Part shown: positions 1 to 64,000 of the stretch, in pieces | Numbering within the stretch: position 1 is the stretch's first letter | How the letters are laid out: each line of letters begins with the position of its first letter | NCBI RefSeq assembly: GCF_003574655.1 | Contig: NZ_QNUM01000007.1 | Span: 186,001-250,000 of the forward strand | Reading direction: 5' to 3' | DNA length: 64,000 nt | Source: Cohaesibacter haloalkalitolerans | GTDB lineage: Bacteria > Pseudomonadota > Alphaproteobacteria > Rhizobiales > Cohaesibacteraceae | Notes under the pieces: model-generated | The model's database searches: none | Seen by the model: only the letters and a program-made list of their open reading frames with translations | Told to the model about the DNA's origin: nothing | Program-made: the position numbers and the translations under genes

Positions 1-699
1 AAGAGCCAGCAGGTTCGTTTGGGCAGCAATATCGGAAATGAGCGAAACCACTTCGCTGATCTGCTGGGATGCCGTCGCCAGACTGGAGATTTCACCACTC
101 ATGTCGTGGGATTTTTCAACCGACATACGGGCGATGCTGCTGCTGTTGACCACCTGAGTATTGATTTCCGCGATGGACTCGGTCAGCTGCTCTACCGCTT
201 CGGAAACGGACTGCATGTTGGCTGAGGCCTGTTCTGCTCCGGCAGCAACCAGCAGGGACTGTTCTTGCGCTCCGTGCGAGGCAGTGGACACTTTCTGCGA
301 GGCATTCCGCAAATTGGCGATCATGTCCGTCATGTTGGACACGATATCCTCAAGCTGATTCTCGAATTTCGTGCCCATCTCGTCAAAGCGATCATGGCGC
401 TGCTTGATCTTCCATGTGGCACGGTTGATGCTCTCGGCCGCCTGTTTGAAGTCGCCAACCATGCCCTTTTCCGCAATCAGGCGAAAATGCTGGTTGCGGG
501 CGACATAATCCAGACAGGCTTTGGACTCGCGAATATAGGCGTCAGAGCGGTCGATCATGTCATTGATGGAATGCATCAACTGACCCAACTCGCCCTTGTC
601 GTGAATATTGGTGATGCGCACGGAGAAATCACCATTTGCGACCGCCTTGCAGACTTCCATCGCCTTGCGAATGGATGCTGATTTCTTTCTGAAAACCAT
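1..699 (-). CDS. Methyl-accepting chemotaxis protein, cytoplasmic type (3' part beyond window)
   Basis: Partial gene, open at the left edge; 233 residues are visible. Translation of the minus strand starts MVFRKKSASIRKAMEV at 699, preceded by a GGGGAGA ribosome-binding site. No transmembrane segment or periplasmic domain is present. Residues about 15-70 look like a HAMP-type linker, followed by the helical signalling domain. The last 13 visible residues (ISDIAAQTNLLAL) are the highly conserved hairpin tip that contacts CheA and CheW. It lies 51 bp downstream of a PAS-domain gene on the same strand, so PAS sensing and MCP signalling are probably provided by two separate proteins. Family assignment is firm; the ligand is inferred only from the neighbour. 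Confidence 0.93.
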   Translation of the reverse strand, partial: MVFRKKSASIRKAMEVCKAVANGDFSVRITNIHDKGELGQLMHSINDMIDRSDAYIRESKACLDYVARNQHFRLIAEKGMVGDFKQAAESINRATWKIKQRHDRFDEMGTKFENQLEDIVSNMTDMIANLRNASQKVSTASHGAQEQSLLVAAGAEQASANMQSVSEAVEQLTESIAEINTQVVNSSSIARMSVEKSHDMSGEISSLATASQQISEVVSLISDIAAQTNLLAL

Positions 700-750
700 C
701 AGGTATCTCCCCGAAACACTCTATCTTGATGACTTGCCCCAGCGGATCAA

Positions 751-1302
751 TCAGCGGAAACCGCGACGCTGCTTCTGCCCAAGCGTGGCGATGAACTCGT
801 CATATTTCTTGCCTCTCTCAGCGAGCAGAGATTCGACCACTTCCACGCCGGCCTTGAGGCCATCCTTGCGGTTGGCAACAGATTTCTCCGCCGCCCGGAT
901 CTTGTCATAAAGAGGAATGACGTATTGCTTGAGGATTTCATGATCCGGCACACGACGGTTGGAATGATAGCCGTTCACCTTGCCATCACGCCCCCAGCTG
1001 GGTGTCACATGGGCATAGACCCAGTAGTGATCGCCATTCTTGCAGCGGTTGTTCACATAGGCGAAGATCTCGTTGCCGCTCTCGATCGTCTCCCACAAAA
1101 GCTTGAAAATCGTGCGAGGCATGTAGGGATGGCGAATGAGACTGTGTTGCTGGCCCAAGACTTCCTTTTCGGTATAACCCGAGATGTCGAGGAAGATCTT
1201 GTTTGCATAGGTCAGGCGACCCGACAGATCGGTTTTGCTGACGATGATATCATCTTCACCAAAGAATCTTTCTACACCTGTTACAGACTGTTCAACGGAC
1301 AT
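751..1302 (-). CDS. Aer-like PAS-domain protein (likely sensor partner of the MCP)
   Basis: A 183-residue soluble protein with a single PAS domain at about residues 8-118. It contains the Aer-type segments 'TYANKIFLDISGY' and 'HSLIRHPYMP', typical of FAD-binding aerotaxis PAS domains. No membrane segment, HAMP or signalling domain follows; the remaining C-terminal region (about 120-183) is charged and helical. It ends 51 bp before the MCP gene on the same strand, so the two probably form an operon. Known Aer proteins fuse these modules, and here they appear split. Redox or oxygen sensing is inferred from PAS similarity; FAD binding cannot be confirmed by eye. Start ATG at 1302. Confidence 0.85.
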   Translation of the reverse strand: MSVEQSVTGVERFFGEDDIIVSKTDLSGRLTYANKIFLDISGYTEKEVLGQQHSLIRHPYMPRTIFKLLWETIESGNEIFAYVNNRCKNGDHYWVYAHVTPSWGRDGKVNGYHSNRRVPDHEILKQYVIPLYDKIRAAEKSVANRKDGLKAGVEVVESLLAERGKKYDEFIATLGQKQRRGFR

Positions 1303-1787
1303 CTGAGCGGAAACCTTTATACTAAGGAATACTGTACATTACAGACAATATATACCATCCAACGGTTGGCAACATTGGCAATCACCAGTTTCTATTGTTT
1401 CCAGTTAACATATGATAAACAACGGAAATTATACATTTTTATAGGATGCTCCCTCCCGAATTCAGTCCTCTGCCGATTGGCCGTTTCTCGGGCGACCAGC
1501 GCCCGCATTCCAACTAATAAATTCTAATTATATTTGACATTTCCACCAAATTAATGACTCGTTATGATTTTTACTTGGTAATATAGTATTTATGAACATT
1601 TTACACAATTATACTCAAAACAAACATTTCATAGCTGCGCGAAAAAATCCGGACAGCCGCAAACCCGATCGACTATCCCCGTTGAGGCCAATCACCTTTG
1701 AACTGGCGAAGTTTTCGTCTACACTTCCCCCCTCCGGCCCTGTCAGGTTTGCCCTGAAGCGCCTTTCCATGCATCGGGATTTCAGCC
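1303..1787. other. AT-rich intergenic region
   Basis: This is the divergent spacer between the PAS gene (minus) and the MBL-fold gene (plus). The part from about 1310 to 1640 is notably AT-rich and should hold both promoters. A short plus-strand reading frame (1592-1807) overlaps the MBL gene start and has no recognisable features, so it is not annotated. No clear palindrome or RNA gene was seen. Confidence 0.6.
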
Positions 1788-2708
1788 ATGGCCGAGCTAC
1801 AATTTGACCGGAATTTCACCCCCCATTATGGCGAGGCCATCACGCTGGCGGACAATGTCAGGCGTGTGACCTGCAACAACCCCAGCCCCTTCACCTTTCA
1901 CGGCACCAACAGTTATATTGTCGGCCAGGGGACTGTGGTGATCATCGATCCCGGCCCAGCCAACCCGGACCATATCGATGCCCTGCTCCGAGCCACGTCA
2001 GGGGAGACCATCAGCCATATCCTGATCACCCACACCCATGCGGATCACTCTCCGGGCGCCCGCCTGCTCAAGGCACGATGCGGCGCACCGATCTTTGCAG
2101 AAGGGCCACATCGCCCGACCCGTGCCCTGCATGCGCAGGAGATCAATGCTCTCGATGCGGAAGGCGATGTCGAGCTGGATATAGATCACGTCCTCAGGGA
2201 TGGTGAGCTCATCGAGGGAGATAGCTGGGCTCTGGAGGTGGTGCATACGCCGGGGCACACAGTCAATCATCTGGCCTTTGCCTTCACCGATGGCTGCGGC
2301 CTGTTTTGCGGTGATCACGTCATGGCGTGGTCAACCAGCATCGTGGCACCACCGGACGGCTCTATGGCCGCCTATATGACCAGTCTAGACCGGCTCATGC
2401 AGCGCAACGATCGCGTCTATTGGCCGGGACACGGCGGCGTTATCAGCAACCCGCAGCCGTTTCTTGCCGGCCTGAAGGCTCACAGGGAGCGCCGCGAGCA
2501 GGCGCTTGTTGCCCACCTTGAAGCCGGACACCAAACAATTGCAGACATGGTCGCATCGATCTATCGGGACGTCGATCCATCCCTGCATGGTGCGGCAGCC
2601 CTGTCGATGTTTGCGCAAATGGAATATCTGGTGGCGCGGGGTGTTGTCCGCTGTCTTGACGTAGAACCGACGCTCAACGCTCGCTATCACCTCACCGGAC
2701 AGCGCTGA
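1788..2708 (+). CDS. MBL-fold metallo-hydrolase (LACTB2/glyoxalase II-like)
   Basis: A 306-residue protein of the metallo-beta-lactamase superfamily. The metal-binding motif HTHADH is at residues 82-87, preceded by 'FHGTNSYIVGQGTVVIIDPGP', the opening typical of the LACTB2-like group. Later metal ligands are seen in 'VVHTPGHTVNH' and 'LFCGDHVMAW'. After about residue 230 there is the C-terminal winged-helix-like extension common in this group. Substrates in the family range from thioesters to RNA, so function is left open. It stands alone and converges on the DUF1499 gene with a 22-bp gap. Start ATG 1788. Confidence 0.88.
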   Translation: MAELQFDRNFTPHYGEAITLADNVRRVTCNNPSPFTFHGTNSYIVGQGTVVIIDPGPANPDHIDALLRATSGETISHILITHTHADHSPGARLLKARCGAPIFAEGPHRPTRALHAQEINALDAEGDVELDIDHVLRDGELIEGDSWALEVVHTPGHTVNHLAFAFTDGCGLFCGDHVMAWSTSIVAPPDGSMAAYMTSLDRLMQRNDRVYWPGHGGVISNPQPFLAGLKAHRERREQALVAHLEAGHQTIADMVASIYRDVDPSLHGAAALSMFAQMEYLVARGVVRCLDVEPTLNARYHLTGQR

Positions 2709-2730
2709 TCAGGCTTGCAGCAGGGACACA

Positions 2731-3612
2731 TTACCCCACGGCCGGACCGCCCAGATTCTTTGGTTTGGGTTTAGGCAATGGCCCCATCTGAAGACGACGC
2801 AAGCGCTCGATTTCTTCCAGCTGCAATTCGTAGCGCTGGACGTTGGAACTCATGCGCTCGTTGATCCCCTCGACAAACCCTTCGATCCGGCGGGCATTCA
2901 TCCCGAAATCATGCCCCCCCCAAAGCGAGGCGGACCGCATGTCGAGCGTTGTTTCCTCTTCACCGGTCGGGCTCAGCCGAATGACGACAACATAGCGCAA
3001 GCCGGTGATGAATGAGCGGGTGTACGCCTCATAATAGGCGTTGTCCCCATCCGCCTTCTGTTCCTCGCTTCTCAGGATCTGCCATTTGCTTTTCTGCAAT
3101 TCATCAGCCAGAGCCAGTTGCATGAGAGCAATCGGCTGATCATAGACCTGACTCTTGAGCGTTGGGTAGGCCAGCGTCTGGGCTTCCCGCGCCTCGAGCG
3201 ACGCGATCGCAAGACTGTTGTCTGCATCGGTCCGCATCTGCCAGGCCGCGACGAATTCCGGCGGATCGATCGGATTGGTGGACAGGTCGGAAAAGGGCGG
3301 CAAGGTGAAATAAAAGAAAGCCGCCACTGCAGCAGGCAGCAGCACCACCATGGAGCGCACAAAGGCCCCCCACAGCCATTTCCCACCCCGATAGCCTTCA
3401 AACCAGATGGCATGAAAGGCCGCCCAGCTCGTCAGAATGGACAGCGCAGCGAGCAGAACCGACACCGCAAAGCAATAAATCGCAATGGACGGGTGCAATC
3501 CACCAAAGCGCATCAGCAGGAAGGACAGGATGGCAACCGGAATGCAAAGCCGGGCGAACCAGAGCGCCCATGGAGCCAGACGGGAAGTTTTGAATTTATA
3601 AATTCCTGACAT
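2731..3612 (-). CDS. DUF1499 membrane protein
   Basis: A 293-residue protein with about three hydrophobic segments in the first 115 residues (around 15-35, 42-65 and 85-107), followed by a soluble DUF1499 domain. The domain is recognised by 'LPPFSDLSTNPIDPPEF' just after the last membrane segment, a signature of the family. The C-terminus (from about 240) is a charged helix ending in a proline/lysine-rich tail. The family is common in alphaproteobacteria and has no established activity. Monocistronic, convergent with the MBL-fold gene. Confidence 0.8.
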   Translation of the reverse strand: MSGIYKFKTSRLAPWALWFARLCIPVAILSFLLMRFGGLHPSIAIYCFAVSVLLAALSILTSWAAFHAIWFEGYRGGKWLWGAFVRSMVVLLPAAVAAFFYFTLPPFSDLSTNPIDPPEFVAAWQMRTDADNSLAIASLEAREAQTLAYPTLKSQVYDQPIALMQLALADELQKSKWQILRSEEQKADGDNAYYEAYTRSFITGLRYVVVIRLSPTGEEETTLDMRSASLWGGHDFGMNARRIEGFVEGINERMSSNVQRYELQLEEIERLRRLQMGPLPKPKPKNLGGPAVG

Positions 3613-3954
3613 CGCCCACTTTCGCTCACTGCATTCGAGACCGGGCCGTCAGAGCGGGGTGCAAGAAGGTCCGATCGAACCATTCCCGAGGCTGAAGATC
3701 CATCAGCCCGTCCCCATCAGTATTTGTGCCGAGTCCAACTCTGGTACCGCAGCTTAGAGCCGATCGCGTGCAATCTCAATTGCTCCGGTTACCATGCTCA
3801 CAAAAAAGCAGAGACCAAACGGCCACCAACCAGATTTTCGGAATTGCTTCGAACTCTTTGCCAGAGACAGCAGGCTTTTTTGCTTGGGTCTTGTTAGGGC
3901 TCGCATGAAAATAGGAATTGATAAAATGAATTCGAATGCATTATATTGATAACT
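3613..3954. other. Intergenic region upstream of LysR gene
   Basis: Divergent spacer between the DUF1499 and LysR genes. The last 60 bp are AT-rich and contain two copies of ATTGATAA (near 3917 and 3945), possibly part of the LysR promoter or autoregulatory site. On the minus strand, 3754-3906 could encode 50 residues with one hydrophobic stretch, but it has no ribosome-binding site and is not annotated as a gene. Confidence 0.45.
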
Positions 3955-4998
3955 ATGATGAAAAATATCGATTACCTTTCTCTGGACGGCCGTTCGCTCT
4001 ACATGATCAAGTTGATCCACGAGCACCGTTCTGTCACAGAAGCCGCAAGATTGTTGGGTGTCACACAGTCCTCTGTCAGCCATTCGCTGGACAGACTGCG
4101 CGGTATGCTGGGTGACCCGCTGTTTCTCAAGGTCGGTCGTGCCATGGTGCCCACTGAGCGGGTTGAGACCATGATGGGCGACATCGATGTGGTCCTCAAG
4201 GGAATCGAAGGCCTCTACAGCCAGGCCGTTTTCGACCCGCTCAACTCGCGGGATCGTTTCTCCATCGTCTGCAACGATTATGAACACGATCTGCTGGTCC
4301 CTGCCATTTTCGAACGACTGAAACAGGAAGCCCCGCATTGTTCGCTAAAGACCTATCAGCTCAATCTGGCCGCTCCGAATCCGCTTGAGCGCGGCTTCAC
4401 CGATCTTGAACTCTGCCCCTATGCTCCGCAGGATTCGACGGACCTTGTCGTCAGCAGGATCGGCGGTGACCGCATGATCACCTATTATGATCCGACAGTG
4501 CGCGAGGCTCCGGTCAGTCTGGACGACTACACAAACGCCGATCATGCCATTCTGTCGTGGGATACCAGCGAAAGCACCTCGGTTGACAAGGCGCTTGCCG
4601 AACTGGGGCGTACGCGCAACGTCTCCTATCTCGGGCCCACCTTCTCGTCGGTCGCCATGGTCGTGCGCGGCACCAATATGCTGGCCACAGCGCCGTCCCG
4701 CTTGGCGGATTCCATCTTCCGTGAACTGGCCTGGATCGAGCCACCGCTCGAACTGGAAGCCAGCGAGTTTTTCATGGTCTGGCACATTCGCAACCGCCAT
4801 TCGCCACGACACAAGTGGTTTCGTGAGCTGATCAAATCGGTTGCACGGGATCTGCCGGTAACGAGCGATGTCTGCAAGAAGGTTCAGGAACGGCAGGCCA
4901 AGGCCTTGAAAAAAAAGCCTGTCGCGGATGATGCAGCCATCGCCCATTCAGGCAGCCATGGAGCGGCAAATGCAGAGGCCGCCAATGCCCTTGCCTGA
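3955..4998 (+). CDS. LysR-family transcriptional regulator
   Basis: A 347-residue regulator with an N-terminal winged helix-turn-helix at about residues 5-65 ('SVTEAARLLGVTQSSVSHSLDRLRGMLGDPLFLKVGRAMVPT' region) and a LysR-type effector domain at about 90-300. It is longer than most LysR proteins because of a lysine/alanine-rich tail after residue 305. Two adjacent ATGs (3955 and 3958) are possible starts and a TTG lies further upstream; no good ribosome-binding site decides between them. The neighbouring GNAT gene follows in the same direction, 97 bp downstream. The target is unknown. Confidence 0.88.
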   Translation: MMKNIDYLSLDGRSLYMIKLIHEHRSVTEAARLLGVTQSSVSHSLDRLRGMLGDPLFLKVGRAMVPTERVETMMGDIDVVLKGIEGLYSQAVFDPLNSRDRFSIVCNDYEHDLLVPAIFERLKQEAPHCSLKTYQLNLAAPNPLERGFTDLELCPYAPQDSTDLVVSRIGGDRMITYYDPTVREAPVSLDDYTNADHAILSWDTSESTSVDKALAELGRTRNVSYLGPTFSSVAMVVRGTNMLATAPSRLADSIFRELAWIEPPLELEASEFFMVWHIRNRHSPRHKWFRELIKSVARDLPVTSDVCKKVQERQAKALKKKPVADDAAIAHSGSHGAANAEAANALA

Positions 4999-5040
4999 TC
5001 ACCAAGAGCGCCATGAGCACCCCGATACCCATGCATGAAC

Positions 5041-5078
5041 GGATCGGGGCGCGAGGCTCAAAGCCTGCATCCCGATCC
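5041..5078. repeat. Hairpin between LysR and GNAT genes
   Basis: GGATCGGG (5041-5048) pairs perfectly with CCCGATCC (5071-5078), and an inner AGGC/GCCT stem (5054-5057, 5063-5066) lies in the loop. There is no T-tract on either strand, so this is more likely an mRNA-structuring hairpin than an intrinsic terminator. Confidence 0.5.
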
Positions 5079-5095
5079 GACATCAGGTTCAACCG

Positions 5096-5605
5096 ATGCT
5101 CCCACCCTATCTGATCCGCTCGGCATTTCGCTCAGACTTCACGGCCATTGCCCGTTTACAGGCAGACAGCTGGGCCGCGAGCTACCGCACCGTTCTGCCT
5201 CCCCACTATGTGCGGGAGCGGCTGCATGACGATATCCGGGATGAGTGGGAGCACCGCAAGATCGGCAAGCGAGATGTTGTCCTCGTCGCCGAGGCTGAAC
5301 AAAACAAGCAGCTCCTGGGTTTCATATCCGTCTGGTGCCCCCCCCTGCCCTTTATCGACAATCTGCACTGTGCTCCAGCCTTCACAGGGCATGGAATCGG
5401 CGCCCGCCTGCTTCAGGAAGCTTTCAGCACATTGCTTGCGCAAGGAGATACCACAGCTTCTTTGACAGTTCTTGCAATCAATGAGGGTGCTCGGCGCTTC
5501 TACCAAAAGCACGGAGCAGTTGTGAATAACCGACAAAAAGCATCTTTGAGTGGTTATTCTGTGGACGTGGATATCATGCATTGGTCTCATATTAGCAAAT
5601 TCTAA
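5096..5605 (+). CDS. GNAT-family N-acetyltransferase
   Basis: A 169-residue acetyltransferase. The acetyl-CoA binding region is seen in 'LHCAPAFTGHGIGARLLQEAF' (about residues 97-117), matching the GNAT motif A pattern, and 'LTVLAINEGARRFYQKHG' near residue 135 fits motif B. Such stand-alone GNAT enzymes acetylate small molecules or protein N-termini; the substrate cannot be inferred. Start ATG 5096, with a CAGGTT-type weak ribosome-binding site. Confidence 0.87.
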   Translation: MLPPYLIRSAFRSDFTAIARLQADSWAASYRTVLPPHYVRERLHDDIRDEWEHRKIGKRDVVLVAEAEQNKQLLGFISVWCPPLPFIDNLHCAPAFTGHGIGARLLQEAFSTLLAQGDTTASLTVLAINEGARRFYQKHGAVVNNRQKASLSGYSVDVDIMHWSHISKF

Positions 5606-6013
5606 AATTTTTCAAAATGGCAGACCATTTGCGCCCTCATCCCTAACAATCCATTAAAGAAAATTGATTTTCCAGCCAATAGATAGCCAAATCATGGCAA
5701 TATCTCCAATATTCTAACCATGAATATTTTAGTCACCATCTCCAAATATCGTTATTTCTGACAATTTCTAAGGAACAAAAAATTAGAAACATCTCATTGG
5801 CTTGTCGATGTATGTTATTTGTCAATTGCAACTTAAATTATTATTTACTTGTGATATTGTTTAATTGTCTAAACCAAGGCAAACACAGGACTGCAATTAG
5901 CAAAACAAAGATTGAGCCAAACAAGCCGCTATAAACTTGGAACGCAGTCACAAATCAGGCACCGAACTCCTAAAGATCCAGACCAAAAGCAAGAAATCGT
6001 TGGGAAATAACTC
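5606..6013. other. AT-rich intergenic region upstream of the GGDEF-EAL gene
   Basis: About 400 bp, strongly AT-rich between 5600 and 5880, without a plausible reading frame. It probably carries the promoter of the GGDEF-EAL gene. I see no RNA gene or strong palindrome in it. Confidence 0.5.
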
Positions 6014-8080
6014 ATGACGCGAGTCCCCCCGGAAAGAAGCGACAAGAAATTTTTTAGTGAATCGGACCTGATGACTCTATCCATTCCTCTGTGGGTTATG
6101 GATCTGGATCATTCGCGCCTTGTATGGGCGAATGATTCCGCAAGGAAATTGTGGCAGGCAGAAACGCTTGAAGAACTCTATTCCCGGAATTTTGAAGCCG
6201 AGATCAGTAACACGGTAGCCTCCCGCCTGGAGCATTATCGTGCGGCTTCCCATGATACCGGCCAGTGCTTCAAGGAACTGTGGACCCTCTATCCAGATGG
6301 CAAACCCTGCGCCTATCAGGTTCAGATTTCCGGTCATACCTTGCCAGACGGACGGACCGGTCTGCGGTTTGAGGCCAATCCGGATAGTAATCGTTTGCCC
6401 GAGCAGATCAGAAGCGCCGAGGCGCTCAACCATATTCCGATTTGCATCTCCCTTTATGACATGGACGGCGAGCCGCTCTACAAGAACCCGGCTGCACTGG
6501 AAACCTATGGTGACGCCATGCTCGCTCTGCGTGGCCGGTTCATCAAACGGTCAGACTATGACAAATTCGTCCGGGGCATACGGAAGGGCCGCTCGGTCAC
6601 CAAGATCTGCGAAGTGCAGACCAGCAAGGGAAAGCGCTGGCATGAGATCACGGGGCGCCGCTGTTTTGACGGCCCGACCGGTCAGGCAGCCTGCATCCTA
6701 ACAGAATCCGACGTTACGGAGCTGAAGGAAAAGGAAAATCGCGTCCGCTACCTTGCTCACTATGACATGTTGACCGGGCTGCATAACCGCAACTATGTCA
6801 ACTCTCATTATCCCGAAATGATCGAACTGGCTTTCCGCGGCAATGAGCGTCTGGTGTTCATGGTGGTCGGCCTTGACCACTTCAAGTCGATCAACGAGAC
6901 TCTCGGGCACCCAACCGGAGACGCCCTGCTCAAGCATGTGGCCTCCCTGTTACAGCTCAGCCTTGAAGAAGACGAGCATATTGCACGTCTGGGCGGGGAC
7001 GAGTTCGTGATCGTTCGCTCCTTCCGGTCTACTGCCGAGTTGGATGTCTGCTGCCAGTCCCTGCTCGCAGCGATCAATTCGGAATGTTGCGTTGGAGACC
7101 ATATTCTGAGCGCCAATGCCAGCATCGGACTGGTTCTGTTCCCGGAACACGGTAGCGACCTGCCGACCCTGTTGCGCCATTGTGATCTGGCCTTGCATGA
7201 TGCCAAGGACAGCGGCCGCAATACCTACCGCTTCTACCGGCCAGCATTGCAGCAGGCAGCACTGGCCAAGCGTTCGCTGGAGAAGGATCTGGCGCGGGCC
7301 GTCGAAAATGGCGAGTTTGTGCTCTACTATCAGCCAAGGGTCGATTGCCAGAGCCAGAAGGTGGTAAGTGCCGAAGCGCTGATGCGCTGGCAGCATCCGG
7401 AACGCGGGCTGGTCTTTCCGGGCGAGTTCATCGGAGTTCTGGAAGACACCGGCCTCATTCACAAGGTTGGCGACTGGATCGTCGATCGAGCTGGGCGCGA
7501 CCAGCGGACCTTGTCCCGCAATGGTTACAACATTCCGATTTCCATCAATATTTCGCCCAGACAGTTCGAGCGCAGCGATTTTGTCAACCGGCTGAAGGCT
7601 GGCCTGGCAAAAACCCAGTGCCCAGCCGATTGCATCGAGATCGAAATCACGGAAAGCATGTTGATGGGCGAGACCTTTGACGCCAAGTCCGTGTTGATGG
7701 ATCTGTGCCGCGCAGGTTTCTCGATTGCCGTCGATGACTTCGGCACCGGCTATTCGAACCTTGCCTATATTCAGGAATACCCGATCACCAGCCTCAAGGT
7801 GGACCGCTCCTTCGTCAACATGATCGAGGAACAAAGCTCCGTCATCAATCTCATCCTGTCGCTATGCCGACTGATCGGGATTTCGGCAGTCGCCGAGGGT
7901 GTGGAAACAATCGACCAACTGGCCTGGTTGCGGATGAACCATTGCGATCAGTATCAGGGCTTCCTCTATTCGCGTCCGGTTCCTCTTGAGAAGCTGCTGG
8001 GAATGATGACATCAAGCCATCAGCACATGATGAAGTCGCGCTTGCCCGCCACGCTCGATGCGGAAGTCATCTGGGCGTAA
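6014..8080 (+). CDS. PAS-GGDEF-EAL cyclic-di-GMP signalling protein
   Basis: A 688-residue cytoplasmic protein with no membrane segments. Two PAS-like regions (about residues 20-120 and 130-235) precede a GGDEF domain (about 245-405) and an EAL domain (about 420-670). The cyclase motif GGDEF is intact at 327-331, and the phosphodiesterase EAL motif is intact at 454-456, with the later EAL signatures 'DDFGTGYSNLAY' and 'EGVET' also present. Both activities are therefore possible on sequence grounds. c-di-GMP controls the switch between motility and biofilm, which fits the nearby chemotaxis and quorum-sensing genes. Start ATG 6014 with a GGGAAAT ribosome-binding site. Confidence 0.94.
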   Translation: MTRVPPERSDKKFFSESDLMTLSIPLWVMDLDHSRLVWANDSARKLWQAETLEELYSRNFEAEISNTVASRLEHYRAASHDTGQCFKELWTLYPDGKPCAYQVQISGHTLPDGRTGLRFEANPDSNRLPEQIRSAEALNHIPICISLYDMDGEPLYKNPAALETYGDAMLALRGRFIKRSDYDKFVRGIRKGRSVTKICEVQTSKGKRWHEITGRRCFDGPTGQAACILTESDVTELKEKENRVRYLAHYDMLTGLHNRNYVNSHYPEMIELAFRGNERLVFMVVGLDHFKSINETLGHPTGDALLKHVASLLQLSLEEDEHIARLGGDEFVIVRSFRSTAELDVCCQSLLAAINSECCVGDHILSANASIGLVLFPEHGSDLPTLLRHCDLALHDAKDSGRNTYRFYRPALQQAALAKRSLEKDLARAVENGEFVLYYQPRVDCQSQKVVSAEALMRWQHPERGLVFPGEFIGVLEDTGLIHKVGDWIVDRAGRDQRTLSRNGYNIPISINISPRQFERSDFVNRLKAGLAKTQCPADCIEIEITESMLMGETFDAKSVLMDLCRAGFSIAVDDFGTGYSNLAYIQEYPITSLKVDRSFVNMIEEQSSVINLILSLCRLIGISAVAEGVETIDQLAWLRMNHCDQYQGFLYSRPVPLEKLLGMMTSSHQHMMKSRLPATLDAEVIWA

Positions 8081-8109
8081 GGGCTCTCCTCAAAGCCTGT
8101 CCTGCTTCT

Positions 8110-8132
8110 GAGCGGCGATGATTTCGCCGCTC
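8110..8132 (+). terminator. Likely terminator of the GGDEF-EAL gene
   Basis: A perfect 9-bp stem, GAGCGGCGA/TCGCCGCTC, with a 5-nt loop, starting 30 bp after the stop codon. The downstream tract (TTCCCGCCTCTTT) is only weakly T-rich, so termination strength is uncertain. Confidence 0.55.
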
Positions 8133-8508
8133 TTCCCGCCTCTTTGCATCAGATCATCGGGGTGACATGGTCGGTCAGGCTCGCGCAGGAAGGCTTTTGC
8201 ACAGGGATTTATCAGTTGGCCTCACGCCGCCTTCCGCCTGCAAAACATGACCTCGCATCATTTGGTTGCATTCTTGAACCCAAATCAGGCCCCTATTACA
8301 TGGCATGTTTGAAAGGCGTGGCATCAGCCGTCGTTGGATCCCTGCGTTTCAGTTAGCGGGAATCGCCATCATTGACGTCCATTGGTTTGCAGAACCGCCA
8401 TTTCGGTAAAATCCCGCGCCATTTTTCACCTATAAGTGCATTTATATTAGAGATAAAACTTCCAGTTTTAGTCAATTGTTAACAAAACACTCTAATCCCC
8501 TATACTAA
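8133..8508. other. Intergenic region between GGDEF-EAL gene and luxR
   Basis: No supportable gene. A 70-residue frame at 8144-8356 lacks a ribosome-binding site and recognisable composition. The part after 8400 is AT-rich and leads into the two palindromes upstream of luxR. Confidence 0.45.
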
Positions 8509-8525
8509 AGGTGTTCAAAACACCT
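8509..8525. promoter_or_regulatory. Inverted repeat upstream of luxR (candidate operator)
   Basis: AGGTGTT-caa-AACACCT, a perfect 7+7 inverted repeat with a 3-bp spacer, about 105 bp before the luxR start. Its position suits a regulator-binding site in the luxR promoter. It is not a terminator, because no T-tract follows. Confidence 0.4.
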
Positions 8526-8551
8526 GACATTTCTCTCATCGACACCCCTCC

Positions 8552-8569
8552 CTCGCACATATGTACGAG
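8552..8569. promoter_or_regulatory. 18-bp near-palindrome upstream of luxR (candidate lux box)
   Basis: CTCGCACATATGTACGAG is a palindrome with a single mismatched pair (8556/8565), 59 bp before the luxR start. Lux boxes are 18-20 bp dyads, so length and location fit autoregulation by the LuxR protein, but the sequence does not match any lux box I can name. Confidence 0.4.
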
Positions 8570-8628
8570 AAGACTTGCACAATGTCGTTCATTTTGCGAT
8601 TAGTTAGGCTGGCGATGGCGAGTATTAC

Positions 8629-9366
8629 ATGGGCGACATGACAGACCGATTCAGTCTGCTGCAAGAAACTATTTTCCGGGAAATCCAGAATGCTGAAAAT
8701 GTCGAGAAGGCAGTTTTCACATTGCGGGATGGCTACAGCCTCGGACATGTCACCTATCATCTGGCCCAGACGATCAAGGGCGATTTGCATATTGACTCGC
8801 CATTTGTGAGAACAACCTACCCGCCGGAATGGATCGCCATCTATCTGACGCGTAGCTATGTTACCGTCGATCCGGTGATCAAGGAAGGCATGCGCCGCAG
8901 TCTGCCGTTTGACTGGTCCGAGCTGGAACCCACCGAAGAAGCCATGAAGATGATGGTTGAGTTCCACGCTCAAGGAATGGGCGAATTCGGCTATTCCATC
9001 CCGATCACGGACAAGGTGGGACGTCGCGCACTGCTGTCGGTCAACTCCAAACCGGGAGAGCGGAACTGGTCCAAGGTGGTTCAATCCTTCCGTCCGGACT
9101 GGATGGATCTGGCACATGTGCTGCACAAGAAGGCAATCATCGAACTGTTCGGTGACGAGGATCCCGTGCCGATCCTCAGTCCACGTGAACTTGAAACGCT
9201 ACACTGGTCTGCACAGGGCAAGGACTACAAGGAAATCAGCGCCATCATCGGTATTTCCGAACACACGGTTCGCACCTACATGCGATCAGCCCGCTACAAG
9301 CTGAATTGCGCAAACATGTCCCAGGCCGTTGCCAAGGCCCTGAAGCTCAATCTTATCGATCTCTAG
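8629..9366 (+). CDS. LuxR-family autoinducer-binding transcriptional regulator
   Basis: A 245-residue quorum-sensing regulator with an N-terminal autoinducer-binding domain (about 20-165) and a C-terminal LuxR helix-turn-helix (about 180-242, 'LSPRELETLHWSAQGKDYKEISAIIGISEHTVRTYM'). The acyl-homoserine-lactone pocket residues expected of the family can be traced: the W and Y in 'YPPEWIAIYLTRSYVTVDPV' and the W in 'FDWSEL'. It is followed by a luxI gene in the same direction, 136 bp downstream. Start ATG 8629; an in-frame ATG at 8638 is an alternative and neither has a strong ribosome-binding site. Probably autoregulated through the upstream palindromes. Confidence 0.93.
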   Translation: MGDMTDRFSLLQETIFREIQNAENVEKAVFTLRDGYSLGHVTYHLAQTIKGDLHIDSPFVRTTYPPEWIAIYLTRSYVTVDPVIKEGMRRSLPFDWSELEPTEEAMKMMVEFHAQGMGEFGYSIPITDKVGRRALLSVNSKPGERNWSKVVQSFRPDWMDLAHVLHKKAIIELFGDEDPVPILSPRELETLHWSAQGKDYKEISAIIGISEHTVRTYMRSARYKLNCANMSQAVAKALKLNLIDL

Positions 9367-9405
9367 CCCCCTTATACACCCTTGGCTCGCCCTCACTTCG
9401 CGTCG

Positions 9406-9425
9406 CGCAATACTACATTTGTGCG
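9406..9425. promoter_or_regulatory. Weak 20-bp dyad upstream of luxI
   Basis: CGCAATACTACATTTGTGCG has CGCA/TGCG outer arms and 6 of 10 complementary pairs, about 78 bp before the luxI start. It is the best lux-box-like element in the luxR-luxI gap but is degenerate. Confidence 0.2.
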
Positions 9426-9502
9426 AACCCATTTATGCGAATTTTCAAGCCGGACTTTTTGAAACATTGTGGCTCTATCAGTTTTACCGATGGAGCAAAA
9501 AG

Positions 9503-10156
9503 ATGTTTGTGACACTGCAAGCCCATGAATATCACAAATATCCAGTTTTGATGGATCGCATGTTCAGGCTCCGCAAGGAGGTTTTCGCCGACCAGCTCGA
9601 GTGGGATGTGTCCGTTGAAAATGGCCGTGAACGCGATTTCTATGACGAGAAGATGCCCGTCTATCTGGTGTGGTGCAACGAAGAGAGGACGGTGCTTTAT
9701 GGCTCGATGCGGCTGATGCCGACGACCGGCCCGACCTTGCTTTATGACGTCTTCCGCCGGACTTTCCCGGTCGAGCTTTCACTGTCAGCCCCCGGTATCT
9801 GGGAAGGCACCCGGATGTGCATTGATCAGGACGCCCTTGCTCGCGACTATCCGAACATCGACCCGGGTCGGGCCTTCAGCCTGATGTTCCTGGCGCTGTG
9901 CGAATGCGCGCTCGATCATGGCATTCATACCATGATCTCCAACTATGAGCCGCAGATGAAGCTGATCTATCGCCGTGCTGGCGTTGATGTCCATGAACTG
10001 GGCCGTGCTGATGGCTATGGCAAACGCCCGGTCTGCTGCGGCATGTTCGAGGTCTCTGACGCGGTTCTGAGCCGGATGCAATCCAAGCTTGGCATCTCAT
10101 CTACGCTTTATCACAAAAACGGGCGCCACCCGGACCCGATTGAACTTGCAGCTTGA
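9503..10156 (+). CDS. LuxI-type N-acyl-homoserine lactone synthase
   Basis: A 217-residue autoinducer synthase that makes N-acyl-homoserine lactone from S-adenosylmethionine and an acyl carrier. The invariant LuxI residues are all visible: R and F in 'RLRKEVF', W in 'LEWDV', E/D pairs in 'GRERDFYDE', the R in 'GSMRL', and E/R in 'WEGTRMCID'. Start ATG 9503 is chosen because GGAG at 9492-9495 gives a well-spaced ribosome-binding site; an upstream in-frame ATG at 9419 lacks one. It pairs with the luxR gene just upstream. The acyl chain length cannot be read from sequence. Confidence 0.95.
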   Translation: MFVTLQAHEYHKYPVLMDRMFRLRKEVFADQLEWDVSVENGRERDFYDEKMPVYLVWCNEERTVLYGSMRLMPTTGPTLLYDVFRRTFPVELSLSAPGIWEGTRMCIDQDALARDYPNIDPGRAFSLMFLALCECALDHGIHTMISNYEPQMKLIYRRAGVDVHELGRADGYGKRPVCCGMFEVSDAVLSRMQSKLGISSTLYHKNGRHPDPIELAA

Positions 10157-10502
10157 TACCCGGAACTCTGTTTAATCACAGATTTTAGGATCCGAATGAC
10201 CGCTTGAAACCCGGTCGCCAAAAGAAACACGACGAAAGGGCATGAGACTGAGACAATTGCAGAAGGCCATTTTGGGTCATTCCAATCATGCAAGTCCTGC
10301 TTTCAACCCTGAACAGACAGACAATAACCTGAGGACAGCTCAGTAAAAGCAACAAAAGAGCCAGCAACGATGTGAAGAGGCCGTCACCTTTTCCATAATG
10401 GCTTCAACAACAAAAGCATAGGTTTTTGAAATAAATAAAACTGAATGCCAACGTCCCCAGGCTTTCACAATTTTCATGTAGCTCGGTGCTACTGACAACT
10501 TG
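10157..10502. other. Intergenic region after luxI
   Basis: No convincing gene. A weak TCTGT/ACAGA stem followed by TTTT lies just after the luxI stop (near 10168-10185) and may end luxI transcription. The minus strand has an open frame of 133 codons (10340-10741), but its composition is unlike a protein and a strong terminator lies inside it. Confidence 0.4.
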
Positions 10503-10534
10503 AAGCGTCGCTGTTCACAGTGACGCTTTTTTTT
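10503..10534 (+). terminator. Strong intrinsic terminator, no gene directly upstream
   Basis: An 11-bp stem (10503-10513 with 10518-10528, one G-T pair), loop TTCA, followed by eight T (10527-10534). It lies 347 bp after the luxI stop, so it ends either a long luxI 3' UTR or a separate small RNA. Confidence 0.75.
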
Positions 10535-11078
10535 ATATTTTCTCTCATGACGCCCCAGACCCCATTCAGGCATCGCTGTTGATGTATGCCAGCAGAGCCC
10601 TTTGGATCTGGTCCAATATGCACCAACATGGCGATTGCAGAAAATCGAAGGTGAAGGCTTCCCTTCGGGCCACTTTGCCTCATGGGGCGTGTTTTTGACC
10701 AAAACGCCTCGCCAGTCATGGACAGAATCGTAGATTTTCACGGCTTCGAAATTACAGGTTCATCCATGTTCATCGGCCGTATCCTTTGTATAATCTTATC
10801 AAGAATTTGAATAAGGGTTGGAGCATGGTCTCACAGCCCGGTCCAAGGAAGTGTATGGCGGGATTTTCATCCCCTGTGGTTGAATTCAAATCGCATGTGG
10901 ACTTGCACCCAGGGAGAGAACAGTCTGGTTGCCCATCAGGAGGATAGGGCATGACTGGTGGTTTCGCGCCATCCAAAAGACAAAGCATTCCAATTCGTTC
11001 GCGCTGGCAACACCTGTCTGTTTGTACAGTTTGCCTGTGCACCAAAAACATCTGACTGTTTACCCAAGGGAGGGTCCT
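10535..11078. other. Intergenic region upstream of the sugar-binding protein gene
   Basis: About 540 bp with no supportable gene. It must carry the promoter of the downstream binding protein. The reading frame of that gene extends back to a TTG at 10929, but this upstream part lacks a signal peptide and ribosome-binding site, so it is treated as leader. Confidence 0.45.
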
Positions 11079-12362
11079 GTGAAATTCAAGATGACGATTT
11101 TGGCCGCGCTGATGGCCGCCACCAGTCTTTCGGTCGCCAATGCCGCAGATCTGCGCATGTCCTGGTGGGGCGGCAACAGCCGCCACGAAGCAACCCAGAA
11201 GGCTCTGACCTACTGCGGTGACAAGCTTGGCCACACCATCGCGCCGGAATTCACGTCCTGGACCGGCCATCTGACCAAGGTTACCACCCAGTTGGCTGGT
11301 GGCACAGAAGCTGACATCATGCAGATCAACTGGCCATGGTTGCCGTTGTTCTCCAAGGATGGCAACGGCTTTGCCGATATCAACAATTTCAAGGACATCA
11401 TCGACCTCACCCAGTGGTCCGACAGCGAGCTGGCCTCTACCAGCGTTGCCGGAAAGCTTCAGGGCCTGCCGCTTTCCATCACCGGTCGCGTGCCATGGTT
11501 CAACACGACCACCTACGAGAAGGCTGGGGTTGCCTTGCCAACAAGCTGGGATGAACTGGAAGCTGCTGCAAAGGTCTTCAAGGAAAAACTCGGCGACAAC
11601 TACTATCCGTATGAAGCCACAGGGCTTGAGTCCAAGGGTCTGGATGCGCGCGGCCTGATCATGGTCTATCTGACGCAGAAGACCGGCAAGACCATGATCG
11701 ACCCGGAAACTCTCGCCCTCAACTATTCCGTCGAGGATTTCAAGGCTGGTCTTGAAATGTATGGCCGCTTTGCAGACAGTGGCGTTATCGTGCCATGGAA
11801 GACCGTTGCCGCTGCCGGTGCCAATATGCCTCTGCACGAAAACCCGAACTGGGCTGACGGCCATATCGCTGGCACCTATCAGTGGGATACCACCTATCAC
11901 AAGATCGCAGATCCTCTGAAGGAAGGTCAGGAACTGGTTCCAACCCCGATCCTGAAGAATGCCGATGCGACCAATGATGGTGTATTCCGCAAACCTTCCA
12001 TGCTGTTCTCGATCTCCAAGAATTCGAAGAACCCGAAGGCTGCTGCTGAAGTCATGAACTGCCTGCTCAACGATACCGGTGCAGCCGAGATCCTTGGCAC
12101 GACCCGCGGCATTCCCGCTTCCAAGGCTGCGCTCAACTATCTGATGGAAAAGGGTGCCATCGAACCGGTTCTGCTGAAAGCCCACAAACTTGTTCTGGAC
12201 TCTACCGGCCCGGCGATTTCGCCTTTCTTTGATCATCCGAAGATCATTGAAGTCTATGGCGATGCGCTCGAAATGTTCGCTTATGGCGAAATGAGTGCTG
12301 AAGAGGCCGCCGTTGAAATCCATGACGGCATGGCTGAAATTCTGGAAGACCTGAAGAAATAA
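11079..12362 (+). CDS. Sugar-type ABC transporter substrate-binding protein (orphan)
   Basis: A 427-residue periplasmic binding protein of the CUT1 carbohydrate family. The signal peptide is clear (VKFKMTILAALMAATSLSVANA, cleavage before ADLRM), and 'MSWWGGNSRHEATQKAL' is the typical first strand. Start GTG 11079 is chosen because AAGGGAGGG (11066-11074) lies four bases upstream and the signal peptide begins exactly there. No permease or ATPase gene is adjacent, so it must feed a transporter encoded elsewhere. A strong terminator follows at 12410. The ligand is unknown, probably a sugar or oligosaccharide. Confidence 0.88.
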   Translation: MKFKMTILAALMAATSLSVANAADLRMSWWGGNSRHEATQKALTYCGDKLGHTIAPEFTSWTGHLTKVTTQLAGGTEADIMQINWPWLPLFSKDGNGFADINNFKDIIDLTQWSDSELASTSVAGKLQGLPLSITGRVPWFNTTTYEKAGVALPTSWDELEAAAKVFKEKLGDNYYPYEATGLESKGLDARGLIMVYLTQKTGKTMIDPETLALNYSVEDFKAGLEMYGRFADSGVIVPWKTVAAAGANMPLHENPNWADGHIAGTYQWDTTYHKIADPLKEGQELVPTPILKNADATNDGVFRKPSMLFSISKNSKNPKAAAEVMNCLLNDTGAAEILGTTRGIPASKAALNYLMEKGAIEPVLLKAHKLVLDSTGPAISPFFDHPKIIEVYGDALEMFAYGEMSAEEAAVEIHDGMAEILEDLKK

Positions 12363-12409
12363 TGCGCAGACGGGGAGCCCCCCCCCCTGAACGCGACACA
12401 GAAACAGAC

Positions 12410-12440
12410 AAGGCCCGGCATTCATCCTGCCGGGCCTTGT
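12410..12440. terminator. Terminator between convergent genes
   Basis: A perfect 11-bp stem, AAGGCCCGGCA/TGCCGGGCCTT, with a 7-nt loop, 48 bp after the binding-protein stop. A short TTGTT tail follows on the plus strand. It may also serve the converging PHP gene. Confidence 0.7.
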
Positions 12441-12474
12441 TCCATTTCAATGACCGGCCAGCTCACCGACCGGC

Positions 12475-13359
12475 TCAATCGATAAACAGCTTTCTGGCGC
12501 TGCGGGTAAGCGACTTCAGCCTGTCAGGAGACTGGCTCTGCGGATAGAGCAGCTTGTAGTCCTGCTTCTGCATATATTCGATGCTTGAGGTCAGTAGGCC
12601 GCGGGAAATTTTCCCCACCGCGCGGAAGTCAGCGATGGTCCGCATGATCGGTTTCAGGGTCTGGCGGGTTGCCAGCGCTTCAAAGAAGCTCTCGTCCTCG
12701 CTCTTCTGCATGGCGCTGAAGAGGTTGATGTCGCGTGGCCGGTGGGCATCGGAGCCGAAGCTGCGCCCTACCCCGGCTGGTACCAGTGCTTCGGGGAAGT
12801 GGGCCGTCTTTTCCAACTGATCCTTGAATTTCGTTCTGGGCAGCGCGTCGAGCGGGACTTCAAGAAACGAACCGTTCGACATTTCGATATAGTCGAAATG
12901 GGGCAACAGCGCGCAGGTTGTCTCCAACCCCAGACCGGTGACAATGCCGGTGGTACTTGGTGAGAAGGGATGCGGCAGGATGGTGATGCATTCGTCGGAC
13001 TGCATGGTGATCGCGTCATGGATAGACCATGAGAAAGCAGGAAATTCTTCCAGAGCATATGCCAACGCCTGACGGCTCGGACACAACTGGATCACCTCAA
13101 CCCCTTCCCGCGAGATATTTTCGACACCCGGCACGACATGCAGCGACAGGCCATGATGGCGAACCATATCGCACAGGAAGTCATAGGCCTCCAGCGGCCT
13201 CTTGTAGGCATGTTCGGTTGAGCACAGGCCGTGAAGATGCCTCACACGCGAGGCAAGATGGGTTGCGATCCGCCTGCGCCTTGAATGATTGCGCCGAAAG
13301 ACATTGGCATGAAAATGCGTATCGATCACGACAGAGCTGTCTGGCTCATAAACGCCCAT
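12475..13359 (-). CDS. PHP-domain metal-dependent phosphoesterase
   Basis: A 294-residue protein of the PHP superfamily. Metal-binding motifs appear in order: 'DTHFHAN' (residues 13-19), 'STEHAYKRP' (about 47-55), 'GVE' near 78, 'HPFSPS' near 130, and 'GSDAHRP' near 203. This is the arrangement expected of stand-alone PHP phosphoesterases such as histidinol-phosphatase-like or 3',5'-nucleotide phosphatases; substrate unknown. The CDP-alcohol phosphatidyltransferase gene lies upstream on the same strand, 242 bp away, with a perfect 22-bp palindrome between them. Start ATG 13359 with an AGGAG site 11-12 bp upstream. Confidence 0.82.
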   Translation of the reverse strand: MGVYEPDSSVVIDTHFHANVFRRNHSRRRRIATHLASRVRHLHGLCSTEHAYKRPLEAYDFLCDMVRHHGLSLHVVPGVENISREGVEVIQLCPSRQALAYALEEFPAFSWSIHDAITMQSDECITILPHPFSPSTTGIVTGLGLETTCALLPHFDYIEMSNGSFLEVPLDALPRTKFKDQLEKTAHFPEALVPAGVGRSFGSDAHRPRDINLFSAMQKSEDESFFEALATRQTLKPIMRTIADFRAVGKISRGLLTSSIEYMQKQDYKLLYPQSQSPDRLKSLTRSARKLFID

Positions 13360-13415
13360 TCAAGGCGGCTCCTCTCCTCATGGCGTGCCCTTGATGCCAT
13401 ATCGCTGCCTTCTCC

Positions 13416-13437
13416 ATAACATGACATGTCATGTTAT
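13416..13437. promoter_or_regulatory. Perfect 22-bp palindrome upstream of the PHP gene
   Basis: ATAACATGACA is followed immediately by its exact reverse complement. It lies 57 bp before the PHP gene start, where an operator of a dimeric repressor would sit. No T-tract is present, so it is not a terminator. The cognate regulator is not identified. Confidence 0.55.
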
Positions 13438-13601
13438 CGCAGTCTCGCGGGAGGCCCCGGTCTGGCCAGCATGGGCCATGCGGATGCCCGGACACACAGC
13501 TGCGACCTCACCGCCGGACTGCTTCGTTGGGTAATTCTAGCAACAGCGCTCACCGGACACCAGACTTTTCGCATGGCAAGCAGCCGAGCCCTGTGCCTTC
13601 A

Positions 13602-14195
13602 TCATCGCATGCCTTTGAAGACCAACCGGAAAAGGGCAAAGAAATAGACCAGATAATAGGCCAGAAACAGCAGGGCAAAGACGTTGATTAGCAGGCTGCT
13701 CTGAACATAGAGCGCCACGATATAGATGATGAAATAGAGATATTTGACCCGCAGGATGAAGGGCATCCGCACACTGATGAGGTTGCAGATCACCATCAGA
13801 TAGACGGTGTGGCCATAGAAGAAGGCAAACAGAATGTTGGCCAAGATGTCTGCATCGAGCCAGAAGATGGCCCCGAGGGCGACAAGCACCACGCCAAACT
13901 GATCGGTAAAGATGTCAACCAGCGATCCACCCGCGCTGTCTTCCCGGTTCAGCCGGGCCAGAGGCCCATCCAGCCCATCCATGAGAACGTAGAGCACAAA
14001 TCCTGCCGCAGCCAGATTCCAATAGTTGGCGGGCATGGCGACCGCGAAGGTCGCGAACAGGCCGCCAACGAAACTGAGCATCGTCGGGGTCACACCTTTG
14101 GCGGCAAGAAAGCGCACGAGCGGACGGAAGAGCAGATCTCTTTTCGCCGCAAAAGCGGCCTGCTTCTCGCCCTCTCCTTTATTGAAATAATCCAA
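13602..14195 (-). CDS. CDP-alcohol phosphatidyltransferase family protein
   Basis: A 197-residue integral membrane enzyme with about five to six hydrophobic segments. The complete family motif D-x2-D-G-x2-A-R-x8-G-x3-D-x3-D is present around residues 73-98 ('DGLDGPLAR' then 'GSLVDIFTD'). The family transfers a phosphatidyl or similar group from a CDP-alcohol to an acceptor such as glycerol phosphate, inositol or another lipid precursor. The acceptor cannot be inferred. Start TTG at 14195 is preceded by AGGTG eight bases upstream; this start is moderately secure. Confidence 0.87.
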   Translation of the reverse strand: MDYFNKGEGEKQAAFAAKRDLLFRPLVRFLAAKGVTPTMLSFVGGLFATFAVAMPANYWNLAAAGFVLYVLMDGLDGPLARLNREDSAGGSLVDIFTDQFGVVLVALGAIFWLDADILANILFAFFYGHTVYLMVICNLISVRMPFILRVKYLYFIIYIVALYVQSSLLINVFALLFLAYYLVYFFALFRLVFKGMR

Positions 14196-14623
14196 ACTGT
14201 TTTCACCTGATCTTGTGTGTGGTCACTTATAACAGAAACTGAAATCTCATGCTTCGATTACCTGCTTTTCCGCCTTTCTGGCCAGTGATATCAGAAACAA
14301 TGCAGAAATATTCACCATTTGACGCAGTCTCCCGGAAAAGAGATTGCAAGCATTCCAATTGGGGCTTAAACCCTAAGTCGGAGGACTTCCAAGGTGATGG
14401 CCTTGAAAAGGCCCTTTTCCGGAGAGACAATTGGTTCTATATCGTTTGATATAGTGTGTCCCTTCTTGGAACCGAGACATAAAAAGCAAAATTATTTTTT
14501 GTCTTTTAAAAGAAAATAGTGACTTTCTGTGCTATGCAGAGACGGGCCTTGCGGATCGTGAGGAACAGCTCCATCGCCAGTGGCACTTCGGTTTTGTAAA
14601 CAAGAAGAAAGAGACGAGAAACC
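14196..14623. other. Divergent intergenic region with several inverted repeats
   Basis: A 428-bp spacer between the phosphatidyltransferase and DUF2062 genes. It contains GGCCTT-gaa-AAGGCC (14399-14413), a distant CCGGAAAAG/CTTTTCCGG pair (near 14333 and 14414), and the dyad listed at 14437. No reading frame is supportable. Confidence 0.45.
14437..14454. promoter_or_regulatory. 18-bp inverted repeat (candidate operator)
   Basis: CTATATC-gttt-GATATAG, perfect 7-bp arms with a 4-bp spacer, in the promoter region upstream of the DUF2062 gene. It could bind a dimeric regulator. No regulator is known. Confidence 0.35.
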
Positions 14624-15232
14624 GTGATTTTTGGTCGGAAGAACAAACCCAAACTTGCTGAGCGTGTCCGTATTTTCCTATGGCCACGCCGAAGTTGGAA
14701 GCGCTCGGGTGTCTATTATATCAAGCGCGTTCTGCGCCTGACCGGCTCTCCCTATGCCATCGCGGCCGGGGTTGCCTCGGGGGTGTTTGCCTCCTTCACG
14801 CCATTCCTCGGATTTCATTTCATCATAGCCTGGGCCGTTGCCTTCGCCATTGGCGGCAATCTACTGGCCGCTGCGGTTGGAACAGCTGTGGGCAATCCGC
14901 TTTCATTCCCCTTCATCTGGAGTGCCACCTACTCCACAGGCTGCCTGATCCTCGGCCAACCGATCCTGCATCACCAGATCCATGCCCTGAAGCACGGGTT
15001 GCTGTCGCAGTCGCTTTCGGCGATTCTGCCGACCATCAAGATCATGGCGGTCGGCGCGATTCCTGTGGGCATCGCCGTTTCCCTGCTGTTCTATTACCTG
15101 ACCCGTCAGGCCGCCCGTTCCTATCAGCATCGGCGCAAGGCACACTTGGCCGAGAAGGCCTTCGAGGCCGGGCGCTGGCGTCAGGAACTGGCAGAGCATT
15201 CGGACATGACCTCCAAGGCCACCAGCAACTAG
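14624..15232 (+). CDS. DUF2062 membrane protein
   Basis: A 202-residue protein with three hydrophobic segments (about 45-75, 78-110 and 137-160). The segment 'GSPYAIAAGVASGVFASFTPFLGFHF' is the hallmark of DUF2062, followed by 'AVGNPLSFPFIW'. The C-terminus is charged and probably cytoplasmic. Family function is unknown. Start is a GTG at 14624 with only a weak purine-rich upstream tract. Confidence 0.85.
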   Translation: MIFGRKNKPKLAERVRIFLWPRRSWKRSGVYYIKRVLRLTGSPYAIAAGVASGVFASFTPFLGFHFIIAWAVAFAIGGNLLAAAVGTAVGNPLSFPFIWSATYSTGCLILGQPILHHQIHALKHGLLSQSLSAILPTIKIMAVGAIPVGIAVSLLFYYLTRQAARSYQHRRKAHLAEKAFEAGRWRQELAEHSDMTSKATSN

Positions 15233-15310
15233 ATTCTTCCGATTTATCCGGTTGGCAAAATGCATCCGGCACGACGGCGCGTTGCTTTGGCACGGTCGTT
15301 CGGTTTTTTG

Positions 15311-15348
15311 GCAAAAACAATGCGGGCCGATAACAGTCAGCCCGCATT
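15311..15348 (-). terminator. Terminator shared by convergent DUF2062 and hydroxyacid dehydrogenase genes
   Basis: A perfect 9-bp stem, AATGCGGGC/GCCCGCATT (15319-15327, 15340-15348). Read on the minus strand it is followed by TTGTTTTTG, so it mainly ends the dehydrogenase transcript, 33 bp after that stop codon. Confidence 0.7.
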
Positions 15349-15380
15349 GCGTTTCTTGAAAGGGTCAAAAGCGCGAAGGC

Positions 15381-16370
15381 TCACTTTGCCTTGTGCGGGC
15401 CAGTCCCAGCGTCGACCATGGTTGCCTTGATGAAGGCAATCGACTCATCAAGCTTCCTGCTTTCCCATTCATTGAGCGCAACCGGCACCTGCATGATGAT
15501 GCCTTCCCGACCGATGATGCACGGCATGCTCAGCGCAACGTCACCATCGTGGCCATATTGGCCGCGCAGGGTGGTGCAGGCCGGATAGATGCTGCGCTCG
15601 TCAAGCAAAACCGCCTTGGCCATGGTGATGGCGGCCTGAGCGACACCGGCGTTGGTCCAACCCTTGCCGTTCAGAACCTCGTAGGCGGCAGAGACAATGC
15701 TTGTCTTGACCAGTTCCGGGCTGGAGATGTCCTTGCTGGCGGAAAGATAGTCATCCACTTCAGCAAACGGAATGCCACCAACGCTGACATGGCTGAGCAC
15801 CGGGAAGGCCGTGCTGCCATGCTCGCCCATCATGTAACCAGAGACCGATTTGGGGTCGATTGCGTAGGTATCCGCGATCAGCTTGCGCAGCCGTGCAGAG
15901 TCCAGCATGGTGCCCGTGCCAAACACCCGGCCCTTGGGGTAGCCGAACTCGTTTTCCGCGATATAGACCATGGTGTCGAGCGGGTTGGTGATGAGGATGA
16001 CGATGGCCTCTTTGGTGTATTCGGTGATCCCCGCCATCACCTGCCGGATGACCTCGCAGTTGGACTTTGTCAGCAGGGTACGGTCTGGTTCGGCCTTGGG
16101 GTTGTCCGGGTCGGGCAGAACGCTGCCGCCAGCAGCGACGACAATCACGTCTGCATCAGCGCACTGTTCATAGCCGCCAGCCTTGACGTCGACATTGTTC
16201 ATGTAGGTCAGGGCCGTCGCCTGAGCCTGATCCAGCGCCTCGCCGTAGGCGACGTTCTGCAAAATATCAATGACGCCGATTTCTGCAAACAATCCCGTCT
16301 TCATGGCATCTGCCAGCACGTAGGACCCTACGTGACCGACGCCAACAACAACCAGTTTATTCTTGTTCAT
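15381..16370 (-). CDS. L-lactate/malate dehydrogenase family, 2-hydroxyacid dehydrogenase-like
   Basis: A 329-residue NAD-dependent enzyme. The nucleotide-binding glycine motif is 'VVGVGHVGSYV' near the N-terminus, the proton-relay histidine lies in 'GEHGSTAFPVLSHV', and 'ITNPLDTMVYI' is the conserved central segment. The substrate loop after 'VAAGGS' is longer than in classical lactate or malate dehydrogenases and contains 'LPDPDNPKAEPDRTLL', so the specificity is not standard; L-2-hydroxyisocaproate-type enzymes are one possibility. Start ATG 16370 is chosen over the GTG at 16394 because GAAGAG lies upstream. Monocistronic. Confidence 0.85.
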   Translation of the reverse strand: MNKNKLVVVGVGHVGSYVLADAMKTGLFAEIGVIDILQNVAYGEALDQAQATALTYMNNVDVKAGGYEQCADADVIVVAAGGSVLPDPDNPKAEPDRTLLTKSNCEVIRQVMAGITEYTKEAIVILITNPLDTMVYIAENEFGYPKGRVFGTGTMLDSARLRKLIADTYAIDPKSVSGYMMGEHGSTAFPVLSHVSVGGIPFAEVDDYLSASKDISSPELVKTSIVSAAYEVLNGKGWTNAGVAQAAITMAKAVLLDERSIYPACTTLRGQYGHDGDVALSMPCIIGREGIIMQVPVALNEWESRKLDESIAFIKATMVDAGTGPHKAK

Positions 16371-16758
16371 GTCTTTCTCTTCACTCTGATCCACTCGCCC
16401 AAAGGGGCGGGCAAGGGCAAATGAACATCTCCCATGAGCGTGGCCTTGTGGCCGATCCGTGGACTGGCTTCACGACAATGATTGAACATCCGGTGATCCG
16501 GGCCTGAGCGCCGGCACGCTCCAGAAGGGGAAGTGATCCGGACGATAGGCCCGCAGAGGCAGTAAGACACGCCAGCGAGGGAGGCATTCAAGTCAATTTG
16601 ATCAGGTGGGAGCATAGACCATTCTGCCGCCGGGCTCCAGCCTTTCGATCACGGGATATGCCGCATGGCCGGATTGCAGGGAGCGGCCAGCGGAAGACCA
16701 GTTTGCTCACCGGTTGCAGGCGTTGCCAGACGTAGCAAAGCGGCGAGAAGCGATCCGT
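16371..16758. other. Intergenic region between dehydrogenase and nucleoside operon
   Basis: About 390 GC-rich base pairs between the last gene of the nucleoside operon and the dehydrogenase, both on the minus strand. It should hold the operon terminator and the dehydrogenase promoter, but I could not identify a clear hairpin with a T-tract or a reading frame. Confidence 0.4.
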
Positions 16759-17640
16759 TCAGAGCGCCCCAACCTCGCGCAACACGGCGGCAATTTCCGC
16801 ACGAGCACTTTCGCCCAGAGGCGCCTGCGGGGCAACCGGGTTGCCCACCTTGAAGCCCTGCAGATCGAGCGCGGCCTTGATGCAGCCGGCAATGGAATAT
16901 TTGGCGAAGATCTCGTTGATCCTCCAGAGTGGTCGCTGCAGATCCATGGCCTTTTCCCAGTCGCCCCTCTGGGCGGCCTCATAAAGGGCGATGCTCTGCT
17001 TTGGCACGATACAGGCCGGGCCAGCCATCCAGCCGACACCGCCAATCATCATGACGCAGGCAGGAATATGGGCCGAGGCGGAAAAGACCTCCATGCGGCC
17101 ACGGGTGCGCTCGATGATGGAGAGCAGCCGACCAGTGTTGGTGGAGGCATCCTTGATGTAGCGGATATTCTCGATATGGCTCAGTCGTTCGATGACCGGC
17201 AGCGTCAGATCGGAGCGTTGGAACTGCGGGTTGGTGTAGAGCACCACCGGCTTGCCGTCGGCGGCCTTGGCGATTTCGGTGAAATAGCTCTCGACACCCG
17301 CTTCATTCACCGGGAAATAGGCTTCCAGAATGGCGAGAATGCCATCCGCTCCGGCATTGATCATGTGGCGGGTCTGGGCAACGGCGTCTGCCGTCGAGGT
17401 CGAGGCGACCCCGGCGACAACGGGCACCCTGCCCCTTGCCGCCTTGATGACGGTATCAACCACTTCGTTGCGCTGGTCCTGCGAGAGATAGGCGAACTCT
17501 CCTGTGCTGCCGAGCGGGGTCAGCCCGTGCACCCCGGCATCAATGAGATGATCCACCAGATCGGTCAGAACTCCCTTCATCACCACGCCGTCAGGGGTGA
17601 CCGGCGAGACGAGATAGGGAAAGACACCGCGAAAAGACAT
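16759..17640 (-). CDS. Dihydrodipicolinate synthase/N-acetylneuraminate lyase family aldolase
   Basis: A 293-residue class I aldolase-type protein. The substrate carboxylate motif 'GSTGE' is near residue 44, the catalytic tyrosine lies in 'LYTNP' near 134, and the Schiff-base lysine lies in 'YIKDAS' near 160. Family members handle pyruvate-type donors. It is the last gene of the nucleoside operon, 62 bp after ribokinase, so it is probably not the housekeeping DapA; its role with nucleosides is not obvious. Start ATG 17640 follows an AGAGGAATT ribosome-binding site. Confidence 0.85.
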
Positions 17641-17702
17641 GATCGAATTCCTCTCAAAAGGCATGACCGGACCCGATGCACAGATCGGGTCCGCATCCTC
17701 TG

Positions 17703-18587
17703 CTATTCAATTTCGGATGCAAGAGGGATGGACGGTTGAGCGCCATTCTTGCAGCAGGCCAGACTGGCGGCCTTGACAGCCATGCGCGTCGCCGCGACAG
17801 GATCGGCGCCATCGGCCAGCATCTTGCAGAAATAGCCGCAGAAGGTGTCGCCTGCACCAGTGGTGTCGACGACGGTTTCCAGCTTCGGCGACGGCACGAC
17901 CACAGGCTCCCTGCCCGGCTCGACCACCATGGCCCCGTCGGCTCCAAGGGTGACGATCAGCAGGCGGTTGTTCTCATCGGCAAAGGCTCTGGCTCTCTCC
18001 ACCCTGGGGCCTGTACCCGGCATCAGGGCGTCAAACTCGGTTTCGTTCGAGATGACCACATCCACCTTGTTGGCGAGGGCGATATAGTCGGTCTGGAACG
18101 GCGCGGTATTGAGCACGCTTTTTGCCCCGGCGCTTTTAGCCAGATCAATGGCCTTGTCGATGGCCGCAAGGGGAATTTCCTGCTGCAGCAGCAGGATGTC
18201 GCCTTTGGACAGGTCGGCCAGTGTGGCCTCGGCGGTTGCAACGGAAACCTCACCATTGGCTCCCTTGACGATGGCGATGGTGTTCTCGCCACTGTCCTCA
18301 ACCTGAATGAAGGCAAGGCCGGTGCTGTCGTTGCAAACCCCGGTGCGGGAGAGATCCACCCCGGCGTCCTTCAGAAGCGCCAGCGCCAGATCGGCGTGGC
18401 TGTCGGCCCCAGTGAGGCCAACCATGCGCACATTCCCTCCGGCGCGCCGCACGGCAAGGGCCTGATTGGCTCCCTTGCCACCGGCAGACATGGCAAAGCC
18501 CCTGGTGGGAATGGTCTCGCCGGGGCGCGGGAAGTCCGCAACCCGGATCACCATGTCGAGATTTATGGATCCGAAAACCGTAATCAT
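17703..18587 (-). CDS. rbsK: Ribokinase (PfkB family)
   Basis: A 294-residue sugar kinase that phosphorylates ribose to ribose 5-phosphate. Ribokinase features are the N-terminal '[11 protein letters not shown]', '[16 protein letters not shown]' near residue 40, and the ATP/anion-hole signature '[13 protein letters not shown]' near 250. Length is normal for the family. It sits 24 bp after an ABC ATPase gene in the same operon as two nucleoside hydrolases, which would release the ribose it uses. The local partnership makes ribokinase more likely than other PfkB sugar kinases. Confidence 0.9.
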
Positions 18588-18611
18588 CTGAGATGCTCCC
18601 TTTCTTCCGCC

Positions 18612-19652
18612 TCAGCCCTTGTCATTGAGATGGCAGGCGGACATGTGCCCGGACGCGACCTCCTTGAGCGGTGGCCTTGCCTGCTTGCATATGTCCATAG
18701 CATGCGGGCAGCGGGGATGGAAATGACACCCGGACGGCGGCTTCAGTGGTGAGGGAATTTCACCCTTGATGGTGTGGAACGACGAGTGCCGCCGCTTGAG
18801 GCTCGGCACCTGCCCCAGCAGCGCCTGGGTGTAGGGATGGTTGGGCTTGGCAAACAGGTCTGCTGTCGTGCCCTGCTCGACAATCCGGCCCAGATACATC
18901 ACCACGACCCGGTCAGAGATGTGGCGGACCACGCCGATGTCATGGCTGACAAACAGGTAGGCCAGATCATATTCATCGCGCAAGTCCATGAACAGGTTGA
19001 TGATCTGCGCCTGAATGGAGACGTCGAGCGAGGCCACTGCCTCATCGCAGACAACCAGCTCGGGCCGCACGGCAAGGGCGCGGGCGATGCCGATCCGCTG
19101 GCGCTGACCACCGGAGAACTGGTGCGGGAAGCGGTTCTGGGTGGTCGGGTCGACGCCGCACTGAAGCAGCACCTTCTCGATGTGGGCTGTCATCTCCGCT
19201 TCCGGAACGACCTTGTGATAGCGGGCCGCTTCCGAAACGGCCTTGCCGATACGATAGCGCGGGTTGAGAGAATCCAGCGGATCCTGAAAGATCATCTGGA
19301 TCTTGAGCTGAAACCGTCTTGCCTCTTCCGACGAGACATGGGCAACATCGTCACCGTTATAGAGAATGCGGCCTTCGGTCGGGTTGTCGATACCGGCAAC
19401 GATCCGGCCAAGAGTGGACTTGCCACAGCCGGATTCCCCCACGAGCCCCACCACTTCACGGCGATGGATGGCGAAGGATGCGTCATCCACCGCATGCACG
19501 GTGCGGCGGTTGATGGGTGCACCAAGGCGGGCGGCCAGTTTGGCGGCAAAGTCGGGCTTGCGCTCGAAGCGCCGGGTGACATGGTCGATTTCCAGCAAAG
19601 GCGCCTGTTGGTCGTCTGCGGTTGCCAGTTGGGTCTGGGAATTGGAGATCAT
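18612..19652 (-). CDS. Oligopeptide/nucleoside-type ABC transporter ATP-binding protein (OppF/DppF-like)
   Basis: A 346-residue ATPase of the Opp/Dpp family. Walker A is 'GESGCGKST', the ABC signature 'FSGGQRQRIGIARAL', and Walker B 'LVVCDEAVASLDVS'. The C-terminal oligopeptide-transporter domain contains the cysteine pattern 'GCHFHPRCPHAMDIC', likely an Fe-S or metal site as in DppD/DppF. Start ATG 19652 overlaps the stop of the upstream ATPase by ATGA, implying translational coupling; a longer frame to 19688 is not needed. It powers the permeases encoded upstream. Confidence 0.92.
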   Translation of the reverse strand: MISNSQTQLATADDQQAPLLEIDHVTRRFERKPDFAAKLAARLGAPINRRTVHAVDDASFAIHRREVVGLVGESGCGKSTLGRIVAGIDNPTEGRILYNGDDVAHVSSEEARRFQLKIQMIFQDPLDSLNPRYRIGKAVSEAARYHKVVPEAEMTAHIEKVLLQCGVDPTTQNRFPHQFSGGQRQRIGIARALAVRPELVVCDEAVASLDVSIQAQIINLFMDLRDEYDLAYLFVSHDIGVVRHISDRVVVMYLGRIVEQGTTADLFAKPNHPYTQALLGQVPSLKRRHSSFHTIKGEIPSPLKPPSGCHFHPRCPHAMDICKQARPPLKEVASGHMSACHLNDKG

Positions 19653-20656
19653 GAGATTTGTTCTCCCTGACTGATCGGGTGCACACAACGGACATGACGT
19701 CCGGCGCCCTGTTCGACCAGATCAACGTCATTGAGACAGTCGAGCTGGACATAGGGGCAGCGAGGATGGAACCGGCACCCCTTCGGCATGCGGTCGATGG
19801 GCGGCGTCATACCCGGAATCTGGAACAGGCGGGCACCGGGCTCGTTGTCCGACGGAATGGAGCGGATGAGCCCCTGCGTATAGGGATGCAGCGGCCGGTC
19901 CAGAATGTCGTCCAGCGGCCCCTCTTCCACGACGGAGCCGGCATACATCACATAGACGCGCTGGGTCAGTTCTGCGACCACGGTGAGGTCGTGGGTGATC
20001 CAGATGAGCGCCGTGTCGCGTTCCTTGCAGAGTTTCTGCATCTCGGCAATGATCTGAGCCTGAATGGTCACATCGAGCGCTGTGGTCGGCTCGTCGGCGA
20101 TGATCAGGTCCGGGTTATTGAGCATCGCAATGGCAATGGCCACGCGCTGGCGCATACCGCCGGAGAACTGGTGAGGATAGGCATAGAGCCGTTCTTCCGG
20201 ATCAGGAATACCGACCATGCCGAGGGCATCGCGGCAGCGGTTGCGGGCAATGGTCTTGTCGATCTTGGGATCATGGGCGGTGATGGCCTCCATCATCTGC
20301 GTGTCGATGCGCAGAACCGGATTGAGCGTCATCATCGGATCCTGAAAGATCATCGCCATGCGGTCACCGCGCAGCGCCCTGAGGCGTTTGGCAGGCACTT
20401 TGCGCAGATCCTCGCCATTGAGCAGAATCTCGCCTTTCGAGACCCGGCCCGGCCGATCGATGAGGCCCATGATGGACAGGCCTGTCACCGACTTGCCGGA
20501 CCCGGATTCGCCCACCAAACCTACGATTTCACCCGGCTTGATCGCCAGATTGACATTGCGGACGGCCGCGATGGCGCCCTTGTCGCCATCAAACACGGTC
20601 TCCAGACCGCGCAATTCAAGGGTATAGTCTGATCTGCCAGTCATGCTTGTCATCAT
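19649..20656 (-). CDS. Oligopeptide/nucleoside-type ABC transporter ATP-binding protein (OppD/DppD-like)
   Basis: A 335-residue ATPase. Walker A is 'GESGSGKSV', the signature '[15 protein letters not shown]', Walker B '[14 protein letters not shown]'. A cysteine-containing C-terminal Opp domain follows ('[15 protein letters not shown]'). Start ATG 20656 lies four bases after the permease stop with AAGGA upstream; ATGs at 20653 and 20644 are alternatives. It pairs with the OppF-like ATPase to form the heterodimeric motor. Confidence 0.92.
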
Positions 20657-20660
20657 GGGT

Positions 20661-21626
20661 CTAGTCCTTGAACTTCGGATTGAGCACATCGCGCAGACGG
20701 TCGCCGACGAGATTGATGCCAACGATCAGCAAGAGCAGGGCAACGCCGGGGAATACCGAGATCCACCAGTCACCGGACAGCATGTATTTGTTGCCATTCG
20801 AGATCAGCAGCCCAAGGGACGGCTCGGTCACCGGCAGGCCGATGCCAAGGAAGGACAGCGTCGCTTCAAGACTGACGGCATAGGCGACGCGCATGGTGGC
20901 CACAACGATCAACGGCGGCAGACAGTTGGGCAGGATGTGGTTGAGGGTCACCATGCGGGAGGGCAGCGCCAGACAGCGGGCCGCATCCACATAGGTTCGT
21001 CCGCGTTCCACCAGAGCGGCCCCACGCACGGTTCGAGCGTAATAGGCCCATTGGGTGACGACCAGCGCAACGATGATCTTGTCAACGCCCTGCCCCAGAA
21101 TGGCCAGCAGAATGAGGGCAACCAGAATGGGCGGGAAGCTCAGCTGGATATCAACCAGACGCATCACCAGCGTGTCGATGCGACCGCCGAAATAGGCGCT
21201 GACAAGGCCCATGACAGAGCCGATGACCAGTGCGATGCCCGCCGAGGCGATGCCGACGAAGATACTGGTTCTGAGACCATAGAGGATGGCGCTGAAAAGG
21301 TCGCGCCCCTGATCGTCGGTGCCCAGCCAGTAGGTCATGCCGGAGAAGCTCTCCGACCCCGGAGACAACCGGTTGTCCATGATGTCGAGCACGGCAAGAT
21401 CATAGGGGTTTTGCGGTGCGATCCAGTGGGCGAACAGGGCCGCAAGCAGCAACAGCACGACGATCAATGTGCCGACGAGACCCAGCGGATCGGTCAGCAC
21501 GCGCTTGATGGCGCGGCGGACGGGACGTGCTGGCGGCTCGGGCGGGAAGCTGTTGGCAGCCGCGATCTCGGCTGCGAGTTCCGGCGGAATGGTGCCTTGT
21601 TTCATTTCGGTGGTCAGGTCGGTCAT
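20661..21626 (-). CDS. ABC transporter permease (OppC/DppC-like)
   Basis: A 321-residue inner-membrane permease with about six hydrophobic segments. The N-terminal 'DPLGLVGTLIVVLLLLAALFAHWIAP' and the 'LGTDDQGRDLFSAILYGLRTSI' segment are typical of OppC-type permeases. The EAA-like cytoplasmic loop lies near 'YVDAARCLALPSRMVTLNHILPNCLPP'. Its start overlaps the upstream permease stop by ATGA. Context assigns it to nucleoside import. Confidence 0.92.
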   Translation of the reverse strand: MTDLTTEMKQGTIPPELAAEIAAANSFPPEPPARPVRRAIKRVLTDPLGLVGTLIVVLLLLAALFAHWIAPQNPYDLAVLDIMDNRLSPGSESFSGMTYWLGTDDQGRDLFSAILYGLRTSIFVGIASAGIALVIGSVMGLVSAYFGGRIDTLVMRLVDIQLSFPPILVALILLAILGQGVDKIIVALVVTQWAYYARTVRGAALVERGRTYVDAARCLALPSRMVTLNHILPNCLPPLIVVATMRVAYAVSLEATLSFLGIGLPVTEPSLGLLISNGNKYMLSGDWWISVFPGVALLLLIVGINLVGDRLRDVLNPKFKD

Positions 21627-22600
21627 TCGGATCCCCCGTCAATTTTGACGCGTGGGTCAACAAGCGTGTAAGCCAGATCCACAATCAGGTTGATCACTGT
21701 AAACATCAGCACCGTGATCATCAGATAGGCGAGGATGACAGGGCGGTCGAGCGTCGTGATGGCATCGATGATCAGCTTGCCCATGCCCGGCCAGGAGAAG
21801 ATGGTTTCGGTGACCACGGCAAAGGCGATGAGCGCCCCGAGTTCCAGACCGACCACGGTGATCAGCGGGATCAGGGTGTTTTTCAGCACATGCAGGAAGA
21901 CGACGCGCCATTCACTGATGCCCTTGGCGCGGGCAAAGCGCACATATTCGGACTGCAGCGCTTCGGAGACGCCAGCGCGGGTCAGGCGGATGACCAGCGA
22001 AATCTTGAACAGCGCCAGATTGAGCGCTGGCAGGAAGATGTGGGACAGGCCGTCGAGGGTGAGGAAGCTCACCGGCACGCCCAGCACATCGACGGTTTCC
22101 CCCCTGCCCGAGGCAGGCAGGATGTCGAGCTTGACAGCGAACAGCAGGATCATCATCAGGCCGACCCAGAAGGTGGGCAGCGAGAAGCCGAGGATCGAGA
22201 AGGCCATGATGCCGCGTGATTCAGGTCGGGATGGTCTGAGACCGGCAACGACCCCAAGGGGAATGCCGACGACCAAACCCATGAACAGGGCACTGAAGGC
22301 CAGCTCCAGCGTTGCGGGCATGCGTTCGAAGATCAGCCCCAGCGCCGGACGGTTATAAAGAAAGGAGTTCCCCAGATCGCCGGACAAAGCACCCTTGAGG
22401 AAATGCCAATATTGAACCCAGACCGGCTGATCCAGCCCCATGCGCATGATCAGATCGGCGCGCTCCTGAGGCGTTGCGGTGGCCGAGATCATGACATCAA
22501 CCGGGTTGCCAACCAGATAGACGCCAACGAAGACCAGTATCGACATCACCAGCAAGGTGAGGATGGTCTGTCCTCCACGGCGAAGAAGATAGGCAGTCAT
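21623..22600 (-). CDS. ABC transporter permease (OppB/DppB-like)
   Basis: A 325-residue permease with about six membrane segments. It opens 'YLLRRGGQTILTLLVMSILVFVGVYLVGNP', the standard OppB N-terminus, and has the EAA-loop segment 'YVRFARAKGISEWRVVFLHVLKNTLIPLITV'. Start and stop overlap both neighbours by four bases (ATGA), so expression is coupled through the transporter block. Confidence 0.92.
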   Translation of the reverse strand: MTAYLLRRGGQTILTLLVMSILVFVGVYLVGNPVDVMISATATPQERADLIMRMGLDQPVWVQYWHFLKGALSGDLGNSFLYNRPALGLIFERMPATLELAFSALFMGLVVGIPLGVVAGLRPSRPESRGIMAFSILGFSLPTFWVGLMMILLFAVKLDILPASGRGETVDVLGVPVSFLTLDGLSHIFLPALNLALFKISLVIRLTRAGVSEALQSEYVRFARAKGISEWRVVFLHVLKNTLIPLITVVGLELGALIAFAVVTETIFSWPGMGKLIIDAITTLDRPVILAYLMITVLMFTVINLIVDLAYTLVDPRVKIDGGSE

Positions 22601-23646
22601 TGCAGGTCTTCCTCCCTGTTTGTTGTTGTTTGAATTTGGCCGGAATTGTTGCCGTCGACCGCTCGGGAGAGCGCTTTCAGACGGTCAAGGAATAGCGCAC
22701 GGACAGCATCGCTTTCCACGGCATCGGCGATGCAATGGGGCAGTTTGCCCCCCGCCTTGTCGCCTTCCTTCACCTTGGGCAGTTGGCGGCTGGTGTGACC
22801 GGCAAGCTCATGACCGGTGGCGACGGATACCCGCGCCCGGCGCAGGATGAACAGCTCCGGAGCAACCAGCCAGATAACGGTCAACAGGTCATGCACCGGA
22901 CCGCCGGGGCCGCCGTAAAGCGCCGGATTTTCCCGGTCACTGGCACGGAACAGTCGGGCAAAGATCTCACCGATAAGGCCCGCTTCGCGCGCGATGTGGT
23001 CAAGATCCTGCTCAGTGAGGCGGCATTGCCATGTCACATCAAGCGGAAACAGCACCAGCGGCAAGCCGCTTTCAGCCACCATGCGGGCTGCGTGCGGATC
23101 GCTCAACATGTTCATTTCAGCATAGGGAGCCCGATTACCGAGTGCCTTGAAGGCCCCCCCCATGGCAACGATGGAGGCAATTCCGTCCGCTGAGGCCTTT
23201 GCCCCGGCGAGCTGGATGGCCAGAGCCACGTCGGTCATAGGGCCGGTGGCGACAAGGGTCAGCGGTCGCTTCGTTACCGCTGCGTCGGTGATGGCATGGG
23301 CCATGGCGACTGCGGCTGGCTGTGCCGGGGCAACGGCGATGGACCGGACCGCAGGCAAGCTGTCTTCCTGATCCGCCAGATGATCCCGGAAGGTCCCCAG
23401 CGCCTTGTGTGCGCCAAAGATCTGGTCGCGCAACAAGGGCGAGTTTGAACCGGCATGACAGGGCGTTGCCGCAGCGCCTGCCAGATCGCAGGTAAAGCGG
23501 GCATTTGCCCAAGCTGTTTCGACGGATACGTTGCCTGCAACGGCACCAACACCCAGCAATTCGATATCCCGGTCAGCCAATGAAAAAAGAATGGCGGCCA
23601 TGTCATCAATGCCGGGGTCGCAAGAGAGGAATATCCGTTTGCTCAT
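22597..23646 (-). CDS. Nucleoside hydrolase (IUNH family), second copy
   Basis: A 349-residue inosine/uridine-preferring nucleoside hydrolase-type enzyme, which cleaves the N-glycosidic bond of ribonucleosides to ribose and base. The calcium-binding motif 'CDPGIDD' is intact near residue 10, although the residue before it is Ser instead of the usual Asp. 'ATGPMTDVALAI' and 'NMLSDPHAARMV' are further conserved parts. Its C-terminus is longer than in the first copy. Start ATG 23646 is four bases after the preceding stop with AGGGTGACG upstream. The two copies differ enough to suggest different base preferences. Confidence 0.87.
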   Translation of the reverse strand: MSKRIFLSCDPGIDDMAAILFSLADRDIELLGVGAVAGNVSVETAWANARFTCDLAGAAATPCHAGSNSPLLRDQIFGAHKALGTFRDHLADQEDSLPAVRSIAVAPAQPAAVAMAHAITDAAVTKRPLTLVATGPMTDVALAIQLAGAKASADGIASIVAMGGAFKALGNRAPYAEMNMLSDPHAARMVAESGLPLVLFPLDVTWQCRLTEQDLDHIAREAGLIGEIFARLFRASDRENPALYGGPGGPVHDLLTVIWLVAPELFILRRARVSVATGHELAGHTSRQLPKVKEGDKAGGKLPHCIADAVESDAVRALFLDRLKALSRAVDGNNSGQIQTTTNREEDLQ

Positions 23647-23650
23647 CACG

Positions 23651-24628
23651 TCACCCTGATTGGGACAGCGAGCGAATCCGCTCACTCAAAATCGAAAAGA
23701 CGCCATCTGCGTCAACCTTCTGCACGATCTGTGCATTGGGCACTTCACCGGACTGCTCGTACCAGTCGGCTACCGTCTGGCCATAGCACAGTTTGCTGTC
23801 GCATTCGACAAACACGTGGGCCAACTCGCTCTGGAACAGCTGTGGTGCGACCAGATAGACGGTCACCAGCGGGTCGTGCATGGGGCCTCCGTCCGAGCCG
23901 TAACGCTTGGGATCATTGCGCGCCCAGCCGCTCAGCAGTTCATGGGTTGCGGCCAGTGGAGAGCCGGGTTCGCCCCCCCTGAACCACGCAATGCGTTCAG
24001 GGGATGTCATCGCCTGATGGGTCGCATCCAGTGGCAGGGCCACATAGTTGAGACCGGCAGAATAGACGATACTGGCCGCGTGCGGGTCTGCCAGCATGTT
24101 GAATTCGGATGTCAGGGTGCGATTACCGGCAATCCGGTAAGCGCCCCCCATAGAGACGACCCGGTCAATGGCCGACAACAGATCCGGATAGAGCTTGATC
24201 AGCACGGCCAGATTGGTCATCGGTCCAAGAGTGCAGATGGTCAGTGTCATCTGGTCGGCTTTTGCCGCCCGGAGCAGCTCTGCCATTTTCTCGACGGCAT
24301 GCAGTGTCTGCGGTTTGGTAACAGGGGCGGGCAGGACGAGCTTGCCCAGTCCTCCGGCACCGTGGAACTTGCCAAAGATCGGTTCGCCGATCATTGGACG
24401 GTCACAGCCGGGATGGACCGGTATATCGGAGCGGCCAGCCAGTTCCAACACCTTGAGTGCATTCTTCGTACAGACTTCAAGCGGCACATTACCACAAACG
24501 GTGGTGATCGCCTTGACGTCCAGTTCAGGAGAACCAAGCGCAAAGAGGATGGCCAGTGTGTCGTCCACGCCGGGGTCGCAATCGATGATAACTGGTTTGG
24601 GATTGGTCGGAGATGCCGCTGCGGTCAT
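23651..24628 (-). CDS. Nucleoside hydrolase (IUNH family), first copy
   Basis: A 325-residue nucleoside hydrolase with a canonical 'IIDCDPGVDDTLAIL' calcium site, 'TLGPMTNLAVLI' and 'EFNMLADPHAASIV', plus the later 'GGPMHDPLVTVYL' segment holding the last metal ligand. All family metal ligands appear present. No signal peptide is seen, so it acts in the cytoplasm on imported nucleosides. It follows the binding-protein gene after a 96-bp gap containing a strong hairpin. Confidence 0.92.
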   Translation of the reverse strand: MTAAASPTNPKPVIIDCDPGVDDTLAILFALGSPELDVKAITTVCGNVPLEVCTKNALKVLELAGRSDIPVHPGCDRPMIGEPIFGKFHGAGGLGKLVLPAPVTKPQTLHAVEKMAELLRAAKADQMTLTICTLGPMTNLAVLIKLYPDLLSAIDRVVSMGGAYRIAGNRTLTSEFNMLADPHAASIVYSAGLNYVALPLDATHQAMTSPERIAWFRGGEPGSPLAATHELLSGWARNDPKRYGSDGGPMHDPLVTVYLVAPQLFQSELAHVFVECDSKLCYGQTVADWYEQSGEVPNAQIVQKVDADGVFSILSERIRSLSQSG

Positions 24629-24647
24629 GGCACAATCTTTCTGTTAA

Positions 24648-24680
24648 GGCGAAGCGGTGACTGGGAGTCATCGCTTCGCC
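24648..24680 (-). other. Intercistronic hairpin after the binding-protein gene
   Basis: A 15-bp stem (24648-24662 with 24666-24680, one G-T pair) closes a 3-nt loop in the gap between the binding protein and the first nucleoside hydrolase. No T-tract follows. Such hairpins typically stabilise the upstream binding-protein mRNA or partly reduce read-through. Confidence 0.65.
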
Positions 24681-24724
24681 CTTTGGCTCTTGGTAGTGGT
24701 CTGCGGGGTCTTGCTTGTGCGCTG

Positions 24725-26290
24725 CTAGTTTGCAGCGTGAACGTTTTCGGCCAACGTGTATCCGTCGGTCCGACCGTTATAGCTAAGGCTGTCTTTCAGC
24801 CCCCAGGTGTGGGCCAGGAAAAAGACCGGGATCACACCTTCATCCTTCATCGCGATGGTCATGGCTTCCTGAAGAGCCTTGTTACGGGCATCGGCATCCA
24901 GAAGCGAACGGCCGCGCTGGAGGGCTTCGTCAAAGGCAGCAGAGCTGTAACGACCACGGTTACCGGCACCGGAGTTGGCGCTGTAGGTTTCCAGAAGCGG
25001 ACCAAGCACACCGGAGGCTTCCCCGGTTTCAACTGCTGCACCACCCATGATGAAGCTGAATTCCAGCTTGGAGGCGCGGGAGAAATAGACACTCTTTGGC
25101 AGGGTGACGATCTTGGTGTTGATACCGGCGCGGGTGAACATCTGGCCGATGGCCTGAGCCACAAGGCTGTCGTTCGGATAGCGGTCGTTGGAAGCGTGGA
25201 AGGTCAGGTCGAAGCCGTTCGGATAGCCAGCCTCGGCAAACAGTTCCTTGGCCTTCTTGGGATCATACGGATCCGGTTTCAGGCTTTCGACATAACCGGC
25301 ATAGCCATCCGGCACCAGCTGACCGGCAGGAACGCCCTGCTTGTCCATGATGCGATCGATGATTGCCTGACGGTTGATGGCAAGGGAAAGACCGTGGCGG
25401 ACGCGCACGTCCTTAAGCGGGTTTTCACCATTGGGGCCCTTGGCAAATGGCGACACATCCCGATCCTGGTCCATGTGAAGATACATGACGCGGTTCGAGC
25501 TGTTGGTGACAATGGCTGTGCCCTTGTTGGTTTCCAGCGTACCGATGTTTGCCGGAGGAACCTGCTCGATCATGTCAACATCGCCGGAAAGCAGGGAAGC
25601 AACACGGGCAGAGCTGTCGGCAAAGACCTTGAAGGTGACATTGTCCCACTCAGGAGCCTTGCCCCAGTAGTTGTCATTGCGGCTCAACTCAATGGTGCTG
25701 TCCGGAATCCAGCTGACGAATTTATATGGCCCGGTGCCAATGACGCCCTTGCCAGCGTTCAGTTCGGAGCTCGGGGTCGTGCCCTCTTCCGATGGCAGGA
25801 TGGCGATGCGGGACAGGTTGTTGGGCAGCAACGGCATGGCGGTTTCGGTCTTGAACTCAACCGTCATCGGGTCGATGGCCGTAACCGAGCTGATGCCCTT
25901 GACATAAGGCATGAAGGAGCTGGGGCTGTTTTCAGACGCCAGCTTCACGCGTTCGATGGAGGCGACGACGTCTGCCGAGTCCAGATCAGAACCATCGTGG
26001 AACTTAACACCCTCGCGCAGTTTGAACTGCCAGGTAGTGTCGTCGACGGCTTTCCATTCGGTTGCCAGCGCAGGCTGCAACTGCTGGCGGTCGTCCTGAT
26101 TGACCAGTCCATCAAAGATATTGCGGGCCATGGCACTGTTGGTGCCGATCACATAGAATTGCGGGTCCATTGACGTCGGAGAGCCGGCAATACCGATTTT
26201 CAGATCGGCTGCAAAGGCTGCGGGGGCGGCAAGACAGGTTGACAGCAGGCCAGCGGCAAGCGTCATCGCGACGGATGATTTCGATATCAT
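24725..26290 (-). CDS. ABC transporter substrate-binding protein, family 5 (Opp/Dpp type)
   Basis: A 521-residue periplasmic binding protein with a clear Sec signal peptide (cleavage near 'AAFAADL'). Family 5 features are 'SMDPQFYVIGTNSAMARNIFDGL' near the N-terminus and 'WQFKLREGVKFHDGSDLDSADVVASI' near residue 90. Family 5 proteins usually bind peptides, nickel or opines; here the operon's two nucleoside hydrolases and ribokinase point to nucleosides. It is the first gene of the operon. Start ATG 26290 with a GGGAGGAAA ribosome-binding site. A LysR gene diverges upstream. Confidence 0.92.
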   Translation of the reverse strand: MISKSSVAMTLAAGLLSTCLAAPAAFAADLKIGIAGSPTSMDPQFYVIGTNSAMARNIFDGLVNQDDRQQLQPALATEWKAVDDTTWQFKLREGVKFHDGSDLDSADVVASIERVKLASENSPSSFMPYVKGISSVTAIDPMTVEFKTETAMPLLPNNLSRIAILPSEEGTTPSSELNAGKGVIGTGPYKFVSWIPDSTIELSRNDNYWGKAPEWDNVTFKVFADSSARVASLLSGDVDMIEQVPPANIGTLETNKGTAIVTNSSNRVMYLHMDQDRDVSPFAKGPNGENPLKDVRVRHGLSLAINRQAIIDRIMDKQGVPAGQLVPDGYAGYVESLKPDPYDPKKAKELFAEAGYPNGFDLTFHASNDRYPNDSLVAQAIGQMFTRAGINTKIVTLPKSVYFSRASKLEFSFIMGGAAVETGEASGVLGPLLETYSANSGAGNRGRYSSAAFDEALQRGRSLLDADARNKALQEAMTIAMKDEGVIPVFFLAHTWGLKDSLSYNGRTDGYTLAENVHAAN

Positions 26291-26426
26291 AGAATTTCCT
26301 CCCAGTTCTGGTCTTGATTAATGCGCGTCTCAGCTTCCAGGTTGTAATAGCCTAGCGCCGTGAAAGATCAGAACACAATTCAAATTTTCTTGCCGACCTA
26401 TGCCGAAATGTTATATTCTACTTTCT

Positions 26427-27329
26427 ATGCATCACCTTCAGCAACGCCAGATCGAAGCCTTTCGGGCCGTCATGATTGCCGGGTCGATCAGTGCTGCCGC
26501 CGCCAACCTCAATATCACCCAGCCCGCCGTCAGTCGTCTGATCAGGGATCTGGAGACGGAAATCGGCTTTGCGCTGTTTGACAGGGTCAGGGGTCGCCTC
26601 GTGCCACGGGCACAGGCGTCACAGCTGTTTCACGAAGTGGAGCGAGTTTTCGTCGGCCTTGATCACATCTCCCGTGTTGCACAGGACATCAATGCCGCCA
26701 CGGAAGGGTTCATCCGGTTGGGCACGGTCAGTTCGCTCAACAAGGTCTGCGCGGCAACAGTGGTTCCCGAGGTTCTGGCCGCCCATCCGCGACTCAGCAT
26801 CATATTCGATACCGAAAGCACCGAGCGCGTGCTCGATCTGGTCAGCCTCAGGCATTATGATTTCGGCCTGATCTGCAGCGAGTATGACCCCACAAGCCTC
26901 GACAGCGTTCTGCTCGGGCGCGGCAATGCCGTTGCGGTGGTTGCCACCAACCACCCGCTGGCCGACCTGCAAAGCGTCAATCTGGAACAACTGGCCGGAC
27001 AGCGCCTCATCCTGCCGGGCAGAACCTCTCCCCTGCGCCTGTCTCTCGACAAGGAGATCACCGCAGTCAATCTCGCCATCAACAACCCGATAGAAGCATC
27101 GCTGGCCAATGGCTGCACGCTGGCAGCATCTGGCCTCGGCGTTGCGATCACCGACCCGCTCGCCGCGCGAACGTCATCGGTCCAGGCCAGAATTCTGACC
27201 CTCGAACCGGCAATCGAGGTGTCCTATCATCTGGTGCGGTTGGCGAAGGAGAAAACATCGGGGCCACTGGCGCTATTCGAGGAAAGCCTGAAGAGGGCTG
27301 TCGATGCACTGTTAGCCCCTGCGCCCTGA
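26427..27329 (+). CDS. LysR-family regulator of the nucleoside operon
   Basis: A 300-residue LysR protein. The helix-turn-helix occupies about residues 5-60 ('AFRAVMIAGSISAAAANLNITQPAVSRLIRDLE'), followed by the effector-binding domain. It is transcribed divergently from the nucleoside-transporter operon across 136 bp, the usual arrangement for a LysR protein controlling its neighbour. Start ATG 26427 places the helix-turn-helix at the normal position; ATG 26400 would add nine residues. The inducer is probably a nucleoside or ribose derivative (inference). Confidence 0.9.
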   Translation: MHHLQQRQIEAFRAVMIAGSISAAAANLNITQPAVSRLIRDLETEIGFALFDRVRGRLVPRAQASQLFHEVERVFVGLDHISRVAQDINAATEGFIRLGTVSSLNKVCAATVVPEVLAAHPRLSIIFDTESTERVLDLVSLRHYDFGLICSEYDPTSLDSVLLGRGNAVAVVATNHPLADLQSVNLEQLAGQRLILPGRTSPLRLSLDKEITAVNLAINNPIEASLANGCTLAASGLGVAITDPLAARTSSVQARILTLEPAIEVSYHLVRLAKEKTSGPLALFEESLKRAVDALLAPAP

Positions 27330-27349
27330 GATGATGGTTCGTCGCAGAT

Positions 27350-28141
27350 CTATTGGTAGTCGTTGCAGTTTGAATTGTCGCTGTTGCCCGGATTGTCTTC
27401 CCTGGCCTCGACAATTGCGCCATTGTCCCAGCAAAGACGGCGGAAGGAATAGGCAATGATCTGTCCCTTGGTCAGCTCGAATGTGGTGGAGCTGGAGCCG
27501 CTACCCCCCACCTGACCACTGACATTGATCTTTGGCACAGTCGCCTCTGCATTGATGGTCCCATTGACACTGGTGATGCTTTTGATTTTCAGGCTCGTTG
27601 CATAGACGACGCTATCCACGATCCTGAACTTGGGGTCCTGAAAGCGGTGCTTCTTGCCAGCGTCTCCGGATTGATATTCATCGGAAAGCTTGCGGTACAT
27701 CTCTTCCCAGTCGCCGGGGCGAATGATGATGACCGCATAGTCCTCGTCCTTGTCGATTTTCGCATCGCCCTTGACGCCGCCCGAAAAGTCGACATTGGAG
27801 ATATCTCCGGATGCGTTGGCATCGACAGAGGCCTGCAGGATGAATTTGCCTTTTGACTTGGCGGCTCTGGTTTCAAGGCTGGAGAGGCCATCGAGCATAC
27901 CGTTGGTCTTGAAGCCATTGATGACGAACGCACCCAACGGCCCCTTTCCGGTCACACGCCCATAGCTGCCAAGCCCCTTGACCTCCTCGGCTCCACGGAT
28001 GCGGAAATAGGTCTTGTCGAACTTGAAATAGGCCCCAAGTGGGAATTTTATCGTGTTGTTGACGTAGGTTGCAGCTTGCTGCGCCTGGGCAACAGCAAGC
28101 CCTCCAGTCAGATAGACAACAGCTGAAAATAGCAGACGCAT
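27350..28141 (-). CDS. Secreted protein of unknown function
   Basis: A 263-residue protein that I do not recognise. It has an N-terminal signal peptide (MRLLFSAVVYLTGGLAVAQA, cleavage before QQAAT). The rest is polar, rich in glycine, lysine and beta-prone stretches, including a repeat-like region of alternating 'DISNVDFSGGVKGDAKID' and 'NAEATVPKINVSGQVGG'. A single cysteine pair (near 238 and 258) could form a disulfide. It converges on the LysR gene with a 20-bp gap and seems monocistronic. Confidence 0.7.
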   Translation of the reverse strand: MRLLFSAVVYLTGGLAVAQAQQAATYVNNTIKFPLGAYFKFDKTYFRIRGAEEVKGLGSYGRVTGKGPLGAFVINGFKTNGMLDGLSSLETRAAKSKGKFILQASVDANASGDISNVDFSGGVKGDAKIDKDEDYAVIIIRPGDWEEMYRKLSDEYQSGDAGKKHRFQDPKFRIVDSVVYATSLKIKSITSVNGTINAEATVPKINVSGQVGGSGSSSTTFELTKGQIIAYSFRRLCWDNGAIVEAREDNPGNSDNSNCNDYQ

Positions 28142-28294
28142 GGTTCCCTCCCCCCGTCAGAAGCCAGCCTGTGCGGCTGTACAATAGAGCAAACCGCAAC
28201 ACCAATTCATGGAACATGCTATCACAAACAATTCATGGTTGAAATGTTGTCTATCGTACCATTGTGCTGCATGCCTCTGAGCGCAGGCGTTCAA

Positions 28295-29329
28295 TCAGCC
28301 AGCTCGCCGGGTCGAATCGCGCACTACGAGTTTGAAGCCGGTGTCGATATTGCGGCGCTTGACGCTATGGGGTTCCTCGATTTCGGCCAGCAGCATGTCA
28401 ATCGCCATCTTGCCGATCTGAAAACGCGGAGTGGCGATCGCCGTGAGGGCCGGATACATGTGCTGTGTCATTTCCATATCGTGGAAACTGCAGATTCCGA
28501 GCTGCTCGGGTACGGAAATGAGGCGGCGCCGGGCCTCCATCAAGGCCCCGATGCCGAGGTCATCGTTGTTGCAGAAGACGGCATCCACACTCTGATCACG
28601 GGACAGCAGTTCTTCCAGCAGATGACGCCCGAGACCGACCGAGGAGGACTGTGGCGTTATCACCATTCGGTGCTCATCCCACAGACCAACCTCCTGACAG
28701 GCCTTGCGGAAACCGTCCAGACGTCGCCGGGATCGGGAATCAAGCCGCGCCCCGACAGCGCCCGGCGTGCGATAGCCGCACTCGATCAGATGACGCGCCG
28801 CTGCATAGCCAGCGGCTTCATGATCAAACCCGACAGACATGTCAATGGGAGGCTCGCCAAAATCCATGATCTGGACAACGGGGCAATGAGCGCCCGCCAA
28901 CATGCCACGCGCCTTTTCCGTCTGCTCAAAGCCCGTCACGATCAAACCGGCGGGCTTCTGCCTGAGGAAAGTGCCGATCAGGGCCTCCTCCTTGAGGGCG
29001 CTGTAGCGGGTATCACCGATCTGGATGAAGAAGCGAGTGTCTTCGCTGCCTTGATAGATGCCTTCCAGAACATCCTCGAACACGGTGTTGGTGAGGGAAG
29101 GCAGCAACAATCCAATGTTGTAGGTCACCTTGGAGGCAAGGGCAGACGCCGCCGGGTCCGGGCTATAGCCCAGCTTCCTGATTGCTTCCTCGACCCTGAT
29201 GCGCATCTGAGGCGACACAAGCTCCGGCGAACGGATGGTTCGCGAAACCGTGATTGCACTAACATTTGCCGCTTTTGCCACATCAACAAGCGTTGGCTTC
29301 CTGGATGATGATGATCGTCGTTTTGCCAT
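28295..29329 (-). CDS. LacI-family regulator (sugar-acid operon repressor)
   Basis: A 344-residue repressor. The LacI helix-turn-helix and hinge are at residues 12-65 ('TLVDVAKAANVSAITVSRTIRSPELVSPQ'), followed by a periplasmic-binding-protein-like effector domain. The overall style matches GntR-type (gluconate) LacI regulators. It diverges from the TRAP/sugar-acid operon, and an 18-bp palindrome with a central CG lies between them. It probably represses both genes until a sugar acid or its keto-deoxy intermediate appears. Confidence 0.92.
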   Translation of the reverse strand: MAKRRSSSSRKPTLVDVAKAANVSAITVSRTIRSPELVSPQMRIRVEEAIRKLGYSPDPAASALASKVTYNIGLLLPSLTNTVFEDVLEGIYQGSEDTRFFIQIGDTRYSALKEEALIGTFLRQKPAGLIVTGFEQTEKARGMLAGAHCPVVQIMDFGEPPIDMSVGFDHEAAGYAAARHLIECGYRTPGAVGARLDSRSRRRLDGFRKACQEVGLWDEHRMVITPQSSSVGLGRHLLEELLSRDQSVDAVFCNNDDLGIGALMEARRRLISVPEQLGICSFHDMEMTQHMYPALTAIATPRFQIGKMAIDMLLAEIEEPHSVKRRNIDTGFKLVVRDSTRRAG

Positions 29330-29383
29330 GCCGTATAATAACTTATAAAATTTCTCTGTCTATAGCCATTTAGCTCATTGACG

Positions 29384-29401
29384 AATGATTGCGCAATCAT
29401 T
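29384..29401. promoter_or_regulatory. LacI-family operator candidate
   Basis: AATGATTGC followed by GCAATCATT is a perfect 18-bp palindrome with the central CG typical of LacI-family operators. It is 55 bp before the LacI gene start and 110 bp before dctP, in the divergent promoter region. Confidence 0.7.
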
Positions 29402-29510
29402 TATCACTATGAGCACGGCAGCAATCCTTCCCTTTGGAGGAAGGGGAGGATCTGCCCGCCCATCATCGATGGGAAAGCCTAGTTATGGATTCACGGGAGG
29501 AAATCATACT

Positions 29511-30536
29511 ATGAAGCTTGTCACTATCCGCGCGCTGGCCCTCGGCGCCGTCTCCATCATGGCATTGGCCTCGGGCGCATTCGCTCAGGACTATGCCTTG
29601 CGCTTCCAGTCGTCAGACCCGGCAGGCAACCCCAACTTCGGGCTGCAACAGGACTGGACCAAAATGGTCGCCGAAAAGACCGGTGGTCGGGTTACCATCG
29701 AAATGATGCCGGTTGAAACCATCGTTGCACACAGTGAAACCCAGGATGCCGTTGCCGGTGGCATCATCGACGGTCATTTCACCGACACGTCCTACTTTGC
29801 TGGCAAGGAACCTGCCCTTGGCCTGATCGCCAACCCGGTTGGGGCATGGTCCGACCCGCAGCAGATGCTCGATTTTGTCTATAATGGTGGTGGCAAGGAA
29901 CTCATGAACGAGATCCTAGAACCATATGGCCTGCACTTCATCGGGCCGACCACTCCGGGTCTGGAAGCCTTCGTTTCCAAGGTGCCGCTGGATGGCGTCG
30001 ACGACCTCAAGGGCCTCAAACTGCGCGCGCCGGAAGGCATGGTGCAGAAGGTCTTTGCCGCAGCAGGCGCCGCTCCGGTGAACCTGCCCGGCTCGGAAGT
30101 CTTCACCTCGCTCGACAAGGGCGTGATCGATGCTGCCGACTACAACACCTTCTCGACCAACCAGTCGCAGGGTCTGCATGACATCGCCAAACATCCGGTC
30201 TATCCGGGCTTCCACTCCCTGCCGCTGATCGAGGTCAGCATCAACAAGGCAACATGGGATTCCATGCCAGCCGATCTGCAGGAACAGGTCACCGAAGCAA
30301 CCAAGGAATTCGCCCAGTATCAGATTGGCAAACTGAATGAGCGTGACAAGGAAGCCGTTGCCAATGCTCCTGCCGATCTGGTCATCCATAACTGGTCTGC
30401 AGAAGAACGCGCCAAGTTCCGCTCCATCGCCAAGAAACAGTGGGCCGAGGCTGCCAAAGCCTCTCCATACTCACAGAAGGTCTATGACACCCTGATTGCC
30501 TATCTGGAAAGCAAGGGCCTCATGGGAGCCGACTAG
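29511..30536 (+). CDS. TRAP transporter substrate-binding protein (DctP family)
   Basis: A 341-residue periplasmic protein with a Sec signal peptide (cleavage near 'GAFAQDY'). Family features include 'DLKGLKLRAPEGMVQKVFAAAGAAPVNLPGSEVFTSLDKGVIDAAD', in which the arginine of 'KLRAP' is the carboxylate anchor conserved in TRAP binding proteins. This predicts a carboxylate ligand, here a sugar acid. Start ATG 29511 has GGGAGG upstream; a longer frame to 29385 lacks a signal peptide at its N-terminus. Confidence 0.93.
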   Translation: MKLVTIRALALGAVSIMALASGAFAQDYALRFQSSDPAGNPNFGLQQDWTKMVAEKTGGRVTIEMMPVETIVAHSETQDAVAGGIIDGHFTDTSYFAGKEPALGLIANPVGAWSDPQQMLDFVYNGGGKELMNEILEPYGLHFIGPTTPGLEAFVSKVPLDGVDDLKGLKLRAPEGMVQKVFAAAGAAPVNLPGSEVFTSLDKGVIDAADYNTFSTNQSQGLHDIAKHPVYPGFHSLPLIEVSINKATWDSMPADLQEQVTEATKEFAQYQIGKLNERDKEAVANAPADLVIHNWSAEERAKFRSIAKKQWAEAAKASPYSQKVYDTLIAYLESKGLMGAD

Positions 30537-30653
30537 AAGCGCCGGGCGGGAAATCCTTTCCTGCCGAGAGATGCGTTGACCTGACGTCATCTTGATGTGC
30601 GCCACCCCCGGTGCACAGGACGCTCCGATCGTTATGTCTCGTCTGACGAGGCG

Positions 30654-30679
30654 GGTTCCGGCCAAAGCTGGCCGGAACC
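30654..30679 (+). other. Hairpin between dctP and dctQ-type genes
   Basis: A perfect 10-bp stem, GGTTCCGGCC/GGCCGGAACC, with a 6-nt loop in the 174-bp gap after the binding-protein gene. The tail (TCTTCCCCC) is a poor terminator, so mRNA stabilisation or partial attenuation is more likely. Confidence 0.6.
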
Positions 30680-30710
30680 TCTTCCCCCACTGGCAACCCA
30701 CAGGTGTCAA

Positions 30711-31286
30711 ATGTCCGGAGCAGAAAAATCGAACGACCAAGCCAGCATTGCTGAGCACAAGAAACCGCCTCAGGCCTGCGCTGAAGCAGGACTGTTTGGC
30801 AGAATCATCAACAGGATGGGCATTGTCTTCTCTGTTGCGATCCTGATCTCGGCGGGCATTCTCTTTCTCGAAGTCTGCATGCGCTACATCTTCAACAGCC
30901 CGACGACCTGGGCCCATGAAACCGTGGTGTTTCTCAACGCGTGCGCCTTCATCTTCGGCGGCCTCTATGTCGCCGCCCACAACAAGCACATTCGCGTTGT
31001 GCTTCTTTACAACATGATCCCGGAAGGCCCACGCCGCTATCTCGACGCTGCCATCTCCTTTGTCTGCATGGTATCAACCGGCTTCTTTGCCTTTGCGTCA
31101 TGGTCAAGCATTCAGCGGGCCATCTGGACCCCACAGGGCAAATTCCATCTGGAAACCAGCGGCTCTGCCTGGAACCCGCCCTTCCCGGGCACTCTCAAGG
31201 TTTTCCTTTTTGTCATCATGATTGCGCTGACCATCCAGTTTCTGATCTACACGATCAGGTTTGCCCAGAAAGCGGGAGCTAAATGA
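30711..31286 (+). CDS. TRAP transporter small permease subunit (DctQ family)
   Basis: A 191-residue membrane protein with four hydrophobic segments (about 38-60, 72-92, 110-130, 163-183), the standard DctQ topology. 'ILFLEVCMRYIFNSPTTWAHETVVFLNA' is the conserved second-segment region. Start ATG 30711 with AGGTG upstream; the preceding frame lacks features. Its stop overlaps the large permease start. Confidence 0.9.
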   Translation: MSGAEKSNDQASIAEHKKPPQACAEAGLFGRIINRMGIVFSVAILISAGILFLEVCMRYIFNSPTTWAHETVVFLNACAFIFGGLYVAAHNKHIRVVLLYNMIPEGPRRYLDAAISFVCMVSTGFFAFASWSSIQRAIWTPQGKFHLETSGSAWNPPFPGTLKVFLFVIMIALTIQFLIYTIRFAQKAGAK

Positions 31287-32602
31287 TGGACTTCCTTATG
31301 AATTTGAAGGCGTTGGGCATCGAGGGTGCCACATTCGCCATGTTCGTCACGCTTGTGGGTCTGTTGTTGACCGGCATGCCGCTGGCCTTCGTCACCCTGC
31401 TGGTCGCGCTGATCTTCGCGCTCGGCTGGATGGGGCCGATGGTCCTGCCGCTGATTTCGAGCCGCATTTTCAGTTTCGTCAACTCCTTCGTCTTTGTCTC
31501 GGTGCCGATGTTCGTGCTGATGGCCGCCATTCTGGACCGATCGGGCATAGCGAGGGACCTGTTCGACGCCATGAAGCTGCTGGCCGGTCGCATCCGTGGT
31601 GGCGTTGCCCTGCAGACCCTGCTGGTTGCCGTCATTCTGGCCGCCATGTCGGGTATCGTTGGCGGCGAGGTCATCCTGCTTGGCATGCTGGCCCTGCCGC
31701 AGATGCTGCGCCTTGGCTATGACCGCAAGCTGGCAATCGGTGTCTGCTGTGCCGGTGGAGCGCTGGGCACCATGGTGCCGCCATCCATCGTGTTGATCAT
31801 CTATGGTCTGACGGCCAACGTCTCTATCGGCGACCTGTTCACGGCCTCCTTTGTTCCCGGCTTCATGCTGGCCAGCTTCTATGCGGTCTACATCCTGTTC
31901 CGGGCCTATACCAACCCCAAGCTCGCCCCCATTGCCGAACCGGAAGACATGACCCGCGAGGAGAAAGTCCGCCTGCTGAAGGCCCTGTTCCTTCCGGTCA
32001 TGGTCGTCATCTTCGTGCTAGGTTCGATCTATGGCGGCATTGCCTCGGTGACCGAAGCTTCGGCGGTTGGCGTGGTCGGCGTGTTGCTATCCACCGTCAT
32101 TCGCGGCGAGTTCAACAAGGCCCTGCTGCTTGGCGCCATCCGGCAGACCCTGTCAACGGTCGGCATGATCGTCTGGATCGGCATCGGTGCTTCGGCTCTG
32201 GTCGGCGTGTTCAACCTCATGGGCGGCACACGCTTTGTGTCTCAGCTGATTCAGGGCGTTTCGGACGAACCGATGGTGATCATCCTGTTCATGATGGGCA
32301 TCCTGTTCCTGCTCGGCATGTTCCTTGACTGGGTTGGCATTGCCCTTCTGTGCATGCCGATTTTCGTACCGATCGTAAAAAGCCTTGGCTATGATCCGGT
32401 CTGGTTCGGCGTGGTCTTTGCCATGAACATGCAGGTCAGCTTCCTGTCTCCGCCATTCGGTCCGGCCGCATTCTATTTGAAATCCGTGACCCCACCGGAT
32501 ATCTCTTTGGGTGAAATCTTCAAGTCGCTCTTCCCCTTCATCTGTCTCCAGATTCTGGCTGTCGCCACCTTGCTCATCTTCCCCGGCATCACCGGCCGCT
32601 AG
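31283..32602 (+). CDS. TRAP transporter large permease subunit (DctM family)
   Basis: A 439-residue permease with about twelve hydrophobic segments. 'GGEVILLGMLALPQMLRLGYDRKLAIGVCCAGGALGTMVPPSI' and the C-terminal 'MQVSFLSPPFGPAAFYLKSV' are typical DctM segments. The start overlaps the small permease stop by ATGA. With dctP and dctQ genes it forms a complete Na+-driven carboxylate importer. Confidence 0.94.
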   Translation: MMDFLMNLKALGIEGATFAMFVTLVGLLLTGMPLAFVTLLVALIFALGWMGPMVLPLISSRIFSFVNSFVFVSVPMFVLMAAILDRSGIARDLFDAMKLLAGRIRGGVALQTLLVAVILAAMSGIVGGEVILLGMLALPQMLRLGYDRKLAIGVCCAGGALGTMVPPSIVLIIYGLTANVSIGDLFTASFVPGFMLASFYAVYILFRAYTNPKLAPIAEPEDMTREEKVRLLKALFLPVMVVIFVLGSIYGGIASVTEASAVGVVGVLLSTVIRGEFNKALLLGAIRQTLSTVGMIVWIGIGASALVGVFNLMGGTRFVSQLIQGVSDEPMVIILFMMGILFLLGMFLDWVGIALLCMPIFVPIVKSLGYDPVWFGVVFAMNMQVSFLSPPFGPAAFYLKSVTPPDISLGEIFKSLFPFICLQILAVATLLIFPGITGR

Positions 32603-32631
32603 ACAGATGAAGAGCCAATAAGGAAATCGCT

Positions 32632-34431
32632 ATGTCCAGCAACAACAAACGCCGCCCGCTCCGCTCGGAGCTCTGGTTCAACGACCTCTCCAACCCCGAG
32701 ATGACGGCGATCTACATCGAACGCTACCTCAACTATGGCATGACCCTTGAGGAACTGCAGTCAGGCAAGCCAATCATCGGCATCGCCCAGACCGGCTCGG
32801 ACCTTTCGCCCTGCAACCGGCATCATCTGGAACTGACCAAGCGGGTGCGTGATGGCATCCGCACTGCAGGCGGCATCCCGATGGAAATCCCGGTGCATCC
32901 GATCCAGGAGACCGGCAAGCGCCCCACGGCCATGCTCGACCGCAACCTTGCCTATCTCGGGCTGGTCGAGGCCCTGCACGGCTATCCGATCGACGCCGTT
33001 GTGCTGAACATCGGCTGCGACAAGACCACCCCTGCCCTGCTGATGGCAGCGGCAACGGTGAATATTCCCGCCATCGCCCTATCGGTCGGCCCGATGCTGA
33101 ACGGCTGGTACAAGGGGCAACGGTCCGGTTCCGGCTCGATCATCTGGGAAGCTCGCCAGCAGTTCGCCGCGGGGGCCATCGACGCCAAGCAGTTCCTGCA
33201 GATGGCGGCCTCCTCGGCGCCCTCCGTCGGCTATTGCAACACCATGGGCACTGCCTCGACCATGAACAGCCTGGCCGAAGCCCTTGGCATGCAGTTGCCC
33301 GGCTCGGCCTCCATTCCGGCGCCATACCGGGAGCGTTCGCAAATCTCCTATGAGGTGGGCGAACGCATTGTTGACATGGTGTTCGAGGATCTCAAACCGG
33401 CTGACATCATGACGCGCGAGGCCTTCGAGAACGCCATCGTCATCAACTCGGCGATTGGCGGCTCGACCAACGCGCCCATTCACCTCAACGCCATCGCCCG
33501 CCACCTTGGCGTCGAGCTGGCCAACGAGGACTGGGACAGCATCGGCTATGACATTCCGCTGCTGTCCAATGTGCAGCCTGCAGGGGAATATCTCGGCGAA
33601 GACTTCTACCGGGCAGGCGGCCTGCCAGCAGTGATCGGCGAGCTGCTGCGTGCAGGTCTCATCCCGCATCCGGACATTATCACCGTCACGGGCAAGCCCT
33701 TCAGGGAACTTTATCAGGATTGCCAGATCGAGGAACAGGAAGTCATCCGTCCGGTCAGTGCCCCCCTCACTGCCAAGGCCGGGTTCCTCAATCTGAGCGG
33801 CAACCTGTTCGACACCGCCATCATGAAGACCTCCGTCATCGATGACGAATTCCGCAACCGCTATCTGTCCAACCCGGAGGATCCAAACGCCTTTGAAGGT
33901 CCGGCCTTCGTGTTTGACGGTCCGGAAGACTTCCACAAGCGGATCGACGACCCTGAACTCGGCATTACCGCTCACAGCATTCTGGTCATGCGTGGCGCCG
34001 GCCCGATCGGCTACCCCGGTGGCGCCGAAGTGGTCAACATGCGCCCACCGTCCTATCTGATCAAACAGGACGTCCACGCCATGCCGTGCATCGGCGACGG
34101 CAGACAGTCGGGCACCTCCGGGTCCGCCTCGATCCTTAACGTCTCGCCGGAAGCGGCAGCCGGTGGCAACCTCGCCATCATCAGGGACGGTGATCGCCTG
34201 CGCGTTGATCTCAACAAGCGAACGGTCATGCTTCAGGTCTCCAACGAGGAAATCGCCAAACGGCGCGAAGCGTTGCTCGCCAGTGGCGGCCCGGTCGTGC
34301 CGGAGAGCCAGACCCCGTGGCAGGCGCTGTTTCGTCAACATGTTCGTCCCTTCTCCGAGGGCATGATCATGGAAGGTGCAGACAGCTATCGGAACATTGG
34401 CAACACCAAGGTTCCACGCCACAGCCACTAA
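32632..34431 (+). CDS. IlvD/Edd-family sugar-acid dehydratase
   Basis: A 599-residue dehydratase. The three cysteines that bind the [2Fe-2S] cluster are visible in 'SPCNRHH' (about residue 63), '[12 protein letters not shown]' (about 131) and '[11 protein letters not shown]' (about 204); the pattern and length match sugar-acid dehydratases (L-arabinonate or D-xylonate type) rather than branched-chain IlvD. It removes water from an aldonic acid to give a 2-keto-3-deoxy acid. The downstream kinase and aldolase suggest a six-carbon substrate such as gluconate or galactonate stereoisomers. Start ATG 32632, 30 bp after the permease. Confidence 0.9.
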
Positions 34432-34559
34432 TCCCCGCAAGATGATTGCCGGAGCGCCTCATTTCGCGTTCCGGCAATTGTTTTTTCTCCCGATCGGGTC
34501 CATCCTCTCTTCGCATCCACCCGATCGCGGCAGCCTTTCTGATTTGCCGGAGCCCCCAC

Positions 34560-35489
34560 ATGACGCCCAATTCCCCAAAGCCCATTCTCTTCGTCGGAGC
34601 CCTGACCGAAGACAGCATTTTCCGAGTGAGCGGCTTTGCCCGCGGGTCGGGCAAGTTTCTGGCCGAGGTTGCCACACGCAATGCGGCTGGCATGGCCTCC
34701 AGTGCCGCAACGGCAGCCGCCCGCGTCGGCGGCAAGACTGCCCTTTGGGCAAGCGTTGGCGATGATGCTGCAGGCAAAGAGCTGATCCGGGACCTTCAGG
34801 CGGAAAGGGTCGACTGCGGCTTTGTCCGGACCGTTGAAGGAGGCAAGAGCGCGCGGGCGATCATCATCGTTGATGAAACCGGCGAGCGCTGGATCGTGGT
34901 CGACTATGACCCGGTGACCCAGTCCCCGCCCTCAAGTCTGCCCACAGACGATTTCTCCAAATTCCAAGCGGTTATGTGCGATGTGCGCTGGCCCGGCGCG
35001 GCAGCACTGGCGCTTGATGCCGCCCGTGCGGCAGGTGCCATGGCCATTCTTGATGCCGACGTAGCCCCAAGGGATGTGCTGCTGGATCTGGCCGGACGCG
35101 CCACCCATCTTATCGCGTCCGAGCCCGGCGCCTCGATCCTGTGCGACCGGCCAATCTCGCCGCAGGAAGCCGTCACCGCGCTCAACGACAAATATGGCGT
35201 CGTGGTCTGCGTCACGGCAGGCGGCGATGGCACCTACTGGTGCCCGGCAGAAGGGGGCGCGGTGCGCCATGTCCCCGGCCCCAAGGTCAAGGTGGTCGAC
35301 ACGCTGGCCGCTGGCGATGTCTTCCACGGCACCATTGCTCAAGCCCTGTGCGAGGGGCAGCCGATGGAAGACGCCATCCGCTTTGCCAGCGCCGCAGCAG
35401 CCCTCAAATGCACCGTGTTCGGTGGCCGCCTGGGCGCGCCCGGACGCGAAGAAACCATCAAGCTGATGAAGGAAACCTATCATGGATGA
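34560..35489 (+). CDS. PfkB-family sugar kinase, probable 2-keto-3-deoxygluconokinase
   Basis: A 309-residue kinase. It has the PfkB N-terminal glycine-rich region and the C-terminal ATP signature, but the usual DTxGAGD reads 'VDTLAAGDVFHG', with Ala for the first Gly; the catalytic Asp is retained. Context between a sugar-acid dehydratase and a KDPG-type aldolase predicts phosphorylation of 2-keto-3-deoxy-gluconate or -galactonate. Start ATG 34560 has GGAG seven bases upstream. Its 3' end overlaps the aldolase by 8 bp. Confidence 0.85.
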   Translation: MTPNSPKPILFVGALTEDSIFRVSGFARGSGKFLAEVATRNAAGMASSAATAAARVGGKTALWASVGDDAAGKELIRDLQAERVDCGFVRTVEGGKSARAIIIVDETGERWIVVDYDPVTQSPPSSLPTDDFSKFQAVMCDVRWPGAAALALDAARAAGAMAILDADVAPRDVLLDLAGRATHLIASEPGASILCDRPISPQEAVTALNDKYGVVVCVTAGGDGTYWCPAEGGAVRHVPGPKVKVVDTLAAGDVFHGTIAQALCEGQPMEDAIRFASAAAALKCTVFGGRLGAPGREETIKLMKETYHG

Positions 35490-36117
35490 GCAAACCCTGA
35501 TTGCCAAACTGAAGACCGGCCCCGTCGTTCCCGTGATCAATCCGCCATCCGTCGAGGCGTGCCTTGCGGCCACCGATGCGCTTGTTGCGGGCGGCGCCAT
35601 CGCCATCGAGATCACCCTGCGCTCGGCCATCGCCCCCAAGGCGCTGGAAGCCTGTCGCAAGGCCCATCCGGATATCGTGATCGGCGCGGGCAGCGTCATG
35701 GACGTGGAACGCTACGATCAGGCCGAAGCGCTGGGCGCCGATTTCACCATCGCTCCGGGGCGGTGTCTGCAGGTCGAGGAACGGGCCAAGGGGCGATCGC
35801 TTGTGCATGTGCCGGGGATCGTGACCCCGTCCGAGATCATCCAGGCCCGTCTCGACGGGTTCAAGCTTTTGAAATTCTATCCTTCCGAAGCGGCTGGCGG
35901 AGCAAAGACCCTCAAGGATTTCGGGCACATCTTCCCGGACATCACGCTGATGCCGTCCGGCGGCATCACCTTTGACACCCTGCCCGGCTATGCGGCCATT
36001 CCCATTGTGCTGTCGGTTGGCGGCTCGTGGATGTATGCCAAGGGCGGCGCCTATCGCACGCCTGAGGACATGGCCGAACAGATGCGCCTGTCTCTCAAGG
36101 CCATGCTGCCCGGCTAG
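35482..36117 (+). CDS. KDPG/KDPGal aldolase
   Basis: A 211-residue class I aldolase that splits a 2-keto-3-deoxy-6-phospho sugar acid to pyruvate and glyceraldehyde 3-phosphate. The general-base Glu lies in 'AIEITLRS' (near 45) and the Schiff-base Lys in 'KLLKFYPSEAAGG' (near 133). 'MPSGGITFDTLPGY' and 'LSVGGSWM' bind phosphate. Its start overlaps the kinase stop, so they are co-translated. It completes an Entner-Doudoroff-type branch; whether gluconate or galactonate series is open. A terminator follows. Confidence 0.92.
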   Translation: MDEQTLIAKLKTGPVVPVINPPSVEACLAATDALVAGGAIAIEITLRSAIAPKALEACRKAHPDIVIGAGSVMDVERYDQAEALGADFTIAPGRCLQVEERAKGRSLVHVPGIVTPSEIIQARLDGFKLLKFYPSEAAGGAKTLKDFGHIFPDITLMPSGGITFDTLPGYAAIPIVLSVGGSWMYAKGGAYRTPEDMAEQMRLSLKAMLPG

Positions 36118-36149
36118 GGCCAGAGGCCTCTGACGACGTACAATTTTGA

Positions 36150-36182
36150 TGGCTGGAAGCCTTGCTTCCGGCCATTTTCTTT
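36150..36182 (+). terminator. Terminator of the sugar-acid operon
   Basis: An 11-bp stem (36150-36160 with 36164-36174, one T-G pair), 3-nt loop, followed by TTTTCTTT, 32 bp after the aldolase stop. Confidence 0.85.
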
Positions 36183-36309
36183 CCCCGCCAAATGAGCGCG
36201 ATAGGGTTGAATGTGCTTGAAACCGGCAGGTTGCGTTTCTATCATGAGGTTCAAGAAGCTGGCCTGCAATTCGCTTGCTGTGCCGCATTTTCTTTTGAGG
36301 GGCAAACAC

Positions 36310-36795
36310 TTGAACAAGTTGACTGAACTGAACGACACCGAACTGCTGGCCGCCATTTCCGCGCATGAGGACAGTCTTCGATTTGACGAATTTTCGATTG
36401 CCATCGCGCACAAGCTTGGCAACCGGCTGGTGCAGCTGGCAGCAGAGCGCTCGTTGCCCATTGCAGTGGACATCACTTGCGCCGGGCACTGTCTGTTCCA
36501 CATGGCAACCGAGGGCGCAACGCCCGACAACGCCGAATGGATTGCCCGCAAGAACCGGGTCGTCAACCGCTTCCACCACAGCTCCCTCTACATGGGGGTA
36601 TCATGCAGGATGTCGGGCCGCAGTCTTGAGGAACGGTATATTCTGCCACCGCATCAGTATGCAGCGCATGGCGGCGCCTTTCCGCTCCGGCTCAAGAGCG
36701 GCGTCGTGATTGGTACCATAACCGTTTCAGGCCTGCCGCAGCTCGATGACCACGCGCTGGTGGTCGAGGTTCTGAGCGAACATCTCGAACAATAG
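36310..36795 (+). CDS. UPF0303/heme-degrading-domain family protein
   Basis: A 161-residue protein of the GlcG/HbpS-like fold. 'AIDVT'-type N-terminal strand ('LPIAVDITCAGHCLFHMATEGATPDNAEWIARKNRVVNRFHHSS') is characteristic of the UPF0303 group. Start TTG 36310 is chosen because GAGGGG lies seven bases upstream and the resulting length matches the family; an in-frame ATG at 36244 would add 22 unconserved residues. The biochemical role is unsettled (heme or small-molecule binding proposed for relatives). It stands between two operons and is convergent with the racemase gene. Confidence 0.8.
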   Translation: MNKLTELNDTELLAAISAHEDSLRFDEFSIAIAHKLGNRLVQLAAERSLPIAVDITCAGHCLFHMATEGATPDNAEWIARKNRVVNRFHHSSLYMGVSCRMSGRSLEERYILPPHQYAAHGGAFPLRLKSGVVIGTITVSGLPQLDDHALVVEVLSEHLEQ

Positions 36796-36822
36796 AGCGA
36801 AAGCGGCTTTGCATACAGAGGT

Positions 36823-37569
36823 TCAGGATCCGGCAAGGGTTGCGGGTGAAAAGCTTGAGAGCATGCCGGTGAAGGGTTTGGTGACGGGGGCAGCATAGGC
36901 CCCCTGCTTGGAGGTGGAAAGCCCGAGCGCAACGAGCCCTTCGGCCTGCTTAACGGCGGCTGCCACGCCATCGATGACCGGCAAGCCGAATTCGGCTCTG
37001 AGGCTGGACGCCAGTTCAGCCATGCCCGCACAGCCAAGGATGATGGCTTCCGTGCGGTCTTCAAGCAGTGAGGTGGCGATTTCGCTGCGCAGCCTGTCCC
37101 GTGCGTTTGAGTTCGGATCTTCCAGCGACAGGACGGAAATGTCCGCCGCCCGCACATTGCAACGCTCGGCGTGGCCATAGCGCCGCACCAGCTCGGTGAT
37201 GGGAATGCGAGATCGCTCCATGGTGGTGATCACCGTGTAGCGTTGGGCGATGAAGGCAGCCGAAGCAAGGGCCGCCTGACAGATGCCGAGCACCGGGATG
37301 TTCGCCAGCGCCCGCGCAGCATCGAGGCCCGTGTCGTCAAAGCAGGCGATGATAGCGGCCTCGGCCCCCTGTTTCTCAGCCCTTGCCAACTCCATCAACA
37401 GCCCGGGCACCGCCAGTGCCTCGTCATAATAGCCCTCGATGGAGACCGGCCCGGTGGAGGCTGTGGCGGCAACGATCTCCGTTGCCGGTTCTGCGACGCC
37501 TCTGGCAGCATCGGCAATGGTCGCGGTCATGGAACTGGTCGTGTTGGGGTTGATCACGCAAATCTTCAT
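36823..37569 (-). CDS. Asp/Glu/hydantoin racemase family protein
   Basis: A 248-residue racemase. The opening 'VINPNTTSSMT' is the signature of the hydantoin racemase branch. Two catalytic cysteines are visible, in 'AAIIACFDDTG' (near 75) and 'AIILGCAGMAEL' (near 181), fitting the two-base mechanism. It is the last gene of the polyamine-type ABC operon, 11 bp after a permease, so its substrate is probably the transported compound or a derivative. Hydantoins, allantoin or amino acids are candidates; no hydantoinase is present here. Start ATG 37569 with AGGAACC upstream. Confidence 0.88.
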   Translation of the reverse strand: MKICVINPNTTSSMTATIADAARGVAEPATEIVAATASTGPVSIEGYYDEALAVPGLLMELARAEKQGAEAAIIACFDDTGLDAARALANIPVLGICQAALASAAFIAQRYTVITTMERSRIPITELVRRYGHAERCNVRAADISVLSLEDPNSNARDRLRSEIATSLLEDRTEAIILGCAGMAELASSLRAEFGLPVIDGVAAAVKQAEGLVALGLSTSKQGAYAAPVTKPFTGMLSSFSPATLAGS

Positions 37570-37580
37570 CGATCCGGTTC

Positions 37581-38399
37581 CTACTTGCGCCTGCGACGGC
37601 GGTTCATGGAGAGAATGAAGCCGATCGACGTGCCGATGATCAGCAGCGAGAACAGGGTCGTCACGGTTCCAAGGGCATAGAGCACGGGCGTGGTTACGTT
37701 GGTGGTCATGCCGAAAATTTCGAGCGGCAGGGTGTTGTAGGTGCCGGAAGTCATCAGCGTACGGGCAAACTCGTCATAGGACAGGGTGAAGCCGAACAGC
37801 CCGACACCGATCAGGCTTGGCGCGATCATCGGCAGCAGCACGTGGACAAAGCTCTGCCAGGCACTGGCGCCCAGATCCCGTGCCGCCTCTTCATAGGAGG
37901 GAGAAAAGCGGTTGAAGACGGCGAACATGATCAACACGCCGAACGGCAGGGTCCAGGTCAGGTGAGCGCCAAAGGCCGAGCTGTACCAGGCGGGCTGAAA
38001 GCCGAACTGCTGGAACAGCACACCGATGCCGAGGGAAATGATGATCGAGGGCACCACAAGGCTGGCAATGGCGAGGTAGAACAGCGCTGTTGCGCCACGG
38101 AACTTGCGGCGGAAGGCAAGCCCGGCCAGAAGCGAGACGACAACGGTGACCACCATCACCATCAGCCCCAGCGTGAAGGAGCGGAAGAAAGATCCGCCGA
38201 AGTCACCCACGGCCTGGGTTTCGAACAGGTTGGCAAACCAGTGCAGCGACACCCCGTTGAGCGGGAAGGTCAGGCCACCGTTCGGCCCCTGAAAGGACAG
38301 GATGAAGACCGCCGACAGGGGCCCGTAAAGGAACAGCACGAACAGGCCAAAGAAGGCTGCCAGAATGTAGAACTCGCGACCGCGTTTTTCGCTTATCAT
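37581..38399 (-). CDS. Polyamine-type ABC transporter permease (PotC/PotI-like), cluster 1
   Basis: A 272-residue permease with six membrane segments, opening 'FYILAAFFGLFVLFLYGPLSAVFILSF'. The EAA loop is 'YEEAARDLGASAWQSFVHVLLPMIAPSLI'. One base separates its start from the upstream permease stop. It belongs to the spermidine/putrescine-type importer family, whose members also carry amino-acid derivatives and other cations. Confidence 0.9.
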   Translation of the reverse strand: MISEKRGREFYILAAFFGLFVLFLYGPLSAVFILSFQGPNGGLTFPLNGVSLHWFANLFETQAVGDFGGSFFRSFTLGLMVMVVTVVVSLLAGLAFRRKFRGATALFYLAIASLVVPSIIISLGIGVLFQQFGFQPAWYSSAFGAHLTWTLPFGVLIMFAVFNRFSPSYEEAARDLGASAWQSFVHVLLPMIAPSLIGVGLFGFTLSYDEFARTLMTSGTYNTLPLEIFGMTTNVTTPVLYALGTVTTLFSLLIIGTSIGFILSMNRRRRRK

Positions 38400-38400
38400 C

Positions 38401-39303
38401 TCAGAGCTCCTTGCGAATGTCGACGATGCGCAGGATACCTGCGACCATGATCAGGACCAGCGTCAGCAGAATGACGGCATTGGCAGCAGCGGCGGGATAT
38501 TGCAGCAGCGACATTTCGTTCTTCATCATCAGCGCCACCGAGGCGCTCTGGCCGCCAGACATCACCTGTACGGTGATGAAATCAGCCATGACGAGGGTCA
38601 CGACAAAAATCGTGCCGATGGCCATGCCGGGCTTGGCCAGTGGAATGATGACATTGGTCAGGATCTGCCAGCCCGAAGCGCCAGCATCCCGCGCCGCTTC
38701 CACCAGCGAGCGGTCGATGCGCATCAGCGTGTTGAAGATCGGCGTCACCATGAACAGGCTGTAAAGGTGGACCATGGCCAGAACCACCGCAAAATCGGAA
38801 TAGAGCAGCCACTCGACCGGCGCAGGCACAATCCCCATGTTGACCAGCGCCGTGTTGACCAGCCCATTGCGCCCGAGCACCGGGATCCATGAAATCATCC
38901 GGATGATGTTGGATGTAAGGAAAGGCACCGTGCAAACAAGGAACATCAGGGTCTGCATGGTGGCCGTTCTGATATGGAACGCCAGAAAATAGGCCACCCA
39001 GAAGCCGATGACCAGCGTGATGGCCCAGACGATGACGGCATATTTCAGGGTGTTGAGATAGGTCTTCCAGGTCACCCAGGAACCAAGCGTTTCGCCATAG
39101 TTGAAGGTCACAAAATCGGGATACATGCTGGCGAAGTCATAATCCCAGAAGCTGACCACCACGATCATCATGATCGGCAGCAGCAGAAAGGCTCCCAGAA
39201 TGATCGCCAGCGGCAGCGCCTGCAGATAGGCAGACACAGAGGCGATCGAAAAGGATCGGGCGGAGAAAAGGGCTTTGGGTGCGTTGGCTTCTGCGTCACT
39301 CAT
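38401..39303 (-). CDS. Polyamine-type ABC transporter permease (PotB/PotH-like), cluster 1
   Basis: A 300-residue permease with six membrane segments ('YLQALPLAIILGAFLLLPIMMIVVVSFWDYD' opens the first). The EAA loop is 'LVEAARDAGASGWQILTNVIIPLAKPGM'. It lies 113 bp after the binding-protein gene; that gap contains a modest CCCGGT/ACCGGG hairpin (39351-39367). Confidence 0.9.
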   Translation of the reverse strand: MSDAEANAPKALFSARSFSIASVSAYLQALPLAIILGAFLLLPIMMIVVVSFWDYDFASMYPDFVTFNYGETLGSWVTWKTYLNTLKYAVIVWAITLVIGFWVAYFLAFHIRTATMQTLMFLVCTVPFLTSNIIRMISWIPVLGRNGLVNTALVNMGIVPAPVEWLLYSDFAVVLAMVHLYSLFMVTPIFNTLMRIDRSLVEAARDAGASGWQILTNVIIPLAKPGMAIGTIFVVTLVMADFITVQVMSGGQSASVALMMKNEMSLLQYPAAAANAVILLTLVLIMVAGILRIVDIRKEL

Positions 39304-39416
39304 CTGTGCCGACTTCCTGTTGCTGCGTCTCGTTCTGTCACCAACCTCCCCCCGGTGCAGGACCGGGAAGAGGCCTATTGGGCCGTTGAGGGATTTTCGG
39401 CCGTCAATTCCGCCGA

Positions 39417-40706
39417 TCAGGACGCAATGAATTCGTTCCAGCGGCGAACCATGTAGCGGTCTTCGTCCATCACGGAGTTCCAGCAGGCAACATGGCCCAT
39501 GCGCTCAAGGAACGAACCGCCATCACGGATGGCTCCGGCCTTCTCCATGATTTTGCCTTCCGGCGAGAGAATGTCGCCCTGTGCGGCCTTGCCTTCGATC
39601 CAGTAGCCCCATTCGTCTTCGGACATATACTGCTTGGCGGTGTCCATGCAGGCGGAATAGTAGCCCTGACGGTTGAGGTAGCCACCAACCCAGCCGGAGG
39701 TGTACCAGTTGATATATTCGTAGGCGGCATCAAGCTGCGCACCGCTGAGGTGAGCGGCAAGACCGAGACCGCCACCCCAGGAACGATAGCCTTCCTTCAG
39801 CGGCTGATATTTGCAGGCGATACCCTTGGAGCGCACGGCAGCCACAGCCGGAGACCACATGGACTGGATGACCACTTCGCCGGATGCCATCAGGTTGACC
39901 GATTCATCGAAGCTCTTCCAGAAGGCTCGGAACTGACCGTCCTGCTTGACCTTGATCATGAAGTCGATGGTCTTGTCGATCTCTGCCTTGGTCATGTTGC
40001 CCTTGTCGGCATATTTGATCTCGCCTGCGGCTTCCATTATCATCGCAGCATCCATGATGCCGATGGACGGGATGTTGAGGATGGAGGTCTTGCCCTTGAA
40101 GGCGGGGTCGAGAATGTCGGCCCATGTGGTGATGTCACGGCCCACGAGGTCCGGGCGGATGCCCAGCGTGTCGGCGTTGTAGATGGTCGGGACCATGGTG
40201 AACCATTCGGTCTCGCCCTTGGCAAAGGTTTTGGCATCCTTGCTTTCAACATAGCCAACGGTGTGCGGTGCGGTGCCCTGTGCGATGACGCTGTCCGGGG
40301 TCAGTTTGCCGTTTTTGAACAGCGGCACGATCTTGTCATAATAGGTCAGCTTCTTGGTATCCATCGGCTGGATGACGCCCGCCGGGAAGACCTTCTTCAG
40401 GATCCAGTATTCGATATCGGCGATATCGTAGGAATTGGGCTGGGTCACGGCGCGCTGGGCGGCTGAGTCGGAATCCAGTGCTGTCATTTCCAGCGTGATG
40501 CCGAGATCTTCCTTACATTTCTGAGCGATGGCGTTGATGTTGGAAACGCCGGTGCCGATCTGGCGAAGCGTGATCGGGTTCTGCGCCCAGATGGTCGGGA
40601 AGCCGGTGATAGCGCCCGAACCGAGGGCTGCACCAGCGGCAGCTGCGCCGGTTTTCAGAAGGCTGCGGCGGCTGATGCCGGATGGTTTGGTGGTCTTCTC
40701 AGACAT
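39417..40706 (-). CDS. Polyamine-type ABC transporter substrate-binding protein (PotD/PotF-like), cluster 1
   Basis: A 429-residue exported binding protein. The N-terminus carries a twin-arginine signal ('ISRRSLLKTGAAAAGAALGSGAI'), so it is likely exported folded. The mature region has the extracellular-solute-binding family 1 layout, e.g. 'DSDSAAQRAVTQPNSYDIADIEYWILKKVFPAGVIQPMD'. It is longer than PotD (about 350 residues). Start ATG 40706 has GGGAG upstream; a longer frame to 40922 is not supported. Confidence 0.9.
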   Translation of the reverse strand: MSEKTTKPSGISRRSLLKTGAAAAGAALGSGAITGFPTIWAQNPITLRQIGTGVSNINAIAQKCKEDLGITLEMTALDSDSAAQRAVTQPNSYDIADIEYWILKKVFPAGVIQPMDTKKLTYYDKIVPLFKNGKLTPDSVIAQGTAPHTVGYVESKDAKTFAKGETEWFTMVPTIYNADTLGIRPDLVGRDITTWADILDPAFKGKTSILNIPSIGIMDAAMIMEAAGEIKYADKGNMTKAEIDKTIDFMIKVKQDGQFRAFWKSFDESVNLMASGEVVIQSMWSPAVAAVRSKGIACKYQPLKEGYRSWGGGLGLAAHLSGAQLDAAYEYINWYTSGWVGGYLNRQGYYSACMDTAKQYMSEDEWGYWIEGKAAQGDILSPEGKIMEKAGAIRDGGSFLERMGHVACWNSVMDEDRYMVRRWNEFIAS

Positions 40707-40743
40707 GGTGTAACTCCCGTTTAGATCCCTGTGAGGTGCTTGT

Positions 40744-41835
40744 TTATGATGCATTGACTTCGCCGAGGACGACTGTGTCAGTTTCCGCCCACGAAAGATG
40801 AACCGCATCACCGGTCCTGACCGGCTTTGCGAAATAGTCTGCGTCCCTGAGGACGATGGTGAAGGTCTCGATTCCGGCGCCCTGCACCGAAAGCTTGACC
40901 GTTGCGCCAAGGTCTTCGACATTGGTCACAAAGCCGGAAAAACCGAAGCCGGGGGTTGCTTCGTCAGCCAGCCGCACATGATCGGTACGGATGGCGATGG
41001 AGGCGGTTTCCACCGCTGCCGCCTTATCTCCAATCCCTATGAAATGGCTGCCGCCCGCCGTTTCCAGCGTGATGCGTTCGCCTTCGCGGGCGGAGATACG
41101 ACCGGAGATCACGTTGTGATTGCCCATGAAGCGGGCGACGAAAGGTGTCGCCGGCTTCTCGAAAATCTGACGTGGGGAGGCGGCCTGTTCGATCCGGCCA
41201 TCATTCATCACCACGATCAGATCGGCCAGCGCCATGGCCTCTTCCTGAGAGTGGGTAACATGGACAAAGGTCATGCCGAGGGATGCCTGCAGGCTTTTCA
41301 GCTCAGCACGCATCTGGATCTTGAGGAAGGGATCGAGCGCCGAGAGCGGCTCGTCCAGCAACAGCGCCTGCGGCTTGGTGATCAGTGCGCGTGCCAGGGC
41401 GACTCGTTGCTGCTGGCCACCGGAAAGCTGCTCGGGCCGCCGATCCGCATAGGCTTCCAGCTGCATGCGCGAGAGCATTTCCAATGCCTCGGCGCGACGT
41501 TTGGCCTTGTCCACACCCTTCATCTTGAGGCTGAAGGCAACATTGTCGACCAGATCGAGATGAGGGAACAGGGCATAGGACTGAAACATCATGGCCGTTC
41601 CGCGTTTGGCCGGAGGCAGATCATTGACCACCTTGTTGGCAAACACGATGTCGCCATCGCTGATGGCCTCGTGCCCGGCAATCATGCGCAGGGTGGTCGA
41701 CTTGCCACAGCCGGAAGGACCGAGCAGGCAGGAATAGGTTCCGGCGGCAATCTTGAGGCTGATCCGGTCAACCGCAACGGTGGAGCCGTACTGTTTGGTC
41801 ACAGACGCAAGTTCGATTTCAGCTGCGTTGCTCAT
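40744..41835 (-). CDS. Polyamine-type ABC transporter ATP-binding protein (PotA-like), cluster 1
   Basis: A 363-residue ATPase. Walker A is 'GPSGCGKST', signature 'LSGGQQQRVALARAL', Walker B 'ALLLDEPLSALD', followed by a TOBE domain (about 280-360). It is the first gene of the operon. Start ATG 41835 is preceded by AAGGGAG; the GTG at 41841 is unlikely. A GntR gene diverges upstream. Confidence 0.93.
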   Translation of the reverse strand: MSNAAEIELASVTKQYGSTVAVDRISLKIAAGTYSCLLGPSGCGKSTTLRMIAGHEAISDGDIVFANKVVNDLPPAKRGTAMMFQSYALFPHLDLVDNVAFSLKMKGVDKAKRRAEALEMLSRMQLEAYADRRPEQLSGGQQQRVALARALITKPQALLLDEPLSALDPFLKIQMRAELKSLQASLGMTFVHVTHSQEEAMALADLIVVMNDGRIEQAASPRQIFEKPATPFVARFMGNHNVISGRISAREGERITLETAGGSHFIGIGDKAAAVETASIAIRTDHVRLADEATPGFGFSGFVTNVEDLGATVKLSVQGAGIETFTIVLRDADYFAKPVRTGDAVHLSWAETDTVVLGEVNAS

Positions 41836-42155
41836 GGCCACTCCCTTTTGTGAACTCCCATAAGAGGTAGCAATTGCCGTGCCAAAATCAGGAAAAAAGT
41901 TAACAGAATGAAATCATTCCATTTTTCGATCCGATGAGGAATTTGGCCAAAATCGTAATTTTGCGTATGCTTAAATTTCGCGCAAGTGAATGCACAAAAA
42001 TAATGCGATTGAATTCTATTTAAACTGAGATCGTATACAATATTATTACCAATTTGCGTTCCATCTTAAATCGCCCTATAACAACCATAGAGCACTCTAT
42101 TGCATGGAGCGCGGATTAGCGGCATAAACGAGAAAACGCAGAACAGAATGTGGCT
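41836..42155. other. Divergent promoter region, AT-rich
   Basis: A 320-bp spacer between the transporter operon and the GntR gene. It is strongly AT-rich from 41870 to 42110. It includes GAATGA-aa-TCATTC (41906-41919), a 14-bp dyad, besides the GTATAC site listed separately. Confidence 0.5.
42030..42041. promoter_or_regulatory. Candidate GntR operator
   Basis: ATCGTATACAAT is a near-palindrome (one mismatched pair) around a GTATAC core, a form common among FadR/FCD-type GntR operators. It lies in the divergent promoter region next to the GntR gene. Confidence 0.4.
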
Positions 42156-42863
42156 ATGAAAAACCTCAAGACTTCCAACCTGCATGCGGATCAGGAGGAC
42201 CGGGCCAAGGTCATTCGCGATTCCTTACGCGACGCGATCGTTGATCGTCGGCTGTCCCCGGGCGCCAAACTGTCCGAGGCAGAAGTCGGTGCGCTTTATG
42301 ATGTCAGCCGCACCGTGGCGCGCTCTGCCTTGCAGATGTTGACTTTCGAAGGGCTGGTGACGAGCGAGCGCAACAAGGGGGCTTTTGTATCCAATCCCTC
42401 GCCGGAGGAAGCCCGCCAGATCTTCACCTCCCGCCGCCTCATCGAAACCGGCATCATTCAGTCGGCAGCCGAGCGGATGACATCAGAGGATTTCGCTGCG
42501 TTCCGGCAGCAGCTCGAAAAGGAAACCCTGCTGAAGGCGAACCGCGGTGCGCAGGCGCGTCGTGAGGAGATCAAGGCGTCCGGCGATTTTCACCTGATGC
42601 TGGCCGATGTGGCTGGCAACCTGATCCTGCGGAAATTCATGGACGAACTGATTGCCCGTTCGTCTCTGGTGATCGCCCTCTATGGCCGCAGCGGCACCTC
42701 CAGCTGTGGCAATGACGATCATTCCGACATTCTGGACGCGTTGGAAGCCGGGGACATCCTGCGCGCCACCGAGCTCACCCTGCACCATATCGATCACATC
42801 GAGGCCGACCTTGATCTGCGGTCCACAGACTCTCTTTCCCTCAAAGAGGCCTTGCTGCGCTAA
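42156..42863 (+). CDS. GntR-family regulator (FadR/FCD subfamily)
   Basis: A 235-residue regulator. The winged helix-turn-helix spans about residues 15-80 ('LRDAIVDRRLSPGAKLSEAEVGALYDVSRTVARSAL'), followed by an all-helical FCD effector domain with candidate metal-binding His residues ('DFHLML', 'HSDILDALEAGD', 'HHIDHIE'). It diverges from ABC cluster 1 and converges on cluster 2 with a 4-bp gap, so it probably regulates cluster 1 and possibly both. ATG 42156 and GTG 42150 are both possible starts; neither has a strong ribosome-binding site. Confidence 0.9.
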   Translation: MKNLKTSNLHADQEDRAKVIRDSLRDAIVDRRLSPGAKLSEAEVGALYDVSRTVARSALQMLTFEGLVTSERNKGAFVSNPSPEEARQIFTSRRLIETGIIQSAAERMTSEDFAAFRQQLEKETLLKANRGAQARREEIKASGDFHLMLADVAGNLILRKFMDELIARSSLVIALYGRSGTSSCGNDDHSDILDALEAGDILRATELTLHHIDHIEADLDLRSTDSLSLKEALLR

Positions 42864-42867
42864 CCCG

Positions 42868-44193
42868 CTAGCGCCTCTGCCAGGAGGGCTCGCCGTCGGG
42901 CCGGATGCTGTCAAAGAAGTCCGAGATCAGATCAGATCCTTCAAGTGGTCGCGATGCTGCACTGAGGGCGACCGCCAGACCGATGGCTGACGACACCGGA
43001 TTGTGCAGATCGGCCCCCTCACCGGCGTTGAGATTCATCACCAGCGTTGGCGACAGAAACAGGCCGATGCGCACCACATCTTCCCAGTCATCGGGCAACA
43101 TGCCCTTGCTCTTGAGATGCCGGAGCCATGGCTTCCAGAAATGCTCGGCCTTGGCCTTCAGCAGTGCCTTTCTAAGGCTTGAGGGCTGCCAGTCCGTGTC
43201 GATAATGAGCTTGCCATCTTCATACCGGACGGAGGCGGCATAGCGCTCCGACACGATGGAGGCACTGTAGAGCCAGAGCGGATGGGCAAAGACATTGTGA
43301 AAGGTCGGCTTGACTTCGGCCAGCAGCGAAGGCACGTCGCTGCCCGCAAAGGCCGGATCGAAGAAACAGAGGCGGTCCTTGTCGCTGCCCCTTTCATACC
43401 AGACATTGGCATTGTGCGCGTCACCATGGGCCACCACGCCACCGGCATCGGCCAACGCTTCGGGCTGATAGCGCTGATGGGCCAGCACGAAAATCTCCTC
43501 AAGGGAGCGCTGATAGGCAAGCCCATTGATAACCGGTCGGGCATGGGCAATCTCTTCCCACGTCAGGGTCAGCCCACCGGGCAGCAGAAAGCGCTTGCCG
43601 ACATAGAAGCGCTTGTAGCGCCCGCCGGGGAAGGCACCAGTTTCAGGATCAATCAGCCGTTCATGAAACAGACGATGGATGGGCTCTGCCCGCGATTGGG
43701 CAGGCGTGATCGGGTGCAGGCTGTTGATGGCCACTGCGAGCAGATGGTCGTTGAGGTCCGCTTCGGCTTCAACCGCCCGCGCTACTGCGACCGGGTCATC
43801 GGCAAAATCCAGCTCATAGAGCAGGTCCGAGAAGCGCGGATCCGAGCGGCGGGCATAGACCAGCACCTGCTCACCGGGCAGGGTCGACATATGCACCGGT
43901 TGATCCACCGGCAGCCCGGCGTGGGCCAGAATGTCAGCGCGGTAATATTCGCCGCGCATCGCCTCTTCTCCCTCTTCCTGATGGAACTTGAAGAAATAGT
44001 CCTTCCCCTCGGAGGAGAAGAAGCCGTTGAGGGAATTGAGGGAATATTTGTCGAGGTTGATCCTGAGGGCCTCGATGGGCAGGGAGAACAGCTCGTTGAG
44101 CAGCGTCGTGAGCTGGCCCTCTGCCGCCTTGATGTCATCAAGCGCCAGAGCACGGATCATGGCTGTGCGGGAAGCGGAAGAAGAGGCGGTCAT
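42868..44193 (-). CDS. Aminoglycoside-phosphotransferase-fold small-molecule kinase
   Basis: A 441-residue kinase of the APH/choline-kinase fold. The catalytic loop 'VVAHGDAHNANVWY' matches HxDxxxxN, and the metal-binding Asp follows in 'CFFDPAFAG'. The N-terminal lobe has 'DYFFKFHQEEGEEAMRGEYY', with a likely ATP-binding Lys. It is the last gene of ABC cluster 2, seven bases after the zinc dehydrogenase, so it probably phosphorylates the imported compound or an intermediate rather than an antibiotic. Start ATG 44193; longer frame to 44286 is unsupported. Confidence 0.8.
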   Translation of the reverse strand: MTASSSASRTAMIRALALDDIKAAEGQLTTLLNELFSLPIEALRINLDKYSLNSLNGFFSSEGKDYFFKFHQEEGEEAMRGEYYRADILAHAGLPVDQPVHMSTLPGEQVLVYARRSDPRFSDLLYELDFADDPVAVARAVEAEADLNDHLLAVAINSLHPITPAQSRAEPIHRLFHERLIDPETGAFPGGRYKRFYVGKRFLLPGGLTLTWEEIAHARPVINGLAYQRSLEEIFVLAHQRYQPEALADAGGVVAHGDAHNANVWYERGSDKDRLCFFDPAFAGSDVPSLLAEVKPTFHNVFAHPLWLYSASIVSERYAASVRYEDGKLIIDTDWQPSSLRKALLKAKAEHFWKPWLRHLKSKGMLPDDWEDVVRIGLFLSPTLVMNLNAGEGADLHNPVSSAIGLAVALSAASRPLEGSDLISDFFDSIRPDGEPSWQRR

Positions 44194-44200
44194 GGTCAAG

Positions 44201-45202
44201 TCATTGCTCCTGACAGCGGATAAGGGTCTTGAGGCCAGAGACCTCACCGGCCAGATTGCGTTCATAGGCGGCAGGCACCTCATCAAGCGACACGATGGCC
44301 GCGATGGCCTGATCGAGCACCGGCATCAAGGCGGGCAGCATGGCGGCGATGCTACTGAGCTCGCTGTCGCCAAAGCAATGGACGCCGACCAGCGCGATTT
44401 CCTTTTCCACCAGCGTCACCGGGTTGACCGACAGATCGCCATGGCCGATGCCGACCATCGCCAGCGCACCGCCGGGGGCGAGTTTGCCAACGAGGCTGGC
44501 GATCACCTGGGGAGCACCGGTGGCATCGACACCATAGCGCGGCGGCTCGCTGCCCCAGTCGCCATCCAGTGCCAGAATGCGAGCCCCTGTCATGGCAGCC
44601 ACGCCTTCGGTGCGGGCGCTGTTGCGGTCCACCACAATCAGCGGATGGCCCTTCTGGGCGGCCAACAAAGCCACAAGGCCTCCGATCGGGCCACAGCCGG
44701 TGACCACGATCTCGGCCCCGTCCGGTGCCCTCAGCTTGTTGAGCACATGCAACGCCACTGCCAGCGGCTCAGCCAGTGCCAGATGCTCGTCCGGTACGCC
44801 ATCGGGCGCCTTGAGCACGTTGCGGGCCGGGATAGTGACCGCTTCGGCGAAGCCGCCATCAATCACCTCGCCGAGAAAGCCGAGGTTTTCGCAGACCTGC
44901 CCAAGGCCATCGCGGCAATTGCGACAGGTGCCGCAGATGTGGCGGCTATCGACAATCACCCTGTCACCAACGGCAACATGGCTGACGCCTGCGCCAATGG
45001 CGGTGATGGTGCCGGCAAATTCGTGCCCGGCCACCGACGGGGCACGAGTGATCCACTCCCCGGTGCGGAAATTATGCAGGTCAGAGCCACAGATGCCTGC
45101 AAAGCTGACCTTGAGGGTCACTTCGCCAGCGTTTGGCGAAGCGGGAAGCGCAATATCCTCTACCCGCAAATCCTTGACGCCATAGAGTCGTACCGACTTC
45201 AT
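44201..45202 (-). CDS. Zinc-dependent alcohol dehydrogenase (HpsP/HpsO-like candidate)
   Basis: A 333-residue medium-chain dehydrogenase. The catalytic zinc region is 'GICGSDLHNFRTGEW...GHEFAG' (about 37-65), the structural zinc cysteines are in 'CGTCRNCRDGLGQVC' (about 90-104), and the NAD-binding glycine motif is 'VTGCGPIGGLVALL' near 167. It follows the HisD-like gene by 15 bp. In dihydroxypropanesulfonate clusters a comparable dehydrogenase epimerises the substrate through its 2-keto form; that role here is inference. Start ATG 45202 after AAAGGGCG. Confidence 0.87.
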   Translation of the reverse strand: MKSVRLYGVKDLRVEDIALPASPNAGEVTLKVSFAGICGSDLHNFRTGEWITRAPSVAGHEFAGTITAIGAGVSHVAVGDRVIVDSRHICGTCRNCRDGLGQVCENLGFLGEVIDGGFAEAVTIPARNVLKAPDGVPDEHLALAEPLAVALHVLNKLRAPDGAEIVVTGCGPIGGLVALLAAQKGHPLIVVDRNSARTEGVAAMTGARILALDGDWGSEPPRYGVDATGAPQVIASLVGKLAPGGALAMVGIGHGDLSVNPVTLVEKEIALVGVHCFGDSELSSIAAMLPALMPVLDQAIAAIVSLDEVPAAYERNLAGEVSGLKTLIRCQEQ

Positions 45203-45217
45203 CGCTTCGCCCTTTCT

Positions 45218-46543
45218 CTAGTCTTCCAGATATTGCTTGCGCAGCTCGCTCACCGCATTGGCATGCGACGAGAAGCCCTCGTAGTCAGCCAGAATCTTGG
45301 CGTTCTTGGCAAGGTCGGGATAGCCCTTCGGCGTGACATAGCCGATGGAGCTGCGGCGCATGAAATCCTGTACCGACAGCGGCCCCCACGTCTTGGCCCC
45401 GGCCGAGGTCGGCAACACGGCGTTCGGCCCAAGGGCGAAGTTGGCAATAGAGACCGGTGTATGGGTGCCAAGCAGGATTTCGGCGGCATTGGTGATGGAG
45501 CCGAGATATTCGAAGGCCTTGGTGGAGAGGATCTCCAGATGCTCGGGCGCATATTCGTTGACGAAGGCGCAGGCGTCATCCATGTCGCGGGCGACCACGA
45601 TGCCGCCGGACTTGCCGGTGAGCACGGTGCGGGAGAATTCGACGCGCTGTTCGGTCATGTTGGCCCAGTGACCCGGAAGGGCTTCAAGCGCCTCTTTGGC
45701 CACCCGCTCGGAGGAGGTCACCAGCCAGGCGGAACTGTCTGGCCCGTGTTCGGCCTCGATCAGCAGATCCATGGCGGCCAAGCCACCGCTGACGGTGTCA
45801 TCGGCAAGGATCATCACTTCGGATGGCCCGGCAGGCAAGCCCGGATCGATCACGCCGGAAAGCAGGCGCTTGGCGGCAACCACCCACGGGCTGCCTGGAC
45901 CGACAATTTTCTGGGCCCGTTTGACGGTTTCGGTGCCGAAGGCCGCTGCGGCGACGGCCTGAGCGCCACCGACCTTATAGACGGTGCTGACACCGGCGAG
46001 ACGGGCGGCAACCAGCGTTGCGGCATCGACCTTGCCGTCCGGTCCCGGAGGGGTGAAGATGGCCAGGTTCGGCACCTTGGCAACGACAGCAGGGCCGGTG
46101 GTCATCATGGTGACAGAGGGGAATGAGCCCTTGCCGCGCGGCACATAGAGGGCGACGGATTCGATCGGCGTGAAGCGGTCACCGGCAAAGGCGCCGGGGA
46201 TCACTTCCTTCAGCCACATCGGCTCGGGAGCCTGTTCTTCATGGAAGGTGCGGATGTTGGCAATGCCGAAGCGGATCGCCTCGATCACCTCTTCCTCAAC
46301 CAGCGTGAAAGCTTCCTCGAACTCTTCCTCGGAGGCCTTGAGATTGTCGAGCGTCAGGCCCTTGGCCTTGTCGAGCTCGGTGCCAAAGCGCACCAGAGCG
46401 GCATCGCCCTCGGTCTTCACGGCCTCGATGATCGGGCCGACCTTCTCGATGAAGAAGGACAGGTCCGTTTCAGAGCGCTTTACCAGATCAGCGCGCTCTT
46501 CTGGCGACAGATCGGCCAGAACCTTGTAGGTCACGTCAGTCAT
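45218..46543 (-). CDS. HisD-family dehydrogenase, not histidinol dehydrogenase (HpsN-like candidate)
   Basis: A 441-residue enzyme with the full histidinol-dehydrogenase fold ('GPGSPWVVAAKRLLSG', 'LPAGPSEVMILAD', 'EAEHGPDS'). The general-base pair Glu334-His335 and the zinc histidines His266 and His427 are kept, but three residues diagnostic of HisD are changed: the zinc Gln is Glu263, the zinc Asp is Asn368, and the substrate-contacting His after GPN is Ala375. It also sits in a transporter operon, not with histidine genes. HisD homologues of this kind include sulfopropanediol 3-dehydrogenase (HpsN), which oxidises dihydroxypropanesulfonate to sulfolactate. The substrate here is inferred only. 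Confidence 0.85.
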   Translation of the reverse strand: MTDVTYKVLADLSPEERADLVKRSETDLSFFIEKVGPIIEAVKTEGDAALVRFGTELDKAKGLTLDNLKASEEEFEEAFTLVEEEVIEAIRFGIANIRTFHEEQAPEPMWLKEVIPGAFAGDRFTPIESVALYVPRGKGSFPSVTMMTTGPAVVAKVPNLAIFTPPGPDGKVDAATLVAARLAGVSTVYKVGGAQAVAAAAFGTETVKRAQKIVGPGSPWVVAAKRLLSGVIDPGLPAGPSEVMILADDTVSGGLAAMDLLIEAEHGPDSSAWLVTSSERVAKEALEALPGHWANMTEQRVEFSRTVLTGKSGGIVVARDMDDACAFVNEYAPEHLEILSTKAFEYLGSITNAAEILLGTHTPVSIANFALGPNAVLPTSAGAKTWGPLSVQDFMRRSSIGYVTPKGYPDLAKNAKILADYEGFSSHANAVSELRKQYLED

Positions 46544-46589
46544 TCGACTTTCCTTTCATGAGCAGTGAAGCGCCTCACCGCCCCTCTGA

Positions 46590-47387
46590 TCATTTTGATT
46601 TGAGAAAGATTTCCAGCCCCACCAACCGGTCAAGCAGCCAGACCGCGATGAGCGCGATCACCACGAAGACCACCGAAATGGCCGCCAGATCCGGCGTGAT
46701 GATGGAGCGGATGTTGTTGTAGATCTGCACCGGTAGCGTCACTGTGCGCGCGTCGGTCAGCAGCAGGGACACCAGAAACTCGGTCATCGCCAGCACGAAC
46801 ATCAACAGTCCGCCGGTGATAACGCCGGGCATGACGGCTGGCAGGGTCACGTACCAGAAGGTCTCCATGCGCCCTGCCCCGCAGTTCTCCGCAGCCAGTT
46901 CCAGATCGCGGTCAAGCGCCGCCGCCGACGAGGACACCGACCAGATGACGAAAGGCAGGTTGATGACGGCGCAGGCAACACCGACCGGCCAGACATTGCC
47001 CAGAATGCCCCATTCACCAAATACCAGCATCATGCCGATGCCCGACCCGATCAGCGGTACGGTGAAGGGCAGCAGCAGATAGATATTGATGAGATTGACG
47101 AACTTCAGTCGGTAGCGCGTCAGTGCAATCCCGGCGACCGTGCCGACGGGCAAAGAGACAATGACACAGACCGTGGAAACAATGAGCGAGCGCCAGAGCG
47201 CCAGTCGCAGCTCGCGCGCCATGGCGATCTTCTCATACCATTTGAGCGAGAAGCCATCGGGCGGAAAGGCGATGATGTTGCCCGAGGTGACCGAGGCACC
47301 AAGCACGATGATGGTCGGCATCGACAGGGTGATGATGCTGATGCCAACGAGCGTCCAGAAAATGAGCTTCTGCGATGAACTGGTCAT
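46590..47387 (-). CDS. Polyamine-type ABC transporter permease (PotC-like), cluster 2
   Basis: A 265-residue permease with six membrane segments, starting 'LIFWTLVGISIITLSMPTIIVLGASV'. The EAA loop is around 'LAAENCGAGRMETFWYVTLPAVMPGVI'. The start overlaps the upstream permease stop by ATGA. Confidence 0.9.
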   Translation of the reverse strand: MTSSSQKLIFWTLVGISIITLSMPTIIVLGASVTSGNIIAFPPDGFSLKWYEKIAMARELRLALWRSLIVSTVCVIVSLPVGTVAGIALTRYRLKFVNLINIYLLLPFTVPLIGSGIGMMLVFGEWGILGNVWPVGVACAVINLPFVIWSVSSSAAALDRDLELAAENCGAGRMETFWYVTLPAVMPGVITGGLLMFVLAMTEFLVSLLLTDARTVTLPVQIYNNIRSIITPDLAAISVVFVVIALIAVWLLDRLVGLEIFLKSK

Positions 47388-48340
47388 TTCTTCGCCCCCA
47401 TGCCAAGAGTGCCAGCCCCGAAGATCATGAAGACCAGCCCGACAATCAGCGAACCGATGGCCACCAGAACCAGTGCCAGTGCCGAACCCAGCCCCTGATT
47501 GGCCGTTCGGAAGAACTGGTCATAGATGGCATTGGCGATAAAATCCTGCGAGCCGCCCCCCAGCATGGCAGGCATGGCAAAGTCGGTGAGCGAAAGGGTG
47601 GCGACCACCAACCCTGCGCCGATGAGGCCCGGCTTGGCCATGGGCAACACCACATACCACAGGGACTGCAGCCAGTTGGCCCCGAGCGAACCGGCGGCGG
47701 TTTCGATCTCCTGCGGAATGGCCGTCAGGGCCGGTGCCAGCAGCAGCACGGCAAAGGGCAGCATATATTGCACGAGGCCGAAGATGACGGCGGGATAATT
47801 GAACAGCAGGCGGATTGGTTCCACCCCCACCAGCCCCAGAACCTCGTTGACGGCACCGGAATTGCCAAGAATGATCAGCCAGCCATAGGCGCGCACCACC
47901 TGGCCGATGAAGAAAGGCAGAAACAGGATGACCAGCAGCCCCTTGCGCACAAGGGCGCTCGACGTCCGCACCAGAATATAGGCATAGGGAAAGGCGAGCA
48001 GCAGCGTGAAGACGACGGTCAGCGCAGCACCGAGCAGGGAGCGCCAGAGAATGCGCAGATAGGTGGCGCTTTCAACAATCGTCAGATAGTTCTCGCCGGT
48101 ATAGTTTTCCGAGGGCAGATAGGTCGAGGTGTCGAGCGTATGCAATGAGCTTTCGGCGATCTGGACAAGGCCGAGCACCAGAATGCCAACCAGCAGCAAG
48201 GCCGGTGCCAGCAGCAGCCAGCCGGTATGACGGCTCAACGACCGGGGCCAGATGAGGCTGGCACCTTCCTCAAGACTGTCCATGACCCGCCAGCGCAGGG
48301 GATAGCGGAACCGGGTACGGTCGACCGTGGGATTGTTCAT
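47384..48340 (-). CDS. Polyamine-type ABC transporter permease (PotB-like), cluster 2
   Basis: A 318-residue permease with six membrane segments after a cytoplasmic N-terminus of about 35 residues. The EAA loop is 'EIETAAGSLGANWLQSLWYVVLPMAKPGLI'. Start ATG 48340 is 111 bp after the binding-protein stop; a longer frame to 48430 has no membrane or conserved features. Confidence 0.9.
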   Translation of the reverse strand: MNNPTVDRTRFRYPLRWRVMDSLEEGASLIWPRSLSRHTGWLLLAPALLLVGILVLGLVQIAESSLHTLDTSTYLPSENYTGENYLTIVESATYLRILWRSLLGAALTVVFTLLLAFPYAYILVRTSSALVRKGLLVILFLPFFIGQVVRAYGWLIILGNSGAVNEVLGLVGVEPIRLLFNYPAVIFGLVQYMLPFAVLLLAPALTAIPQEIETAAGSLGANWLQSLWYVVLPMAKPGLIGAGLVVATLSLTDFAMPAMLGGGSQDFIANAIYDQFFRTANQGLGSALALVLVAIGSLIVGLVFMIFGAGTLGMGAKK

Positions 48341-48451
48341 CGGCGCGCTTCTTCCTTCGACTTGCCAGCCTGCCCGGGACCCGGGCTGACGTCCGGGCCG
48401 GATGTTTGCAGGCGATTGCCGAGGCTGCACCGGAGCGCAGCCTCCGGGCTG

Positions 48452-49558
48452 TTAGCCCTGCATGATTTCCTTGAACTTGGCGAACCATACGCTTTCGTTC
48501 TCGACCTGAACCTTGTTGGAGATGCGGATCAGATGCTCGAAATCTTCCGGTTTGACCGGATAGGACGGATCACCGACGAGGTCGGCAGGAGGCGTCAGGC
48601 CCGGCACGACGCCCGGCAGGCCAAGGCCATTACACCAGATCTGCTGGGCATCCTTGGTGATGGCGAAGTTGATATACTGCTTGGCCCAATAGAGCTCGTT
48701 TTCCGGCAGCCCCTTGGGAACCCACAGACCGTCGGTATCGAACTTGCAGCCTTCTTCCGGCACGGTCCAGGCAATGTTCACGCCGTTTTTCTTGGCAGCG
48801 AGCGCGTTGGTGGAAATGGTGCAGGCCAGATCAATCTCGTTGTTCTGGAACCAGTTGGTGAAGTCCGGGTCTTCGCCGAGCAACGGTTCCTGAGCCTTGA
48901 CCTCCTGAATGAATTTCCAGCAGGCATCCATGTTGCCCGGAATGTCTTCGAGCTTGCCGCCACCGGCTACCTGTGCCGGGAAGTGGAAGCCGATGCCGTC
49001 GTTATAGAGGGCGATGCGCCCCTTGAACTTGGGATCGAGCAGCGCCTTCCACGAGGTCGGAGCGCCATCAGGGAAGGCTTCCGGGCGGTAGGCCAGCACA
49101 TAGACATAGCCATAGGTGTTGACGATCGGATAGCCATCGAGGCCAACCGGCTTTGCCAGATCCAGCGTGTTCTTGAGGTTGGAGAGATCGGACAGATCCT
49201 CGGTGACGCCACGCAGCGCAGACTTCGTTGCGTTGGTGGTGGTGTCCCAGTTCACATGGATCGGCGGCACACGCTTCTGGGCAACGGCAGCCCAGAGTTT
49301 TGGCTGGATCTCATTGTCTTCAGTCAGGTCGTGACGCACGGCAATGCCGGTCATCTTGGTGAACGGATCGGAGACACCGGCCTTCAGAGCGTCCACCCAT
49401 TCGCCACCCCAGGCGCGAACGATGATCTCGGCTGGCTTGGCCGGCTCGGCAGCCAACAGCCTTGTTCCCGGCAACGTGCTCAGAAGAGCCGCGCCACCCC
49501 CTGCGACACCGGCGCGCAACACCGAGCGCCGTGATAGTCCATTCTTGAAATTCGCCAT
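48452..49558 (-). CDS. Polyamine-type ABC transporter substrate-binding protein, cluster 2
   Basis: A 368-residue exported binding protein with a twin-arginine signal ('LSRRSVLRAGVAGGGAALLS'). The mature part begins 'EIIVRAWGGEWVDALKAGVSDPFTKMTGI', typical of PotD/family-1 binding proteins. Several tryptophans and an acidic set (such as 'DGIGFHFPAQVAGG') may form the ligand pocket. The ligand should match the downstream dehydrogenases and kinase. Start ATG 49558 with GGAGAAGGGA upstream. Confidence 0.9.
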   Translation of the reverse strand: MANFKNGLSRRSVLRAGVAGGGAALLSTLPGTRLLAAEPAKPAEIIVRAWGGEWVDALKAGVSDPFTKMTGIAVRHDLTEDNEIQPKLWAAVAQKRVPPIHVNWDTTTNATKSALRGVTEDLSDLSNLKNTLDLAKPVGLDGYPIVNTYGYVYVLAYRPEAFPDGAPTSWKALLDPKFKGRIALYNDGIGFHFPAQVAGGGKLEDIPGNMDACWKFIQEVKAQEPLLGEDPDFTNWFQNNEIDLACTISTNALAAKKNGVNIAWTVPEEGCKFDTDGLWVPKGLPENELYWAKQYINFAITKDAQQIWCNGLGLPGVVPGLTPPADLVGDPSYPVKPEDFEHLIRISNKVQVENESVWFAKFKEIMQG

Positions 49559-49610
49559 GTTCCCTTCTCCTATGGAAATGATAAATGGGTGCCCCTGTTT
49601 CTTGCTATTG

Positions 49611-50732
49611 TCAGGCGTCGTGATTGAAAATCTTCATATCCTTGCCGTGCCAGCCGATCCTGACCGGCGAGCCGATTTCGAAAATGTCGAAGCTATGCGG
49701 ATCGTGGTGGTAGATCTGGAACTTGATGTCGGGCGCGCGTTCGCAGCCAACGACATAGATCAGCCGCTCACCCTCGAAGATCACATCCTCAACCTTCCCG
49801 TCCATCTCGATCTCGCACCCGGCCAATGCTTCGGGCCCGGCACCGATGCGCAACTGTTCGGCACGCACGGCCCCACGGGCCGGAGCTCCGAGGGTTGCCT
49901 CTGGCGTGGCCGAACCCGGCAACAGCAAATCACCGACCTTCAGGCCATCTGCCGTCAGAGTGCCGTCAATGAAGGTAGAGACACCGATGAAGCTGGCGAC
50001 AAACAGATTGTTGGGAGCACGGTAGAGGCCAACCGGCCTGTCGTGCTGCTGGATCAGGCCCTGATCCATGACGATGATGTCGTCCGAGACCACCAAGGCC
50101 TCGCGCTGGTCATGGGTGACGTTGATGGTGGTCACCCCCAGCTCCTTCTGGATCCGGCGGAATTCAAGCTGCATTTCCTCGCGCAATTTGCGATCAAGGG
50201 CAGCCAGAGGCTCGTCAAGCAGCAGCAGCTCAGGCTCGAACACCAGAGCGCGGGCGATGGCAACACGTTGCTGCTGGCCGCCGGACAATTCGTGCGGACG
50301 CCGCTCGGCATAGCCATCAAGCTTCACCAGATTGAGGAACTTCTCGACCTTGCCGGAAATCTCTGCCGGATTGGTGCGGCGCATCTTGAGCGGGAAGGCA
50401 ACATTCTCGGCAGCCGTCATGTGGGGGAACAGAGCGAGCTTCTGGAACACCATGCCGATGGAGCGACGGTTGGGCGGGTCGGCATCAACCGGTTTTCCGG
50501 CAATGGTTATGGTGCCTTGCGTCGGCTTCTGGAACCCGGCAATCATGCGCAGCAGTGTCGTCTTGCCGGAACCGGAAGGGCCAAGAATGGTCAGGAAGGA
50601 CCCGGTCTCGACATCGAATGACGCATCTTTCACCGCCGGACTGCCCGACCCGAAATCCATGGTCACACCACGGACGCTGACCGCTACGGAGCGTTCAGCC
50701 CGGGAAGCGCTATCCAGCTGCAAATCACTCAT
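49611..50732 (-). CDS. Polyamine-type ABC transporter ATP-binding protein (PotA-like), cluster 2
   Basis: A 373-residue ATPase: Walker A 'GPSGSGKTT', signature 'LSGGQQQRVAIARAL', Walker B 'LLLLDEPLAALD', and a C-terminal TOBE domain. Start ATG 50732 is chosen because AAAAGG lies seven bases upstream; a second ATG at 50738 is too close to that site. A 118-bp gap with AT-rich elements separates it from the SDR gene, so it may have its own promoter. Confidence 0.92.
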   Translation of the reverse strand: MSDLQLDSASRAERSVAVSVRGVTMDFGSGSPAVKDASFDVETGSFLTILGPSGSGKTTLLRMIAGFQKPTQGTITIAGKPVDADPPNRRSIGMVFQKLALFPHMTAAENVAFPLKMRRTNPAEISGKVEKFLNLVKLDGYAERRPHELSGGQQQRVAIARALVFEPELLLLDEPLAALDRKLREEMQLEFRRIQKELGVTTINVTHDQREALVVSDDIIVMDQGLIQQHDRPVGLYRAPNNLFVASFIGVSTFIDGTLTADGLKVGDLLLPGSATPEATLGAPARGAVRAEQLRIGAGPEALAGCEIEMDGKVEDVIFEGERLIYVVGCERAPDIKFQIYHHDPHSFDIFEIGSPVRIGWHGKDMKIFNHDA

Positions 50733-50850
50733 AAACATACCTTTTTCCTGATCGCAATCCTTGGTTGCCCCCTCATTATGTGGCGACCTATGCCCAATAT
50801 GTATATATGTTTTTCGAGCCTTTCGAAATTGCCGCACGGCTTCGGAATGC

Positions 50851-51621
50851 TCAAATTGCGGCCAAATAGCCGCCATCAATGCCCAAAATTTGTCCTGTGA
50901 TGTATTTTGAGGCATCCGAGGCCAAAAAGACAACCGAACCGATCAAATCATCAAGCTCACCGAAGCGTCCCAGAGGGATCTTCGACTGCATCGCTTCGAC
51001 CCATTCTTCATTCTCGTAGAAGACTTCCGTCATGTCGGTGCGGAAATAACCCGGCGCAATGGCATTGACCCGGATCCCCTCACCCGCCCATTCGGTTGCA
51101 AGCGCGCGCGTCAGACCCGCGATGCCCGATTTGGAGGAGCCATAGGGCACCGCCGTCGGCACACCAACGAAGGTGGTCAGCGAGGCCAGATTGATGATCG
51201 CGCCCCCCTTTGCCATGGTCTTTGCCACGGCCTGGGAGGTAAAGAAGGCGCCCTTGAGGTTGGTATCGATGATCTTGTCCCAGAGCGCTTCCTCAATGTC
51301 CTTGGCAGGACAGACATCCTCGACACCGGCGTTGTTGACCAGAATGTCGACCGGGCCGATGGCGCCGATGGTCTCGCGGATCTGCTCCACATCCCGCTGG
51401 TCGCAGGCGATGCACTGGACAGAGCGCCCCGTGGCCGCAATCCTGTCCGCCGTTTCCTTGAGGCTTGCCTGCTGCCGTGCGGTGATCACCAGATCCGCTC
51501 CAGCCTCTGCCAACCCGACGGCAAGCGCCTGACCGATACCGCGGCTGGCGCCGGTGACAAGGGCCTTCCGCCCGGCGAGCGAAAAGCGTCCAAAGAACGG
51601 TGGGGTGGCAGCATCAGTCAT
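50851..51621 (-). CDS. Short-chain dehydrogenase/reductase (HpsO-like candidate)
   Basis: A 256-residue classical SDR. The NAD(P)-binding motif is 'TGASRGIGQAL', the 'NNAG' motif is present, and the catalytic Ser-Tyr-Lys set is seen in 'IINLASL' and 'YGSSKSG'. 'GQILGIDGGYLA' is the conserved C-terminus. It resembles gluconate 5-dehydrogenase-type SDRs. As first gene of cluster 2 it probably oxidises the imported polyol-like compound. Start ATG 51621 follows AAGGAG by seven bases; the TTG at 51636 is rejected. Confidence 0.9.
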   Translation of the reverse strand: MTDAATPPFFGRFSLAGRKALVTGASRGIGQALAVGLAEAGADLVITARQQASLKETADRIAATGRSVQCIACDQRDVEQIRETIGAIGPVDILVNNAGVEDVCPAKDIEEALWDKIIDTNLKGAFFTSQAVAKTMAKGGAIINLASLTTFVGVPTAVPYGSSKSGIAGLTRALATEWAGEGIRVNAIAPGYFRTDMTEVFYENEEWVEAMQSKIPLGRFGELDDLIGSVVFLASDASKYITGQILGIDGGYLAAI

Positions 51622-52179
51622 CGGCGTCTCCTTCAATCGGGCCTGAACAAACCCGATCGACCTTGCAAAATTCGGCAGGATGCCGCGATGAGAAACGATC
51701 TCCCGAAGGGCTTCTCATGGCATCGGAGGCTTCATACTAAGGACGGAGTTTCGGACTCTCAAGCGTCTCCATGCCGGTTCTGGCATGAGTCGTTCCATTG
51801 AAAAGCCACAGATCGCGGGGCGAACCAAGCGTGTTGCGTCGCTTGTCCGGCAGAGAGTCACAATGCCGTTCATTATGATCAGACATACGTTTTAATAGAG
51901 CGGACATAACGGGCCAATGCACAGACATAACCTGTCAATAGGAACCGAAAGAACACGGTAATGGTGGCGTGTCTCTTACGCCTGCTGTTGCAGTGATTCC
52001 CGATATTAGATGTGGAAGGATGGGCGCGAAGGACGGGATGCACCTCCGAACAGGCGTCTCATGAAGCCTATCGGCAGCTTTCCATCGAATGGGCAGCCCT
52101 CTGTGACGCGCATGACTCCGGGAGGACATGGGGATGCCCTGCCCTGTCCGGGGGCTGAGGCAGCCGCCGGATTGCAGAC
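51622..52179. other. Upstream region of ABC cluster 2
   Basis: About 560 bp without a supportable gene, containing the triple direct repeat at 51880-51929 and probably the promoter of the cluster. The 63- to 101-codon minus-strand frames here have no recognisable features and are not annotated. Confidence 0.45.
51880..51929. promoter_or_regulatory. Three direct repeats at 21-bp spacing (candidate regulator array)
   Basis: C(A/G)GACATA occurs at 51880-51887, 51901-51908 and 51922-51929, exactly 21 bp apart. The second and third copies agree at 14 of 18 positions when extended rightward. A TTGACA hexamer overlaps the last copy on the minus strand. The 21-bp step places each copy on the same face of the helix, about 260-310 bp upstream of the SDR gene. 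Confidence 0.55.
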
Positions 52180-52210
52180 AAAAAAATAGCCGAACAAAAG
52201 TTCGGCTATT
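52180..52210 (-). terminator. Strong minus-strand terminator
   Basis: A perfect 11-bp stem, AATAGCCGAAC/GTTCGGCTATT, with a 4-nt loop; on the minus strand it runs into seven T (complement of 52180-52186). It lies 334 bp beyond the stop of the TPR-sulfotransferase gene. Confidence 0.85.
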
Positions 52211-52300
52211 AAGTATAGACTGCGCAAAGGCGCAGTGCAATCACCTTCCAGAGGGGAACAGCTGATGGCACTTGTCATCGCAGGAATAAAGCCTGCACTG
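52180..52300 (-). ncRNA. Candidate structured small RNA (or structured 3' UTR)
   Basis: Read on the minus strand, a series of stems precedes a strong terminator: GCAGG/CCTGC (52280-52284 and 52292-52296), GATG/CATC near 52264-52277, ACTGCGC-cttt-GCGCAGT (52219-52236), then the terminator. An unpaired CCCCTC tract, complementary to ribosome-binding sites, lies between them. No reading frame fits. The 5' end and promoter are not identified. Confidence 0.35.
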
Positions 52301-52543
52301 AAAAACTGCCTTCAACTTAAGCACATGATGCATAATTTTTAATCAAACTTCAACGCACAAAAGTGAATAGCAGGTGCCCACGCAGAGATATCTACAACGC
52401 AGTCCAATTTCCCCTCGAGTTCACAATTCGAGAGCATCGGCATTGGGACATTTGTATGTGTCAGAAGGTCTGTTTGCCCCCTTTTCATGACGCAGAGAGG
52501 CCCTTGCGCCCCTCTTGAGCGCATGCAAGAACCGCCGATATGG
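52211..52543. other. Region downstream of the TPR-sulfotransferase gene
   Basis: No protein-coding gene is supportable. It holds the body of the candidate small RNA and an AT-rich stretch near 52325-52360 that might be its promoter, though I could not fit -35 and -10 elements with normal spacing. Confidence 0.35.
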
Positions 52544-54526
52544 TCAACTGCGGGATGAGTCGTCGGATTCTGAACAATATTGTCCGAGCGGTTCAAAGGC
52601 TCCTGCAAGAAAGGGCTCGAACTTTCGCCACTGGCCGGAGCTGCCCTTGTAGACACCCTTGCGGACCTGTTGCTGGGATGCTGTGCGGGCAATACGGCTG
52701 TTGTCCTGAGGCGACAGCATGGCGACCTCCCAGTCCAGCCCGACATGGGCGGCCAGCTTTCTGGTCTCCGTTTCCTGATCCCGGACCAGCCGCTCGTAAT
52801 CAAGGCGATAGATCCTGTCCGCATACTGCCCGAACCAGAAATCCATCAGCTCCCGGTAAAGGGCATAATAGGCAACAATATCTTCAAGATCGTAGCAATA
52901 GCCCAGATCGTTGGTGACGAAATTCTGCTTGTAGTTGGACCAGCAAGTAGCGAACGGATCCCGCTCCACGTGGATGACGCGGGCTTCGGGAAAGATCCTT
53001 GCAATGAGGTTGATGTAACGGAAATTCTGCGGCAGCTTGTCGGTGATGAACGCGCCGCCGCCGGCCCGGTCACGCAGGGTCGATTTGTACATTGCCCGGA
53101 AGTCGCGGATGGTCTGGCAGGAAAGGAGGCTCTGTTCGCGAGTGATGGCTGTGCCAAGCTGGCTCATCAGTTCCACTTCGCCTGCCGCCTTGATACTCGA
53201 GTGCGCGGACAGGATCTGCTCGACAAGCGTCGTGCCCGAGCGCGGCATGCCGACGATGAAGATGGGAACAGGCTCACCGGCAGGGCTTCTGTCTGAGGCA
53301 GGCACCTCGGCCGGGTTTGCCTCCAGCAACGCGTGATATTTGTAGATATTGGCAAACAGCTCCCTGTCCTGCGCAGCGTCATAACCGAGCAACCTTGAGC
53401 GCAGGGCATTGGCCTGCTTGAGATGGCGGAAGGATTTGTCCAACGCCCCGACATCCTCATAGGCCTTGGCGAGAGCGAATGACAGGCGGCTGCGGAGACT
53501 GTCCGAGAGAGCCTTGCCCGTCAACAGGGTTTCCATCGCGGCGATTTGCGGGTCGCCCTCCGTGAAACGCTTGATCGCGGCCAGTTGGCAATGGGTGCCA
53601 ACATCTCCCGGATCAAGCCGGAGCGCCTCGGTGAAGCTGTCGTGGGCAGCCGCCAGATCACCGGCATCCTCAAGGGCAGCACCCAGATAATAGTGCACCC
53701 GGGCAGACGCAGGGTTGATTGCGAGAGCGGCACGGAAACACGCGATGGCCTTGTCATGGCGATTGAGTCGGGCAAAGGCGGTTCCCTCGATATTGAGAAG
53801 AACAATCGAATTTGGGAAGCTTTGACGCAGCGTCGCTGCGGCCTGCTGAGCCTCGCCGAACTGACCGTTTTCAATGAGCATCGTCAATGCGGTGAGGCGT
53901 TCTGCGGGTGGATCAACCTTCCCGGCCGCATTGGCGTTGGCGTTGACCGTAACGCCAAGTTGGGCCAGCCCGTCCAGCGCCCGCTTGTTCTTCGGATAGA
54001 TGGCAAGGATACCTGAGTAGATGTTGATGGCCTCTTGCCGGGCGCCGCTTTTGGCTTTCTTGCTGGCCAGTTTCAATTGTCTGTTCAGCTGCGCATTGTT
54101 GAGGGCGCGCGCCTCACCCGGCTTCCCCGTAGTCTCACCCTCCTCCTTCTCCTTGCCCGGCTCCCTGCCCGTATCGGGCAGGCGCGCCTCGAAGAAGGCG
54201 AACTGGTTGGCGGCGATGCCAAACCGACCGGCGGTGTCAATGGCCCTGCGGGCTTCGTCGGTCATGTCGAGCTGCAACAGGGTATCGACGTAGCTCAACC
54301 AGTGGCGGGCGTTTTGCGGATTGGCCTTGAGGGCTACGCCAAAGAACGGCAGCGCCTCAGCCGGCTTTGCCACGGCAATTGCCAGTGATCCCATGCAATG
54401 ATTGGCTTCGGGGTGGTCAGGGTGGGCTTTCAGCGCCTGAGACAGAAGCCGTTCAGCCTCCTGCAGCTTTCCGTTCTGCTGCGCCAGCCTTGCCGCAGCA
54501 AGGGCTTCGTCAATGGTAAGCGTCAT
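52544..54526 (-). CDS. TPR-repeat protein fused to a sulfotransferase domain
   Basis: A 660-residue soluble protein. The N-terminal half (to about 360) has tetratricopeptide-like helical repeats, e.g. 'AERLLSQALKAHPDHPEAN' and 'AIACFRAALAINPASARVHYYLGAALEDAGDLAAAHDSFTEAL'. The C-terminal domain (about 420-650) carries the PAPS-binding 5' motif 'VGMPRSGTTLVEQIL' and the 3' motif region 'VIHVERDPFATCWSNYKQNF'. Such fusions are widespread in alphaproteobacteria, but the acceptor is unknown. A charged linker (about 125-150) separates the first TPR unit. Start ATG 54526 is uncertain; ATG 54538 is possible. Confidence 0.87.
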   Translation of the reverse strand: MTLTIDEALAAARLAQQNGKLQEAERLLSQALKAHPDHPEANHCMGSLAIAVAKPAEALPFFGVALKANPQNARHWLSYVDTLLQLDMTDEARRAIDTAGRFGIAANQFAFFEARLPDTGREPGKEKEEGETTGKPGEARALNNAQLNRQLKLASKKAKSGARQEAINIYSGILAIYPKNKRALDGLAQLGVTVNANANAAGKVDPPAERLTALTMLIENGQFGEAQQAAATLRQSFPNSIVLLNIEGTAFARLNRHDKAIACFRAALAINPASARVHYYLGAALEDAGDLAAAHDSFTEALRLDPGDVGTHCQLAAIKRFTEGDPQIAAMETLLTGKALSDSLRSRLSFALAKAYEDVGALDKSFRHLKQANALRSRLLGYDAAQDRELFANIYKYHALLEANPAEVPASDRSPAGEPVPIFIVGMPRSGTTLVEQILSAHSSIKAAGEVELMSQLGTAITREQSLLSCQTIRDFRAMYKSTLRDRAGGGAFITDKLPQNFRYINLIARIFPEARVIHVERDPFATCWSNYKQNFVTNDLGYCYDLEDIVAYYALYRELMDFWFGQYADRIYRLDYERLVRDQETETRKLAAHVGLDWEVAMLSPQDNSRIARTASQQQVRKGVYKGSSGQWRKFEPFLAGAFEPLGQYCSESDDSSRS

Positions 54527-54691
54527 ACCCGGCACCATCTGTGTCAATCGGGCAGAATCGTGCCCACTCCTGAAGATCAGCCCCAGTGTGCAAAAGTCCC
54601 ATGGCGATGGCAAATCCTTTTGCCCCGCCGTGGGATTATCGGATCAGCAGGCTTTGACGGACTGGTAGCCGCTTCGTCGCCCGATGGTCGC

Positions 54692-55402
54692 CTAGCTGCG
54701 GACAGGAGCCAGCACGATTTCATGCACGGCAACGGTTTTTGGCATGTTGGCGACATAGAGCGCTGTCTGGGCCATGTCTTCGGGCTGGATCATGGTTGCC
54801 AGCATGCTCTTGTCGAGATAAGGCCGTTTGGCCAGCAGCGGCGTTGCCACTTCGGCGGGACACAGCGCCGTCGAGCGGATACCGTTCTTGCCTTCCTCAT
54901 CATTGAGGCTGGCGGAGATATCGGAGAGCGCGTGCTTGGATGCTCCATAGGCCACTCCGCCGATCGAATAATGGTGTCGGCCAGCCCAGCTCGATGTCTG
55001 GATCATCACGCCGTTCTTCTGGGCGCGCATGATCGGCAAACAGGCGGCGATGACGTTGAGCGCTCCGGTGATATTGACTTCCAACACCCGGTCCCAACTC
55101 GGCCAATCGAGGTCCGCCCAGCTGCGCTTGGTGACATTCATGCCAGCGTTGTTGCACAGGACATGCAATCCGTTGCCCCAGTCGGCAATGGTTCGGGCAG
55201 CCTCGACCATGCCTTCACGATCGGTGATATCGCCGGGCAGGACGAGATACTCCGCGCCTTCAGGCAGAGAAGCGGCGACTTCCTCCAGAGCGTCACGACT
55301 GCGGGCCGTCAGGGCGACCCGGTCGCCTGCATTTGCAAATCCCCGTGCCATGGCGGCACCAATTCCGGACCCGGCGCCGGTAACCCAAACTGTTCTAGAC
55401 AT
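54692..55402 (-). CDS. Short-chain dehydrogenase/reductase
   Basis: A 236-residue SDR with 'VTGAGSGIGAAMARGF' (cofactor site), 'CNNAGMN', catalytic Ser in 'QTSSWAG' and 'YGASKHAL' (Tyr and Lys). Substrate unknown. Start ATG 55402 follows CAGGAAG; it is monocistronic, 165 bp upstream of the TPR-sulfotransferase gene. A perfect 10-bp-arm inverted repeat lies 150 bp upstream of its start. Confidence 0.88.
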   Translation of the reverse strand: MSRTVWVTGAGSGIGAAMARGFANAGDRVALTARSRDALEEVAASLPEGAEYLVLPGDITDREGMVEAARTIADWGNGLHVLCNNAGMNVTKRSWADLDWPSWDRVLEVNITGALNVIAACLPIMRAQKNGVMIQTSSWAGRHHYSIGGVAYGASKHALSDISASLNDEEGKNGIRSTALCPAEVATPLLAKRPYLDKSMLATMIQPEDMAQTALYVANMPKTVAVHEIVLAPVRS

Positions 55403-55552
55403 AGCTTCCTGCTCGATCTTTTCAAAAGGCATGATGGTCGCGAGACGAATGTCCGCGTCCTCTCACTCTACAACAGTGGAGGCGCTTGGCAATTGCAGCG
55501 GTCAACTTTTTGTTGTGGTGTGGATCGTCAAGGCGGAAGCGATGTCGCGCCG

Positions 55553-55575
55553 GTGAGGCATTCGCAATGCCTCAC
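55553..55575. promoter_or_regulatory. 23-bp inverted repeat upstream of the SDR gene
   Basis: GTGAGGCATT, three bases, then its exact complement. It lies between the terminator at 55587 and the SDR start and has no T-tract, so an operator for the SDR promoter is more likely than a terminator. Confidence 0.35.
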
Positions 55576-55586
55576 AAACAGGACAC

Positions 55587-55617
55587 AAAAAAAGCGAGCC
55601 TGAGCCCGCTTGTTTTT
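55587..55617 (-). terminator. Terminator downstream of the 44-residue protein gene
   Basis: AAGCGGGC/GCTCGCTT (one mismatch) with a 4-nt loop, followed on the minus strand by a run of T (complement of 55587-55593). It lies 109 bp after the small gene's stop codon. Confidence 0.75.
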
Positions 55618-55719
55618 GAGGAGTTTGATTTGAGACGGTTTATCTCCACCCGTCTTTCAATCTTCTCTCTCGACCAGACAGTATTTCACCTGTCTAACGT
55701 CCGAGAAGCCTCGCGGCAA

Positions 55720-55854
55720 TTAGCCACGAGGATCGACGGTCAGGTCTACGGAAGCTTCAAGACCATGAGCGGACATGTATTCGTTTACATAACGCTGAGC
55801 CTGTTCTTCACGAGCAGAGATAACTTTTTCAAAAGCGCGGTTAAAGAAGTTCAT
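55720..55854 (-). CDS. Small protein of 44 residues
   Basis: A short gene reading MNFFNRAFEKVISAREEQ at its start and ending in DLTVDPRG. AAAGGA lies eight bases before the ATG at 55854, and a terminator follows at 55587, so it forms a complete transcription unit. The sequence is an amphipathic helix with an ARE-QA-RYVN core, a style common among short conserved alphaproteobacterial proteins. No known domain is assigned; a regulatory or stress-related role would be guesswork. The AT-rich region upstream (55860-55960) should contain its promoter. Confidence 0.7.
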   Translation of the reverse strand: MNFFNRAFEKVISAREEQAQRYVNEYMSAHGLEASVDLTVDPRG

Positions 55855-56073
55855 AATTCAATTCCTTTATTCTGTCTGTTTGTTTTTTTCTTCTTGTGTA
55901 ATGGACTATGCGCCGATCGCACTGACTTAGAAAGATACAAGAATACAGGATTGTCATGCGTTAAATGCATAGCTCGATTTTTGGGCGCCTCAAAAATGCA
56001 TTTCCGCACTTTCAGGCATCACCGGTGCGAGCCAAAAAGAAAGACGGCAGGCAGCGCTTTTCCTGCCAAGGGG

Positions 56074-56565
56074 CTAATGACTGTGCCCGGCGTGACTGTG
56101 GTGGGTGGCATTCGCGCCCTCGATCTCGACATGGAGATCCAGATCGCCAAGACTCGTGTGCAGTCTGGCCTTGAGCTCATCACCTTCTTTGAGCTGAGTG
56201 GACAATCCGCCCAGCAGCAGGGCAAGACCATGGGGTTCCAGATGGAGCGCGTGACCGGGCTTGATGGGAACACCGGGGATATCCTGCCAGACCTCCCGGC
56301 CGTTCTTGAGAGCAAAGCCCACGAGCCTTGCCGACGCTGCCATGGTGCTCTCCCCGCCGGAGATCGTGACAGGGGCAGCACTGCCGTTTTCCAGCTCCAT
56401 GAAGATCAAGGCGGAGTTAGAGCCGGTGGCGCGTGCCCAGGCATGAACCGCCCGGAAGCCAGCAAGCTCGGAAACATGGTCATCATGATCATGGTCGTGT
56501 TGCTCCTGCGCTACGGCAGCAAAGGCAGTCAACAGGGCAAAGACAACAACAAGAATTCTCATCAT
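56074..56565 (-). CDS. PCuAC-type periplasmic copper chaperone, histidine-rich
   Basis: A 163-residue exported protein: signal peptide (cleavage near 'AAVAQEQ'), then 'HDHDHDDH', a PCuAC domain (about 35-140), and a second His-rich tail 'HHSHAGHSH'. The family's copper-binding set is represented by 'STMAASARLVGF' and 'HLEPHGLALLLGGL', with His in place of the usual final Met-rich pattern. It is the last gene of a four-gene metal-related operon, 17 bp after the FtsX-like permease. Copper or zinc capture in the periplasm is the likely role. Confidence 0.8.
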   Translation of the reverse strand: MMRILVVVFALLTAFAAVAQEQHDHDHDDHVSELAGFRAVHAWARATGSNSALIFMELENGSAAPVTISGGESTMAASARLVGFALKNGREVWQDIPGVPIKPGHALHLEPHGLALLLGGLSTQLKEGDELKARLHTSLGDLDLHVEIEGANATHHSHAGHSH

Positions 56566-56582
56566 CGGAGTTTCCTCTCAAC

Positions 56583-57896
56583 TCAGGCTCTGAGGCCGGG
56601 CACAACAGGTTGGCGCAGCACGATGGCCGCTGGCAACAAGGATAGCAGCAGGGTGATGGAGACGAAGCCCGCCAGCAGGTGAAGCTCGCTCATGCCCAGA
56701 GGTGCGGTGACGAAAATGTCGGTGCGGGCGGTCACGACCTTTGACAGCACTGCAGCAGACCCGAAGCCAACCAGCAGGCCAAGGGCCGAGCCCGCAACAA
56801 GCAACGTCGCGCCGAATGACCAGACGACCGAGAAGACAAAACGGGCCGGAGCCCCAAGGGCGCGCAACAACGCGATCTGGCGATGGAACAGGCGCGAGAT
56901 GATGAACAGCCCCAACAGAACCGCTGCGGCCACCAATACCTGCGTCACCACAGCCATGATCGACATGACCTGCCTGACATCGCCGAGCACCTGATAGAGC
57001 TGAGCCAGCACAGCGCCGGGGAAGAAGGCCATGGTTTCGCGGTCGCGAGTGAATTCTGAGCGCAAGGCATAGTTGGCCCAGAGCGCTTCAGAGCGGACGA
57101 CGACGGCTGGCGTGCCGGGAAAGGTTTGCGGATCAAACGGTGGCCCGATCTGGTCGCGATGCTGCGGATCATGGCCCGTGCCGAGCCCGTGCACCGTCCA
57201 GACCATTTCGACCGGAACCAGGATAGCTCGATCCCAAGGGGTGCCCGTCGGAGCGAGACGCCCGACAACCACCAGATCGGCGCCCTCGTGAGCCTCCTCT
57301 TCTGCGCTGTCGCCGTGGCCATGAGCCGGTGTGAAGCTGTCCCCGACCGCGAGTGGAACCAACGCCCCGGCAAGGGCTTCATTGGCGCTCTGCCACATGC
57401 GGCCCTCGATGTGATCGTCGGCGAGATAGCGGGCAAATTGCGCCGTGGTGCCGATGACCGACGCTGTGCCATAGCTGTCGCCAAAGGCCAGCGGGGCGGC
57501 AATCGAGACATTCTCGTGATTGGCAATCGCGTTGTAGGTCTCGCCATCCAGCAGCGGCATGTCGGAGGGTTTGAGGAAAACGCTGGCCATCATGACGGTC
57601 ATTTCGCTGCCGGGGGCAGAGACCACCAGATCGAATTTGTCGGCGGCGTGCGCCGTGCCCCGCCGGAGCCCCCTCTCCTGCGCCAGAAGGCCGATACCCA
57701 TGCCGACTGAAATCGCGATCAGCAGCACGAACAGGGTGGAGGATCCCCTGAAGCGCCAGAGAATGGCACGGACCAGCGGCCAAGGCGCATAACCATGGAG
57801 CACGAAGACGCCAACGACAAAAGATGGCGAAAGCAGCAGCAGCGTGAACAGGATATCTTGTGTCAACGCGGGCAGATTTTCCCAGAGGGCGATCAT
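56583..57896 (-). CDS. FtsX-like ABC transporter permease
   Basis: A 437-residue permease of the MacB/FtsX/LolC type: two membrane segments near the N-terminus (about 13-35 and 52-70), a large extracytoplasmic domain (about 75-300), and three segments near the C-terminus (about 315-340, 365-390, 405-430). A His- and acid-rich loop 'HGHGDSAEEEAHEG' in the periplasmic domain fits metal contact. It overlaps the ATPase by ATGA. Such pumps move lipoproteins or work mechanically, not as solute channels. Confidence 0.88.
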   Translation of the reverse strand: MIALWENLPALTQDILFTLLLLSPSFVVGVFVLHGYAPWPLVRAILWRFRGSSTLFVLLIAISVGMGIGLLAQERGLRRGTAHAADKFDLVVSAPGSEMTVMMASVFLKPSDMPLLDGETYNAIANHENVSIAAPLAFGDSYGTASVIGTTAQFARYLADDHIEGRMWQSANEALAGALVPLAVGDSFTPAHGHGDSAEEEAHEGADLVVVGRLAPTGTPWDRAILVPVEMVWTVHGLGTGHDPQHRDQIGPPFDPQTFPGTPAVVVRSEALWANYALRSEFTRDRETMAFFPGAVLAQLYQVLGDVRQVMSIMAVVTQVLVAAAVLLGLFIISRLFHRQIALLRALGAPARFVFSVVWSFGATLLVAGSALGLLVGFGSAAVLSKVVTARTDIFVTAPLGMSELHLLAGFVSITLLLSLLPAAIVLRQPVVPGLRA

Positions 57897-58579
57897 CGGG
57901 CGGCCTTTCGGTCTGCGACAATGGCACCGTCCCGGATGGTCAGGACGCGGTCCATGCGCGAAATCAGGGTCTGGTCATGGCTGACGGCGATCAGCGTGGT
58001 ACCGCTACTGCGCGTCAGATTGACAAGATCCTCGATCAGCCGATCGGCTGCGGCCCGGTCAAGGCTGGCGGTTGGCTCATCTGCAAGCAGAACCGGCGCT
58101 TCGGCGGCCATGGCCCGGGCGATGGCGACGCGCTGGCGTTCGCCGCCGGAAAGGCTGACGACGTTGCGGTCTCGTGTTTCTCCGCCCAGCCCCAGAAAAT
58201 CGAGCCTTTCGGCAGCCTTGGCCCGGAGGGTTGCCCGCTCGCGGCGAGGCCGGAAAAGCGCGGTCAGGGCGGCGTTTTCTCCTGCATCCAGCTCTTCGAA
58301 CAACAGAAAGTCCTGAAAGATCATGCCGATCCGATTGGCGCGGAAACGGGCCCGCTCACCGGCGTTGAGCGCAAGAAGGTCTTGATCGCCCCAGCGGATG
58401 CTGCCCTTGGCCTCCTGCAACCCGGCCAGCGCATAGAGAAGCGTCGATTTGCCTGCGCCGGATGCCCCTTCGATGCCGACGAGGGAGCCGGCAGGCATGT
58501 CCAGATCAGGCACCGACAGCAACAGACGGCCGCGTTTGCTGGAAACGGAAAGGCCGGAAATTGTCAGAGGAAGGCCCAT
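57893..58579 (-). CDS. LolD-like ABC transporter ATP-binding protein
   Basis: A 228-residue ATPase with Walker A 'GASGAGKST', signature 'LSGGERQRVAIARAM' and Walker B 'VLLADEPTASLD'. Its size matches LolD/MacB-type ATPases, which pair with FtsX-like permeases. It lies three bases after the Tat-exported CPFC protein gene. Confidence 0.92.
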   Translation of the reverse strand: MGLPLTISGLSVSSKRGRLLLSVPDLDMPAGSLVGIEGASGAGKSTLLYALAGLQEAKGSIRWGDQDLLALNAGERARFRANRIGMIFQDFLLFEELDAGENAALTALFRPRRERATLRAKAAERLDFLGLGGETRDRNVVSLSGGERQRVAIARAMAAEAPVLLADEPTASLDRAAADRLIEDLVNLTRSSGTTLIAVSHDQTLISRMDRVLTIRDGAIVADRKAAR

Positions 58580-58582
58580 CGG

Positions 58583-59002
58583 TCACTCGTAGCTTGCGTT
58601 CATCAGTCGGACGAGGCTGACGAAGCCGGTTTCAGGATCCTCATAGGCTCCCAGTTCCAGAACGCCGGAGGTCACAATCTTCACATTGTAGGGCACCACA
58701 TCGACGATGCGCTTGGTGTAGACGGCGAGAATGTCGTTCGGCCACTCCGCTTCGCTTTCGCAGAAGGGGCAAACCGACATCGGCCTGCGGGTGAGCACGA
58801 AGAAATTGCTCTCGGCCTTGAGCGGCGGAGCCATATAGCCATCCACGGCAATCCGTTTACCGACACTGGCCTTCGCCAGATCGGAAATGGCCTTGCGGTC
58901 ATAGAGATAACGCAGCTTGATCGGCCCCTCGGCGGAAAGGGCCGGTCGCGCCAGCATGGGGGCTGCGAGGGATGCGGTCAGAAAGGTGCGGCGCGTCAAC
59001 AA
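58583..59002 (-). CDS. Tat-exported protein with CPFC motif (DUF3299-like)
   Basis: A 139-residue exported protein. The N-terminus 'LTRRTFLTASLAAPMLA' is a twin-arginine signal. The mature domain contains 'DGYMAPPLKAESNFFVLTRRPMSVCPFCESEAEWPND', which recalls the metal-related DUF3299 layout, with a CPFC pair able to bind a metal or cycle redox states. It is the first gene of the operon with the LolD/FtsX pair and the PCuAC protein. Start TTG 59002 follows GGAGAAG; no ATG is available nearby. The DUF3299 assignment is tentative. Confidence 0.75.
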   Translation of the reverse strand: MLTRRTFLTASLAAPMLARPALSAEGPIKLRYLYDRKAISDLAKASVGKRIAVDGYMAPPLKAESNFFVLTRRPMSVCPFCESEAEWPNDILAVYTKRIVDVVPYNVKIVTSGVLELGAYEDPETGFVSLVRLMNASYE

Positions 59003-59071
59003 GGGGCTTCTCCATCAGTATCAGTCAAGCCGGTCAATGGACCGGGAAATTCCAGTGCCGCAAAAAGCGGA

Positions 59072-59103
59072 ACAAGGGGCCATGGCGATGCATGGCCCCT
59101 TGT
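59072..59103 (-). terminator. Terminator of the alkaline phosphatase gene
   Basis: A perfect 13-bp stem, ACAAGGGGCCATG/CATGGCCCCTTGT, with a 6-nt loop, 18 bp after the phosphatase stop on the minus strand. The T-tract is short. Confidence 0.75.
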
Positions 59104-59121
59104 AGTCTCTCAGGGTCTGGC

Positions 59122-60621
59122 CTACTTGCCGGAATGGGCAGCGTAGTTCATGACGTGGAAGATGACATTCTGTTCGATGGTGCCATCGACCAGATGAGCC
59201 CAGGGGCCCTTGGCATAGACGGCAACGTCTTCACCGGAATGGGTTTCCGATTCCATCGGGATCAGCGCCTGCTGGAGATAGTCCAGATCCATGGCTTCTT
59301 CCTGGGTGACTTCCGGACGGGAACCGGAGTAGTCGTTTGCGCCCTCACCCTTCTTCAGGATCGAGCCGGAGCCGTTGGCATAGGAAATGACAGAGTATGG
59401 CTTGCCATCGGCGGCCAGCGCCAGCTTGTCGGAGTGCATTTCGCCGGTCTTGGCAACATCGTAGCAAAGGCCCTGAATCGGGGTGCCGCGGCCGCAGTAG
59501 CCGTTGAAGCTAATAGCGTGCTCGTGGTCGGCGGTGACGATGATCAGGGTGTCCTTGTCGTCGGTCATTTCATCGGCCAGAGCAACAGCTTCGGTCCAGA
59601 TCATGCCGTCCTTGGCGGTACGGGCGAAGTTGCCAGCGTGGTTGGCGTGGTCAACGCGGCCAGCCTCGATTTCAAGATAGTAGCCTTCTTCATTCTGGCT
59701 GAGGAATTCGATGGCCTTCTTGGTCATGTCAACCAGAGACGGTTCGGTGTCCGGACGGTCAGCCTCATAGGAGGTGTGGCTGTCGGTCCACATGCCCAAG
59801 ATCGGCTTGGACATGTCGAGGGCGTCGAATTCGCTTCTGTTGGAGGCATACTGGATGCCAGCGGACTTGACGTCGGCGAGCAGGTCAACGCCGTCCTTGC
59901 GGTGGCCCTTGCCGCCGTTCGGGGTAGCGGTGCCCTTTGGCACGAAGTAACGCGAACCGCCACCAAGCGCGATGTCGATGAAGCCGGACTTCAGGCCATC
60001 CACCAGCTGAGCTGCGATGTCTTTCTGGGCGGTGCAGCCTTCTGGCAGCTCGTCTTCCCAGTTGCGGTTTGCGGTCTTGGAGAAGACGGCAGCGGGCGTT
60101 GCGTGCGTCAGGCGGGCGGTGGTGACGATACCGACCGACTTGCCCTCGGCTGCGACGATTTCGCCGAAGGTGGTCAGTTCGTTGCCAGCAACGGTCGAGC
60201 AATCATTGTGAATGCCGGTGCCGCCGATGTTGATCATGTTGAAGCGCTGCTTGACGCCGGTGTTCATTGAGCCAGCGGTCGGAGCGGAATCCGGGGTCTG
60301 GGCGTTGATGTTATAGGTCTTGACGATACCGTTATAAAAACCGTTGGTCTCATAAGGCAGGACATGCTCTTCACCGAGCTTGCCGAGTTGCTGCCCCACG
60401 TAAAGGCGGGTGGCATAGTTGGTGCCGATGCCGTTGCCATCGGCGATCATGAGGATCACGTTCTTGGCGCGTCCAGTGTTTTTCTCACGCGCGATGAGTT
60501 CCTGAATGGTGGTTTCACCCGCAGTGAACCAGTTGCTCTTTGCCTGCAAATCAGGCAGCCCCTGGGCGGTCGCCGCAGTCGATGCAGTCAGGGCCATAGC
60601 AAAAATGAATGTCGGTCTCAT
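59122..60621 (-). CDS. phoA: Alkaline phosphatase
   Basis: A 499-residue periplasmic phosphomonoesterase with a signal peptide (cleavage near 'TAATAQGL'). The nucleophile Ser112 lies in 'TPDSAPTAGSM'; metal sites are seen in 'LMIADGNGIG' (Asp61), 'EAGRVDHANHAGN', 'TADHEHA' and 'ETHSGEDVAVYAKGP'. It is slightly longer than E. coli PhoA. Four cysteines could form two disulfides. It releases phosphate from organic esters. The expected Pho-box control is not clear: only a weak CTGTTACA half-site (60694-60701) is seen upstream. Start ATG 60621 after AGGAAAT. Confidence 0.93.
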   Translation of the reverse strand: MRPTFIFAMALTASTAATAQGLPDLQAKSNWFTAGETTIQELIAREKNTGRAKNVILMIADGNGIGTNYATRLYVGQQLGKLGEEHVLPYETNGFYNGIVKTYNINAQTPDSAPTAGSMNTGVKQRFNMINIGGTGIHNDCSTVAGNELTTFGEIVAAEGKSVGIVTTARLTHATPAAVFSKTANRNWEDELPEGCTAQKDIAAQLVDGLKSGFIDIALGGGSRYFVPKGTATPNGGKGHRKDGVDLLADVKSAGIQYASNRSEFDALDMSKPILGMWTDSHTSYEADRPDTEPSLVDMTKKAIEFLSQNEEGYYLEIEAGRVDHANHAGNFARTAKDGMIWTEAVALADEMTDDKDTLIIVTADHEHAISFNGYCGRGTPIQGLCYDVAKTGEMHSDKLALAADGKPYSVISYANGSGSILKKGEGANDYSGSRPEVTQEEAMDLDYLQQALIPMESETHSGEDVAVYAKGPWAHLVDGTIEQNVIFHVMNYAAHSGK

Positions 60622-61007
60622 GGAAATTTCCTGTTCAATTATCCGATTCTCGGCGACGAAGCCGTTAGCACGAGACCGCTTTTACGGATGCAATGTAACA
60701 GTTCTTTGTAGGTTGCCCGTATTTCTTGCATCACCCCCGAGAAATAATCACCGGGTGCAGCACAGATGCGTGCGCAACCGCTTGCAAAGTGTTGGACCGG
60801 GATGGGGGATGCTCGAGATTGCAGCTACGGGCCTGCCAAGAAGGGAAGTGCGGTGGGTGCGACGCACTTTCCTCTTGAATAGGCGCAATCAGGAATTGTT
60901 GTCGCGCCGCTTTCGGCATAGGCTTGAGGGTATTGCAATGCCCCTTCCCATTATCCAGACACACAGCCCGCCTCGTCTGGACAGCCGACCTGAAAGCCAG
61001 AACCACC
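60622..61007. other. Divergent region between phoA and the aminotransferase gene
   Basis: A 386-bp spacer carrying both promoters. A weak Pho-box-like half-site is at 60694-60701 (CTGTTACA on the minus strand). The in-frame extension of the aminotransferase gene back to a TTG at 60924 has no support. No other feature seen. Confidence 0.4.
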
Positions 61008-62186
61008 ATGGCCGATTTACTTTTCCCGGGTAGCCCGACCTTCATCCCCTCCATGCGCGAGGAATTCCAGATTCCCAGAGATGTTGTCTGGATGAATTGC
61101 GCCCAGATGTCACCGATGCACCGGAGCGTTGCTGCGGCCGGACAGGAAGCTGTCATGCGCAAAGCCCGCCCGTGGGAAGCCGCCCCGATCCATTTCGTGC
61201 CGGAAATCGAAGCGGTTCGCGCCGAGTTTGCCAAGCTGTTCAACGCAACCGCCGACGCGATCGCCATCATTCCGGCCTGCTCCTACGGCATTGCGACCGC
61301 CGCCAACAACATCGTACTTGGCCCATCCAGCAAGGTGGTGGTCGTCGAGGAGCAGTTTCCCTCCAACCGTCTGGTCTGGGAGCGGCGATGCAGAGAGAGC
61401 GGGGCGTCGCTGGTGGTTGCCCCACGGATTGCATCGGGGCCAGAAAAGGGCGCGATCACGGCTCCGCTGCTGGAGGCGATTGACAGCGCAACGGCGGTTG
61501 TCTCGATCGGTGGTGTCCATTGGACGGATGGCACGCCCATCGACCTGATGGCGATTGCAAAGCGCGTCAGGGACGTCGGGGCAGCGCTTGTGCTGGACCT
61601 CACGCAAAGCCTCGGGGCCGTGCCATTCGACGTTGCAGCCATCGATCCCGATTATGCCGTTGCACCCAGCTACAAATGGCTGCTCGGCCCCTACAGCCTT
61701 GGTGGGCTTTATGTCGCTCCACGCAATTGGGATGGCGTCCCACTTGAGGAAAGCCATATGGACAGGAAAGATCCTGCCGTATCCTTCAGTGGTGGAACGC
61801 CGCCATTTGCCGATGGCGCTCGGCGCTTTGACATGGGCGAGAAGGTGAATTTCCAGCTGATGCCGATGTTGCTGGCTTCCCTGCGACTGGTCAACGGTCT
61901 GAGGGTGGATCGCATCGAGGCAACGATTGGCCAGAAAACAGCCTTTCTTGCGGGCGCTCTTGCCGAGCGGGGATTTGAGGTGCCGCCGGATCATTTGCGC
62001 AGCCGACATTACTTCGGCGCCCTTCCACCGGTCAACGCGCCACAGGATCTCAATGACCGCCTTGCGGCGCAGCAGATCTATCTCAGCATGCGCAATGGCA
62101 AACTGCGGCTGGCCCCTCACTTGTGGACGGACGAGGAAGACATGGCGCGCCTGCTAGAGGCCCTTGATACCTGCCTTGCCGGCTAG
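61008..62186 (+). CDS. Class V aminotransferase-fold PLP enzyme
   Basis: A 392-residue PLP enzyme of the cysteine desulfurase/kynureninase fold. The PLP lysine lies in 'APSYKWLLGPYSLGGLY' (near 225), and the phosphate- and ring-contacting regions are 'ACSYGIATAANNI' and 'LVLDLTQSLGAVPFDV' (PLP Asp and the stacking partner region). The desulfurase cysteine loop is absent, so a desulfurase role is unlikely; an epimerase or transaminase-type activity is possible. Start ATG 61008. It converges on the zinc dehydrogenase gene. Confidence 0.85.
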   Translation: MADLLFPGSPTFIPSMREEFQIPRDVVWMNCAQMSPMHRSVAAAGQEAVMRKARPWEAAPIHFVPEIEAVRAEFAKLFNATADAIAIIPACSYGIATAANNIVLGPSSKVVVVEEQFPSNRLVWERRCRESGASLVVAPRIASGPEKGAITAPLLEAIDSATAVVSIGGVHWTDGTPIDLMAIAKRVRDVGAALVLDLTQSLGAVPFDVAAIDPDYAVAPSYKWLLGPYSLGGLYVAPRNWDGVPLEESHMDRKDPAVSFSGGTPPFADGARRFDMGEKVNFQLMPMLLASLRLVNGLRVDRIEATIGQKTAFLAGALAERGFEVPPDHLRSRHYFGALPPVNAPQDLNDRLAAQQIYLSMRNGKLRLAPHLWTDEEDMARLLEALDTCLAG

Positions 62187-62211
62187 ACATCGGCACCATC
62201 ACAAGGCTGAC

Positions 62212-62252
62212 CGACATCCGGCCATGGAGTAACGCACTTTGGGCGGATGTCG
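62212..62252. terminator. Inverted repeat between convergent genes
   Basis: CGACATCCG (62212-62220) and CGGATGTCG (62244-62252) pair perfectly across a 23-nt loop in the gap between the two convergent stop codons. No T-tract; it may still help end both transcripts. Confidence 0.4.
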
Positions 62253-62280
62253 ATGCCATTTGTTAGGCGAACGCAAGTCG

Positions 62281-63321
<1,041 letters not shown>

Positions 63322-63464
63322 GGGATCGGACCTCCGATGGAACAGGCTTTTGTGGCTACTCTACGCATTTTGAGTGAAAGGACCTTGCCATTCTTGCACT
63401 AGTAATGGAATTCTAGGCAATAACCCCCTACCATTTTCCCCATTCCGAGAGGAACCTGCCCCAA

Positions 63465-63935
63465 ATGGACATTGACAAGGTGAATGCCGAGATACTCGAA
63501 CTGTTGCAGACCGACGGGCGCATGTCCAACGCCAAGCTGGCCGAGCATCTGTCCATGAGTGAAACGCCCTGCTGGCGGCGACTGAAGAAGCTTGAAGAAA
63601 CCGGGGTTATCGAAGGCTATCAGGCCAATCTCAACCGCCGCAAGGTGGGGCTTGGTGTGATGGCCTTTGTCCAGTTGCGCTGCTCGGAGCACAGCCAGAC
63701 CACCACCGAGGAGTTCCAGCGCATCATCGATGATTGTCCGAACATCCTCTCCTGCCACAACACCACCGGAGACGACGATTTCCTGCTGGTTACGGTCGCC
63801 AGAGACCTCGACGATTACAGTGCTTTTGTCGACAGGGTTTTGCGCAAGCTCCCTGGCGTCACAAGCATCCGCTCCAACCTGTCGCTCAAGGAGATGAAAT
63901 CCTCCAACCGCCTGCCGATTACGGTCAAGCCTTGA
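63465..63935 (+). CDS. Lrp/AsnC-family transcriptional regulator
   Basis: A 156-residue regulator with an N-terminal winged helix-turn-helix ('LQTDGRMSNAKLAEHLSMSETPCWRRLKKLEETGVI', about 14-50) and a C-terminal RAM ligand-binding domain (about 65-145). It diverges from the zinc dehydrogenase; the 143-bp gap contains a rough dyad (CCATT/AATGG near 63389-63412 inside TTGCC/GGCAA). The ligand is probably an amino acid. Start ATG 63465. Confidence 0.92.
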   Translation: MDIDKVNAEILELLQTDGRMSNAKLAEHLSMSETPCWRRLKKLEETGVIEGYQANLNRRKVGLGVMAFVQLRCSEHSQTTTEEFQRIIDDCPNILSCHNTTGDDDFLLVTVARDLDDYSAFVDRVLRKLPGVTSIRSNLSLKEMKSSNRLPITVKP

Positions 63936-64000
63936 CAATAGAAGTGGCCGCTTTGGCCAGGGGAGTCATCGAGAACACACCAGAATCCCAAGAATCCCAA

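Follow-up and report, generated by a model that had tools for sequence, protein, structure and literature searches.

Sequence and position of the repeat array

The locus described here raises the question of whether three evenly spaced copies of the octamer CRGACATA, situated upstream of a catabolic operon of Cohaesibacter haloalkalitolerans, represent an array of binding sites for a regulator. The window, that is, the whole stretch of 64,000 nucleotides that was analysed, contains CAGACATA at 51880–51887, CGGACATA at 51901–51908 and CAGACATA again at 51922–51929, with a start-to-start step of 21 bp. The three copies and their exact step, as given in an earlier note on this DNA, were confirmed in the sequence. 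That note also placed the array upstream of a HisD-like cluster. It does occupy a 5′ position, 266–308 bp upstream of the SDR start, but the first gene of this minus-strand operon is the SDR gene, with the HisD-like gene in sixth place. The genes concerned are as follows.

50851..51621, minus strand: SDR, first gene of the operon (Pfam adh_short_C2; ATG at 51621 preceded by AAGGAG)
46590..50756, minus strand: ABC importer with ATPase, binding protein and a pair of permeases (Pfam for the binding protein and the first permease; sequence similarity for the second)
45218..46543, minus strand: HisD-like dehydrogenase (Pfam Histidinol_dh; NCBIfam hisD, 419 bits versus a cut-off of 243.8)
42868..45202, minus strand: zinc alcohol dehydrogenase and APH-like kinase, the last two genes of the operon (Pfam)

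The solved chains nearest to the HisD-like protein are histidinol dehydrogenases, with DHPS dehydrogenases scoring lower, and the APH match of the kinase-like gene (22.6 bits) falls just below the cut-off of 23.2. Judging from their order and spacing, the genes from SDR to kinase would form a single transcript. SDR matches at E ≤ 1e–90 were obtained in 11 of 101 genomes and, within the genus (18 genomes), only in the host genome (G000) and in G001, G004 and G015. Homologous operons or part-operons were found in G015 and in members of other families. A TPR/sulfotransferase gene is also situated upstream of the array. Elsewhere in the window, at 8629–10156, there are adjacent LuxR-like and LuxI-like ORFs, named by eye from their translations.

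CRGACATA occurs four times in the window, compared with 1.60 times (SD 1.33) in shuffled sequences, and four copies were reached by eight of 100 shuffles. Triples of near-identical octamers with a constant step of 15–30 bp numbered two, versus a mean of 0.27 and a largest value of two in 30 Markov simulations. Seen in the 64-kb window of one genome alone, the array is of little significance. By eye, the spacers between its units differ from each other, and a young tandem duplication is therefore unlikely.

Conservation of the array

In a three-way alignment of G000, G001 and G004, the motif columns were invariant in 24 of 24 cases, versus 25 of the 39 flanking and intervening columns (Fisher P = 0.0005); overall invariance of the 559 bp aligned region was 72 %. 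All three repeats are in register in G001 and G004, and the spacers have diverged. The earlier note had made its proposal depend on conservation of the repeats and their spacing in close relatives with the same operon. Both were kept in G001 and G004, the two close relatives with this upstream region in common, so the proposal was not refuted by this comparison. A placement test is only modest when taken alone, because 10 of 508 placements of the array shape were wholly invariant, namely eight overlapping ones at 51712–51719 and the array at two offsets. The conservation indicates that the array is more than a product of chance.

A full-length match to the 751 bp of upstream DNA was found, among 60 other genomes, only in G004 (87 %) and G001 (85 %). 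The exact tandem pair was restricted, among the 18 genomes of the genus, to G000, G001 and G004, where it was always at the array. The upstream region of G015 lacks the array, although the operon is present (SDR 78 %, HisD-like protein 90 %); nearby are a GntR gene and, in place of the array, an operator-like palindromic site, and the operon has another setting. A separate 31 bp block at 51993–52023, outside any called gene, is invariant in G000, G001 and G004. In the 19 loci fetched out of 239 listed, its 15 bp core occurred only at the same place, in what are, by coordinates, copies of this region.

Searches for the array elsewhere gave the following results. With up to one mismatch, a two-copy pattern matched in 10 of the 18 genus genomes, with nine one-mismatch matches away from the array versus three for a reversed control; with up to two mismatches, G000, G001 and G004 yielded 9, 14 and 10 matches versus 6, 12 and 6 for the control. 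Two non-array matches were common to these three genomes, one at the start of a reading frame and the other within a different frame, which we take to encode ribosome recycling factor. A three-copy pattern with up to three mismatches matched in six of 297 genomes of the order, a draw that left out G001 and G004, and exactly only in G000. The TATGTC triple was found across genome contigs in at least 119 stretches, many of them simple tandem repeats by eye, among matches that may omit records near the host genome; when ten proteins of the locus were compared with these stretches by tblastn, only four weak family-level matches resulted. A literature search on TATGTC with direct repeats and operator produced only a GntR review that looked relevant.

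Operator-like palindromes in homologous operons

A UTRA-domain GntR gene (Pfam) is situated near the operon in G015 (locus L061), G029 (L064) and G098 (L066), and a partial ORF of this kind, judged by eye, near that in G059 (L065). The palindromes TATTGTCTATACATAA, CCATGTCTATACATAC, TTATGTCTATACATAA and ATATGTCTATACATAA are found at these four loci, about 40–63 bp before the SDR gene, and would be the operators of these regulators. The core published for the HutC subfamily, in the passages of PMC4494728 that deal with it, is the palindrome GTMTAKAC. This core was absent within 350 bp upstream of SDR at the homologous loci L063, L067 and L068; L062 has no upstream sequence from which to judge.

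A matrix was constructed from the four outside sites (G015, G029, G059 and G098), with zero bases of the array in it. When all window positions were scored, the two highest values fell within the array and the third in the gap between the SDR and ATPase genes. The sites are listed below, the array repeats being numbered as R1 to R3 in the direction of the operon.

51915..51930, minus strand: repeat 1 (R1), degenerate palindromic operator-like site TTATGTCTGTGCATTG (matrix rank 1 in the window, 11.86; TTATGTCTG and CAT invariant in 3/3 genomes)
51894..51909, minus strand: repeat 2 (R2), left half only, TTATGTCCGCTCTATT (TTATGTCCG invariant in 3/3 genomes; low matrix score)
51873..51888, minus strand: repeat 3 (R3), degenerate palindromic operator-like site GTATGTCTGATCATAA (matrix rank 2, 10.8; GTATGTCTGATCATA invariant in 3/3 genomes)
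50797..50812, minus strand: operator-like site in the SDR/ATPase gap, AAACATATATACATAT (matrix rank 3, 9.98)

It is apparent that R1 and R3 match the pre-SDR sites of the homologous operons and that R2 does not, its scores being −1.81 in the window, 1.36 in G004 and 3.68 in G001. The gap site has identical letters in G001, and one change and a lower score (6.8) in G004. A second site is present in the same gap in three of the four donor operons (L061, L065 and L066); these sites were not used in the matrix.

The order of the top positions was R3, R1, gap when G015 was removed from the matrix, R3, gap, R1 with G059 and G098 only, and R1, R3 with the gap site sixth when only G015 and G029 were used. 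Addition of the three gap sites lowered R1 to second and R3 to fifth. In the corresponding 19-kb loci, R3 and R1 rank as the top two in G004, and the gap site, R3 and R1 as the top three in G001. When 3000 column-permuted palindromic matrices were applied, 58 placed at least one of their top two positions in the array, seven placed both there, and two placed all of their top three in the array or the gap. The scores of R1 and R3 are not exceptional in themselves, as distinct from their clustering and place, since the same contig outside the window (186 kb) holds four positions above 9, the best at 11.8, about equal to R1, and the three others at 9.8–10.0.

The array sites also differ from the donor sites in strength and location: R1 and R3 score 8.7–11.9 versus 18.2–24.0, and the distance to SDR does not match, the array being 266–308 bp rather than about 40–63 bp away. 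In the window, as in G001 and G004, the 350 bp before SDR contain no exact GTMTAKAC core; by eye, R1 agrees with it at 6/8 positions, R3 at 5/8 and R2 at 4/8. The array sites are therefore referred to as operator-like and not as members of the HutC type.

Candidate regulators

In a whole-genome search of G000, G001 and G004, no relative of the G015 regulator was found above 35 % identity. The best relative (35 %) is encoded at another locus, whose other products are presumably histidine-utilisation enzymes; G015 has a matching locus, and the protein encoded there shares 78 % identity with this relative. The next relative (29 %), at G000:C22:169738, has a counterpart in G001, and none was listed for G004 at that threshold. 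As a first guess only, a trans-acting HutC-type paralogue (e.g. HutC) may be considered the first candidate binder. The site at the hut locus, ATATACATGCACATAA, has a matrix score of 6.7, and any link to HutC is thus tentative; the top score within 900 bp of the HutC-like GntR gene at G000:C22:169738 was 6.3. Should a regulator be found with a ATGTCTGNNCAT-like site in its own promoter, it would take precedence as a candidate.

The GntR gene at 42150, which stays near the operon in G000, G001 and G004, is of the FCD type, another subfamily, and its own upstream region has TCGTATACAA and not the array motif. The interval from this gene to the next ABC operon (41821–42149) contains, together with TCGTATACAA, a triple of AATTTNGC-like octamers at 17 bp steps from 41940.

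Probable history of the locus and the neighbouring AbcR-like sRNA

The hisC gene of G015 is divergent from SDR, with the palindrome between the two. A probable trace of such a gene lies in the window at the following position.

51731..51805, plus strand: probably the remains of a divergent hisC-like gene (tblastn with G015 HisC; frame broken)

This was the second-best place in the window for G015 HisC (E = 0.58, residues 11–35). The same place was the best in G004 (E = 0.25, residues 11–44) and was matched more weakly in G001 (E = 3.9). The array starts at about the point where the HisC match fades. The locus has probably lost both hisC and its dedicated regulator, and its operator sites have probably moved. 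A promoter-like hit at 51762–51734 is conserved into G015; there, however, these bases belong to the beginning of the hisC coding sequence, and the hit therefore says little in favour of a promoter.

Directly upstream of the array and the ABC operon is a further element.

52317–52181, minus strand: AbcR/ar15-like sRNA with a strong terminator (RF02345, 35.5 bits)

The score, obtained in a 1.3-kb search (E = 2.9e–5), is below the RF02345 gathering score of 40, and an Rfam scan of the whole window gave zero matches at the gathering score. At E 0.01, Rfam ar15 was reported in just two of eight loci (L004 and L016). The sRNA seed, CTGTTCCCCTCTGG, is present in all 14 of the genus loci that were checked. 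A second place for the sRNA in the host genome, G000:C19:453638, lies beside an ORF that we assume to be LsrB/VtlR. Among 23 start regions in the window, that of the binding protein (49539–49593, minus strand) was the top predicted partner of the seed, at −19.0 kcal/mol; 6.5 % of random stretches paired equally well. The GGAGAAGGGAACATGG of this start region is unchanged in G001 and G004 but not in G015.

A wider scheme can be put forward only tentatively, and we regard it as rather doubtful: a rewired operon, in which the GntR/UTRA regulator and divergent hisC were lost and three relocated operators at two-turn steps came under paralogous HutC-type control, beside an AbcR-like sRNA possibly acting on the binding-protein mRNA. 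If this is true, species of a single genus would differ here by turnover of operators and replacement of a regulator.

Alternative explanations

The main rival is that the repeats are direct-repeat half-sites for an AraC/XylS-type activator, bound as monomers 21 bp apart, with repeat 3 near the −35 position and a weak −10 (CATTGT; TATTGT in the relatives) 16 bp after it. We consider this unlikely. A 21 bp step is usual for AraC and XylS sites, and the array has both the direct orientation and this step, with unlike spacers. Among HTH regulators, it is chiefly AraC-family proteins that recognise direct repeats (PMC9723621). Each of the two 15 bp repeats bound by XylS has a TGCA box (box A) and, 6 bp away, a GGTA box (box B) (PMC5481539). 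Judged by eye, these boxes are approached in repeat 2 of G004 (CGCA, 6 bp, GGTTA), but repeats 1 and 3 have no TGCA box, a comparison that applies to XylS only. There are 14 HTH_18 matches in the genome, although no HTH_18 gene is present in the window. Three AraC orthologues of G000, G001 and G004 are without a close G015 copy; the two that were checked for co-occurrence are present in 10 and 9 of the 18 genus genomes and not just in those bearing the array. An AraC/XylS-type activator would, moreover, leave the CAT halves and the matrix ranks unexplained.

Somewhat less probable still is that R1 and R3 are decaying sites of a lost regulator, with nothing bound to them today. The failure to find a G015-type regulator in G000, G001 and G004, the decayed appearance of hisC and scores far under those of the donor sites would all agree with this, but relics should drift in the same way as their neighbours, and the 24 motif bases are unchanged in three genomes while the neighbouring ones vary. 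We give least credence to the possibility that the repeats are no protein site but a chance occurrence, a feature of RNA or a repeat in coding sequence. Twenty-one base pairs equal seven codons, ATGTCY in frame reads Met-Ser, such triples are not very rare per window and the placement test, which is free of frame, is modest. By eye, however, the frame from repeat 1 encounters TGA after four codons in G004, and TGA follows soon after repeat 3 in the G001 frame. The stretch downstream of the array (the array itself being outside the folded stretch) folds no better than shuffles (z = −0.71), and the conservation and the matrix ranks speak against chance.

Proposed model

We lean, with modest confidence, towards a conserved operator cluster in which the repeats are left halves and to which a GntR/UTRA (HutC-type) regulator of the SDR–ABC–HisD operon would bind. 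The regulator-binding array proposed in the earlier note fits as far as a conserved cluster is concerned; simple direct repeats at 21 bp are probably an incomplete picture, R1 and R3 being better described as palindromes. R1 and R3 would be degenerate palindromes (ATGTCTGTGCAT and ATGTCTGATCAT) whose centres are 42 bp, or four helical turns, apart, and R2 would be a half-site between them, making a weak middle contact. Regulator dimers on R1 and R3, lying on one side of the helix, would keep hold of the operon's promoter region, perhaps joined by the site in the SDR/ATPase gap, and a ligand linked to the imported substrate would release them. From the presence of the sites, their conservation and their resemblance to the homologous ones, all observed directly, we infer binding, repression and cooperativity, as well as operator function for the outside sites.

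Viewed in this way, the array would be unusual in its history but otherwise a rather common sort of control element. An orphan catabolic operon would gain a testable class of regulator and the exact bases to mutate, and the locus may illustrate, on a small scale, how operators persist after their regulator is lost, become separated from it or pass to another one. It would also show how degenerate palindromes may be concealed in what looks like an array of direct repeats.

Comparison with known systems

AraC/XylS-type operators, as far as they are described in parts of PMC5481539 and PMC9723621, resemble the array in having direct repeats about two helical turns apart; they differ in their boxes, which repeats 1 and 3 lack, and the window has no AraC gene. 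Multiple sites and extra half-sites are reported for the family to which HutC-subfamily GntR operators belong. Unlike the operators of the HutC subfamily (PMC4494728), the array has a degenerate core and three units at 21 bp steps, and no regulator gene of the subfamily was found beside the operon in G000, G001 and G004. It shares with them the ATGTC left half, the CAT right half and the palindromic frame of the pre-SDR sites of homologous operons. The SdhR site of this subfamily, TCTTATGTCTTATATAAGACATAAGA (named in PMC4494728), is an inverted arrangement rather than a direct-repeat array, and its likeness to the array lies in TTATGTCT, which forms one half.
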